A stretch of 44,659 bases of DNA. Source: Magnetococcales bacterium. Its GTDB lineage: Bacteria; Pseudomonadota; Magnetococcia; Magnetococcales; DC0425bin3. This document shows, in pieces, positions 1 through 44,659 of the stretch. The translations under genes were made by a program, and so were the position numbers. Within the stretch, counting starts at the first letter, position 1, and every line of letters starts with the position of its first letter. Where the stretch lies: contig JADGCO010000012.1 in assembly GCA_015228935.1 (NCBI GenBank), forward strand, positions 1 through 44,659. Reading direction: 5' to 3'. Under the pieces are notes generated by a model. That model searched no databases. It saw only the letters and a list, made by a program, of their open reading frames with translations, and was not told the origin of the DNA.

Positions 1-308
1 GGTTTACCAAGCACAATGGCCCAATAGCATTTTTCCACCAGACCCGCCGCAAACAATTTACCCAGACGCCGCAAAGCCTGCCGGTGCCGCCCAAAGACCA
101 GACAGCCACTGGTCAGTCGGTCAAGCCGATGGGCCAATTCCGGCAATCGTCGCGGATCAGAGCCAAGTTTTTCACGACAGGCCCCGATATGCAGACCATT
201 TCCCGGTCCGCCATGTACGGCAATACCAGCCGGCTTGTCCAGGACCAGCAGCCAAGCATCCTGATACAGAACCCGCTTCAGCATCTGTGCAGGCAGAGAA
301 TCATTCAT
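1..308 (-). CDS. RluA-family pseudouridine synthase, partial (3' end off the window)
   Basis: The reverse strand encodes about 102 residues starting MNDSLPAQMLKR and running off the left edge. It contains LLVLDKPAGIAVHGG and the signature HRLDRLTSG, whose Asp is the catalytic residue of RluA/RluC/TruC enzymes, which isomerise uridine to pseudouridine in rRNA or tRNA. The N-terminus starts directly at the catalytic domain, so the S4 RNA-binding domain of RluC/RluD is absent and a short RluA/TruC-like form is likely. The start is the ATG inside an ATGA overlap (305-308) with the upstream gene's stop, and no clear ribosome binding site precedes it, which implies translational coupling. Which base it modifies cannot be told from the fragment. 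Confidence 0.85.
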   Translation of the reverse strand, partial: MNDSLPAQMLKRVLYQDAWLLVLDKPAGIAVHGGPGNGLHIGACREKLGSDPRRLPELAHRLDRLTSGCLVFGRHRQALRRLGKLFAAGLVEKCYWAIVLGK

Positions 309-820
309 CCAGCAGAAAGCAATCCGCGGGGAGGAACGGAGAAACCGAGCCGTTCCAGCTCTTCAGCCAGATGACATGCCAGTCGCTCAGTCTGGGGAGC
401 GACCTCGCCGGACAGCTCCAGGCCCATGGCCAGTTCAGTGGGTTCGATTCCGTAGAGGGTCATGGTTTCAGGCCGTTTTTCGGTGATGCAAGGCTGTGAC
501 AGAATGCTGGGCAAACCATCCGGGTTGAGGGCATTTTGATGGTTGATGAAGTCAGGAATCTCCCTGCCAACCAGTTTCAGGAGACTGCCCGGCTCAGCAC
601 CGGCATTGAAGGCATTGACCAGGATGACATGTTTGGCCTGGGAAATGGCTCCGTCCAGATCCTGTTCCATGGAAGCTCCGTCGCTGATCTGCACGCCGGG
701 AGGAATCTGAAAATTGCGTTGCAGAATTTCCACCGTGCGCACGCCTGCGCCAGCGTCGCCCTGGTTGACATTACCGATTCCCAAAACCAGGACTTGAATT
801 GACGACTCCTTTTGCAGCAT
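305..820 (-). CDS. Hydrogenase-maturation-protease-like protein (M52/HyaD-HupD family), probably catalytically altered
   Basis: 171 residues from the ATG at 820, chosen because GGAAAGGAG lies 8 nt upstream; an in-frame ATG at 937 lacks a site and reads through direct repeats. The fold signature of the nickel-dependent peptidase that trims the large subunit of [NiFe] hydrogenase is clear: VLVLGIGN at residues 10-17, GDAGAGVR, EPGSLLKL and HQ at 94-95. In E. coli HybD the nickel ligands are Glu16, Asp62 and His93. Here the matching positions are Ala23, Asn69 and His94, so two of three ligands are lost. No hydrogenase structural gene is nearby. It is coupled to the downstream pseudouridine synthase through ATGA. 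It may be a non-proteolytic paralogue. Confidence 0.75.
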   Translation of the reverse strand: MLQKESSIQVLVLGIGNVNQGDAGAGVRTVEILQRNFQIPPGVQISDGASMEQDLDGAISQAKHVILVNAFNAGAEPGSLLKLVGREIPDFINHQNALNPDGLPSILSQPCITEKRPETMTLYGIEPTELAMGLELSGEVAPQTERLACHLAEELERLGFSVPPRGLLSAG

Positions 821-1294
821 CTGGACTTCTCCTTTCCTGGCCTGCCGTCGATTCCAGGTTTCGTTCATGTCCTGATCTGTTGTTGATTCCAGGTTTCGTT
901 CATGTCCTGACCCCTTGTCGATTCCAGGTTCTCTCACACACGTCCCCTTGGTGTGGTAACGGTTTATAGCAAAAAGTTCTCGTATGTGACATTTTTTACC
1001 ATTTCGTTACATTAAAGATGTGGATTGACTGGATTTGCGGATATGATCCGAATGAATTCCGGGTATTTATTTCCGGAAGTGGATTTCCAGACGACTGGCA
1101 GCAGTCTGGAAATGGGAAATAGAGTGGTCAGGAAGATTTTTTCCATGACGTTGCACGCCGGCTTGTGGCAAATTTACACGTTGAGATTGAGATTGGGGGC
1201 ATTTGCCTGCTCAGGAATGCTTTCGGGAACAAGCCTGATAAAATTGTGATAACGGATGCGGGGCATTGCCCGCGAAGAGGAGGATGCAACCCTC
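821..1294. other. Divergent intergenic region
   Basis: This space separates the leftward M52-like gene from the rightward kinase gene, so it should hold both promoters. Apart from the 35-bp repeats there is an AT-rich stretch around 960-1020 and a short inverted repeat, ccagac/gtctgg, near 1088-1110. No convincing coding sequence or textbook promoter was seen. Confidence 0.5.
850..930. repeat. 35-bp-period direct repeats upstream of the M52-like gene
   Basis: A 26-bp sequence beginning gattccaggtttcg occurs identically at 850-875 and 885-910, with an 11-bp partial third copy at 920-930. The spacing is a regular 35 bp. The array lies just upstream of the preferred start of the M52-like gene, so it could be a protein-binding array or simple tandem duplication. 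Confidence 0.8.
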
Positions 1295-4200
1295 ATGAAA
1301 CCTGATCCCAAAGCGGTTGATTCGGAGGAGTCGGAGGCGACCCAACTCAGCCCTGCGCTCCGGCCTGGCACTTTGCCTGGTCCGGTTGCCGACGGCGAGG
1401 AAGATGCGGGTGCGACCCAAATCAGTCCGGCACCTGGTCGGGTTGCGGATGATGCGGAGGATGCAGGGGCGACCCAAATCAGTCCGGCACTTGGTCGGGT
1501 TGCGGAGGATGCGGAGGATGCGGGTGCGACCCAAATCAGTCCGGCACTTGGTCGGGTTGCGGAGGATGATGAGGATGATGGGGGAGCAACCCGGATCACC
1601 CCTGCGTCCGGTCTGGCTGCCATGGAGGAGGATGGTGCCACAGTGCGGGCCGTGCCTCAGGAAGAAGACAACGACGGTGCAACTGTCCAGGCCGTATCCG
1701 GTATTGGGGGAGCAACCCGCACCTCGGTTTCCGCGACGGGTGGCGTTGATTATCGCAGTTCGAGCCGCACGGGTTCCACCACCGATGACACGAACCGGAG
1801 TGATCAGAAATCCCAGGCACCCGTCATACCGGAAAATGGCGATGCCTTGCCGGTCGGCCACATGCTCATGTGGTACAAGATCGAAAAGGTTCTGGGGCAG
1901 GGTGGTTTCGGTCTGACCTACAAGGCACATGATACCCGTCTGGACAATTATGTCGCCGTCAAGGAATTTTTGCCGACCCAGTTGGCCGTGCGCCGGTCGG
2001 ATAAAACGATTCAACCCAAATCGCCGCAGCACGAAGAGCTGTTCGTCAAAGGTCGCAACCGGTTCTTGGATGAAGCCCGTACCCTGGCCAAATTCAAACA
2101 TCCCAGTCTCGTGCGTGTGGCCACCTTTTTCGAAGAAAACAATACCGCCTACATGGCCATGGAGTATGAAGACGGCCAATCCCTGTCGGCGGTATTGAAA
2201 GAAAAGAAAATTCTGGAAGAAAAAGAGCTGTTGACCGTGGTCATTCCCCTGCTCAAGGGACTGAATGTCCTGCACGAAGCCAACATCATCCATCGGGATA
2301 TCAAGCCGGACAATATTTTTATTCGCCACAAGGATGGTTCGCCGGTGCTGCTCGATTTTGGTTCGGCCCGGAAAACCGAAGAAGGGGGGGGAGGCGGGCA
2401 CATGACGGCCATGCTGACGCCCAATTATGCCCCCATGGAACAATATTTCGAAGATGCCAGCCGTCAGGGTCCATGGACCGACATTTACGCGATGGGTGCC
2501 GTGATGTATCGCTCCATCAGCGGGCGCAAGCCTGTCGGGGCACCTCAGCGCAGCAGCGCCATCATGCGCAATCAACCGGATCCGCTTGTTGCCGCAGTGG
2601 AAGTTGGCAAGGGACGTTATTCGGAATCGTTGCTCGAAGCCATCGATCTGGCCCTCAAGGTGGTAGAAACGGATCGTCCCAAATCGATCCAGTCATGGCT
2701 GGCCACGGTCAAAGTGAGTCAGGCGGAAGGGGATGAACAGAGTGCTGCGGAACTCCTGGGATTCGATCTGGCCAAAATGCCGACCAAAACCAGGGCCATT
2801 TTTGGTCTCCTGGCGGGTATTGTGTTGCTGGGGGCTGGATCCACATTCTGGGCTTTGACGCGCGAAAGTGGCCCCCGGATCATCTCCGCCCAGGAAGAAC
2901 TGGCCACCAAGGTGGAACAGGCACGTTCCTCAGCGATGGCCGGAAATGCCGAGGCCATGTTCCAGTTGGCAAAAATGTACGAAGAAGGGGCCGGTGTTCC
3001 AAAAAATCCGTCCATCAGCATGGATTGGCTGCGCAAATCGGCTGACAAAGGCTGGGCAGATGCCCAATATATGCTGGGCAATGCCTATTTTTCGGGTACC
3101 GGTGTGCCCAAGGATGTCAAGGAGGCTGTTGCCTGGATTGAAAAGTCGGCACGATCCGGTTCTGTATCAGGTCAGTATCAGTATGCCCAGTTTCTTCGGA
3201 AAGGCATTGGAACAACCGCCAATCCCCAGGAAGCCAAGGTCTGGTTCCAAAAAGCGGCCGAAGGGGGACAGCCCCAGGCGCAATATGAAGTGGCCCTTGA
3301 TACGATCTCCCGCAAGGGAACTCCCGAGGATGAACGCAAGGCCTTTATTCTGTTTCTCAAGGCTGCAGATCAAGGTATTGGAGAAGCCCAGCTTCAGACG
3401 GCTATCCTGTTTGAGACGGGTCGTGGAACCCAGGCTGATCAGGGAAAGGCCAACCAGTATTATCGGAAAGCGGCGGCTCTTGGCAGCATGGATGCGCAGA
3501 TTCGTCTGGCCAATCGGTTGTGGGATGGTGTGGGCAGCGAACGCAACATGAACGATGCTGCCCAATTCTTCCTGGAAGCAGCCCACAAGGGAGATGTGGA
3601 GTCCCAAGCGCGCATCGCCGAAATTTATGCACTCGGTCAGGGGTTGCCTGTTGACCATATCCAGTCCATGAACTGGTTCACCAAGGCTGCCGAAGGAGGG
3701 TCTGTGCGGGCCCAATATCTCCTCGGTGAAAAATATCTGAAGGGTGACGGCGTGTCACCCGACCCGGAAACCGCCGCCAAATGGTATTACCTGGCCGCAC
3801 AGAAAGGCCATGTCCAGGCACAAACCCGGTATGCCATGCAGAAAAAAATGGGTATGGGCGTTTCGCGTGATCTGCCCGAAGCCATTGTCTGGTTTACCAG
3901 ATCTGCCGAAAAAGAGGATGCCCAGTCCCAGAACCAACTGGGCACCATGTATGAAAAAGGCGAGGGGACCCCGGTCAATCTGGCCAAGGCTGTCCATTGG
4001 TATCAAAAAGCCGCCGAACACGGCTTGGCATCTGCGCAAACCAGTCTGGGTTGGATGTACGAAGAGGGGCGTGGGGTCGAGAAAAATTTGACCACAGCCG
4101 CCAAATGGTATCTGAAGGCTGCCATGCAGGGGGAAGTTCGTGCCCAGAACAGTCTGGGTTGGATGTACGAGGAGGGCCGTGGGGTTCCGAAGGATGTTGT

Positions 4201-4390
4201 CAAATCGTTTGCCTGGTACAGTCTGGCCTCTCTCAAGGATGACAAAGATGCCCTGCGCAATCTGGAGATGGTCGGCAAAACCTTGAATCAGGAACAGCGC
4301 CTCAAAGGTCGGGAACTGGCCCGCGAGTGGTTGAAGGCGCAGCAAACACCCAATGCCGCAGACAAGGAAAAGGGAACACCCGGACCGTGA
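1295..4390 (+). CDS. Transmembrane Hanks-type Ser/Thr protein kinase with periplasmic Sel1 repeats
   Basis: 1031 residues from the ATG at 1295, which has AGGAGG 11 nt upstream; an ATG at 1256 has none. Residues 1-185 are an acidic, low-complexity tail with about eight GAT-type motifs (ATQISPA, ATRITPA, ATVRAVP). The kinase domain spans about 194-460: Gly loop GQGGFG, VAVK lysine, catalytic HRDIKPDN (Asp335) and DFG Asp354, so it looks active. One membrane helix lies at about 501-521. The rest is roughly a dozen Sel1-type TPR repeats (AxxxLGxMYExGxGVxKD) of about 36 residues, predicted to be periplasmic and likely to sense or bind envelope proteins. The gene stands alone and converges on the pilus-like pair. 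The threonine motifs may be autophosphorylated docking sites; that is inference. Confidence 0.93.
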   Translation: MKPDPKAVDSEESEATQLSPALRPGTLPGPVADGEEDAGATQISPAPGRVADDAEDAGATQISPALGRVAEDAEDAGATQISPALGRVAEDDEDDGGATRITPASGLAAMEEDGATVRAVPQEEDNDGATVQAVSGIGGATRTSVSATGGVDYRSSSRTGSTTDDTNRSDQKSQAPVIPENGDALPVGHMLMWYKIEKVLGQGGFGLTYKAHDTRLDNYVAVKEFLPTQLAVRRSDKTIQPKSPQHEELFVKGRNRFLDEARTLAKFKHPSLVRVATFFEENNTAYMAMEYEDGQSLSAVLKEKKILEEKELLTVVIPLLKGLNVLHEANIIHRDIKPDNIFIRHKDGSPVLLDFGSARKTEEGGGGGHMTAMLTPNYAPMEQYFEDASRQGPWTDIYAMGAVMYRSISGRKPVGAPQRSSAIMRNQPDPLVAAVEVGKGRYSESLLEAIDLALKVVETDRPKSIQSWLATVKVSQAEGDEQSAAELLGFDLAKMPTKTRAIFGLLAGIVLLGAGSTFWALTRESGPRIISAQEELATKVEQARSSAMAGNAEAMFQLAKMYEEGAGVPKNPSISMDWLRKSADKGWADAQYMLGNAYFSGTGVPKDVKEAVAWIEKSARSGSVSGQYQYAQFLRKGIGTTANPQEAKVWFQKAAEGGQPQAQYEVALDTISRKGTPEDERKAFILFLKAADQGIGEAQLQTAILFETGRGTQADQGKANQYYRKAAALGSMDAQIRLANRLWDGVGSERNMNDAAQFFLEAAHKGDVESQARIAEIYALGQGLPVDHIQSMNWFTKAAEGGSVRAQYLLGEKYLKGDGVSPDPETAAKWYYLAAQKGHVQAQTRYAMQKKMGMGVSRDLPEAIVWFTRSAEKEDAQSQNQLGTMYEKGEGTPVNLAKAVHWYQKAAEHGLASAQTSLGWMYEEGRGVEKNLTTAAKWYLKAAMQGEVRAQNSLGWMYEEGRGVPKDVVKSFAWYSLASLKDDKDALRNLEMVGKTLNQEQRLKGRELAREWLKAQQTPNAADKEKGTPGP
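1403..1573 (+). repeat. 57-bp in-frame tandem repeat in the kinase tail (3 copies)
   Basis: Three near-identical 57-bp units (1403-1459, 1460-1516, 1517-1573) encode 19 residues each, of the form DAGATQISPALGRVAEDAE. More diverged GAT motifs flank them on both sides. Confidence 0.85.
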
Positions 4391-4517
4391 GAATTTGCCG
4401 TTCTCGGTCAGCCGTTGTTCCCTTGTTTGACTGATTCGGTTGATTCAGACGTTGCAACCTTTTTCCGGGAGCTGCGCGACATCTCTCCAGGTGTTGCGAC
4501 CCCTCTTCTGCGCGTGA

Positions 4518-5216
4518 TTATTGGCCTTGCAGGGCTTTCATCATGTCGCTGTACCCTTTGAGGGCCTGGACGCCTTCTTCGATGGAGCTGACCTTGTCCT
4601 TGGCTGCCGGTGGGGCTTGATGCGGGGCTGCGGCCACGGGGGGTGCCGCCGCTACCTGAGTCGGTTGGACGGGGGCTTTTTTGGCGACGGCGACCGGGTT
4701 ATGTACGTCAAGCCATTGACGAACATCACGTCCGGCAATCAAAACCTTGTCCTGGCGAATGGTCCGGATTTTGGCACCAGTATCGCCAAAATCGTCACCT
4801 TCCCGATACAGGCGTCCATCAATGACGGCAAAGCGATTTTCACCGGCAACATAGGCCATGGAGATGATTCTTGCCTGATAATCTTCTTTGGCTTGGCTCA
4901 GGATGCGTTCGGATTGTTCCAGTGCCTGCGAGGAAAACCCGACCATTTGCATGTTGATGTCACCGGTTACGGCCTGCTTTGGATTGTGCAACTGGTTGAG
5001 TCTGGGGTGCAACTGGCTGATTTTGGATCGCATGACTGCATCAATGGGCGGAATTTTTGGTTTTTCCCTGTTGATTTCATCCGAGATGGATGCAATTTTT
5101 GACTCTTGATTGGCCTCTACTCCGTACACGAATTCATACCCGTGATACAGACCGACCCCGAAAAATGAGACCACGAGAATCACGACTGAAACCAGGCCGA
5201 TTGAATTTTTTTTCAT
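4518..5216 (-). CDS. Membrane-anchored GspB/MshK/PilP-like pilus or secretion accessory protein
   Basis: 232 residues. An N-terminal membrane anchor (about residues 6-26) is followed by a charged coiled-coil-prone region. A compact beta-rich domain follows at about 127-170, reading FAVIDGRLYREGDDF then a hydrophobic strand, which resembles the C-terminal domains of GspB, MshK and PilP that sit in the periplasm between inner-membrane assembly platform and secretin. An Ala/Pro-rich tail and a short amphipathic helix end the protein. It lies 82 nt downstream of a second small membrane protein and next to two prepilin genes, which supports a role in pilus or pseudopilus assembly. The family match is weak and the call rests on architecture and context. 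Confidence 0.5.
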   Translation of the reverse strand: MKKNSIGLVSVVILVVSFFGVGLYHGYEFVYGVEANQESKIASISDEINREKPKIPPIDAVMRSKISQLHPRLNQLHNPKQAVTGDINMQMVGFSSQALEQSERILSQAKEDYQARIISMAYVAGENRFAVIDGRLYREGDDFGDTGAKIRTIRQDKVLIAGRDVRQWLDVHNPVAVAKKAPVQPTQVAAAPPVAAAPHQAPPAAKDKVSSIEEGVQALKGYSDMMKALQGQ

Positions 5217-5298
5217 AAATTGTGCCCACCTGAGGCTTTGTTTGTTAAGGGTGTGACAATCCGGGAAGTTTTGTGATTTTTCTCAGGTTTCCGGGATT

Positions 5299-5802
5299 TT
5301 ATTGACGTTTTTTCGCAACCAGATATTCTCCTTTGATATTCAGAATCACTTTGCTGCCAAAGGCATCCTTTTTTTCTGACATGGTCGGAGATTCCAGTTT
5401 GGCCTTCGCAAGATATTCAGGAGAGGTCTCAGTGATTATTTCAATGTGTTCCGGGCTGAAATAATAATCTCCTCCGTGCATGATGTTGGCGATGATCAAA
5501 CGGAAATCGTTTGCCTGCAACATTTTTGTGATGTTTTCTATCTTGAAGGAGAACCAGTCGTTTTCCGACGTTTGTCTGTTTTTGGCTTCGCTGATAAAGT
5601 TGCCAACTTCTTTGGAGAAGGCGTTGAAGGTTTTGACCTGGTTTTGAATTGTTTCCATGGATGCCCTGTATTCCTGAGCAGCTTTCATTTTATTATTGGC
5701 CAGGACGAGTTCATTGTACGATCCGAACGCCAGATTGAAGCTGTGAGGCAGGGCAACGGCTCCTAGAACGGATAGCAAGAGCAGGATAATTCGATTGACC
5801 AT
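5299..5802 (-). CDS. Small bitopic membrane protein, possibly PilO/MshJ-like
   Basis: 167 residues with GGAG 9 nt before the ATG at 5802. One N-terminal membrane helix (about residues 4-22) is followed by a helical, charged region (about 30-80) and a C-terminal alpha/beta part ending in the strand SKVILNIKGEYLV. That layout (short cytoplasmic tip, TM, coiled coil, small periplasmic domain) is that of PilN/PilO/MshJ assembly proteins. It precedes the GspB/MshK-like gene on the same strand, so the two probably form one transcript. I do not recognise the sequence family with certainty. Confidence 0.45.
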   Translation of the reverse strand: MVNRIILLLLSVLGAVALPHSFNLAFGSYNELVLANNKMKAAQEYRASMETIQNQVKTFNAFSKEVGNFISEAKNRQTSENDWFSFKIENITKMLQANDFRLIIANIMHGGDYYFSPEHIEIITETSPEYLAKAKLESPTMSEKKDAFGSKVILNIKGEYLVAKKRQ

Positions 5803-6358
5803 TCCTATTTACTCCAGAGTGCAGGTTTTCAAGTCGAGCCAAGCCAATCCAGGTCGGACTTTCTTTAATGTACGCGATTGCAGGTGGTTTTTTCCAGGAA
5901 AATATTATCGATATGCTGGTTGCTGCATGGGTGGCAGGCACGGCTTGTATCGGGGTGGTGATTCCATGTTCGGGCTTCCGGGTATCCAGGGTTTGCATGA
6001 AAAATCGCCGGGTGGCGCTGATGAACAGAATGCGGGGGGTGTCAAGCATGTTTGATACCAAAACAGGAACACTGATTTGTCGAGCAGACGCTGTGGTATG
6101 TCGAACCGAACTGGTGTGAATTATTTTGGTATATAATTTGCTTGACTTGCCCTGTTCCCTGCGTTTATCGCTGGCTTGTCCGGTCCGCATCATTCGGGCC
6201 GAAAATTTAATGATATGGGCAAATATGGTCTTGCAAATGAACCCAAATGGGTTAAGATAACCAAACGGGAAATTTTGTTTGAGTTTTTTCGGTTTTGAGC
6301 CAGGAATATCCTGGTCCCGGTTCGTCCAGATCTTGAGCAATTCATCAGAAGAGGAGAG
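5803..6358. other. Divergent intergenic region with prepilin promoter
   Basis: 555 bp between the leftward membrane-protein pair and the first prepilin gene. A perfect TATAAT occurs at 6132-6137 without a good -35 hexamer 16-18 bp upstream. The last ~80 bp resemble the leader of the second prepilin gene (shared tggtcccgg, gtcca, tcttga and a GAGGAG-type site). No GG-N10-GC sigma-54 site was found. No credible gene was seen here. Confidence 0.45.
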
Positions 6359-7033
6359 ATGGCTAACATGTTGAACAATAATAGAAACCAAAAAGAACAG
6401 GGCTTCTCCATGGTGGAGTTGGCCATCGTTCTGGCGATCATCGCCCTGATCGTCGGTGCCGTAGCCGTCGGCAAAGACCTCCAGCGCAACGCAGAGTACA
6501 GAAAGATTGCCAACAAGTTTATCGGCCAGTGGGCACAGGCCTACAATCAGTACTATGAGCGGACCGGCGTCGTCATCGGTGACAGCTTCGATACCCCGAC
6601 GGGTAAAGTGAAACAGGCTGATACAACGTTCATGGGTGGGTCAACTCTGTCAAATGAAATGATCCGCTTCGGTATCCGTCTGCCCCAGGGGCAAGGTCGT
6701 GGAACTGGCGAAACATCCTCTGCCAGAGCGACGGAATATCGCTATCTCGACCAGTCCGGTGTGCCTCACCTCCTGACACTCTCCTTCGTCTACAATGGTT
6801 CAGCCAACAGCGCTGATTACAACAACCTGGTCGGTAACCTCATGTACCTGACCAACGTGACGCCGAAACTGGGTTCCACCACCGATGCCCTGATCGACGG
6901 TGTCGTCGAATACAACGGTGGCTACTTCCGTGGCAGCGCAGACTGGTCCAGTCAGAAGTCTGCCACGACGACCTACTCCTCCGAAGAAAGTGCCGAGCAA
7001 GATCTGACAGCAATCTGGAAAATGAACCAGTAA
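6359..7033 (+). CDS. Type IV prepilin-like protein, copy 1
   Basis: 224 residues. The leader (about 15 residues, ending KEQG) meets the prepilin peptidase motif G|FSMVE, with the usual Glu at mature position 5, followed by a hydrophobic helix LAIVLAIIALIVGAVAVG. The processed protein would be inserted in the inner membrane and built into a pilus or pseudopilus. The globular part (about residues 45-224) contains QAYNQYYERTG, typical after the helix, then no domain I can name; it has no cysteine pair. It differs from copy 2 (7588-8253) at roughly a dozen positions outside the leader. GAGG lies a few bases before the ATG; an ATG at 6368 is the alternative start. Confidence 0.9.
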   Translation: MANMLNNNRNQKEQGFSMVELAIVLAIIALIVGAVAVGKDLQRNAEYRKIANKFIGQWAQAYNQYYERTGVVIGDSFDTPTGKVKQADTTFMGGSTLSNEMIRFGIRLPQGQGRGTGETSSARATEYRYLDQSGVPHLLTLSFVYNGSANSADYNNLVGNLMYLTNVTPKLGSTTDALIDGVVEYNGGYFRGSADWSSQKSATTTYSSEESAEQDLTAIWKMNQ

Positions 7034-7047
7034 TTTGTGTTTACTGG
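7027..7047 (+). promoter_or_regulatory. Hairpin overlapping the stop codon of prepilin 1
   Basis: CCAGTAA (7027-7033) and TTACTGG (7041-7047) form a perfect 7-bp stem that contains the TAA stop. The same hairpin is preserved after prepilin 2. It may protect the mRNA 3' end. Confidence 0.55.
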
Positions 7048-7064
7048 AGGTTTGCTGGAAATGG

Positions 7065-7094
7065 AAACGGCCCTTGGTGGGCCGTTTCTTTTTT
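7065..7094 (+). terminator. Rho-independent terminator of prepilin 1
   Basis: AAACGGCCC/GGGCCGTTT stem with a short loop, followed by a T-rich run (tttctttttt). Confidence 0.9.
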
Positions 7095-7587
7095 GGTATT
7101 CCCTGTAGACACCAGGACAGGCGCATTTTTTGTATCAGTTTCTGTGATTTCAATATGTCATGAGCATTATGCCGGCAATTTCTAAAATTTAACATATTGA
7201 TTTTACAAATATAATAATTATATATCCGATTGCCCTGGTATGGACTCCAATTTTTGATGCATTCATGAATAGACCTGTGGTAGGATGTGAGAACAGGTCA
7301 CTAGACCTGCTTGTTTGGTGGATCTTGCTGTTACCGTTGACCAGTCGTTCGACATCCCGAAATGTGCGTACCTACTTGCAGGATGCCGGGGTTGACGCAA
7401 GGCCTTGGAAGCTTTCTCTGGGGCTTTTCAGAAAATCCAGAAATTTCATATGGAGTTTTGGCCACCAGGATGTGCGTGGGTCGTGTTGGCCATATTGAAA
7501 GTTCTGCCGGGGTTTTGTTTTTTTACTGGGAAGATTTCTGGTCCCGGGTGTCCATCGTCTTGATGAATCAAAGAGGAGGTTTGTTAG
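7095..7587. other. Gene-poor region between the two prepilin genes
   Basis: About 490 bp. The first part (7130-7240) is strongly AT-rich (tataataattatatatcc), which suits a promoter region. The last ~80 bp resemble the leader of prepilin 1. No protein-like reading frame was recognised. Confidence 0.45.
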
Positions 7588-8253
7588 ATGTCGAACAAAA
7601 TCAATAGCAAAAAAGAACAGGGCTTCTCCATGGTGGAGTTGGCCATCGTCCTGGCGATCATCGCCCTGATCGTCGGTGCCGTGGCCGTCGGCAAAGACCT
7701 CCAGCGCAACGCAGAGTACAGAAAGATTGCCAACAAGTTCATTGGCCAGTGGGCACAGGCCTACAATCAGTACTACGAGCGGACCGGCGTCGTCATTGGT
7801 GACAGCTTCGATACCCCGACGGGTAAAGTGAAACAGGCTGATACAACGTTCATGGGTGGGTCAACTCTGTCAAATGAAATGATCCGCTTCGGTATCCGTC
7901 TGCCCCAGGGGCAAGGTCGTGGAACTGGCGAAACATCCTCTGCCAGAGCGACGGAATATCGCTATCTCGACCAGTCCGGTGTGCCTCACCTCCTGACACT
8001 CTCCTTCGTCTACAATGGTTCAGCCAACAGCGCTGAATACAACAACCTGGTCGGTAACCTCATGTTCCTGACCAACGTGACGCCGAAGCTGGGTTCTACC
8101 ACCGATGCCCTGATCGACGGTGTCGTCGAATACAACGGTGGCTACTTCCGTGGCAGCAAAGACTGGTCCAGTCAGAAGTCAGCGGGTGCCACCCAAGCCT
8201 CCGAAGAAAGTGCCGAGGAAGATCTGACCGCAGTCTGGAAAATGAACCAGTAA
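7588..8253 (+). CDS. Type IV prepilin-like protein, copy 2
   Basis: 221 residues with a shorter leader (MSNKINSKKEQG) before the same G|FSMVE processing site and hydrophobic helix. From that site on it is almost identical to copy 1, including long stretches identical at the DNA level. Differences are conservative changes near the middle (Asp/Glu, Tyr/Phe) and a cluster close to the C-terminus (KDWSSQKSAGATQ against ADWSSQKSATTTY). Each copy has its own leader and terminator, so they can be expressed separately. Recent duplication or ongoing gene conversion explains the identity. GAGGAGG precedes the ATG at 7588. Confidence 0.9.
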   Translation: MSNKINSKKEQGFSMVELAIVLAIIALIVGAVAVGKDLQRNAEYRKIANKFIGQWAQAYNQYYERTGVVIGDSFDTPTGKVKQADTTFMGGSTLSNEMIRFGIRLPQGQGRGTGETSSARATEYRYLDQSGVPHLLTLSFVYNGSANSAEYNNLVGNLMFLTNVTPKLGSTTDALIDGVVEYNGGYFRGSKDWSSQKSAGATQASEESAEEDLTAVWKMNQ

Positions 8254-8267
8254 TTTGTTTTTACTGG
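8247..8267 (+). promoter_or_regulatory. Hairpin overlapping the stop codon of prepilin 2
   Basis: CCAGTAA/TTACTGG stem around the stop, as in copy 1. Confidence 0.55.
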
Positions 8268-8284
8268 AGGTTTGCTGGAAATGG

Positions 8285-8314
8285 AAACGGCCCTTCGAGG
8301 GCCGTTTCTTTTTT
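8285..8314 (+). terminator. Rho-independent terminator of prepilin 2
   Basis: AAACGGCCC/GGGCCGTTT stem plus T run. The loop differs from copy 1 (cttcgagg against cttggtgg) while the stem is conserved. Confidence 0.9.
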
Positions 8315-8397
8315 GGGGAGCATGGGGCTTCAATACCATGATTCGCCATCAAAAATATCAAAAAAACTCGTTGGCCTTTGACTCTGGGAGAGCAGCC

Positions 8398-8613
8398 ATG
8401 CGCATCAATGGACGTGGTCAGGTGACCATTCCCCAGGCCCTGCGGGAGCGTTTTGGATTGTTGCCACATACCGAGGTTGAATTTGTGGATCGGAATGGAG
8501 AACTCGTTTTGATCAAAAATTCACAAGATCGGCAGAGTCGTCTGTGCGCCTTGCGCGGTCAGATCAAGAGTTCTCTGAGTACCGATGAAATCATGGCATT
8601 TTTGCGGGACTGA
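8398..8613 (+). CDS. AbrB/MazE/SpoVT-type antitoxin
   Basis: 71 residues from the ATG at 8398, with GGGAG 7 nt upstream; a longer frame from 8272 would begin inside the prepilin terminator. The N-terminal half (INGRGQVTIPQALRERFGL) is the swapped-hairpin AbrB fold that binds operator DNA, and the C-terminal tail (LSTDEIMAFLRD) is the usual toxin-binding segment. Such proteins pair with VapC PIN-domain RNases encoded just downstream. Here only a remnant of the toxin follows 5 nt later, so the antitoxin is probably an orphan. Confidence 0.85.
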   Translation: MRINGRGQVTIPQALRERFGLLPHTEVEFVDRNGELVLIKNSQDRQSRLCALRGQIKSSLSTDEIMAFLRD

Positions 8614-8618
8614 CGTAA

Positions 8619-8825
8619 ATGAAGGATTGGATGGCTGCATTTTTGACCGGGCGGGTTTTTCGTCAATATCGAGAACAGGTTAGCAACAAATCCCGCATGC
8701 TTGCAGACTTTATTATTGGAGCGCATGCGTCGGTGTGTGGGTATGGACTCATCAGTCGTGATCGTGATTATGGCCGGTTTTTTCACGTCGAATGGTTCGA
8801 TACCTCGAAAAAATTGGATTCTTGA
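8619..8825 (+). pseudogene. VapC (PIN-domain RNase) toxin, N-terminally deleted remnant
   Basis: A 68-residue frame whose last ~45 residues match the end of VapC toxins: LADFIIGAHA carries the third acidic active-site residue and LISRDRDYGRFF the fourth. The first ~80 residues, including the N-terminal DTN-type motif, are missing. The frame follows the antitoxin at the expected 5-nt distance, so the operon order is preserved. An internal deletion that fused the start region to the C-terminal part is the simplest explanation. It should have no RNase activity. Confidence 0.75.
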
Positions 8826-8838
8826 CGCAGAATTTTAG

Positions 8839-9115
8839 CAGGCCGAGGCTTTTTTCCGAGGCTTTCCAAGAAATCCAGGAAGCTCAACTGAAAAATTTGA
8901 CCACCAAGGGGGATATCGTGATGCTTAAAAGCGCCATGCGCGAGTTCAAGACCCAGATCAAGGGGAAGTTTCGTGAACAGGAAGCCAAGCTCAAGGGAGA
9001 GTTGCGTGAGCAAGAAACAGGATTGCAAGGGGAGTTGATCCTGATAAAATGGATGCTGGCCGTGGTCGTTGCCGTGACCGTGCTGCTGCCTGCTTTGAAG
9101 ACGCTGCTGGGGTAG
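8839..9115 (+). pseudogene. DUF1640-type coiled-coil membrane protein, truncated and frameshifted
   Basis: The 3' part encodes a long charged helix (LTTKGDIVMLKSAMREF onwards) and a C-terminal membrane helix (WMLAVVVAVTVLLPAL), as in the DUF1640 family and in the two intact paralogues at 9.6-10.5 kb. Reading upstream, QAEAF (8839-8853) continues into SEAFQE only if one T of the T6 run at 8850-8855 is removed, so the frame is shifted there. A stop just before QAEAF shows that the FDTLAFVKEL head is gone. An in-frame ATG at 8792 exists but lies inside the VapC remnant. Confidence 0.6.
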
Positions 9116-9146
9116 ATTTCGTTCGACGTGCTTTGTGGCAGGATGT

Positions 9147-9344
9147 TCATGCAGCAACCTGCTCGAAAGAAAAGTGGGGTAAATCCGCTCGTTCCCGCGC
9201 ATGCTCGACTGTCATCGCGCAAAGTTGTCCCTCTTCGCTGAATTCGATCAGTGTATTCTCGTCGATATCCCGCGACTCCACGGCTGTGCGCTCACAAAAC
9301 TGGATATAAAGCGTGTCAGTATCAGGAAAATAGCGGATTTTCAA
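9147..9344 (-). CDS. DUF2283 small protein
   Basis: 65 residues (MKIRYFPDTDTLYIQF, then ESRDIDENTLIEFSEEGQL), which is the whole DUF2283 domain, a small beta-rich fold of unknown role. The start codon is TTG at 9344, overlapping the TGA stop of the upstream gene as TTGA (9341-9344), with GGGG 9 nt upstream; this points to translational coupling. DUF2283 genes commonly sit behind a small partner like the one here and are often suspected to be toxin-antitoxin-like. That function is unproven. Confidence 0.8.
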   Translation of the reverse strand: MKIRYFPDTDTLYIQFCERTAVESRDIDENTLIEFSEEGQLCAMTVEHARERADLPHFSFEQVAA

Positions 9345-9583
9345 GGTGTAAATCCCCTGTCAAAGAAGGCATTATGAATGGTCTTTTCATCGTCCAGGAG
9401 AATGACTCGTAACCAGCGTTTTTCTGCCTCATGGATACAGCGCCAATGCCGATAACGTCCATCAGCTTGCCGTTTTGGATACTCTGGTGCCGATGCTGTT
9501 TGAAGAATCCAGTCCATGGCAATATTCGCACGATCCGGGCGTTGACGCATTGCGTGAAAATAGGCCGTAAATTGCCATCCCAA
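9341..9583 (-). CDS. Small DUF2283-partner protein of unknown function
   Basis: 80 residues from the ATG at 9583; Met12 (9550) may be the real start because the conserved part begins at RPDRANIAMDWIL. The C-terminal core, RYRHWRCIHEAEKRWLRVILL then TIHNAFFDRGF, is typical of small proteins encoded immediately before DUF2283 genes, with a DUF4258-like RNase-toxin flavour. It overlaps the DUF2283 gene by 4 nt. The toxin idea comes from gene pairing, not from any visible active site. Confidence 0.65.
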   Translation of the reverse strand: MGWQFTAYFHAMRQRPDRANIAMDWILQTASAPEYPKRQADGRYRHWRCIHEAEKRWLRVILLDDEKTIHNAFFDRGFTP

Positions 9584-9641
9584 TCAATTGCCTCAATAAA
9601 TCATATTCGTTCGGTTGATCGGACCTTGCACAATCACCGCG

Positions 9642-10079
9642 TCACTTCCCGGGTTGTGCCACAGGAGCGGGAGTACGCATCTCCTGGGTCTGGGTGTGAA
9701 AATGGACTGGCACCGGCGGTGGGACGAATCGATTGATGGCTGCGACGCCGCTGAGAATGATGAAGCCGGTGGCGATCACCCATTTGATGGTTTCCACCTT
9801 GGAGGTTTCAATTTCCTTGCGTAATTCGGCTTTGCTCAGTTCGATCTCCTTACGCAATTCCACTTTGATCATCTCAATTTTATTTTCCATCCGATTTTCC
9901 ATGCGAAGAACATCCCCCGTGGTGGCCAACTTTTTCTGTTCCTCATGCCGGGATTTTTCCACCTGTTGAATGACTCTGGAAATCGCCCTGGCCTGGGCTT
10001 CGGCCTGATTGGGTGGTACCCCGGCCGTCTCCAATTCCTTCACGAAGGCCAGGGTATCGAACGCGACATCGGCGATCAT
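9642..10079 (-). CDS. DUF1640-family coiled-coil membrane protein, paralogue B
   Basis: 145 residues from the ATG at 10079, with AGGAGG 5 nt upstream; a longer frame to 10205 would run into the neighbouring paralogue. Order of parts: FDTLAFVKELETAGVPPNQAEAQ head, a long charged coiled coil with repeated KVELRKEIE/KAELRKEIE segments, a membrane helix (WVIATGFIILSGVAAI, about 104-120) and a Pro/His-rich tail. DUF1640 proteins are related to the mitochondrial MCUR1/CCDC90 family; the bacterial role is unknown. It is a near-copy of the upstream gene (22 nt apart) with one extra coiled-coil repeat. Confidence 0.8.
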   Translation of the reverse strand: MIADVAFDTLAFVKELETAGVPPNQAEAQARAISRVIQQVEKSRHEEQKKLATTGDVLRMENRMENKIEMIKVELRKEIELSKAELRKEIETSKVETIKWVIATGFIILSGVAAINRFVPPPVPVHFHTQTQEMRTPAPVAQPGK

Positions 10080-10101
10080 GTATTCCTCCTCGCCCGGATC
10101 C

Positions 10102-10494
10102 TCATTTTCCGGGTTGTGTCGCAGGAGCGGGGGTGCGCATCTCCTGGGTCTGGGTGTGAAAATGAACTGGTACCGGTGGTGGGACGAATCGATTGATGGC
10201 TGCAACGCCGCTGAGAATGATAAAGCCGGTGGCGATCACCCATTTGATGGTTTCCACCTTGGAAGTTCCAATGTCCTTGCGCAATTCCACTTTTGCCAGT
10301 TCAATTTGATTTCCCATGCGAAGAACATCCCCCCTGGTGGCCAACTCTTTCTGTTCTTCATGCCGGGATTTTTCTACCTGCTGAATGACTCTGGAAAGTG
10401 CCCTGGCCTGGGCTTCGGCCTGATTGGGGGGTATCCCGGCCGTCTCCAACTCCTTTACGAAGGCCAGAGTATCGAACGTGATGTCGGCGATCAT
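10102..10494 (-). CDS. DUF1640-family coiled-coil membrane protein, paralogue A
   Basis: 130 residues, same head, coiled coil, membrane helix and Pro/His-rich tail as paralogue B, but with a coiled coil shorter by about 15 residues. AGAGG lies 9 nt before the ATG. The two genes remain very similar at the DNA level along their 3' halves, so the duplication is recent. They may be the first two genes of a leftward operon that continues into the DUF2283 pair. Confidence 0.8.
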   Translation of the reverse strand: MIADITFDTLAFVKELETAGIPPNQAEAQARALSRVIQQVEKSRHEEQKELATRGDVLRMGNQIELAKVELRKDIGTSKVETIKWVIATGFIILSGVAAINRFVPPPVPVHFHTQTQEMRTPAPATQPGK

Positions 10495-10711
10495 GTATGG
10501 CTGCCTCTCCCTACTATATTGATATAGCGAACCCAGGATACACCAAAGAATCTGGGCAGGTCCAACGGTTTGTCATTTTTTTCTTGCCTTGTGACGGAAC
10601 CATGCCTATCTTGCAGGCTTTACCGGTTTTTTAGGGGCCGGCAGTGCCGTTTCGGCAACTCCTCCATAAGCACCGGTTTTATTGTCAATGTGTTGCCTGG
10701 GAGTCATGAGG

Positions 10712-10930
10712 ATGTCGCAAGCAGTTCGGGGTTCGGTCAAATGGTTCAATAATGCCAAAGGGTTCGGTTTTATCGCTCCCGATGAAGGCGGGGAAGATGT
10801 CTTTGTCCATTTTTCGGCCATTCAGGCCAGCGGGTTTCGCAGCCTGGAGGAGGGACAACGGGTGAGCTTCGAAGTGGTCCGCGGCCTCAAAGGGCTGCAA
10901 GCCGCGAATGTCAGCCCGGTGACCGACTGA
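10712..10930 (+). CDS. CspA-family cold-shock / RNA-chaperone protein
   Basis: 72 residues from the ATG at 10712 (GGGAG 8 nt upstream); the in-frame ATGs at 10682 and 10706 are poorly placed. Both nucleic-acid-binding motifs are intact: KGFGFI (RNP1) and VFVHF (RNP2), with the usual [11 protein letters not shown] entry. Such proteins bind single-stranded RNA and melt secondary structure. The preceding ~200 bp contain no gene and may form the long structured leader common for csp mRNAs. A strong terminator follows. Confidence 0.93.
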
Positions 10931-10963
10931 TCGTTCGTTTGTCCTGGTCCACGCAAAAACTTG

Positions 10964-10998
10964 AAAAACCCGAACCTTCCGGTCTCGGGTTTTTTTCT
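10964..10998 (+). terminator. Rho-independent terminator after the cold-shock gene
   Basis: AAAAACCCGA (10964-10973) pairs with TCGGGTTTTT (10985-10994), and the T run continues to 10998. It ends only 13 nt before the next start codon, so the acetyltransferase depends on readthrough or on a promoter inside this space. Confidence 0.88.
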
Positions 10999-11011
10999 TT
11001 CCGGATACGTC

Positions 11012-12091
11012 ATGGGCGATGAATTTACAGAAAAATCCTTTTTTCTCTCCGCCTTTCACGGGACCACCTTGACCTTTGCCCTGTCGGCGGAGAGCCATGT
11101 CGAGCCGGTGGCCATGGGACGTTTTCGTCGGGTTCTCGAAGAGTTGCTCTCCGCCGGGGCGCGGGCCTGGATCCTCTACCAGGAAATTCCGGAAATCCTC
11201 TCCGGCCTGGATGAACTGATTCCGACGGACAATCAACATACCCGGGAACAATCCAACCTCTCCGTCAGCCTGAGATCCCTGTGTCGGGGAGAGGAATCCC
11301 TGGTCCTGACCGGCGTGGGGTGCGCTGGCGGCGCACCATTCTGGGATCAGGTGGTCACCCTGACCACCCGTTTTCGGGTTTCACGGCTCGTCCTGCCACA
11401 CCACAGCGGCGGAATTACCGATTCCCAAGGCCGGATCATGAGTTACGTCAACCACCGGTTTCTGGTCCGCCTGGCGCACGCGGGGCATGACATTCTGGGG
11501 CGCATCCATGCCTTGCTGACCGGAGGCGTCGCCGAAGTCAGTCTGTGTCGGTTGGCCGATATCGACCAGGAACTGTTCACGTACCAGGGAAGCGGGACCT
11601 TTTTCTCCTGGCGCCACTATTGCCGGGTCCGCCCCCTGGTCCTGAATGACTTTCCGCGCGTGGAAGCCATCATCCGGCGCGGCGAACGAGAAGGCTATCT
11701 CCTGCAACGCTCCGATGCCGAATTGGCCGATGTCCTCTTCAGCGGCTATGGGGCCTTTATCGGCGGCAATCACCTGGCCGGGATTTGTGGCTTGCTGTAT
11801 GAACCCTACCAGGAGATGCGTGCCGGAGAGATTGTCTCTCTGTATGCCATGACCCGCTTCAAAGGCGAAGGGGTGGGCGTGCAGCTCGTAGCCAGGGCCA
11901 AACGGGATGCCCGACGCCTGGGGTTGCGCTATCTCTTTGCCTGCGCCCGCCGCCCCGGCGTGGTGGATTTTTTTTGTCGCAACGGTTTCTCGCCTGTTCC
12001 TCATGAACAGGTGCCCCCAACCAAATGGCAGGGGTATGATGACAAGCGCAAAGTGGATGTTGTCTGTGTACGCCTGAATCTTGCGGAGTGA
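11012..12091 (+). CDS. N-acetylglutamate-synthase-like protein (divergent amino-acid-kinase-like half plus GNAT)
   Basis: 359 residues from the ATG at 11012; a frame from TTG 10961 begins inside a terminator and was discarded. Residues ~1-200 look like a degraded amino-acid-kinase fold without the usual kinase signatures. The linker ELFTYQGSGTFFSW closely matches the ELFTRDGVGTM segment of ArgA-type N-acetylglutamate synthases, which join kinase-like and GNAT halves. The GNAT domain (about 215-355) includes KGEGVGVQLVARAK, the acetyl-CoA pyrophosphate loop, and a FFCRNGF end. Acetylation of glutamate for arginine synthesis is likely but not certain because the N-terminal half is atypical. The thiO gene starts 3 nt after the stop. 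Confidence 0.7.
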   Translation: MGDEFTEKSFFLSAFHGTTLTFALSAESHVEPVAMGRFRRVLEELLSAGARAWILYQEIPEILSGLDELIPTDNQHTREQSNLSVSLRSLCRGEESLVLTGVGCAGGAPFWDQVVTLTTRFRVSRLVLPHHSGGITDSQGRIMSYVNHRFLVRLAHAGHDILGRIHALLTGGVAEVSLCRLADIDQELFTYQGSGTFFSWRHYCRVRPLVLNDFPRVEAIIRRGEREGYLLQRSDAELADVLFSGYGAFIGGNHLAGICGLLYEPYQEMRAGEIVSLYAMTRFKGEGVGVQLVARAKRDARRLGLRYLFACARRPGVVDFFCRNGFSPVPHEQVPPTKWQGYDDKRKVDVVCVRLNLAE

Positions 12092-12094
12092 AGC

Positions 12095-13198
12095 GTGGAA
12101 CAAGTCTGGATCATCGGAGCGGGGGTCATCGGCTGTGCCTGTGCCATGCGCCTGCTCCAGGCCGGCTTTCCGGTCACACTGTTGGAAAAATCCCTTCCCG
12201 GAGCCGAATCCTCGGCAGCAGCAGCCGGCATTCTCGGTGCCCAATCCGAGGTTTCCGGTACCGGCCCGTTTCTGGATCTTTGCCTGGCCAGTCGCCAACG
12301 GTTTCCCGAATTTGTCCGGGAGGTTGAAGAGATTTCACGCATCTCCGTCGGTTACGAGGCCTCCGGAGTCCTGGAGGTGGCCCTGGATCCGGGCGAAGGT
12401 CGCCTGGCCGTCGGACGTGCCCAATGGATGTTGGATCAAGGTTTGCGTGTGGAACTCCTGGATCGGGAAGCAGCCCGCTCCCTGGAACCGGCCCTGACGC
12501 CACATTTGATCGGAGCCAATTATTATCCAGACGATCACCAGGTGGATCCGGTCGCCCTGTCTCGCGCCCTGGCTGCCACAGTTGCCCGTTTGGGTGGACG
12601 TTTTCAGGGTGGGGTCGGTGTGCGCGGGGTGCGTATCGAACAACAACAGGTTGTTGCCATCGTGAGTGATACGGAACAGATTCCGGCAACCCGGGTGGTC
12701 GTGGCCGGGGGTGCCTGGAGTGCGCATCTGGCGGGCATTCCCCCCTTGCGCACCACCGTCAAACCCATGGCCGGTCAGATTGTCCAGGTCGAAACCCGTC
12801 CCCCTCTGTTTCGCCATGTGGTTTACGGTTACAAAGGATACATCGTGCCGCGGGCCGATGGTCGTATCCTGATGGGGTCTACCCTCGAAGATCGGGGCTT
12901 TGACAAGGCCGTAACTGTGGCCGGGCTGCAACGTATCACCAGCATGGCCATCGAGATGGTACCGGATTTAGGGGTGGCCCGTATCCTGGATACCTGGTCC
13001 GGCCTGCGACCGGCGACCGGGGATGGCTTGCCGATTCTGGGGGGCGGTCCAGTGCAAGGCCTGTATCATGCGACCGGTCACTATCGCAATGGGATTCTGC
13101 TGACGCCCGTGACCGCCGATGTGATCACCACCCTGGTGGCGGGTGGCCAGCCTGCCCTGGATATCGCTCCTTTTGCCGCCGGATTGAAAAATTCGTAA
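12095..13198 (+). CDS. thiO: Glycine oxidase ThiO (FAD-dependent)
   Basis: 367 residues with a GTG start 3 nt after the previous stop and GGAG 6 nt upstream. The N-terminus carries the FAD-binding IIGAGVIGCACAMRL and the glutamate that binds the FAD ribose (LLEK). The C-terminal part has GLRPATGDGLPILGGG and TGHYRNGILLTP, typical of ThiO. The enzyme oxidises glycine to the imine needed for the thiazole ring of thiamine. No other thiamine gene is in the window; its partner here is the acetyltransferase gene, an unusual pairing. Confidence 0.9.
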   Translation: MEQVWIIGAGVIGCACAMRLLQAGFPVTLLEKSLPGAESSAAAAGILGAQSEVSGTGPFLDLCLASRQRFPEFVREVEEISRISVGYEASGVLEVALDPGEGRLAVGRAQWMLDQGLRVELLDREAARSLEPALTPHLIGANYYPDDHQVDPVALSRALAATVARLGGRFQGGVGVRGVRIEQQQVVAIVSDTEQIPATRVVVAGGAWSAHLAGIPPLRTTVKPMAGQIVQVETRPPLFRHVVYGYKGYIVPRADGRILMGSTLEDRGFDKAVTVAGLQRITSMAIEMVPDLGVARILDTWSGLRPATGDGLPILGGGPVQGLYHATGHYRNGILLTPVTADVITTLVAGGQPALDIAPFAAGLKNS

Positions 13199-13284
13199 CG
13201 ATTCAGTCCCCCCACTAAAAAACGTTTGAAAAACTGGGATGGAAGTCCAGGAGGAAGCGGCTCTGCCCTTCCTCTTGGCGGGGT

Positions 13285-13301
13285 TTGGGGCGGAGCCCCA
13301 A
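13285..13301. repeat. GC-rich palindrome of a dispersed intergenic repeat
   Basis: TTGGGGC-gga-GCCCCAA within the block ggcggggtttggggcggagc. A related block (gcggggtttggggcggagtc) occurs at 42711-42730, so this is a dispersed repeat element, perhaps acting as a terminator for thiO. Confidence 0.65.
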
Positions 13302-13358
13302 CAGAGTCTTTCTTATCAATTTTTTTTTGCAATGGTTCTGAATAGAAACGAAAATCAT

Positions 13359-13700
13359 ATGAAAAATGGCAATGAAAATCCGGAAGGCAAGGGTGTTTCC
13401 TCCCCTGATTGTTTGTTCATACCCGTTGACCCGGAACAGGTCGCAAGAGAGCGCCGCAAAGCCAAGATATTGAAACGTTCCCAATGGTGGAAAAATCTCA
13501 CGGGTCAGGGCAAATGTGCCTATTGTGGCCAACGCACCCCACCCCGGGAGCTGACCATGGATCATGTCGTGCCCCTGATTCGGGGCGGGTTTTCCACGCG
13601 CAGCAATTGCGTCCCGGCATGTCCGGCATGCAATCAGAACAAACAAAACCTGCCGGCAGAGTCATGGAAGGCGTTTCGGGAGGAGCAGGAGAACCAATAA
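13359..13700 (+). CDS. HNH endonuclease-domain protein
   Basis: 113 residues from the ATG at 13359 (13332 is an alternative; neither has a good ribosome site, and longer frames enter the GC-rich repeat). The domain has a zinc-binding CAYCG/CPACN pair and the HNH core LTMDHVVPLIRGG, then SNCVPACPACNQNK. Such small HNH proteins cut or nick DNA; many are phage-like or homing in origin. A 39-bp tandem array starts at its stop codon. Confidence 0.8.
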   Translation: MKNGNENPEGKGVSSPDCLFIPVDPEQVARERRKAKILKRSQWWKNLTGQGKCAYCGQRTPPRELTMDHVVPLIRGGFSTRSNCVPACPACNQNKQNLPAESWKAFREEQENQ

Positions 13701-13841
13701 GCACGTGCCAGGCAGAGCCGGTGCAGGGGAAGTCAATATACACATGTCGGGCAGAACAGGTGCCAGGGTGAGTCAATAAGCACATGCCGGGCTGAGTGTT
13801 GCCAGGGGGATTCAATAAGCACGTGCCGGGCAGAACCTGGG
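13696..13841. repeat. 39/40-bp tandem array directly after the HNH gene
   Basis: Four head-to-tail units begin aataagcacgtgcc or close variants: 13696-13734, 13735-13774, 13775-13813 and a partial 13814-13841. There are no unique spacers, so it is not CRISPR. The first unit contains the HNH stop codon. Confidence 0.88.
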
Positions 13842-13916
13842 TCTTGAAAGGCGTGCTTGTGGATACGGTCGAAAAACGTGGAAGAAGATGTTCCGGGATG
13901 CCTGAAAGACCCGGGA

Positions 13917-15197
13917 TTATCGATCCGACACAGGCACAGGAGGGGCGTTGGCCGGCATGTCGATTTCCCGGGAGCCGGGAGCCAGGCGCATGATGCCACG
14001 CAGCATGGGCAGGGTGAGAAACGTAGTGATGATCGCCATGAACATCATGGCCGAAAAACAGGAATCGGAGATGATGCCGGCTTCACGAAAGATGGAGAGG
14101 ATCAGGACCTCCATCATGCCCTTGGTTTGCATGAGGACCCCCAGTTTGATGGAGGCTGGCCAACTCTCGCCGGTCCAGCGTGCCGGAAAGGTGGTGCCAA
14201 TGAACTTTCCCGCCATGCTGACCAGGGTCACGATCAAGGTGATGGTGGCCAGATGGTCCGAGGTGACATCGAATGAGGTACGCATGCCCGTCAAGGTGAA
14301 GAAGAAGGGGAGCAACACGACCACGGTGATGGGTTCCAGACGGTCGATCAGGGTTTGTTTATAGGCGCGGGGAATGATCACGCCCATCATGAATCCCCCC
14401 AGGGCGACATGGAGGCCGATCCACTCCGTGGCGAGGGCCGAGCCAAAGACCGAGATGCATACCGTGATCAGACCGGCATCACCCAGAATGCTGTCCTGAA
14501 CGAGGATGCGGCGCAAAAGCGGCCCGACCACGAATACCATGATCAGCATGTAGGGAACGATGGCCAGCGGGACCCAGAATGAACCGGTCAACCCACTGTC
14601 ACCACCCCGGGTGGCCCCGGCCAGAAATATGGCCAGAATGGCCCAGAGAATGGCGTCATTGGTGGCGGCCATGCCCAGGGTGATGCGTCCCAGGCGGTGT
14701 TCCCTGAGGCCGGTTTCCCGCAGAATGGCACCCAGGACAGGCAGGGCTGTCACGCCGCTGCTCAAGCCGATGGCAATGGCAAAGTGCAGGGGTGTGGCAT
14801 TGGGACCCACACTTTCCGGAAAGCGCCCGGCAATGAAAGCCCCGGTGAAGCCGCCGACGATGCTGGGCACCAGGAAACTCAGCAGGCTCACGATGGCAAA
14901 ACGACGCCCCAGCGATTTCAGTTCGGTCGGATCCAGGTGCAGGCCGGTCAGAAAGGTGAACAGGACAATGGCAAGCCAGGCCGGTCCGGTCAGACTCTGG
15001 ATGGAGTTGTTGGCAAACAGGACCGACCATGTCTCCGGTGCTACATGGCCCAGGACAGATGGCCCCAGGGTCACTCCAAGGAGAATTTGCAGCACGACCA
15101 GAGGAACCATGCCGTGAACACCAGGAATGCGCCATACCAGATAGGGCAGGCCAATGACCAGGAGTGCCTGGGTAAAAAATACGGCGCTGGCAGTCAT
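13917..15197 (-). CDS. Kef/CPA2-type cation:proton antiporter
   Basis: 426 residues, nearly all membrane-embedded (about 12 helices). It shows CPA2 features: GVTLGPSVLG near the N-terminus, AIGLSSGVTALPVLGAIL, MAATNDAILWAIL in the ion-binding region and LGGFMMGVIIP. It stops after the membrane domain, with no TrkA-N nucleotide-binding domain as in KefB/KefC. It would exchange Na+ or K+ for H+ across the inner membrane; the cation cannot be read from the sequence. The ATG lies in an ATGA overlap (15194-15197) with the upstream diguanylate cyclase gene, so it is the last gene of that operon. Confidence 0.88.
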   Translation of the reverse strand: MTASAVFFTQALLVIGLPYLVWRIPGVHGMVPLVVLQILLGVTLGPSVLGHVAPETWSVLFANNSIQSLTGPAWLAIVLFTFLTGLHLDPTELKSLGRRFAIVSLLSFLVPSIVGGFTGAFIAGRFPESVGPNATPLHFAIAIGLSSGVTALPVLGAILRETGLREHRLGRITLGMAATNDAILWAILAIFLAGATRGGDSGLTGSFWVPLAIVPYMLIMVFVVGPLLRRILVQDSILGDAGLITVCISVFGSALATEWIGLHVALGGFMMGVIIPRAYKQTLIDRLEPITVVVLLPFFFTLTGMRTSFDVTSDHLATITLIVTLVSMAGKFIGTTFPARWTGESWPASIKLGVLMQTKGMMEVLILSIFREAGIISDSCFSAMMFMAIITTFLTLPMLRGIMRLAPGSREIDMPANAPPVPVSDR

Positions 15198-17569
15198 TCC
15201 ACCTCAACCACTTCTGCCGCGTCGGGTTCGTAGAAGGTATACCCGTTGCGCTGGCGATTTTTGGTTAGATACATGGCCTGGTCGGCCTTTTTCAGCAGAG
15301 TGACAGGATCCCGGCCATGTTCCGGGTGCAGCGCGATACCGACACTGGCTCCGACATGGCACTCCTGATCCTTGATCAGGAACGGCTTGCGTATCTGCTC
15401 GATGATGCGTTGCACGATACGCACGATATCGTCCCGACGCGATGGTTCTTGCAGGATCAGGGTGAATTCATCGCCACCCAGGCGCGCCACGGTGTCTCCT
15501 TCCCGCATGCAGGCACAAATGCGTTTGGCCACTTCCACGAGCAGCAGGTCGCCGGCCTCGTGACCCAGATTATCGTTGATTTTTTTAAAGTGGTCCAGGT
15601 CCATGAAGAGGACCGCCAGGGATCTTCCTTCACGGCGCACCTGCGCCAGGGAACGTTGCAGGAGTTCCTGAAAGAGCAGCCTGTTCGGCAGGCCGGTCAG
15701 TGTGTCGTGGTGGGCTTTCTGGCGTAACTTTTCTTCGGCATCCCTGAGCTGTTTTTCAATCTGACGCCGTTCGATGATGCCGGCCAGGGTGTTGGCAATC
15801 GTGGTCAGAAAGGCATCCTCCTCGGGGTTGCGGGGATGACCATCCGGGAGATACAGGTTCAAGACTCCCAGCAGACGTTCCCGGGAAAGGATGGGAATAC
15901 AATAGTGACCATGGGGTTTGATGCCGTCAAAGGTGACATCGTGACGTTCATCTATCTGGCTGGAAAAGACAATTTGCCGGCTTTCCGCCGCACGACCACA
16001 CAGACAGTATCCAATCGGAATCCGGGCGCAGGATGTCAATAACGGTGTGGAAAGATTTCTCTGGGCCAGCAGGACCAGCTCTCCCGTATCCGGGTCGGTG
16101 AGGAAGATGGAGCCTTTGGCAACGATGGAGAGCCAGGAAACGGCAAGGATGATATCCAAAGCCACTTCAAGTTGGTGTTCGAGCGTGAGGTCTTCAAGTC
16201 CGGTTTCCAGCAAGGCGCTGATGGCAATACGGGAAATCTGACTGTGCAACTCCCGGTCTTCTTCTGCCTTGCGGTCCGTGATGTCGCGGAAGACCACCAC
16301 ACCGCCCTTGATTTCCATGTCGTCCAGGATGGGAGAACAGGCGTACTCCACCGCAAAATGGGTTCCATCCTTGCGCCAGAAAACCTCATTCGACACCCTT
16401 CGGGTCACTTTCTCCTTGATCGACGAACAGACTCGGCAATCATGGTCCGGGTAGGGTGAACCGTCCTGTCGGGTATGGTGGATCAAGGCGTGGCTTCTTT
16501 TTCCCAGCAGCTCGTCCGGAGTCCAGCCCAGCATGCGTCCGGCGGCGGGATTGATGAAGGTGATCAACCCCTCCTGATCGACCCCGAAAATTCCCTCGCC
16601 GGCGGTTGACAGAATCAAATCGGTTTGATGATGCATCGCCCGGAGCTTGATGTCGGCTTCCTGGCGACGAGCCAACTCCTGTTCGAGAAGTGCGTAACTG
16701 TCCGTCAATGCCTGGGTCCTTTCCAGGACCTTGTTTTCCAGGGTACGCGATAATTTTTCCAGGGTTTCGCTGCGTTCCGAAAGCACGTCGTGGGACTCTT
16801 TGAGATGGATGCGCATCAGGTCGAGGGATGCGGCCAATCTTCCCAATTCATCCTCGCTTTCCAGGGAGATGGGTGTGGTCAAATGACCCTTGCCCAGGGA
16901 TGTTGCCTGCTTTTCCAAAGACCGCACGGGATTCCAGACCATGTGTTTGAGAACCCAGACCAGGGTCAACAGCAGGACCAGAAACGAAATCACCGTGTCC
17001 AGGAGCAGGAAATGCAATTCCGAAGTGATCGAGCGTTGCGAGTCAAGGGTGGAAAAGCCCAGAATGACACTTCCCAAGGGTTCCAGGGAATTGATTGGCG
17101 AGAATATTTTGGAAAAAAAATACCGGATGTGCGCAGAGTCGGGATCGGGTACGGAATTTTTTTTGATCTCAAACTCCAGTTGGTTGGATTTGGTCAGCAA
17201 ACGAACGACAACAATCTGGTTCTGGCTTTTGAGCAGATTGTTTGCGTACTCCCTCAAGATTTGAAAATTTTTTTTCGACAAAGGATCGGCGGCAAAAACG
17301 GCTGCCGTGTTGGTCAGGGATTGGGCATAACCATCTTCCCGCTCCCACAAGGCATGTTTGACATTTGTGCGGGAATTCCAATGTGAAATTGTTGAAATGA
17401 TCACAAACAACAGCAACGCGATCAGACCAACCTTGAAGTCCAGCCGCATTCCCCGCCAATATCGCCTGATGAAAATATTGTTTTTCATTTTTGAAGCCGA
17501 TTGGTCGATTATCATGACTTTGCAATGAAAGTGGATAGCCGTCGAGTAAACATCCATGGCCATCCGCAC
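15194..17569 (-). CDS. Transmembrane HAMP-PAS-GAF diguanylate cyclase
   Basis: 791 residues counted from a GTG at 17569; an ATG at 17563, with AGG 5 nt upstream, is an equally good start. Order: TM1 (~46-63), periplasmic domain of about 120 residues, TM2 (~188-208), HAMP (~211-262), coiled coil, PAS (~310-440), GAF (~455-605), GGDEF (~618-785). The active-site GGDEF (698-702) is intact, and RxxD at 689-692, five residues before it, is the inhibitory c-di-GMP site. It should therefore make c-di-GMP with product feedback. The GAF domain has a Cys/His set (C522, C524, H543, H553, H555, C557) shared with the upstream cyclase. Only ~10 bp separate the two cyclase genes. Confidence 0.93.
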   Translation of the reverse strand: MRMAMDVYSTAIHFHCKVMIIDQSASKMKNNIFIRRYWRGMRLDFKVGLIALLLFVIISTISHWNSRTNVKHALWEREDGYAQSLTNTAAVFAADPLSKKNFQILREYANNLLKSQNQIVVVRLLTKSNQLEFEIKKNSVPDPDSAHIRYFFSKIFSPINSLEPLGSVILGFSTLDSQRSITSELHFLLLDTVISFLVLLLTLVWVLKHMVWNPVRSLEKQATSLGKGHLTTPISLESEDELGRLAASLDLMRIHLKESHDVLSERSETLEKLSRTLENKVLERTQALTDSYALLEQELARRQEADIKLRAMHHQTDLILSTAGEGIFGVDQEGLITFINPAAGRMLGWTPDELLGKRSHALIHHTRQDGSPYPDHDCRVCSSIKEKVTRRVSNEVFWRKDGTHFAVEYACSPILDDMEIKGGVVVFRDITDRKAEEDRELHSQISRIAISALLETGLEDLTLEHQLEVALDIILAVSWLSIVAKGSIFLTDPDTGELVLLAQRNLSTPLLTSCARIPIGYCLCGRAAESRQIVFSSQIDERHDVTFDGIKPHGHYCIPILSRERLLGVLNLYLPDGHPRNPEEDAFLTTIANTLAGIIERRQIEKQLRDAEEKLRQKAHHDTLTGLPNRLLFQELLQRSLAQVRREGRSLAVLFMDLDHFKKINDNLGHEAGDLLLVEVAKRICACMREGDTVARLGGDEFTLILQEPSRRDDIVRIVQRIIEQIRKPFLIKDQECHVGASVGIALHPEHGRDPVTLLKKADQAMYLTKNRQRNGYTFYEPDAAEVVEVE

Positions 17570-17578
17570 CTGTTGATG

Positions 17579-20035
17579 TCATGGCTCCATGCTTGGATCG
17601 TAGATGACAATATTGTTGCGGCCGCTTTTTTTGACAATGTACATGGCATGGTCGGCCTTTTGCAGAAGGGCATCGACGGTTTGCCCGTGATCGGGAAAAA
17701 GACTGACGCCGATGCTGACCCCGATATGACACGGTTTGCCCTGGATATCGAAAGGGGCGCTCAGAGCGAGAATGATTTTATTGGCCACGAGCAGCACGCT
17801 GTCAACATCGCCTATGGCTGGAAGGATCAGGGTAAATTCATCGCCTCCCAGCCGGGCCAGGGTGTCGGAATCACGCAACTGCTCCTTGACCCGGGAGGCG
17901 ACGGCCTTCAGCAACAAATCACCCGCCTCGTGACCAAGGGTGTCATTGACGGCTTTGAAATGGTCCAGATCGAAAAAGCCGGTGGCCAATCTTTTTTGAT
18001 GGCGGGAAGCATGGCGAATTTCCTGTTCCAGCAACTCCCTGAACAGCATCCGGTTGGGTAAACCGGTCAATGCGTCATGGCTGGCCATGTGCTGTATCCG
18101 GTCCTCCACCTGCCCACGCTCGATCAAACCGGCCAGGGTATTGGCAATGGTGGTCAGAAAGGCTTCTTCTTCCGGGTCGTGTTGATGGTGATGATCGACA
18201 TACAGGTTGAGAACACCCAGGAGCCTGTCCCGCAACAGGATGGGGACACAATAATGCCCATGTTCATGAATTCCTTCGAAGGTGACATCATGCCGGGCGT
18301 CCAAACAGGAAGAGAATTCAATCTGTCTGCTGAGAGCCGCCTTGCCGCACATGCAAAAACCGAACGGGATGCGGCGACAGGCGTTCAGGAGAAAATTGTT
18401 CAAACCTTTGTGGACCACCATTTCCAATTCGTCACTATCGGTGGTCAGGAAGATGGAGCCCTTGTACTGCACGGCCACCCAGGGCACCGTGAGAATGATT
18501 TCCAGGGCCACTTCCAGCTTGCGATGCAATGTCAGGGCTTCGATGCCGATTTCCAAGAGGGCGCTGATGGCAACCCGGTTGACATAGGCCCGCAAGTCAC
18601 GAGCCTCCAGCAGTTTGTGTTCGGAAATGTCACGGACAATGACGGTAAAATAATTGGTATGATTCCGGGTCCAATGGGAGAGAGAAATGGATACCGGGAT
18701 CTCTTTGCCATCTGCCCCTTTGGCCGTACCTTCCAGGATGCCGGTACGGGCTGAATTTGGATCATAATTCAGGAATGCCAGGTGATTTTTCCGGGTGGAA
18801 GATTTGCTTTTTTTATCGACGAACAGCGAGGCGACGGGGCGTTTCAACAATTCATGTCTGGGCAGGCCAAACATGGTTTCTCCGACCTGATTGCAAAAAT
18901 GAATATTTCCCCGGGCATCGAAGACCAGAACCGTGTCGCGCAGGGAGTGCATCAATGCCTGGGTGTTTTCTTCGCTTTCTTTGAGTTCCCTGGCTTGCTT
19001 TTCCAGGTCCTGGTTGCGATTGACCACCGTTTCGGTGAGATTTTCCATGGAAGTAGCCACATCGCTGATTTCATCCCAGACGCTGCCTTGCGTCAGGCGG
19101 AAGTGCTCCCGCATGGTTTGGGAAATGGCACAGGTATTGGAGAACTCTTCTGAGATTAAGCCAAGAGTCCCGATCCGGTGCGCCAGACGTACCGCCCAGG
19201 ATCCCAGCGTCAACCAGAAGAGCAGCGTGATGGCCATGAAAATCAGAACACCGACTCCCAGAATTTCCCAAACAGAGAACAACGGAGCGCTCTGGTGCCG
19301 GATCAACAGGAGGGGAGGGCGTTCATTTCCGTTCCCCCAATTAAGGGTGACTTGATCGTAGCGGAATCCACCACGCCAATAATGTCTGATGCCGATTGAT
19401 TCCGGACGTACATTGACCTGGCCATGGGAAGATGCAACGATCCGTTGGTCATACATCAGGAACAGGTCAGTCTTGGGCATGGCGTTGCGAAACAGCGTGG
19501 CATTATCCACGGCGACAAACAGTACCAGTTTTCCCTTGCCCTGTTTGCCGAGCCAGAGGGGTCTTTGGTACCATCGGAACAGGTGACTTTTTTCCGGATC
19601 GAGGAACCAGCCAGAACTGTTCGTGGCATCAAAGCCATCCTGGAATTTCAGATTGTTTGACGAGAGTTGGAAAAGAACATTGTGGTTCTTTCCCAAAACC
19701 AGGACCATTGGCGAGAACACCTGGTCATTCAGGCTCAGGGCCATTTGAAATTTGTCCCAGCCATCCTCTGGCGACGAAAAATAATTGGCCACTTCAATGC
19801 GGGCATGGATCCGAGTGACTCGTTCCTGCCACTCCTGGTCCAGAAGGACCATTTTTTCTGCGTAGAAGTTCTGCAATGAATCCATGAAGGCGTAAGCGGA
19901 TTTGTCCAAGGCGGCATGCTGGAATCCGAAAACCAGGGCACCTATGACGACCACGACAGCAAAGATGACAATCAGGACTCGAGACGTGAGTTGATGTAAC
20001 AGTTTATTGCGGCTGCGGTTGCGCATGGGCACCAT
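17579..20035 (-). CDS. Transmembrane PAS-GAF diguanylate cyclase with large periplasmic sensor
   Basis: 818 residues from the ATG at 20035, which overlaps the upstream TAA as TAATG and has AAGGA 9 nt before it. Order: TM1 (~20-39), a periplasmic region of about 215 residues with a Cache-like pattern, TM2 (~254-281), HAMP-like linker, PAS (~357-481), GAF (~488-646), GGDEF (~655-815). GGDEF at 730-734 and the RxxD inhibitory site at 721-724 are present. The GAF and GGDEF parts are closely related to those of the downstream cyclase, pointing to tandem duplication with replacement of the sensor half. The substrate-binding protein upstream may present a ligand to the periplasmic domain. Confidence 0.93.
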   Translation of the reverse strand: MVPMRNRSRNKLLHQLTSRVLIVIFAVVVVIGALVFGFQHAALDKSAYAFMDSLQNFYAEKMVLLDQEWQERVTRIHARIEVANYFSSPEDGWDKFQMALSLNDQVFSPMVLVLGKNHNVLFQLSSNNLKFQDGFDATNSSGWFLDPEKSHLFRWYQRPLWLGKQGKGKLVLFVAVDNATLFRNAMPKTDLFLMYDQRIVASSHGQVNVRPESIGIRHYWRGGFRYDQVTLNWGNGNERPPLLLIRHQSAPLFSVWEILGVGVLIFMAITLLFWLTLGSWAVRLAHRIGTLGLISEEFSNTCAISQTMREHFRLTQGSVWDEISDVATSMENLTETVVNRNQDLEKQARELKESEENTQALMHSLRDTVLVFDARGNIHFCNQVGETMFGLPRHELLKRPVASLFVDKKSKSSTRKNHLAFLNYDPNSARTGILEGTAKGADGKEIPVSISLSHWTRNHTNYFTVIVRDISEHKLLEARDLRAYVNRVAISALLEIGIEALTLHRKLEVALEIILTVPWVAVQYKGSIFLTTDSDELEMVVHKGLNNFLLNACRRIPFGFCMCGKAALSRQIEFSSCLDARHDVTFEGIHEHGHYCVPILLRDRLLGVLNLYVDHHHQHDPEEEAFLTTIANTLAGLIERGQVEDRIQHMASHDALTGLPNRMLFRELLEQEIRHASRHQKRLATGFFDLDHFKAVNDTLGHEAGDLLLKAVASRVKEQLRDSDTLARLGGDEFTLILPAIGDVDSVLLVANKIILALSAPFDIQGKPCHIGVSIGVSLFPDHGQTVDALLQKADHAMYIVKKSGRNNIVIYDPSMEP

Positions 20036-21072
20036 TACCGGGCATCCTTGATACCTACCCAACGTCCATCAATCAGGTTTTCAATGTTTACCAGGGGTTC
20101 ATGAGGATTCGCATTTGAAAAAAATTTCCTGGTATCATCAATCTGTTCCTTCTTGAATTGACCGTCTTTACTGAACAGGCGTGGATACTTTTGCAGACAA
20201 AGCCGGAGCATGTCCCGCTCCCGGGGATCCAGGATTTGAAGTTGGGCAACCAGCTCATCAGGGGTATGTGAGGCAATCCAGGTCAGGGAGCGACCCAATG
20301 CCCTGACCATGCGTTTGACCTTGTCTGGTTCATTGGCAATGACATCGGACCGGGTGGTCAGAGATGTATGCAGGAAATGGGCACCCGGGATGAGACCGGT
20401 CGTCTTTTCGTCGGCCAGAGAAGCCAGAAAAAAGACCTTGCCGGCGGCCAACATGCTGGAGGCAAAAGGCTCTTCGGATATGACGGCATCCATGCGAGCG
20501 TATTTGAGCATGTTGGTGCGTTCTTCCCAACTCTGCCCGGAAGAAATGATACGCACATCATCCGTTTCCAGTCCATCGGAGCGGAGCATGAGTTCAAGGA
20601 GTTGATGCGCCGCAGTTTTGGCATTGACCGAACTGGAATGGACACCAACCACGCGACCTTTGAGATCCGCGATCCGTTTAACCTGATTCTGCAATTCTGA
20701 CCTGACGATCAAGACAAACAAAGGAGTGTCTGCCACGGCAGCCACAGCCACCACCTTGCTGTTGTGATCCTTGGTCTTCATGGACATGAGTGCGGTGAAG
20801 CCGACAGCGGCAAACTCACTGTTGCGGGAGAGCAATTGTTTGAGGACGACACCTCCCCCACCGGCGTGTTGCAATTCGACGGATATCCCTTCTTCGCGAT
20901 CTGCACCGATTTTTGGGATCAAGTCGAAAGGCAGGTAGGAAAGATTGCGGGGACCGACCACGCTGACGACAATTTTTGGCAGGGGTGGATCGTCAGCCCA
21001 GGCGACATCAATCCACGAGAGACACGAAAAGGCCAACAACATCAATGATGTTACGAATCCTGATCCGGCCAT
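20035..21072 (-). CDS. SsuA/NMT1-like periplasmic substrate-binding protein
   Basis: 345 residues from the ATG at 21072, chosen for GAGGAG 7 nt upstream and because it opens a signal peptide (LMLLAFSCLSWIDVAWA, cut before DDPP). The mature protein is a type 2 periplasmic binding protein of the SsuA/ThiY/NMT1 kind: GADREEGISVELQHAGGGG, a LKGRVVGVHSSSVNA hinge segment and DAVISEEPFASSM. Such proteins normally deliver alkanesulfonates, nitrate or pyrimidine precursors to ABC importers. No permease or ATPase gene is present; instead it heads an operon with two membrane diguanylate cyclases, so a receptor-accessory role is likely. Confidence 0.85.
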   Translation of the reverse strand: MAGSGFVTSLMLLAFSCLSWIDVAWADDPPLPKIVVSVVGPRNLSYLPFDLIPKIGADREEGISVELQHAGGGGVVLKQLLSRNSEFAAVGFTALMSMKTKDHNSKVVAVAAVADTPLFVLIVRSELQNQVKRIADLKGRVVGVHSSSVNAKTAAHQLLELMLRSDGLETDDVRIISSGQSWEERTNMLKYARMDAVISEEPFASSMLAAGKVFFLASLADEKTTGLIPGAHFLHTSLTTRSDVIANEPDKVKRMVRALGRSLTWIASHTPDELVAQLQILDPRERDMLRLCLQKYPRLFSKDGQFKKEQIDDTRKFFSNANPHEPLVNIENLIDGRWVGIKDAR

Positions 21073-21333
21073 GACGATGCTCCTCGAACCCACTCGCAGA
21101 GCCACGCGATTCTGCGTTCCGAGAGGATGTTCAACTTTATACGGGTATAAACTGAACCATGTCTCAACTGTGTCCCAAAATTTAAAAAAATTCAACACGA
21201 ATTTTTTTATGGACAGGGATCGTTGACACTGGATTTTGGGCATTTCAAACCCGGGGTCTACGCAGATTGGGACCTTTTCCCAAGGTGAAAAATATCAAGA
21301 AAATGAATAAATACAATACGAAATATATCAGGG
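21073..21333. other. Promoter region of the binding-protein/cyclase operon
   Basis: About 260 bp upstream of the leftward operon, AT-rich around 21180-21330. No protein gene and no convincing promoter hexamer pair was picked out by eye. Confidence 0.4.
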
Positions 21334-21378
21334 CAAAAAAACAGGCATCCCCGGGAATGAAAGTCAACCGGGGACCCT
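21334..21378 (-). terminator. Rho-independent terminator of the 18-residue-repeat gene
   Basis: Read on the minus strand: TCCCCGG (21374-21368) and CCGGGGA (21354-21348) pair, followed by tgcctg and a run of seven T. It lies about 30 bp after the stop of the gene at 21410. Confidence 0.8.
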
Positions 21379-21409
21379 GCCATGGATTCAGACATTGTTG
21401 AATATTTTT

Positions 21410-21805
21410 TTATTTCTTTTTTTTGAGAGCCTTGTGTCGCAAGGCGTCGTTTCTTTCAGCAAGTTGCTTGATTTCTTCGGCCATTTTGCGTCCCAGAGCG
21501 GCCTGGCGGTCGGAGAGCTGCTCCAGGCCTGCGGCCACTTTTTTGGCCAGGGCACTGTTCCGATGAGCGATCTGCGACACTTGCTCGGATACCTTGCGAT
21601 TGAGGGCGGCATTGCGGTCTGACAATTGTTCAAAGCCCAGAATCACCTTCCGATAAAGCGCTTCGTTGCGCTCGGCGAGTTGCTGGATGCTTTCATCCAT
21701 TCTTTTTTCAAGCTTTTTCAAACGTTTGCTGAGATCCTTGGTTGAATCGTCATCGCCATCGTTGTTCATGTTTGGTTCATTGTTTTTGAGATCTTTTTTG
21801 CCCAT
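21410..21805 (-). CDS. Helical protein built of five 18-residue repeats, unknown function
   Basis: 131 residues from the ATG at 21805 (AAGGAG 5 nt upstream); a longer frame from 21919 lacks a site. An acidic, Asn/Asp-rich head (1-25) and a basic helix (26-40) lead into five contiguous repeats of exactly 18 residues, 42-59, 60-77, 78-95, 96-113 and 114-131, of the form QLxxRNxALxRKVxxxxE; the last ends at the C-terminus. The hydrophobic positions suggest a heptad plus hendecad, so one long helix or coiled coil. No signal peptide or membrane helix, so probably cytoplasmic. I do not recognise the family. It lies downstream of a Q-like zinc-finger gene, with a hairpin between them. Confidence 0.75.
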   Translation of the reverse strand: MGKKDLKNNEPNMNNDGDDDSTKDLSKRLKKLEKRMDESIQQLAERNEALYRKVILGFEQLSDRNAALNRKVSEQVSQIAHRNSALAKKVAAGLEQLSDRQAALGRKMAEEIKQLAERNDALRHKALKKKK

Positions 21806-21967
21806 ATCCACTCCTTTCGGCATTGACTGGTACCCACTCCCAGGCATGAAAAAAATGATTGCCGGATCCATTGCGGCACTTTCCGAGGGGTTCTGGTGTT
21901 GCTGATTCGCCATCTGCACGCTGACGGCGGTATGATATCCAGGGAAAGAGGATTTGGAAACGGTCGA

Positions 21968-22013
21968 TTCACTCTTCCCGGGAACAAAGTGATTCTGTTC
22001 CGGGAAGAGTGAA
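21968..22013. terminator. Long perfect-stem hairpin between the Q-like gene and the repeat-protein gene
   Basis: ttcactcttcccgg/ccgggaagagtgaa with an inner aaca/tgtt pair forms an ~18-bp stem with one bulge. It starts 6 nt past the stop of the minus-strand gene at 22019. There is no T run, so it may be a processing or protective hairpin as well as a weak terminator. Confidence 0.6.
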
Positions 22014-22018
22014 TTATT

Positions 22019-22672
22019 TCACTCGATTTCGGACATGGCCTGAAAGATGGTTTGCAGGGCGGCGTGTTCCAATCTTTCCAGGTGTTCGACGAAGGCATGG
22101 AAACGGAATCCCCAGCGGTAGCGCCATTGTGCCTGGCTGATTCCCATTTGGCGGGCACGTTGGCGACTGCTGGGAGGCCGTCCCAGACCGGAACCGCGAC
22201 ATTCCGGGCAGACCATTTCTTCCGGTTCGGCTTCAGACCAGATGGAGATGACCTGGTTGCTGACACCTTTGCACTCCTTGCACAGGCGTGTGGCGAGACG
22301 TTCTTCGACGGCCATTTCGGCCAGTTTTTGCACGGTTGCGGGTGAACGATACTGCCAGTCCATGGTGGCGAAAAACTCCCTGGCTTCTGCGCCGGCCCAC
22401 CAGGCCAGGTCTCTCTGGAATCGTTCCTGTCCACCGAATTTGACCCGCAACAACAGACTGGCAGTCCGATTTTCCACTCTGGCCAGGGCATGGGCCACGT
22501 CGGACCAGCGCCAGATCCAGCCTGTCGTTGCCTCATTGGATGGATCGATACCCATCGACTGCAACGACAGCAACCGCAGGGCTGCCTTTGGATTGATGGA
22601 AATTTCCTCCTTTCTGGTTTCATTCTTTCCTGTTTCCAGGATGTAACAAGATTTTTTGCGCAAAATGGCCAT
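22019..22672 (-). CDS. Zinc-finger protein resembling phage Q-type antiterminators, unknown function
   Basis: 217 residues; GGGAGG lies 10 nt before the ATG. A helical N-terminal half (~25-125) is followed by a DnaJ-like zinc site, CKECKG and CPECRGSG (~131-160), and then a likely helix-turn-helix (RQRARQMGISQAQWRYRW). A CxxCxG knuckle followed by an HTH is the layout of the lambdoid Q-82/Q-21 antiterminators, which bind DNA near a promoter and modify RNA polymerase. The similarity is by motif, not by full alignment. It is divergent from a CI/LexA-type repressor 1 kb away, which fits a phage-derived switch. Confidence 0.45.
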   Translation of the reverse strand: MAILRKKSCYILETGKNETRKEEISINPKAALRLLSLQSMGIDPSNEATTGWIWRWSDVAHALARVENRTASLLLRVKFGGQERFQRDLAWWAGAEAREFFATMDWQYRSPATVQKLAEMAVEERLATRLCKECKGVSNQVISIWSEAEPEEMVCPECRGSGLGRPPSSRQRARQMGISQAQWRYRWGFRFHAFVEHLERLEHAALQTIFQAMSEIE

Positions 22673-23699
22673 GGTAAAGCTGCCTCCCTACTCTGAACGT
22701 TTTGTTGCCGTATGATCCAGTCAGCCCACGTTAAGACACGTTGATGCTACCCAATCCAATTGGGATATCGGGAATTATTGTCAGGCATCTTATTGATTCG
22801 ATTTATTTATTCATGAATGAATGTTTTCATGGTTTCCCCCCTGATTTTTCGTGGTCTGAATTGTTTTACTTTCTGTTTGATGGCATGGTTGTGGTGAATC
22901 TGCGCAATGTTTGAACCCGATTTTTTCAGGTTCCATGCCGTTCAGAAGGAAAATTAAAGTGAAAGTGGTGTCATATTGCTTCATGATCGTATCATTGTCA
23001 TGTGTGATTGGGTCGGCGACTGAACTGCCCAAAGTTTGTTGTTTTGTTAAAAAGGATTTCAGGTTGCGTGGGTCGATATCCCAAACTGTATGGTGTTTCT
23101 TATAGTTCGGTTGAAATAACAAACATTCGGTTTACCTGTCCGGATTGGGAGATTTCAGGCGCGTTTTAAGATTAAATCAATAATTTCATATACTACACAA
23201 TTTGTTACGCCTGATTTTCTGCGGGGGCGGCATTTTTTTATTACCCCCTTGTTGCAAGCAGAAATTGCATATCTGGATTTTTCGGATTGAACATATGCTT
23301 TCATGGTCATTGACAAAGGAACGCGATATCGAGCCAATATTATTCCTTTCTCTCCGGCGTGGTCACACCGGATTTTGCCGGTTGAGTAAGTTAATTATTA
23401 CAAACTGATCAATTCTTACAATAATAAGGATTAATTCATAAATAATCTTTATATTTCATTATATTACGTTACAGAGTCTTGTTTAATCTCCTGTAAAAGA
23501 CAGGGTTCCAGGGGAATGATGTGCCTGTCGAAAGGGGTTCATGCCGGCAAGATTGTTCTTGAATCGAAAAATATTAAACAAACTCTTACATTTAAGATAT
23601 TTTTTGTTTTCACGGTAAATAAATCTAGCGAATCACTTTCATACAGTCAAGAAAAAAATTTGTTGGTCTTAACCGGACGCTTCGGATACACTTTCAGTC
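22673..23699. other. 1-kb AT-rich divergent intergenic region
   Basis: Lies between the leftward Q-like gene and the rightward repressor gene. It is much more AT-rich than its surroundings, especially 22760-23110 and 23390-23480. One inverted repeat, aaggatta/taatctt, sits at 23426-23450 and could be a repressor operator. The short frames here look like chance frames in AT-rich DNA. Its size and base composition suggest a lost or unrecognised gene, or an imported segment. Confidence 0.5.
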
Positions 23700-24341
23700 A
23701 TGGATACATTGCAAAAAAGATTGATCTGGGCACGGGAAAAAGCCGGCCTGAACAAGTCAGAGTTGGCGCGCCGTATTGGCGTGAAGCCACAATCCGTCAT
23801 CCAATGGGAATCGGGTCGCACCGGAATCGCCAAACGGAATATTCTCTCCGTGGCCGAAATCCTCCAGGTTTCCCCGGAATGGCTCCAGTTCGGACGTACC
23901 GTCCTGGAAACCTCCATGGAAAACCTGGCACCCGGTCCTGCCACCTTGACCCGTGTTCCACTCATTTCGTGGGTGCAGGCGGGAATCTGGATCGACATTG
24001 TGAACAACTTCCAATCGCCAAGCGATGCCGACCGCTGGATCGATACCACACGCAAGGTAGGGCGATCGACCTTTGCCCTCCGGGTTGTGGGAGACAGCAT
24101 GGAACCCAAAGTTCCCGAAGGTGCCATTATCGTCGTGGATCCTGAAAAAGAGGCCATCAATAAATCCTACGTAGTGGTACGTTTGGACAACGAACATGAA
24201 GCCACCTTCAAACAACTTGTCATGGATGGTGGCAACCGGTTCTTGAATCCCATCAATCCGCGCTACCCGGTCCTCAATCTCGAAGGACGCCGGGCAAGAA
24301 TCTGTGGAGTGGTCAGACAGATTCTGATCGATCTCGATTGA
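23700..24341 (+). CDS. CI/LexA-like self-cleaving repressor (XRE HTH plus S24 peptidase)
   Basis: 213 residues. Residues 6-62 are an XRE helix-turn-helix (LNKSELARRIGVKPQSVIQW). The C-terminal S24 domain has the Ala94-Gly95 cleavage site in SWVQAG, catalytic Ser133 in VVGDSMEP and catalytic Lys171 in ATFKQL, so RecA-stimulated self-cleavage is expected. It would repress its own promoter and that of the divergent Q-like gene until DNA damage. No integrase or structural phage gene is visible, so it belongs to a remnant or a domesticated regulator. Confidence 0.9.
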   Translation: MDTLQKRLIWAREKAGLNKSELARRIGVKPQSVIQWESGRTGIAKRNILSVAEILQVSPEWLQFGRTVLETSMENLAPGPATLTRVPLISWVQAGIWIDIVNNFQSPSDADRWIDTTRKVGRSTFALRVVGDSMEPKVPEGAIIVVDPEKEAINKSYVVVRLDNEHEATFKQLVMDGGNRFLNPINPRYPVLNLEGRRARICGVVRQILIDLD

Positions 24342-24469
24342 GCGCTGGTTTTGGATTCTCCTTGTTCGGAACGGTTGTTGAAGCTCTGCCTGTCAGGTCG
24401 TAAGAACCGGACCTCCTGTGGCGTCGATCTCCCAGGAGGGGCCGGGCGGTCTGGTGCGTCCGGGTTTAT

Positions 24470-24502
24470 CAGGAGATGACCTGCCGGTCATGTCATCTCC
24501 TG
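24470..24502. terminator. Hairpin downstream of the repressor gene
   Basis: CAGGAGATGAC and GTCATCTCCTG form a perfect 11-bp stem with an 11-nt loop. No T run follows, so it may be a factor-assisted terminator or a binding site. Confidence 0.55.
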
Positions 24503-24619
24503 CCCACCCTTGTGCGTCCAGGCCTTTTCCATTTCCCTCTTGTCCCAGCTATTGTATCGGCAAAAAGCAGGCTTTCATAAGCTTTTTGTTATTGATTATT
24601 GGTTTATAATTTTTTCTTA

Positions 24620-24647
24620 TTGACATAAAAGGATAAATTGGTCTAAT
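24620..24647 (+). promoter_or_regulatory. Candidate sigma-70 promoter upstream of the thiolase gene
   Basis: TTGACA (24620-24625), 16-bp spacer, TCTAAT (24642-24647): 11 of 12 consensus bases. Confidence 0.45.
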
Positions 24648-25131
24648 GGCGTCATGACGACCTGGTTCACAATGATGTCAGTGGTTGATCTGAGGGTTGA
24701 ACATCGAACGACATGGTTCCCCTTTCAATTTCGATTATCGAAATGATGAGTGGCAAAAAATAATTGATCTGCATGCACCAGACAAACCAGCTTGACAATT
24801 ATTTGAGGTATATCGTCTTCTGAAAAATTTCGTTTGCATGACTTTGGCAAAGAATACGATTTCTTTAAAAATTCAGAATTTTGTATATCAATGTTGAGGT
24901 GCGGGTCAGGCAGCCAGGCCGGTCATATTGATGGCCGTGACAGGGTACCTCTTGCAGGGAACAGGATGAATTTTTTGCATGGTTGCGTCGTGAAGGTTGG
25001 ACAAGCGAAACTGGAAGATACATAATTTGACTTTCGCCACAGCATGCACCCACAATACGGGTCTGGGAACTGATGGCAGGAGTTGACCATTCTCTGTTGC
25101 TCAAAAACCTTTAAAAATTGAGGGAGAGTTC

Positions 25132-26316
25132 ATGATGGAAGAAGTCGTTGTCGTCGCTGCGGGCCGCACCGCCATCGGAAATTTCATGGGTAGCCTGTCC
25201 TCCGTGCCGGCCCACGAACTGGGTACTGCGGTGATCAAGGGTCTGCTCCAACGCAGCGGTCTGAAACCGGATCAGATTGATGAAGTGATCATGGGCCAGA
25301 TCCTCACTGCCGACTGCGGACCCAATACGGCGCGCCAAGCAGCCATTGCCGCCGGTATCCCGGTCGATGTCCCGGCTTTCACAGTCAATCGCCTCTGTGC
25401 CAGCGGCATGACCGCTGTCCATCTGGCCACCCAGGCCATTCGCCTGGGCGATGCCCATACCATCATCGCCGGTGGTCAGGAAAGCATGACCCGCGCACCC
25501 CACACCCTGGGCAACAATCGTGAAGGGGTGAAAATGGGTGAGTGGACCATGAAAGATTCCCTGTTCCGCGATGCCCTGACCGATGTCTTCGGCAATTATC
25601 CCATGGGCAATACGGCTGAAAATGTCGCCAAACAATGGAAAATCAGCCGCGATGACCAGGATAAACTGGCCCTCCGTTCCCAGCAACGCGCCGAAGCCGC
25701 CCAAAAAGCCGGACGTTTCAAAGACGAAATCATCCCCGTGGTGATCCCCCAGAAAAAGAAGGATCCCATCGTCTTCGAACAGGATGAATTCCTCAAGATC
25801 GGCACGACCCCGGAATCATTGGCCAAATTGCGCCCGGCTTTCGACAAGAATGGTTCCGTGACCGCCGGCAACTCCTCAGGCATCAACGACGGTGCCTCCG
25901 GGATGATCCTGATGTCCCAATCCAAGGCCAAAGAACTCGGTCTCAAACCCCTGGCACGCATCGTTGCCTATGCCGTCGCCGGTCTCGATCCCTCCATCAT
26001 GGGTGCCGGCCCCATCTTCGCAACGCGCAAGGTTCTGCAAAAAGCTGGCTGGAAAGTCGAGGATCTGCAACTGATCGAAGCCAACGAAGCCTTCGCCGCC
26101 CAGGCCTGTGCCGTCAATAATGATCTGGGCCTGAATCCGGATATCGTCAACGTCAATGGTGGCGGTATCGCGCTCGGTCATCCCGTCGGCTCCTCCGGTG
26201 CCCGGATCATCGTCACCCTGATCTACGAAATGCAAAGACGGAAACTCAAAAAAGGTTTGGCGACCCTCTGCGTCGGCGGCGGCATGGGTGCGGCGACACT
26301 CATCGAGGTCCTCTGA
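25132..26316 (+). CDS. Acetyl-CoA C-acetyltransferase (biosynthetic thiolase, AtoB/PhaA type)
   Basis: 394 residues; GGGAG precedes an ATGATG pair and either ATG may be used. All catalytic residues are in canonical places: nucleophile Cys89 (NRLCASGM), His350 (IALGHPVG) and Cys380 (TLCVGGGMG). The length is that of tetrameric biosynthetic thiolases. It joins two acetyl-CoA to acetoacetyl-CoA, for polyhydroxybutyrate, ketone or isoprenoid metabolism. It is monocistronic here with its own terminator, and no phaB/phaC gene is adjacent, so the pathway cannot be fixed. Confidence 0.95.
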   Translation: MMEEVVVVAAGRTAIGNFMGSLSSVPAHELGTAVIKGLLQRSGLKPDQIDEVIMGQILTADCGPNTARQAAIAAGIPVDVPAFTVNRLCASGMTAVHLATQAIRLGDAHTIIAGGQESMTRAPHTLGNNREGVKMGEWTMKDSLFRDALTDVFGNYPMGNTAENVAKQWKISRDDQDKLALRSQQRAEAAQKAGRFKDEIIPVVIPQKKKDPIVFEQDEFLKIGTTPESLAKLRPAFDKNGSVTAGNSSGINDGASGMILMSQSKAKELGLKPLARIVAYAVAGLDPSIMGAGPIFATRKVLQKAGWKVEDLQLIEANEAFAAQACAVNNDLGLNPDIVNVNGGGIALGHPVGSSGARIIVTLIYEMQRRKLKKGLATLCVGGGMGAATLIEVL

Positions 26317-26368
26317 TCTTCGGTTACCCCTTGCCGTCTTTGTTCTGATCCATGATCTGGTACCTGTT

Positions 26369-26410
26369 GGCCGACCTCGTCCGGTTGTAGGACAGGGTCG
26401 GCCTTTTTTT
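26369..26410 (+). terminator. Rho-independent terminator after the thiolase gene
   Basis: GGCCGACC (26369-26376) pairs with GGTCGGCC (26396-26403), followed by seven T. Confidence 0.9.
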
Positions 26411-26449
26411 ACGCGCCACTGCTTCTCTCGCCTCTTTCCAGGAGGGTCC

Positions 26450-26743
26450 ATGAGCAATTCCGGGGAAAAACGCCAATTCGAAAGATTGCCCACCAACGAA
26501 CCTGCCACACTGATCTTTCCTGATGGCCGGCGTATCGCCGGTATTACAAAGGATATTGGAATGGGGGGGTACCTGTTCGTTCCCGAGCAGAGTGACATCA
26601 TTCCCACCTCCGGTGAAGCGTGTCGCATCGAAGTGGAACTCTTCTACGGTCGCTTCACCGATCTTCCCTGCACGGTTCTGCATGTGGGCAAAGATGGCAT
26701 CGGAGTCAAAATTCAACGCCACTATCCAGCCCCGCAGGTTTGA
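26450..26743 (+). CDS. PilZ-domain c-di-GMP receptor protein
   Basis: 97 residues from the ATG at 26450 (AGGAGG just upstream); a longer frame begins inside the thiolase gene. It is a stand-alone PilZ domain: RQFER gives the RxxxR c-di-GMP-binding motif at residues 8-12. The second motif, usually D/NxSxxG, reads DIGMGG with Gly in place of Ser. Binding is likely to be kept but affinity may be changed. It is a plausible output of the two diguanylate cyclases at 15-20 kb. No effector domain is fused. Confidence 0.85.
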   Translation: MSNSGEKRQFERLPTNEPATLIFPDGRRIAGITKDIGMGGYLFVPEQSDIIPTSGEACRIEVELFYGRFTDLPCTVLHVGKDGIGVKIQRHYPAPQV

Positions 26744-26992
26744 ACAACGCAGTCGCCAAAATTATGACATCCGCACCAGTAAGAGGGAAAGGGTTGCCTG
26801 TTGCGGCATTTTTTTCCGGGTTGATGCGGTCCCAATATGGAACTCGTAAATTTAATCTGTCAAAATTTCAATATGTTATAAAATCAGGAAAAAAGGAACG
26901 AAACTTGCGGAGTCTGTAACCAAACCCTTCCGGCGAGGCTTTTTTTGTCTCTGCCGGGTTTCGTTGCTGGACACTTCATGAAGGAATTGGTC

Positions 26993-27334
26993 ATGCGAGC
27001 CACGTTTCAAGATCCCCTGATTGCCGATGCCTTGTTGATCATGGAAGCCGGACCGGAAGACCCTGGCTATGATGCCGCCTGGAGTTACCTGTTGAAATGC
27101 CGTGACCCCATGGTGCAATCCATGCTGCGCCGCTCCATGGAGGCCGTCTACGGCCCCATGCCTCCGGCAACCGGTTACAGCGATTCCGGTGAAGCATTCT
27201 GGACCACGGAAGTCATTGCCAGATATCTGGGTACCGATGTCACCGCAGTCAATGCCATCGTCGAAGAGGTTCATGAGCAGTACGAAGAGGCATCAGGGGT
27301 GATCGAAACCAGTAAATTACACCGTGTCCATTGA
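26993..27334 (+). CDS. Small hypothetical protein
   Basis: 113 residues from the ATG at 26993 (AAGGA 7 nt upstream; ATG 26978 is an alternative). Acidic, mostly helical; DPMVQSMLRRSMEAVYG followed by a Gly/Ser turn and FWTTEVIARYLGTDVTAVNAIVEEV. The last segment resembles a winged or simple HTH but is not clear. No signal peptide or membrane helix. Codon use matches the neighbours, supporting a real gene. Family unknown to me. Confidence 0.6.
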   Translation: MRATFQDPLIADALLIMEAGPEDPGYDAAWSYLLKCRDPMVQSMLRRSMEAVYGPMPPATGYSDSGEAFWTTEVIARYLGTDVTAVNAIVEEVHEQYEEASGVIETSKLHRVH

Positions 27335-27347
27335 TGCACTTCGCCTC

Positions 27348-27443
27348 TGCCGGGGTAGAACCCCGACAGGGCCATCCCTGAATGACGGGAACAAGGCATA
27401 GAGATTGCAGTAGTTGATCGGGGTATAAGTAGTTCAACTGCTG
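27348..27443. promoter_or_regulatory. Two hairpins between the hypothetical gene and the TolC-SPOR gene
   Basis: CGGGG-taga-ACCCCG at 27351-27365, and cagtagttga (27408-27417) against tcaactgctg (27434-27443), a 10-bp stem with one mismatch. The first could end the upstream transcript; the second lies in the probable leader of the TolC-SPOR mRNA. Confidence 0.45.
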
Positions 27444-27465
27444 TAAGCCGGGAGCCTTGATTCCC

Positions 27466-30400
27466 ATGAACATGCGAAGCAAATATTGGCACGGATGGAC
27501 TCTCCTGGGGTTGGCGGCGACTTTGGCCACGGCACAACCCGGAGCTGCCTTGAATTTGCCCGAAGCCGTTTCAAGAGCGGTCATGACCAACCCGGAAGCC
27601 AGAGCGGCCATGGAAAATCAGCGCGCCGTGGAGCAGGCCGTGGAAACGGCGCGGTCCGGTTACCTGCCGTCGGTGGATGTCAACACCGCTTTGGGGCATG
27701 AATACTCCGACAGCCCGGTCAATCGCCGGGCAGGGGAGCAGGGGACAGGTCTGAATCGCGGCGAATCAGGGATCACTCTCAACCAGATGTTGTTTGATGG
27801 TCGGGCCACCCAATCGGGTGTTGCGGCGTCCGTTTCGCGGGCTGCCGCTGCCGGCTTTGGCTATGACCAGGTCGCCGAGGGCGTGGCCATCGCCGCCGCC
27901 GAAGCCTACCTGGAAGTCATGAAACAACGCGAACTCTTGCACCTCTCCAGCGACAATGTCGCTCTGCATAAAAAAATTCTGCAACAAATTCGTACCCGGT
28001 TCGGCACCGGTGTCGGCTCCGAGGCAGACATTCAGCAAACCGAATCCCGTCTTGCCCTGGCCGATGCCAATATGTCCGCCCTGGAAGGAACCCTGGAAAA
28101 TTCCCTGACCCGTTATTATCACATTGTCGGAGAAGTGCCTGTCAACCTGGTGCAACCTCTGCCACAGTTGGATCGGATGCCCAAGTCTCTGGACGAGCTG
28201 CTCAGAGATGCCATGGCGCACCATCCGGCCATTCTGGCGGCGACTCAGGATCTGGACGCGGCCACAGCGCAACAGGAAGCCGCCAAGTCCGGGTATTGGC
28301 CCAAGGTCAATCTGGAAATGAGTGCCAACGCCAATGACAATGTGGGAGGCGTCAGCGGCTACGCCAAGGCGGTCGCTGCCTTGTTGAAGCTGGATTATAA
28401 TATTTTTCGAGGCGGCAGCGACAACTCCCGCAAGGAAGAGGCCGTGCGACGGACAGGACAGGCCCGGGAGCGATTGGAAGTTGCCAGACGCCAGGTGGAT
28501 GAAAGTGTCCGCATGGCCTGGAAGGGGTATCTCGTCTCCCAGAACCGGGTCAGCCATCTGGAAAGACACCAGAATATCAGCAAAAAAGTGACCGCAGCCT
28601 ACCATGACCAGTATCAAAGGGGACAGCGGCCCTTGTTGGATGTCTTGAATTCCGAAAATGAACTCATGGCCGCCCGGGCCGCCCTGCGCACCGAACAGTA
28701 TAATCTCCTGGCCAACAGCTATCGACTCATGGCTGCCGTGGGACGTTTGCGTGAATACCTGGATGTGTCATCCAACCAGGTTGTTGCGGCGTCAACCTCC
28801 TCTTCGCCGGCCATTCATGCCGATGTGGCATCGGGACAGCCATCCCAGGATGACAAAAGCCTCATCAAAGAAGAAAAACCTTTCCGGTCCGAGCCTCGTC
28901 TTCGGGAACCTGGCAAGGAAACCGTCCCAACCGGGCGGAATCTGCCTCCCGCCAGGCCGGAAAAGCGTTCCCCGCCAGAAAAATCAACAACCGGCATGCA
29001 CGGCGGATATGCCGTTCTCCTGGGGGCGTTTGGCAGTCGGGGCAATGTTGACAAACTGCGCTATCGTCTGGAACAGGCTGGATTCCCCAACTTTGAAAAA
29101 CAATCCGTGGTCAATGGTCGATTGTTCTACCGGGTTCTTTGTGGTCCGTTTGCCACCAGTTCGGAGGCACAATCCGCCGCAAGCCGCCTGCTGAGTAAAT
29201 TGGGCATGGAGGTCAAGGTCATCAAGGAGAAGGATCAAGACTCCCTGTCCAGGACAGAGTTTTCCGGCCCGGATGGGTCGGAAAGTGATTCCCAGGAACA
29301 GGGACAGTCATCCGTTTCCGGGAAGACAGAGCCTAAGGCCAAGTCCAAGGCCAAACCCAAATCCAAAAAAGAGGCGCAAGAAATTCCCAAACAAACTCCT
29401 CCTGCGCCCGCAGAATCGGAGTTGCCGGAAGTGGCGAAGGGCTTGCCTGGAGCCAAGCCGGAAATTCCTGAAAAACAACTGGATATCAAAATGCCGGTGG
29501 CTTCTCCGGCCAGAAAACCTTCCCCGGAAGTCACTCTGGAGAAACCTGTCACGCCCGAGAGCCGGCCTTCGGGCGAGGTGGTGGAACAATTTGAAGAGTG
29601 GTTTCCCAAGACAACAACACATCCAACAGAATCGACGGCGGATCCCGACAAGGCTTTCCCCGCTTCTTCCGGGGAAAAACAACCTTCAAAAACAGATGAT
29701 TCTGCTTGGCCGGAAGCCGGGGAGTCAATCCCTTCCTGGCGAGATCCCCCGAAGAGTGAGAATACCTGGGAAAAAATTTCCGGGGGTGATGATGCCGGAA
29801 ATCAGGGTGGCAAAACAGAGTTGCCAAAAAACGGTGACAAGACCAAAAGCGGCGACAAGAGCAAAAACGGCGACAAGTCCAAAAACGACGACAAGAGCAA
29901 AAACGGCGACAAGAGCAAAAACGGCGAAAAACCGTTTTCTGTCGATGACGATAATGGTGTGATTTTGGCACCAGGTCCTGATACCACTCCGGTGACTCCC
30001 CAGGCTGGTGAGGGGGATTTGCCCGAAACCGGAGGAGTCAATCCCGATGGAACGGCCCCCAGGCGGACTCTCGACCAGGATTTGAAAAAATGGTTCCTGC
30101 CCAACAGGGAGAAAAACAAACCCAATCGTCCACAGCACCTGTCACCACCGCCACCACTGCCGGAAGAAGCTCCCAAGCCCGGGGCAGCCACGGAAGGCAG
30201 CTATTCGGTATTTCTGGGTTCATTTTCGGTTCCCAAGCTGGCAGAACGGGTCGTGCAACGTGCTGAACAGTCCGGGACGCCGGTTTATCAGCGCACATCC
30301 CGGAATGGGAACCGAACGGCCATTCTGGTTTACGCCGGTCCATTCCAGCAGGAAAATGCGGCCCAGGCAGTCTTGAACCAGATGCAAAAAGATCAGGATT

Positions 30401-30507
30401 TGATTGACGGCTATGTTGTGCAGACCGATATTGGGGATCCGGCAGGAGTCGGGCGGAACTCTCCTTCCCCCGGTCGGAAAACCCCACCCGGCAACGGGAG
30501 GATTTAA
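27466..30507 (+). CDS. TolC-family outer-membrane channel fused to two SPOR domains
   Basis: 1013 residues from the ATG at 27466 (GGGAG 11 nt upstream). A signal peptide (to about residue 28) precedes a full TolC/OEP domain (~30-435) with both helical repeats (LPEAVSRAVMTNPE; LDELLRDAMAHHPA). After that comes a long Pro/Lys/Ser-rich linker, a SPOR domain (~514-586, YAVLLGAFGS), a second linker with five GDKSKN-type hexads (~789-822) and a second SPOR domain (~912-985, YSVFLGSFS). TolC proteins form the exit duct of type I secretion and efflux; SPOR domains bind peptidoglycan stripped of peptides, usually at division sites. The C-terminus of TolC is periplasmic, so the tail could tether the channel to the wall. 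No adaptor or ABC gene is adjacent. Confidence 0.9.
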   Translation: MNMRSKYWHGWTLLGLAATLATAQPGAALNLPEAVSRAVMTNPEARAAMENQRAVEQAVETARSGYLPSVDVNTALGHEYSDSPVNRRAGEQGTGLNRGESGITLNQMLFDGRATQSGVAASVSRAAAAGFGYDQVAEGVAIAAAEAYLEVMKQRELLHLSSDNVALHKKILQQIRTRFGTGVGSEADIQQTESRLALADANMSALEGTLENSLTRYYHIVGEVPVNLVQPLPQLDRMPKSLDELLRDAMAHHPAILAATQDLDAATAQQEAAKSGYWPKVNLEMSANANDNVGGVSGYAKAVAALLKLDYNIFRGGSDNSRKEEAVRRTGQARERLEVARRQVDESVRMAWKGYLVSQNRVSHLERHQNISKKVTAAYHDQYQRGQRPLLDVLNSENELMAARAALRTEQYNLLANSYRLMAAVGRLREYLDVSSNQVVAASTSSSPAIHADVASGQPSQDDKSLIKEEKPFRSEPRLREPGKETVPTGRNLPPARPEKRSPPEKSTTGMHGGYAVLLGAFGSRGNVDKLRYRLEQAGFPNFEKQSVVNGRLFYRVLCGPFATSSEAQSAASRLLSKLGMEVKVIKEKDQDSLSRTEFSGPDGSESDSQEQGQSSVSGKTEPKAKSKAKPKSKKEAQEIPKQTPPAPAESELPEVAKGLPGAKPEIPEKQLDIKMPVASPARKPSPEVTLEKPVTPESRPSGEVVEQFEEWFPKTTTHPTESTADPDKAFPASSGEKQPSKTDDSAWPEAGESIPSWRDPPKSENTWEKISGGDDAGNQGGKTELPKNGDKTKSGDKSKNGDKSKNDDKSKNGDKSKNGEKPFSVDDDNGVILAPGPDTTPVTPQAGEGDLPETGGVNPDGTAPRRTLDQDLKKWFLPNREKNKPNRPQHLSPPPPLPEEAPKPGAATEGSYSVFLGSFSVPKLAERVVQRAEQSGTPVYQRTSRNGNRTAILVYAGPFQQENAAQAVLNQMQKDQDLIDGYVVQTDIGDPAGVGRNSPSPGRKTPPGNGRI

Positions 30508-30550
30508 TTCCCCCGGTCGGAAAACCCCACCCGGCAACGGGAGGATTTAA
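30465..30550. repeat. Perfect 43-bp tandem duplication across the TolC-SPOR stop codon
   Basis: ttcccccggtcggaaaaccc and the following 23 bp occur at 30465-30507 and again, identically, at 30508-30550. The stop codon is the last triplet of the first copy, so the second copy is untranslated. Confidence 0.95.
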
Positions 30551-30559
30551 AAAGATAAA

Positions 30560-31177
30560 TCACTGAAAAGGGGCCGGATCACCGGCACCCACCCGCAGCA
30601 CCTTGGGAACGTCACCCGACAAATCCACCATGGTCGAGTGAATATCGGCACTGATGCCGCCATCCACAAGTAAATCGACGACATGTTCGACGTGGGGGCG
30701 GATCTCTTCCGGGTCGGCCAGAATTTTGTCTCCCTCCGGCAGACGCATCGAAGTCGAGAGCAACGGCTGCCCAAACTCCTGCAACAAACCCAGACAGATG
30801 GGGTGATTGGGAATGCGCAAGCCGATGGTCTTGCGCTTGGGAAGGATGGTCTTGGGAGTTTCCCGGGAGGCCTCCAGGATGAAGGTGTATGGACCGGGCA
30901 GAAAACGCTTGAGCAGGCGATAGGTCTTGTTGTCCACGCGGGCATAGCGGGAAATGTCGGACAGATCGGCACACAGGATGGAAAATTGATGTGTGGCCGG
31001 CAACCGCTTGAACTGCATGATCCGCTCTATGCCCCGGCGATTGAATATGCCACACCCCAAACCGTAGTTGGTGTCTGTGGGATAGACCATGATCCCTCCC
31101 TCATCCACAATGCGCACGGCCTGTTGCAACAGACGGCGCTGGGGATTTTGCGGATGGATTTTGATATATTCCAACAT
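30560..31177 (-). CDS. YciO/Sua5/YrdC-family protein (threonylcarbamoyl-AMP synthase-like)
   Basis: 205 residues from the ATG at 31177; a GTG at 31195 is also possible. It has the YrdC fold markers: GGIMVYPTDTNYGLGC, KRLPATHQFSILC (the KR-x-x-x-x-P-x nucleotide region), LPGPYTFIL, and STMVDLSGDVPKVLRVGAGD at the C-terminal end. YrdC/Sua5 enzymes make threonylcarbamoyl-AMP for tRNA t6A37; the YciO branch, which this resembles in length and in SILC, has weak activity and an unclear role. It converges on the TolC-SPOR gene. A structured element lies just upstream. Confidence 0.88.
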   Translation of the reverse strand: MLEYIKIHPQNPQRRLLQQAVRIVDEGGIMVYPTDTNYGLGCGIFNRRGIERIMQFKRLPATHQFSILCADLSDISRYARVDNKTYRLLKRFLPGPYTFILEASRETPKTILPKRKTIGLRIPNHPICLGLLQEFGQPLLSTSMRLPEGDKILADPEEIRPHVEHVVDLLVDGGISADIHSTMVDLSGDVPKVLRVGAGDPAPFQ

Positions 31178-31206
31178 GATGGCTGCAACCTGCACGATAC
31201 CCGACA

Positions 31207-31263
31207 GGACAACTGGGCACCGGATTGGGGAATCGAACCTGCAATCCTATGGCAGAATTGTCC
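31207..31263 (-). other. Structured, tRNA-T-arm-like element upstream of the YciO-like gene
   Basis: On the minus strand GGACAA (31263-31258) and TTGTCC (31212-31207) enclose GGATTG/CAATCC, whose loop contains GGTTCGATTCC, the sequence of a tRNA T-loop. The T-stem itself does not pair properly and no D or anticodon arm is found, so it is not a tRNA gene. It may be a tRNA-derived remnant or a structured leader. Confidence 0.35.
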
Positions 31264-31398
31264 ATTTTTTTTCATCGGGTTGCAAGTATAAAAGTCACGT
31301 ATGGCAACCCGACAGTCAATTGATTCCCCTGCCGCCCCAAACCGTGGTAGAGTGCAGGCGTGCGTCGTTTACACAAAAAAGGCACACGAGGTGCTTCA

Positions 31399-31740
31399 AT
31401 GGTTGATTCAGCAATTGGTACTTCCGTAGAACACTACCTGACCGAACTGATTCGCCGGGGGTTGCCCGTGGAGTTTGGCGTTCTCTTCGGTTCGCATGCC
31501 CGTGGAACGCCCCATAAGTGGAGCGATATCGATCTGGTGGTGGTTTCGCCCCAGTTTGACCAAAAACGCCTCCGGTCAGACATAAACCTGCTCTGGCACA
31601 CGGCCACGACCACAGACAGCCGCATCGAACCCATTGCGGTCGGTTCGCGCCAGTGGATCGAGGATGATGGCATCCCCATCATTGAAATCGCCCGCCGCGA
31701 GGGGAAAATCATCCGACCCCCAAATACCCCGCCTGCATAA
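31399..31740 (+). CDS. MNT-type nucleotidyltransferase-domain protein
   Basis: 113 residues from the ATG at 31399 (GAGG 7 nt upstream; a start at 31360 has no site). The core GVLFGSHARGTPHKWSDIDLVVV is the polymerase-beta-like motif GS-x10-D-x-D, with both metal-binding aspartates. Stand-alone domains of this kind are usually the MNT half of HEPN-MNT modules, in which the MNT protein AMPylates and silences a HEPN RNase. No HEPN gene is adjacent here, so it is an orphan or a member of another NTase family. Confidence 0.8.
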   Translation: MVDSAIGTSVEHYLTELIRRGLPVEFGVLFGSHARGTPHKWSDIDLVVVSPQFDQKRLRSDINLLWHTATTTDSRIEPIAVGSRQWIEDDGIPIIEIARREGKIIRPPNTPPA

Positions 31741-32063
31741 AAGGCCTTGATCATCGTTTGGACCGATCTGTCCAAATGATTTTGGAACCTGTGCAATTTC
31801 ATACATGTTTCCAATCTGTTGCGGACGGGCCGGACAGGTGTCGTCTTCCCGTGGCCGCAACGATGATCGTGGCCGTATAAAAATGCCGATTTCTTATTGA
31901 AGGTTTTGTTCAAGATCCCTACACTCCCCATTTAAGGATATGCGAATATAAGCGAATGGTTGATCAGCCCGTTGTATCAGGGATAAAATTTTGTTATGTA
32001 TATTTTAATGTTGATGGATCCGGATCGGAAGCAGCCTTTCCATAATCCCCTCGGAGGTGAAAC
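31741..32063. other. Intergenic region before the qmo-hdr cluster
   Basis: About 320 bp without a credible gene. The last 100 bp are AT-rich and contain the candidate promoter at 31960-31989. The short frames on the minus strand look like shadows. Confidence 0.5.
31960..31989 (+). promoter_or_regulatory. Candidate sigma-70 promoter of qmoA
   Basis: TTGATC (31960-31965), 18-bp spacer, TAAAAT (31984-31989), 75 bp before the qmoA start: 9 of 12 consensus bases. Confidence 0.35.
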
Positions 32064-33335
32064 ATGACGAGTGGCAACGCCGCAAGCCAAACAATTCTGG
32101 TCGTCGGCGGCGGCATGAGCGGTCTGACCGCCGCCCTGGAGGCTGCCGAAGTGGGACACGATGTCATTCTCGTGGAAAAAAGTCCCTACCTCGGTGGCCG
32201 CGTGGCGCAGCACAGCAAGTATTTTCCAAAATTGTGCAGTCCCAACTGCGGTTTGGAAATCAACTATCAAAGGCTCCGGAACAATCCCCGGATCACCTTT
32301 CATACCATGACGGAGGTGGAAAAAATCGAGGGAACGACCGGTAAGTATACCGTTCGCCTCCGGCAGAATCCCCGCTTCGTCAACCATAAATGTACAGGGT
32401 GCGGCGACTGCGCCAAGGCCTGTACCACCGAAATTCCCAATCCCTTCAACTTTGGCCTGGGTACCACCAAGGCCATCCATGGCGGCCATGAAATGGCCTT
32501 CCCCAATCGCTACGTCATGGATGCGGAGTTTGCCAAAACCGATGCCGCCCGCAAGCTGGTCGAGGTCTGCAAGACAGGAGCCATCGAACCGGACATGGCC
32601 GCCAAGAATGTGGATGTCAACGTGGGTTCCATCATCTGGGCCACCGGCTGGACCCCCTATGCCGCAGAAAAAATCCGCCCCTATGGGTTTGGCCAATACG
32701 CCAACGTCACCACCAACATGCGTCTCGAACGCATGGCCGCCCCGTTTGGACCCACCCAGGGAAAAATCCAGCGACCATCCGATGGCAAAGAACCCACCAA
32801 TATTGCCTTCATTCAATGTGCGGGTTCCCGGGATCACAACTATCTCCCTTTCTGCTCCCGCATCTGCTGTCTCGCCTCCATGAAACAGGCCACCTATGTC
32901 CGGAGCCAATATCCCGACGCCAAGGTGACCATATTCTATATCGATCTGCGGGCCATGGATCGTTATGAAGCCTTCCTGAAGAAGGTCGAAGCCGACCAGA
33001 ACATACGCTGGGTCAAATCCAAACCAGCCCGTATCGAAGAAGATGCCGCCACCGGCAATCCCATCGTCATCGGCGAAGACACCCTGACCGGGGTACGCTA
33101 CCGGGAAAGCTTCGACATGGTGGTACTCGCCACGGGCATGGAACCCAACAGCGCCGGACAACCGGTTCCGGCAGAAAATGTTCCCGTGGATGATTATGGG
33201 TTCGTGGTCAACGCCGGGGGTGGAATCATTTCGGTCGGTTGCGCCTCTGGTCCGTTGGACGTGGCCGGATCGGTTCAGTCCGCCACGGCGGCCGCCATGA
33301 AAGCGATCCAGAGTCTGGCCCAAGCGAAAGGATAA
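32064..33335 (+). CDS. qmoA: QmoA, HdrA-like FAD subunit of the quinone-interacting oxidoreductase
   Basis: 423 residues; GGAGG sits 6 nt before the ATG. The N-terminus has VVGGGMSGLTAALEA (FAD Rossmann motif) and LGGRVAQHSKYFPKLC, as in HdrA and QmoA; a CTGCGDCAKAC cluster-type segment follows at ~111. QmoA works with QmoB and a membrane or HdrBC partner to pass electrons between the quinone pool and APS reductase, oxidising sulfite to APS in sulfur oxidisers or the reverse in sulfate reducers. The direction cannot be told here. qmoB follows 6 nt after the stop, so the two are co-translated. Confidence 0.93.
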   Translation: MTSGNAASQTILVVGGGMSGLTAALEAAEVGHDVILVEKSPYLGGRVAQHSKYFPKLCSPNCGLEINYQRLRNNPRITFHTMTEVEKIEGTTGKYTVRLRQNPRFVNHKCTGCGDCAKACTTEIPNPFNFGLGTTKAIHGGHEMAFPNRYVMDAEFAKTDAARKLVEVCKTGAIEPDMAAKNVDVNVGSIIWATGWTPYAAEKIRPYGFGQYANVTTNMRLERMAAPFGPTQGKIQRPSDGKEPTNIAFIQCAGSRDHNYLPFCSRICCLASMKQATYVRSQYPDAKVTIFYIDLRAMDRYEAFLKKVEADQNIRWVKSKPARIEEDAATGNPIVIGEDTLTGVRYRESFDMVVLATGMEPNSAGQPVPAENVPVDDYGFVVNAGGGIISVGCASGPLDVAGSVQSATAAAMKAIQSLAQAKG

Positions 33336-33341
33336 GTGACG

Positions 33342-35546
33342 ATGGAAGATACAAAGATCGGCTGTTACATCTGCACCGGCTGCGGGATTGGTGAGGCCCT
33401 CGACATCGATGCCCTGAAAAAAGTCGTCCAGAAGGAACAGAAGATACCCGTTGTCAAAAATCATGAATTCCTGTGCGGTGCCGAGGGTCTGGAAACCATC
33501 CGCAAGGATATGGCCGGTGAAGGGGTCAATGCCCTGGTCATCGCCGCCTGCTCCCCCAGAGAACAGGTGGAAGCCTTCCGCCTGGGTGCCCCACTCATGG
33601 ATCGGGTCAGCCTCCGTGAACTCGTGGTGTGGGCCACATCGGTCGCCGAAGGCGACGAAACCGCCGAAGAAGACCGGCAAATGCTGGCCGAAGACAATCT
33701 CCGCATGGGGTGCGTCAAAATCAAGAAAATGAACGTCCCGGTTCCGTTCCAGGATCCTGGATTTTCCAAGGATATTCTTGTGGTGGGAGGCGGCATCTCC
33801 GGCCTGACCGCCGCCCGGGAAATCGCCACCGCCGGCTACCAGGTGATCCTGGTGGAAAAAACTGCCCAACTGGGCGGCAAGGTGGCCGACATGCACAAGG
33901 TCTCCGCCAGCAAACCCCCCTACCGCGATCCCCAACCCAATCCCATCCAGGATTTGATCGGGACCGTGCAAGGCAACTCCCGGATCAAAATTCACAACAA
34001 CACCACCGTCAAAATGACCGCCGGTGCCCCAGGCCTCTTCGATGTCACCCTGGGCAGCAATGGCAAGGATGAGACCATCCGCGTCGGTGCCATCGTCGTC
34101 ACCACCGGTTACAACCTCTACGATCCCGGCAAGCTCGGCCACCTTGGCTACGGTACCTCGCCCGATGTCATCACCAGCCTGGAATTCGAGGCCATGGCCA
34201 AGGCCGGAAAAATCGTCCGCAAGTCGGACGGCCAACCCGCCAAACGGGTCGCCTTCTCCCTCTGCGCCGGACAACGCGACAAGGACCACCTCGAGTATTG
34301 CTCCGGGGCCTGCTGTGTCTACTCCATGAAACAGGCCCGTTACGTCCAGGAACAATATCCGGACGGCTCCGCCTACGTCGTCTATCAGGAAATCCGGACC
34401 CCCGGACAAATGGAAGATTTTTATCGCGGTGCCCAGGATGCCGGCACCGTCTTCATCAAGGGCGACATTCAAAAAATCTCCAAGGGAAGCAACGGCCTCT
34501 CCCTCGACCTGAAAGACAAACTCCTGCGCAGCCAGGAAAACCTGGAAGTGGATCTCCTGGTCCTGGCCAACGGCATGGTCCCCAACATCGACACCCAGGA
34601 TCCCAATGTCCCCTCCCCGATGGGCAAGGATCAGGATACAAGCGGCTTTGTCCTGAATCTGCAATATCGCCAGGGACCCAGCCTGCCCGGCCTGAAATGG
34701 GGATACCCGGATTCGCATTTCATCTGCTTCCCCTATGAAACCCGGCGTACCGGTATCTATGCTGCCGGTCCGGTCCGGCGTCCCATGGGGATTGCCGCCA
34801 GCGTCACCGATGCCACCGGTGCCGCCCTGAAAGCCATCCAGGCCGTCGAATCCGTGGCACGAGGTGCCGCAGTCCATCCCCGGGCAGGCGACCTCTCCTA
34901 CCCGTCGTTCCGCATCGAGGGGTGTACCCAGTGCAAACGCTGCACGGAAGAGTGTCCGTTCGGTGCCATCAACGAGGATGAAAAAGGCAATCCCCTGTTC
35001 AATCCGACCCGTTGCCGGCGTTGCAGCACCTGCATGGGAGCCTGCCCGCAAAAAATCATCTCCTTCGCCAACTATTCGGTGGACATGATCGGCTCCATGC
35101 TCAAGGCCTGCGATATTCCCGAAGAGGACGAAGAAAAACCCCGGATCCTGGTGTTCTGCTGCGAAAACGACGCCTATCCGGCTCTGGATATGGCCGCCCG
35201 CAATCGCTCTTCCTGGAGTTCCTATGTGCGCATCATTCCCCTGCGCTGCATGGGATCCATGAACCTGGTCTGGATTGCAGATGCCATGTCCAGTGGTTGG
35301 GATGGGGTGCTGTTGATGGGTTGCCGCCATGGCGACGACTATCAATGCCACAACGTCCGCGGCTCGGCCCTGGCAGAAATCCGCCTGAGCAAGGTTTCCG
35401 AAACCCTGCAAAAACTCAAACTGGAATCGGAACGGGTGCGCATGCTGGAGGTCAACATCATGGATGCAGGCACGCTGCCGGGACTGATCAACAATTTCGT
35501 CGATAACCTGGTGAAACTGGGACCCAACCCCTTCAAGGAATTCTGA
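33342..35546 (+). CDS. qmoB: QmoB, HdrA-like flavoprotein with ferredoxin and MvhD-like domains
   Basis: 734 residues from the ATG at 33342 (AAAGGA 9 nt upstream); a GTG at 33336 directly after the qmoA stop is less likely. An N-terminal Cys-containing segment (GCYICTGCGIG) precedes the HdrA-like FAD domain (VVGGGISGLTAAREI, ~145). Next is a 2[4Fe-4S] ferredoxin module starting at about residue 528 (CTQCKRCTEECP, then CRRCSTCMGACP). The C-terminal ~150 residues form an MvhD-like [2Fe-2S] domain (ILVFCCEN, CMGSMN, MGCRHGDDYQC). This three-part layout is diagnostic for QmoB. Confidence 0.95.
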   Translation: MEDTKIGCYICTGCGIGEALDIDALKKVVQKEQKIPVVKNHEFLCGAEGLETIRKDMAGEGVNALVIAACSPREQVEAFRLGAPLMDRVSLRELVVWATSVAEGDETAEEDRQMLAEDNLRMGCVKIKKMNVPVPFQDPGFSKDILVVGGGISGLTAAREIATAGYQVILVEKTAQLGGKVADMHKVSASKPPYRDPQPNPIQDLIGTVQGNSRIKIHNNTTVKMTAGAPGLFDVTLGSNGKDETIRVGAIVVTTGYNLYDPGKLGHLGYGTSPDVITSLEFEAMAKAGKIVRKSDGQPAKRVAFSLCAGQRDKDHLEYCSGACCVYSMKQARYVQEQYPDGSAYVVYQEIRTPGQMEDFYRGAQDAGTVFIKGDIQKISKGSNGLSLDLKDKLLRSQENLEVDLLVLANGMVPNIDTQDPNVPSPMGKDQDTSGFVLNLQYRQGPSLPGLKWGYPDSHFICFPYETRRTGIYAAGPVRRPMGIAASVTDATGAALKAIQAVESVARGAAVHPRAGDLSYPSFRIEGCTQCKRCTEECPFGAINEDEKGNPLFNPTRCRRCSTCMGACPQKIISFANYSVDMIGSMLKACDIPEEDEEKPRILVFCCENDAYPALDMAARNRSSWSSYVRIIPLRCMGSMNLVWIADAMSSGWDGVLLMGCRHGDDYQCHNVRGSALAEIRLSKVSETLQKLKLESERVRMLEVNIMDAGTLPGLINNFVDNLVKLGPNPFKEF

Positions 35547-35598
35547 TTCCAGTCCCGGACCACAAGGTTGCGTAATATTCTGGCAGGAGATCGAAAAT

Positions 35599-36189
35599 AT
35601 GGCTTATAACCTGTCGTTTGCCCGGGAGGTGTACAAAAACGCCGAGATGGGGCACTGGATCAAGATGTGCATGCAGTGTGGCGTCTGCTCCGGTTCCTGT
35701 CCCCTGGGACCCCACTGGGAGTTCGGCCCAAGACAAATCTTTCAGATGGTCCGGGCCGGCAAGGAGGCAGAAGTCCTGAAAAGCAGTTCCATGTGGATGT
35801 GTACCTCCTGTTACAACTGTATCGCCCGTTGCCCCCGGGGTCTTCCCATCACCCATGTCGTCCATGGTCTGGCCCGTTATGCCGTGGAGAAACAACAGGC
35901 CGATCCCAACCAGACCACCCATCGGTTTGCCACCAGGGTATTCTGGAACAACGTCGTCAAAACCGGACGGGTCGGCGAGGCCGGCCTCTCCATGCATCTC
36001 TACTTCATCGATGGCATCGGTCAGGGCATCAAAAACGTCATGGAAATGCAGGCCGTGGCCCTGGGCATGCTGAAATCAAAGCGACTCAATCCGGTTCCGT
36101 TCCGGGGGAAAATCAAAGGCTACGACGGCCTCAAGAAAATGCTGGACAAGGCCTTTGAACTGGAGAGCAAGAGGGAGGCTGCAAAATGA
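35599..36189 (+). CDS. hdrC: HdrC-like iron-sulfur subunit
   Basis: 196 residues, AGGAG 9 nt before the ATG. Two classical [4Fe-4S] motifs lie in the first 90 residues: CMQCGVCSGSCP starting at residue 24, and CTSCYNCIARCP. The rest is helical and soluble. In QmoC of sulfate reducers this part is fused to a cytochrome b-like membrane domain; here there is no membrane domain, so this is the HdrC form found in QmoAB-HdrCB complexes of sulfur-oxidising bacteria. The stop overlaps the hdrB start as ATGA (36186-36189). Confidence 0.92.
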   Translation: MAYNLSFAREVYKNAEMGHWIKMCMQCGVCSGSCPLGPHWEFGPRQIFQMVRAGKEAEVLKSSSMWMCTSCYNCIARCPRGLPITHVVHGLARYAVEKQQADPNQTTHRFATRVFWNNVVKTGRVGEAGLSMHLYFIDGIGQGIKNVMEMQAVALGMLKSKRLNPVPFRGKIKGYDGLKKMLDKAFELESKREAAK

Positions 36190-37070
36190 AGGAATATGCC
36201 TTTTACCCGGGATGCAGCTCGGAAAAAATGGCCTCGGCGGCCAATATGGAAAACTCGGTCCATAACATGTGCAAAATTCTGGACATCCATCTCAAGGAGA
36301 TCGATGACTGGAACTGTTGCAGTGCCTCCATCGGCTATGCCGGGGGTGGACAACTGCCGCGTATGGCCCTGACCGCCCGCAACTTTGCCCTCGCCCAGAA
36401 GCAACAACCCGGCAAGGAATTGGTGGCCACCTGCGCAGCCTGCTGGCTGGCCCTCCGGGAGACCCAGGAACGCATCGAAGAAGAACCCCAAGTCAAGGCC
36501 GATCTCGATACCGTTCTTGCCGAAGCCGGTCTGACCTACGATGGTCATATCAAAAGTCGGCATATCGTCGAGGTCCTCATTGAGGACATTGGCTGGGATA
36601 CGTTGAAATCAAAAGTGAAAAAACCTCTCAAGGGTTTGAAGGTGGCCGGATATGTCGGTTGCCAGACCAATCGGCCCTTCGGCATCGCCGGCGACAATTT
36701 CGAAAATCCCCAGTATCTCGACAAGATGATCGATCTCACCGGGGCCACGGCAGTACCCTTCCCCAAAAAAGTGGCCTGCTGCGGTGGTGCCCTGGCTTTT
36801 TCGGAAAATGAAAAAGCCTGTGCCCTGATCAAGGACATTCTGCAATCCGCCGTGGACAACGGTGCCGAGGTCATCATCACCCCCTGCCCGGTCTGTCAGT
36901 TGAATGTGGAAGTCTACCAGGGCAAGGTCAACAAAATGTTCGGCACCCATTTCAACATACCGGTGCTGTACTATTCGCAGTTGTTCGTTCTGGCATGGGG
37001 TGGCAGTTGGCAGGATGCTGCCTTGCATCAACAAGTCATCCCCGCCGATGTCTTGAAAAGGTTTGCCTGA
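36186..37070 (+). CDS. hdrB: HdrB-like subunit with two CCG domains
   Basis: 294 residues, GGGAGG 7 nt before the ATG. Two CX(n)CCX(n)CxxC sets are complete: GCS, NCCSAS and CAACW in the first half; GCQTNR, ACCGG and CPVC in the second. In HdrB these bind the non-cubane [4Fe-4S] clusters that cleave CoM-S-S-CoB; in bacteria the substrate is unknown. The protein is soluble, so the link to quinone must come from another subunit. It is the last gene of the cluster, closed by a strong terminator. Confidence 0.93.
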   Translation: MKEYAFYPGCSSEKMASAANMENSVHNMCKILDIHLKEIDDWNCCSASIGYAGGGQLPRMALTARNFALAQKQQPGKELVATCAACWLALRETQERIEEEPQVKADLDTVLAEAGLTYDGHIKSRHIVEVLIEDIGWDTLKSKVKKPLKGLKVAGYVGCQTNRPFGIAGDNFENPQYLDKMIDLTGATAVPFPKKVACCGGALAFSENEKACALIKDILQSAVDNGAEVIITPCPVCQLNVEVYQGKVNKMFGTHFNIPVLYYSQLFVLAWGGSWQDAALHQQVIPADVLKRFA

Positions 37071-37114
37071 CGATTTTCTTCAGGTTCTGACCTGAAGATT
37101 CGTACCTTGCACCC

Positions 37115-37146
37115 AAAACCCGGGACTTCTGGTCCCGGGTTTTTTC
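37115..37146 (+). terminator. Rho-independent terminator of the qmo-hdr cluster
   Basis: AACCCGGGAC and GTCCCGGGTT flank a 5-nt loop and are followed by a run of T. Confidence 0.93.
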
Positions 37147-37392
37147 ATGGGCGATCACACGGAATTTTCATGGACGTTTTACCCCGGATTTTTCATAAAA
37201 GCTCTCTCCGGGAGAGGTTTTCAGGAAAAATTTCGGTGCGCAAACGAACCATGGATCCAGAAAGAGATAAGAGCTACTCTATGCACCCTTGTCCGTCCGG
37301 CAACCCTGGACCCGATATGGCAGCCACCTGAACAGGGGCCAAGCCCGGACACAGACGAGGTCAGGATTTCCTTAACGGCATGGACGACTCTC

Positions 37393-39261
37393 ATGGATAC
37401 CAAGACCATCAAACGCAACCATCGTCCCTTTTCGCTTCGCTGGCAAACAATGCTCTGCTGGGCTTGTGGCCTGTTGCTTCTCTCGCCGGGAATGGCCTGG
37501 GCTTTCCGGGTGGGAACCCTGGATGTCCAAAGTGAACCCGGCAAACCCTTCATGGCGCAGTTTGCCGTCTTTCCCGAACCTGGAGAAAAGATGACCGATC
37601 TGCACATGGGATCCAGATCGGATTATCGCCTGCTTGGTTTGCGTTATCTTGAGGCTTCGACCGGCTTCAAGGTTACCTTGAAGGGATCAGGAAAAGAGTA
37701 TCGGGCCGTGGTGACCAGTGCAGCTCCCACGCCCCGGGAAAATTTTGATCTGGTATTGACGGTCGCCTCTGATCAACAGACCCGTTTTCCACAATTTTCC
37801 GTCGATTGGCTGACCCAGGCCAAATCAACCGCACCCTCAACCGCACCCGCGCCTGCAACCGCACCGATTGTCCCAGCCGTAACAGGCAATACCACGGCGC
37901 GTGCCCCGGTGCCAGCCGAGACACCGAAACCTTCTCTACACCTTCCATCTCCGGTGCCTACGGAAAAGTTGAAACCTCTCCCGCGCACCTCCCAGGTGCC
38001 CAACGAAACGCTGATGGCCGCAAAACCTGTTCCGGCACCCAACGAAATGCCAAAGGTTGCAAAATCTGTCCCGGTGCCCAACGAAACGCCGATGGCCGCA
38101 AAACCGGCTCCGGTGCCCAACGAAATACCGAAGACTGCAAAACCGGCTCCGGTGCCCAACGAAATGCCGAAGGCTGCAAAACCGGCTCCGGTGCCCAACG
38201 AAATGCCGATGGCTGCAAAACCGGCTCCGGTGCCCAACGAAATGCCGATGGCCGCAAAACCGGCTCCGTTGCCAGTTGAAACGCCAAAAGCTTTGGCACG
38301 TACCCTGGGACCAGGCGAAACGCTGGCTTCTGCACTTCACACCCAGAGAGCGGCAGAGACGCAGAAACCCGCCTTGCATGCCCCGGTGCCCGTCATAGAA
38401 GTTGTCGAAAATACCTCCGTGTCCCGACCCCGGGTGGGCAATTCCGTCGAGGGCGTCAAGGGAATCAACGCGACTTCTGTTCTCAAAAACAGTGTGCCGG
38501 TTGCTCCCGTCCCGGCCATTGTGACAAACGTCCCTGTTGCAACCGGTGACCCGGTCCCACTGCGCCAGATGCGAGGGGATACCTCGGAAAAAGGGCAACC
38601 AAACCTCGAAGAGATGAAAACTCTGGAAAAACGTATCGCCCAACTGGAAGATACCGTTGGTCGCCCTGTCACGCCGGTAGAAGAAATCGCCTCCAATACC
38701 CTCCAACAGCAACGTTTGGAGGAGATGGAACAGCGGATCAAAAATCTCGAACAAGCACTCTCTGTCCGTCGGACGGCAGGCAATACGGCAACAGCAACAA
38801 CGGCGGCATCGACCACAACCAGGCGGTCTGGAGAGTCGCTGCCACTGATTTCCCAGAAAGCTGTTTTGTCGGAATCTTCTTCACGGCCAGAAATTGTTGC
38901 CGATGCAGATGCAACGGAGAGGAACACCCGTTTCCAGGCCTGGATGGAACGGCTGCACGGCTATGGCAACACCCCCTGGTGGACCCTGGGTATCGTCTCC
39001 CTTCTGATACTGCTCTGGAAGGGGTATCGGAATGGCCAGGATCTGGCGGGTGACATATCCGTCCGCAAACGCCCGGGACGTGCCTCTCAATATCGCGCCA
39101 CCAACAGCCGCTCCGACAATAAAGGCTTTCCCAGAAGCATGGAGCCCTCTTTTTCTTCTGCGGCAACCCTTTATCCGGTATCGGATCTGGATGAAGCCGT
39201 TGGCGAAGTGATCATTCGCAAGGCTGCGGTGGCCAACGAATGGCCCGGCAGCAAATCCTGA
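37393..39261 (+). CDS. FimV/HubP-like protein with Pro-rich repeats
   Basis: 622 residues from the ATG at 37393, which opens a signal peptide (MLCWACGLLLLSPGMAWA, cut before FRVG); longer frames from 37147 begin in the terminator region. The FimV N-terminal domain (~40-130) reads FRVGTLDVQSEPGKPFMAQF. Next come Pro/Ala-rich sequence with seven 13-residue repeats (~209-299), coiled coils (~408-460) and one membrane helix (~527-547), then a short cytoplasmic end of about 75 residues. FimV/HubP proteins mark cell poles and organise pili, flagella and chemoreceptors. The usual C-terminal TPR domain is missing, and no LysM was identified. No good ribosome site precedes the start. Confidence 0.75.
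   Translation: MDTKTIKRNHRPFSLRWQTMLCWACGLLLLSPGMAWAFRVGTLDVQSEPGKPFMAQFAVFPEPGEKMTDLHMGSRSDYRLLGLRYLEASTGFKVTLKGSGKEYRAVVTSAAPTPRENFDLVLTVASDQQTRFPQFSVDWLTQAKSTAPSTAPAPATAPIVPAVTGNTTARAPVPAETPKPSLHLPSPVPTEKLKPLPRTSQVPNETLMAAKPVPAPNEMPKVAKSVPVPNETPMAAKPAPVPNEIPKTAKPAPVPNEMPKAAKPAPVPNEMPMAAKPAPVPNEMPMAAKPAPLPVETPKALARTLGPGETLASALHTQRAAETQKPALHAPVPVIEVVENTSVSRPRVGNSVEGVKGINATSVLKNSVPVAPVPAIVTNVPVATGDPVPLRQMRGDTSEKGQPNLEEMKTLEKRIAQLEDTVGRPVTPVEEIASNTLQQQRLEEMEQRIKNLEQALSVRRTAGNTATATTAASTTTRRSGESLPLISQKAVLSESSSRPEIVADADATERNTRFQAWMERLHGYGNTPWWTLGIVSLLILLWKGYRNGQDLAGDISVRKRPGRASQYRATNSRSDNKGFPRSMEPSFSSAATLYPVSDLDEAVGEVIIRKAAVANEWPGSKS
38017..38289 (+). repeat. 39-bp in-frame tandem repeat in the FimV-like gene (7 copies)
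   Basis: Seven contiguous 39-bp units from 38017 encode AAKPAPVPNEMPK or close variants. The middle units are almost identical in DNA, so copy number is probably variable. Confidence 0.92.
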
Positions 39262-39320
39262 GGTTCACTTTTGATGACTCTGCTGATTCTGCCAGCCGAT
39301 GACACGATAAAGGCAAGCAC

Positions 39321-40526
39321 ATGAAATGGGGATCAAGTGTCAGAGAGGGTTCCTCCCTGACAGAGGCCTTTCGTCTGGCGACGCTGGATATTCAGGAACA
39401 GTTGGGTCAGGAAACCCCGGACCTGGCCCTGGTTTTTGTCTCTTCCCTTTATCAGTCCGCTGCCAGAAGTGTTCCGGAGTTGTTGCAAAGCGGCTTGAAT
39501 CCCCGCCACTGGTTGGGTTGTTCAGCCAACGGCGTCATCGGGGATGGGCAGGAAGTGGAGTATCGTCCGGCGGTCTCGATCACCGCTGCCTTGTTGCCGG
39601 ATGTGCAGTTGCAGGTGTTCCACATGGAATACCCGGATCTGGGTGCCCTTGGTTGGGATGAACAAAACTGGCAACAGTTGACCGGTGCCCATGCCGATCA
39701 ACCCGTGCAATTCATCCTGCTCGCCGATCCGTTCTCCTTCGGTGCCGACCACTGCCTGCGTCAGATGGACATCATCTATCCCGGTGCCGCCAAAATCGGC
39801 GGCATTGTCTCGGGCGGTTCAGGCCCGGGGGGCAATCTGCTCTGGTCAAACGGGGTTCTGGATCATACCGGACTGATCGGAATTGCCATGCAGGGCAATA
39901 TTCAACTGGATACCATCGTGGCCCAGGGGTGCCGCCCCATCGGCAATCCCATGTTTGTCACCCGCCAGCGCGACAATGTTCTGCTGGAACTGGATGGCCG
40001 CCGACCGGATGAAATATTGTCGGAATTGATCAAGGAAGCCGCCGAAAAAGACCAGCATTTGGCACATGGTGCCCTTTTTCTCGGTCTGGCCATGCCCCCA
40101 ACAAAAGTAACCTATCGTCCGGGTGATTTTTTGATTCGCAATCTGATGGGGTTGAATCCGGATACCGGTGCTTTGACGGTTGGCAGCATTCTGGAACCGT
40201 ACCAGGTGGTCCAGTTTCATGTACGCGACGCCCGCAGTTCACGCGATGAATTGATCCGGCTGCTGAAGGAATATCACCAGGCACAACCCACACCACCTGC
40301 GGGAGGGGTGATTTTTTCCTGCCTGGGACGCGGCAGCACCATGTTTGGTCGCCCCAATCATGACACGGATCTGTTTCGCCAATATTACGCTGACATTCCC
40401 CTGGGCGGTTTTTTTGGCAACGGCGAGATTGGCCCGGTGGCCGGGATGACCTTCCTGCACGGCTATACCAGCTCTTTTGGTCTGTTTCGTCCCTTGCAGA
40501 GTGTCCCCTCCGAGAGAACCACTTAA
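39321..40526 (+). CDS. FIST-domain sensor protein (FIST_N plus FIST_C)
   Basis: 401 residues covering the whole FIST module: PDLALVFVSSLY and WLGCSANGVIGDG in the N domain, KIGGIVSGGSGPGG, then CLGRGSTMFG and IPLGGFFGNGEIGP in the C domain. FIST is a proposed small-ligand-binding sensory domain, often fused to or encoded near c-di-GMP and chemotaxis proteins; the ligand is not established. Here it is free-standing, 60 bp after the FimV-like gene. The C-terminus borders an IS5-type transposase remnant that starts just past its stop. Confidence 0.9.
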   Translation: MKWGSSVREGSSLTEAFRLATLDIQEQLGQETPDLALVFVSSLYQSAARSVPELLQSGLNPRHWLGCSANGVIGDGQEVEYRPAVSITAALLPDVQLQVFHMEYPDLGALGWDEQNWQQLTGAHADQPVQFILLADPFSFGADHCLRQMDIIYPGAAKIGGIVSGGSGPGGNLLWSNGVLDHTGLIGIAMQGNIQLDTIVAQGCRPIGNPMFVTRQRDNVLLELDGRRPDEILSELIKEAAEKDQHLAHGALFLGLAMPPTKVTYRPGDFLIRNLMGLNPDTGALTVGSILEPYQVVQFHVRDARSSRDELIRLLKEYHQAQPTPPAGGVIFSCLGRGSTMFGRPNHDTDLFRQYYADIPLGGFFGNGEIGPVAGMTFLHGYTSSFGLFRPLQSVPSERTT

Positions 40527-40530
40527 ACCT

Positions 40531-40730
40531 GCCAACGGTTTGCCCAGTGCATCTGCTGTAGCGTGAATCTTGGTCGTCAGTTGTTTCCTTCTTGACCTGC
40601 CAATTGCCTGTTTGCCCAATTTTTTATACCCGGCAGATTTTTGGTGCGCTCTGATGATCGTGCTGTCGATCAGCAGTTGGCTCATCTCAGGGTCATCATT
40701 GACTTTCTCCAGTACTCGATGATTCCACAC
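40531..40730 (-). mobile_element. IS5-family transposase remnant
   Basis: The minus strand reads LLIDSTIIRAHQKSAG, then KQAIGRSRRKQLTTKIHA and DALGKPL, which is the first catalytic-Asp region of IS5-type DDE transposases. Only ~65 residues remain; the helix-turn-helix head and the later DDE residues are missing, and the frame then runs into the FIST gene. No terminal inverted repeats were seen, so it is not mobile by itself. Confidence 0.8.
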
Positions 40731-41002
40731 ACCGGATGAAACCGCATCTTCGGAAGGGACTGTATTCAGAAATTCGCCATTTGTGAACGGGTACCAAGGG
40801 GAAAGTTGTAATGTGAAACTGGATATATTTTAATATTGCACGATAATTTATAGTATTTTTATCTATTTTGCAAGAAGCGCGGTCGATTGCTTGTTATCAT
40901 GACAAGTGAAAAATATGTTGACTGATTGTGGTAAATTTTCTTTAATAATGCCAGGTCAGCGCATCGTTTTATCCCGTATAGAGAGCGTTGTCGTCTTTTG
41001 AG
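40731..41002. other. AT-rich spacer between the IS remnant and the amylase cassette
   Basis: Strong AT bias at 40800-40950 compared with the flanking genes. No gene or clear promoter recognised. Confidence 0.45.
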
Positions 41003-41077
41003 CGTATCGGAAAAACAAAGTTTTGGTCGTGGCGTTTGCGATTTTTTGGTCAATGGGATGGGTCTGGGAAGGGTTCA
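41003..41077 (+). repeat. 75-bp direct repeat, left copy
   Basis: Begins cgtatcggaaaaacaaag and ends gggaagggttca. A copy with about 8 differences lies at 42626-42701, on the other side of the amylase gene. It ends a few bases before the amylase ribosome binding site. Confidence 0.9.
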
Positions 41078-41092
41078 AATAAGGAGACTGGT

Positions 41093-42496
41093 ATGGTTAT
41101 TCGCGGAACGATCTTGCAGCCATGGAACTGGCATACCCCCAAGCTGGATAGGGAAGGGAAGTGCCTCTATCAACGTCTGCAAAGGGATGCCAATCGGATC
41201 TGGGAACAGGGGTTTACCGCAGTCTGGTTGCCGCCTGCCAGCGAAGGGTCGGGGGGGGAGCAGGATGTAGGATACGGCATCAAGAACTGGTACAGCTTGG
41301 ATTGCACTAAGTACGGCCCCAAGCAGGAGTTGCAGAGCGCCGCCCTGACTCTGAGGGACCGGGGCATCTCCGTTTATCATGATCAGGTATTCAACCATCT
41401 GATGGGGGGTGATTATGAGAAGGACATCGCGTGCATGCACGTCAAGTGTGACAACAGAAGCGAACCCCTGAATTCCGATAGCACATGGTTTAAGGCTGAT
41501 GTTCCCACCGATTTTCCCTGGTTGCAACTAAACCATGAGCATTTCGATGCCTATCATCCCAACGACCATGATTGCTGGATCCTGAGGGGCAAGAAGTTTG
41601 ATACGGATACCAGCCAGGATTCGCTGATGGGATGCGATCTTGACTTTCAGTGCGGTGACCTCATCATCAAGCTTGATCATTTCGGACAGTGGTTCAAATA
41701 TGAAATCCACAGCGATGGGTACCGTTTCGATGCTGTCAAGCACATCAGTACGCATGGGATCCTGAATTTTCTGACCAGCATGCGCCGGTCCGCACGGAGA
41801 AACCTGTTTGCGGTCGGAGAGTTCAAGGGTGACTTGGGGGGGTTGAAGTGGTACATTGAACAGACCCAGGGTCAGATTTCCCTTTTCGATTTTCCGTTGC
41901 AATGGAAACTGGTCGAGGCTTCACAGAAGAAGGAGCTTCCCCACCGCTTCGACATGGGATCGATTTTCGATAACACATTAACCAGAAGTAATCCGGTACT
42001 GTCCGTCCCCTTCGTACACAGTCACGACGATCAGCCCCCGGTACACGGTAAGGAACAACGTGGTGGCTATGTGGGGGATTGGTTCATTTCCCAGGCCTAT
42101 GCCCTGATTCTTCTGCGGGACGAAGGCTACCCCATGGTCGCTGACGTGGATATGTTGCGTCATGGGGCCATGATTCAACGCTATATGCTCGCACGTCGGC
42201 ATTGTACCTTCGGCAGTCGGTACGACCGGTTTGACCATCCCGCGACTATCGGCTGGGCCTTTACCGGTGACCAGGGATACGACAACAGCATGGCCGTCGT
42301 ACTCTCCAACGGGGATTACGGCCAGAAATGGCTTCCCACTTACAGGCCCCACGTTCGCTATCGCGACTTGACCCAGAGTCTCCAGCATACTATCGTGACC
42401 AATGAGTACGGCTGGGCTGAGTTTCAATGCCCCAGTCAGAACACCTCGGTCTGGGTGGAGGAGACTAAATTCGATAATCTGGCACCGTTTTTCTAA
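41093..42496 (+). CDS. Cytoplasmic alpha-amylase (GH13, AmyA-like)
   Basis: 467 residues from the ATG at 41093 (AAGGAG 6 nt upstream). The (beta/alpha)8 motifs of GH13 are in order: DQVFNH (region I), DGYRFDAVKHI with nucleophile Asp213, GEFKGD with acid/base Glu243, and FVHSHDDQP with Asp312. The last is usually FVxNHDxxP, so Asn is replaced by Ser. No signal peptide, which fits the GH13_5 intracellular enzymes that split glycogen or maltodextrin. Domain C appears short. The gene lies between two 75-bp direct repeats, next to an IS remnant and AT-rich DNA, which suggests acquisition. Confidence 0.9.
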   Translation: MVIRGTILQPWNWHTPKLDREGKCLYQRLQRDANRIWEQGFTAVWLPPASEGSGGEQDVGYGIKNWYSLDCTKYGPKQELQSAALTLRDRGISVYHDQVFNHLMGGDYEKDIACMHVKCDNRSEPLNSDSTWFKADVPTDFPWLQLNHEHFDAYHPNDHDCWILRGKKFDTDTSQDSLMGCDLDFQCGDLIIKLDHFGQWFKYEIHSDGYRFDAVKHISTHGILNFLTSMRRSARRNLFAVGEFKGDLGGLKWYIEQTQGQISLFDFPLQWKLVEASQKKELPHRFDMGSIFDNTLTRSNPVLSVPFVHSHDDQPPVHGKEQRGGYVGDWFISQAYALILLRDEGYPMVADVDMLRHGAMIQRYMLARRHCTFGSRYDRFDHPATIGWAFTGDQGYDNSMAVVLSNGDYGQKWLPTYRPHVRYRDLTQSLQHTIVTNEYGWAEFQCPSQNTSVWVEETKFDNLAPFF

Positions 42497-42625
42497 GGCC
42501 CATTGACGCTCTCGCGGGATTGCTATGGCCTGTTGATACTCAATAGTTTTACAACAAATAGGTTTTCCCTCAAGCAATCCGAATCGTAACATCTCAGGTA
42601 CCCTGGCGGCGGGTCATGTGGTCCA

Positions 42626-42701
42626 CGTATCGGAAAAACAAGGTCTCGGTCGTGGTGTTTGCGGTTTTTTAGTCAATGGGACGGGTCTGGGAAGGGGTTC
42701 A
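42626..42701 (+). repeat. 75-bp direct repeat, right copy
   Basis: About 89% identical to 41003-41077, same orientation, 1.6 kb apart. It runs into the GC-rich element at 42689-42735. Confidence 0.9.
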
Positions 42702-42735
42702 CCCTTCCCAGCGGGGTTTGGGGCGGAGTCCAAGT
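42689..42735. repeat. Dispersed GC-rich intergenic element with hairpin
   Basis: GGGAAGGG (42689-42696) pairs with CCCTTCCC (42702-42709); then gcggggtttggggcggagtc, which is also found almost unchanged at 13278-13297. Confidence 0.7.
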
Positions 42736-42818
42736 GTTTTTGACTTTTTTGCCCGAAGGGCATAATGTTCTAGATCCAACACGAGACTCAAGTGGCGTGA
42801 TCAAAGCGGGGGCCCGGT

Positions 42819-42843
42819 CTGGGGGAGTTAACTCCTCCCCCAG
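42819..42843. terminator. Hairpin between convergent amylase and polyferredoxin genes
   Basis: CTGGGGGAG and CTCCCCCAG form a perfect 9-bp stem with a 7-nt loop; no clear T run. Confidence 0.45.
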
Positions 42844-42974
42844 ATTTGTATTGGATCGATCTGAAACAGGCTACTGGACCAACCGACCTGATTTGAAACG
42901 TCCATTTTTTCTGGCTTGGTCACTCGCCGGTACATCGAAAAATTTTGGCACGTCGAATTAGCACGGTTGATCGA

Positions 42975-44659
42975 CTACATGCGCATGACCATATCCTGAC
43001 CCATGAGCCAGAGATTGAAAAGCGTGATGCCAGCCACGAAGAGGTAGACGGGGAGCAGTTTCCAGCCTTCCAGATTGCCGCCATCCCTGAGGGCACCCCG
43101 GGCGCGATGCCGGACAATCTCGACCCCAAGCCAAAAACCAAATGCCATCAATAACATCTGGGTGCTGAACAGGAGAGAATCCGCAATCAGCGGATTTTGC
43201 ATCATGGCATGTCGTTCCGCAGCGGTGAAGGGTATGGTGCCGCTGCCCAGGGGGTTTTTCAAGACCCGCCAAAGATCAGGAGCTTCGCGGGAAAAATGGT
43301 CCAGATTGTGGGCCAGATGATAGGCGAAGGATAATGGCAGCGAACTGAAGGCAAGTTGGGAAAAAAGTTGCCGATACGGGGCCGCATTGGGAGCCAGGAT
43401 GCGCACCCCCCAAATGGCCAGGGCAAAAGCCAGGGCAGGCAGGGAAAAACTGAGCAGCATGAGAATGGTAAAGGTGATATAGGGTGGATCGCTTTCCCCC
43501 AGGAGGCCCTTGACCGCATCGACCCAACCACCCCAGAACGACATCATGGTGAGGCCATGGAAAATGGTGATCGCCAGCAGGCCGAGCATGAACCAGGAAC
43601 CATCCCAATGGGCGCGGGCCACGGTTTTGGCTTCACTGGCCATGCTGCGCAGCCGCCAGGTGACGTTGTCGTGCGGACAGGAGATGACACAGGACCCACA
43701 GGAGATACAGAAGGTGTTTTGCCCAAACCGGCCCAGGGTCAAGTGAGTCGGACAGGGTTCGATCTCCTTGGTACCGTTGTAACACTCCAGGGTGGTACAA
43801 CTGCCACAAACCGTATCATCGACCGGACGGATTTCGATGGGAGCCAACCGGCTGTAATAGCCAATGGTCCGCCCAACCGGGCAAAAATAGCGGCAAAAGG
43901 CCTTCCGTTCGAAAAAGATCAGGCTCAGGGTGGCCAGGATGAACATGATGGTGGCCATGCCGGCGGTGGCCCAGGGAATCGTGGTGACACCAATGCCCAA
44001 CTCCAGCCAGGTCAGACCCATGAACAACACCATGGCCGGATAGACATTGCGATAACGCATGGGCACTTTGCGTTGCACGGTTTGTTCATTGGCCGGGCGA
44101 CGCCATAGACGCCGGAAAACAACGAGCTTGGCCAGGGTCTCCCAGGGACAGATTGCGCACCAGGCAGACCCGACAAAAAAGACGGAAATGATCACGAGTG
44201 GCCACCATAAACCCCAGACCAGGACCGTGGCAAAGTTGTGTTCTGCCGTGGCCGTACCCCAGATGCCGGCAAAGATGGCCAACAGATAGAGAGCCAATGT
44301 GACCAGTTTGATCATGGCCAGGGGCTGGGGAGAGGCATTCAGGAATTGAACGACCTGACGGATGATCGGAAAACGGGTCAAAGGGATGCTGAACGGATGG
44401 GGTTCGGCGGGAAGCCGCGACCAGATGGCCCAGATCAGCACGATGGGGATGAACAACAGGATCGGCAAAATATAGGAGAATGGCATCCCGGGGTGGTTGT
44501 GTCCCATGCCATGGCTGCCACCGTGTCCGGCATGATCGGTTTTTTGTCCGCCGGCATCGTGGCTGGCATGATCGGCGTGCGAGCCACCGGCATCATGCCC
44601 GGCATGATCGGTTTTTTGTCCGCCGGCATCGTGGCTGGCATGATCGGCGTGCGAGCCGC
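42975..44659 (-). CDS. Membrane polyferredoxin (NapH/NosR/CcoG-like) with His-rich repeat N-terminus, partial
   Basis: The reading frame is open to the right edge, so the N-terminus is outside the window; 561 residues are visible. The first ~50 are His/Asp/Gly-rich repeats (SHADHASHDAGGQKTDHAG). An internal ATG at 44507 is probably not the start. The body has about ten membrane helices. Cysteine sets are CAICP and CRYFCPVG on a cytoplasmic loop, CGSC...EPCP, and CISCGSCVISCP, the last a ferredoxin [4Fe-4S] motif. Related proteins (NosR, NapH, CcoG) move electrons from the quinone pool or reduce metals for cofactor assembly. The metal-binding tail suggests handling of copper, nickel or zinc. 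Exact family unclear. Confidence 0.75.
   Translation of the reverse strand, partial: GSHADHASHDAGGQKTDHAGHDAGGSHADHASHDAGGQKTDHAGHGGSHGMGHNHPGMPFSYILPILLFIPIVLIWAIWSRLPAEPHPFSIPLTRFPIIRQVVQFLNASPQPLAMIKLVTLALYLLAIFAGIWGTATAEHNFATVLVWGLWWPLVIISVFFVGSAWCAICPWETLAKLVVFRRLWRRPANEQTVQRKVPMRYRNVYPAMVLFMGLTWLELGIGVTTIPWATAGMATIMFILATLSLIFFERKAFCRYFCPVGRTIGYYSRLAPIEIRPVDDTVCGSCTTLECYNGTKEIEPCPTHLTLGRFGQNTFCISCGSCVISCPHDNVTWRLRSMASEAKTVARAHWDGSWFMLGLLAITIFHGLTMMSFWGGWVDAVKGLLGESDPPYITFTILMLLSFSLPALAFALAIWGVRILAPNAAPYRQLFSQLAFSSLPLSFAYHLAHNLDHFSREAPDLWRVLKNPLGSGTIPFTAAERHAMMQNPLIADSLLFSTQMLLMAFGFWLGVEIVRHRARGALRDGGNLEGWKLLPVYLFVAGITLFNLWLMGQDMVMRM
44529..44659 (-). repeat. 72-bp tandem repeat encoding a His-rich linker, cut by the window edge
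   Basis: A 72-bp unit (44529-44600) is followed by a second copy (44601-44659) that is identical except at the very end. Each unit encodes 24 residues with six His. The array runs off the window. Confidence 0.92.

Follow-up and report, generated by a model that had tools for sequence, protein, structure and literature searches.

The window analysed here, a 44,659-nt stretch of a Magnetococcales genome, encodes an NMT1/SsuA-like periplasmic solute-binding protein (SBP) whose gene overlaps that of a membrane diguanylate cyclase (DGC1), and the two very probably constitute a two-gene receptor gated by its binding protein. Its most likely role is to convert an external chemical signal into c-di-GMP, an internal messenger. 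The two genes that follow on the same strand, a second cyclase (DGC2) and an antiporter, are neighbours that need not work with this pair.

Gene organisation of the locus

Four ORFs on the minus strand make up the locus. All were confirmed by a sequence check and are free of internal stops. Their coordinates, and those of the features discussed below, are as follows:

20035..21072, minus strand: SBP, NMT1/SsuA-like periplasmic solute-binding protein, 345 aa (ORF; Pfam NMT1, E 8e-18)
20995..21072, minus strand: predicted signal peptide of SBP, residues 1-26 (hydrophobic segment 5-25 and a cleavage-like motif, with the cut between AWA and DD)
20033..20037, minus strand: TAATG overlap that couples the SBP stop to the DGC1 start (sequence)
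17579..20035, minus strand: DGC1, membrane sensor, 818 aa (TM-periplasmic domain-TM-PAS-GAF-GGDEF)
19286..19903, minus strand: DGC1 periplasmic domain, about residues 45-250, the part conserved with SBP (alignment, AlphaFold2)
17612..18085, minus strand: DGC1 GGDEF domain, with GGDEF motif and intact RxxD I-site
15194..17569, minus strand: DGC2, membrane HAMP-PAS-GAF-GGDEF protein, 791 aa from a GTG start; outside the conserved pair
13917..15197, minus strand: CPA2-type (Kef-like) cation/proton antiporter, 426 aa; outside the conserved pair

An earlier note, made from the sequence alone, had described four packed genes joined by TAATG, a gap of ~10 bp and ATGA. This arrangement was confirmed, with a gap of 9 nt between DGC1 and DGC2 (17578-17570) and the ATGA at the junction of DGC2 and the antiporter (15197-15194). 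The overlaps make co-transcription of all four genes plausible in this species; such co-transcription, if it occurs, is not evidence of joint function. A scan for promoter and terminator consensus sites found them no commoner than in shuffled sequence and gave no usable boundary.

Several other features of the window were recorded. A tandem array (3.5 copies of a 39-bp unit, 13695-13834) lies between an HNH gene and the antiporter. Two small minus-strand ORFs upstream of SBP (21410-21919 and 22019-22672) have no clear Pfam function, and both are kept at 65-70% identity in G002, another genome of the same genus. On the plus strand, 27457-30507 encodes a 1016-aa protein consisting of a TolC-type outer membrane efflux protein and two SPOR domains, a fusion that looks unusual.

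The binding protein and the sensor

SBP scores 54 bits against the NCBIfam SsuA_fam model (cut-off 163.5), and no PotD or SBP_bac model matched it in Pfam or NCBIfam. Its signal peptide predicts export to the periplasm. The best fold match of its AlphaFold2 model (pLDDT 92) is 3qsl, which is uncharacterised, followed by thiamin/HMP-, alkanesulfonate- and PQQ-binding proteins; as the matches are spread over these binders, no ligand can be named. The host genome has two NMT1-family SBPs, both members of the family to which this SBP belongs. The second (G000:C117:3537-4517; L059 3534-4703) is 48% identical and stands solo, with a large gene for an MscS-like channel in convergent orientation. This second SBP might act as an alternative binding protein for DGC1.

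By its sequence, DGC1 has the layout of a receptor, in which two transmembrane segments flank a periplasmic domain and the output lies in the cytoplasm; Pfam places PAS, GAF and GGDEF domains behind two hydrophobic segments. Both cyclases of the locus have a complete GGDEF domain, with the GGDEF motif and an RxxD I-site five residues ahead of it, and DGC1 is predicted to be catalytically active. The host genome contains 39 GGDEF domains, so two adjacent cyclases are unremarkable in themselves. No Pfam family covers the DGC1 periplasmic domain and no Cache model matched it. An AlphaFold2 model based on 20 natural sequences (pLDDT 84) has a long helix (5-83) and two groups of strands, and most of its top PDB matches are dCache/PDC domains (E 1e-5 to 1e-4) with modest TM-scores, mostly 0.3-0.45. 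From this model the domain is likely to be dCache-like (tandem-PAS). Within the DGC1 GAF domain, residues 553-596 (about 18248-18379) include C553, C561-x-C563-G and H592-G-H594-Y, which are invariant in ten aligned relatives, and the matching region of DGC2 shares the same Cys/His positions. These residues could possibly form a metal or redox site that acts as a second, cytoplasmic input.

Conservation of the SBP-sensor pair

We searched for relatives of SBP in 299 genomes of the phylum. They form a compact family (45-60% identity, at least 300 bits), found within this sample only in the Magnetococcales, beyond which there is a sharp drop to ordinary SsuA-like proteins at about 25% identity. 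Across the 20 Magnetococcales loci examined, 21 of 22 family SBPs, including that of the window, lie directly before a DGC1-like sensor, singly or in tandem, and these sensors have their N-terminal and periplasmic regions in common with DGC1. Among named genomes, a scan also recovered the family in Betaproteobacteria (Sulfuricella, Sideroxydans, Gallionellaceae, Rhodocyclaceae, Comamonadaceae and others), one Thiotrichales record and two Desulfobulbaceae records. Here too the arrangement recurs: 58 of the 61 family SBPs, drawn from numerous families across two phyla, clearly lie directly before a sensor with the same periplasmic domain. Annotation-free ORF calls gave 57 of these, and the other, L169 (SBP G069:C32:47538-48488, sensor domain 46630-47520), was added after a correct reading of overlapping ORFs. 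The three remaining loci comprise one at a contig edge (L188), one interrupted by unknown bases (L182) and the only clear solo SBP among the 61 (L138, Sulfuricella). At these 61 loci the members of a pair are often overlapping (22 nt is the commonest overlap) or no more than 25 nt apart. The adjacency of SBP and DGC1 is far beyond chance. In L182, a 990-aa ORF that looked like a fusion of SBP and sensor was rejected as such because it spans a run of N in the scaffold.

Two loci, L149 (5869-7955) and L173 (5770-8030), have two tandem family SBPs ahead of one sensor, which suggests two ligands per receptor. No recurrent metabolic gene that could hint at the ligand was seen in the betaproteobacterial loci examined. 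Eight Magnetococcales genomes (L190-L197) carry a divergent form of the sensor domain (143-254 bits) with no adjoining SBP, and dependence on an SBP is therefore not universal in the wider domain family. The gene beside the SBP-less sensor in L194, L195 and L197 resembles the GyrB/ParE type, judging by a look at the sequences.

Co-inheritance of SBP and sensor

To compare the histories of the two proteins, we used trees of SBP and of the sensor N-terminal domain for 56 pairs, counting branches with at least 95% support as well supported. There are 18 such branches in the SBP tree and 17 in the sensor tree, of which 13 are identical and none conflict. One 15-member clade present in both trees brings together Magnetococcales, Betaproteobacteria, an alphaproteobacterial bin, Thiotrichales and Desulfobulbaceae, though most tree records are metagenome bins and single taxon labels could be wrong. 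A single Magnetococcales clade for SBP was rejected (p = 0.035, quick tree). The SBP and sensor distances have a correlation of 0.86, a figure that includes shared species history, and the phylum-mixing clade is the better argument for co-inheritance. Since the trees agree at all well-supported branches, this clade included, the simplest reading is that the pair has been inherited, and transferred between lineages, as a unit. The agreement lends indirect support to contact between the SBP and its receptor; we infer such contact and gating by ligand. Conserved neighbourhood and agreeing trees would also be expected if both proteins served one pathway without touching.

Exchange of outputs behind a constant front end

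The 35 non-Magnetococcales sensors scanned comprise 19 histidine kinases and 16 GGDEF proteins (15 of the 16 also with EAL). Among the Magnetococcales sensors, cyclases and kinases both occur. On the trees 7-9 changes of output type are needed, the labels of some kinases in this count being drawn from motifs, lengths and BLAST extents. A sensor kinase is followed by a receiver-GGDEF gene at seven loci (L146, L151, L154, L156, L159, L162, L163) and by a receiver-DUF3369-HD gene of the HD-GYP type at four (L129, L130, L132, L137); other genes in this position encode a lone receiver (L139, L143, L148) or a receiver-SpoIIE protein (L153). With GGDEF or HD-GYP-type regulators after several of the kinases, c-di-GMP is the commonest, though not the only, end point. 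A constant front end with an exchanged output is what a receptor should look like.

DGC2, the antiporter and the PilZ gene

DGC2 has HAMP, PAS, GAF and GGDEF domains behind two hydrophobic segments, and its periplasmic part is shorter than that of DGC1. The antiporter matches Pfam Na_H_Exchanger. Its earlier description as Kef-type holds in so far as it is a Kef-like CPA2 exchanger; it has no RCK/TrkA domain, and its score against the KefB equivalog (39 bits) is far under the cut-off of 804, so it is not Kef proper. The PilZ gene, which the earlier note had put forward as a further output, lies 5 kb upstream on the opposite strand beside a thiolase gene and is also present in G002, where the SBP pair is absent; that role found no support. 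In a distant family of the order, a look at the sequences found PilZ-like genes near the antiporter ortholog or its region (L086 7986-8354, L088 5681-6049).

Alternative explanations

The earlier note had read the four genes as one functional module, in which SBP, by capturing its ligand, would drive the two cyclases, with ion flux through the antiporter as the response. All four genes are tightly packed here, and a genome search found the same order in a second genome of the genus, G173, so that the order does recur, nearly confined to the genus (the window and G173 only). In G173, however, there is a gap of about 330 bp between DGC1 and the reading frame of DGC2, and another of about 180 bp before the antiporter. 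G002, which is 100% complete, matches the locus gene for gene in synteny (PilZ, thiolase, S24/HTH regulator, two small ORFs, DGC2, antiporter, HNH, FAD oxidoreductase, GNAT; 65-89% identity to the genes of the window) and lacks exactly SBP and DGC1, no copy of which was found elsewhere in its genome. Because G002 retains, of the four genes, only DGC2 and the antiporter, SBP and DGC1 must have arrived next to these two, or dropped out, together as one unit. Orthologs of the antiporter in other families lie among unrelated genes, which leaves the proposed ion-flux response unsupported. On the G002 synteny and these ortholog contexts we rejected the four-gene module, which we regard as very unlikely: DGC2 and the antiporter are neighbours independent of the SBP-DGC1 pair. 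What stands of the proposed route from ligand capture to c-di-GMP is signalling by SBP through DGC1, backed by the pairing, the trees and the missing permease; the part given to DGC2 does not.

A binding protein of this kind could instead serve an ABC transporter whose genes lie elsewhere, in which case its position ahead of a cyclase would be incidental or purely regulatory. NMT1-family SBPs normally feed ABC importers; SBP has the same fold and belongs to the same Pfam family as the ABC binding proteins SsuA, TauA and ThiY, and several of the ordinary SsuA-like proteins outside its own family, which served as a control, adjoin ATPase and permease genes (L027, L028, L032, L037). SBP differs from them in that no ABC permease or ATPase gene adjoins it, as the earlier note had observed, and the host genome has no permease of the right type: its 11 BPD_transp_1 (ABC importer permease) matches are all Mo, sulfate, phosphate, oligopeptide/YejB or PhnU-like, with no SsuC/TauC/ThiX-like permease among them. 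A cognate permease elsewhere in the genome was rejected on this ground. An ABC-ATPase-like ORF occurs in the examined flanks of just 2 of the 61 family loci, and the SBP-sensor pair is conserved across phyla. The closest relatives of SBP thus adjoin sensors, and the finding that the earlier note said would count against its proposal, relatives all paired with ABC transporters, did not emerge. We consider service to a distant transporter very improbable. A different question is the sign of the regulation. SBP could repress DGC1, with the unliganded protein holding the cyclase off until ligand binds, or with the two states in opposite roles. The anatomy fits inhibition equally well, and YfiR-YfiN is a precedent in which a cyclase is repressed from the periplasm. 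Against this stands the NspS-MbaA system (Vibrio cholerae, Sinorhizobium meliloti), in which NspS with its ligand bound associates with MbaA, an event that favours synthesis of c-di-GMP (PMC8967002). Repression is possible, and we think it somewhat unlikely.

Proposed mechanism and relation to known systems

In the two-gene receptor that we favour, the cleft of the exported SBP would take up a small molecule, and one conformation of the protein would dock on the dCache-like periplasmic domain of a DGC1 dimer. The resulting change would pass through the second transmembrane helix to the PAS, GAF and GGDEF domains in turn and alter c-di-GMP synthesis. Relatives would use this SBP/sensor front end to drive either a GGDEF-EAL output or a histidine kinase, and the gene after the kinase often encodes a response regulator that carries a c-di-GMP enzyme domain. 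The pair itself may have been gained beside, or lost from, the neighbouring DGC2-antiporter pair.

In LuxP-LuxQ, TorT-TorS and other SBP-activated histidine kinases, a binding protein docks on the periplasmic sensor domain of a membrane kinase. Kinase relatives of the DGC1 family have the same layout; the SBP families are different, and the member in the window is a cyclase, not a kinase. PMC9602780, which summarises SBP-activated receptors, lists ScrABC (Vibrio parahaemolyticus) among SBP-activated cyclases/phosphodiesterases, citing Trimble and McCarter 2011. ScrABC differs from SBP-DGC1 in SBP type and gene set. Both PMC9602780 and PMC11113362 treat activation by an SBP as an accepted general mechanism for kinases and cyclases. 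By analogy, SBP-DGC1 appears mechanistically closest to NspS-MbaA, whose genes overlap by 16 and 3 bp and are co-transcribed in V. cholerae (PMC9993111). In both systems an SBP gene overlaps one for a membrane c-di-GMP enzyme that carries a periplasmic domain, here by TAATG. The pair nevertheless falls outside that system on SBP family and on EAL: NspS is a PotD-type polyamine binder, unlike the NMT1/SsuA-like SBP here, and MbaA has GGDEF and EAL domains, whereas DGC1 is a PAS-GAF-GGDEF protein without EAL (some relatives have both). Relatives of the DGC1 sensor also differ in using histidine kinases.

SBP-DGC1 resembles an SBP-gated membrane receptor in that the SBP gene is coupled to a membrane receptor gene, not to an ABC transporter. 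In the openly accessible literature that we searched, no NMT1-type SBP is described as gating a c-di-GMP enzyme; within this literature the pair is an unnamed NMT1-type variant of such receptors. SBPs of this family should not be annotated as sulfonate transporters.

We give about an even chance to a broader reading, in which the pair belongs to a widespread class of receptors combining an NMT1-type SBP with a dCache-like domain, with one shared ligand and swappable c-di-GMP outputs, exchanged as a cassette among Magnetococcales, sulfur- and iron-oxidising Betaproteobacteria and Desulfobulbaceae. To our knowledge, what is understood in detail about SBP-gated c-di-GMP receptors comes essentially from a single system, NspS-MbaA. 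If a further family of SBPs gates c-di-GMP enzymes, it would provide dozens of natural variants, with one front end joined to a cyclase, a cyclase/phosphodiesterase or a kinase. Such a series may serve to ask how the docking of a binding protein is converted into output, and it also bears on which ligand these mostly uncultured bacteria of water and sediment monitor.
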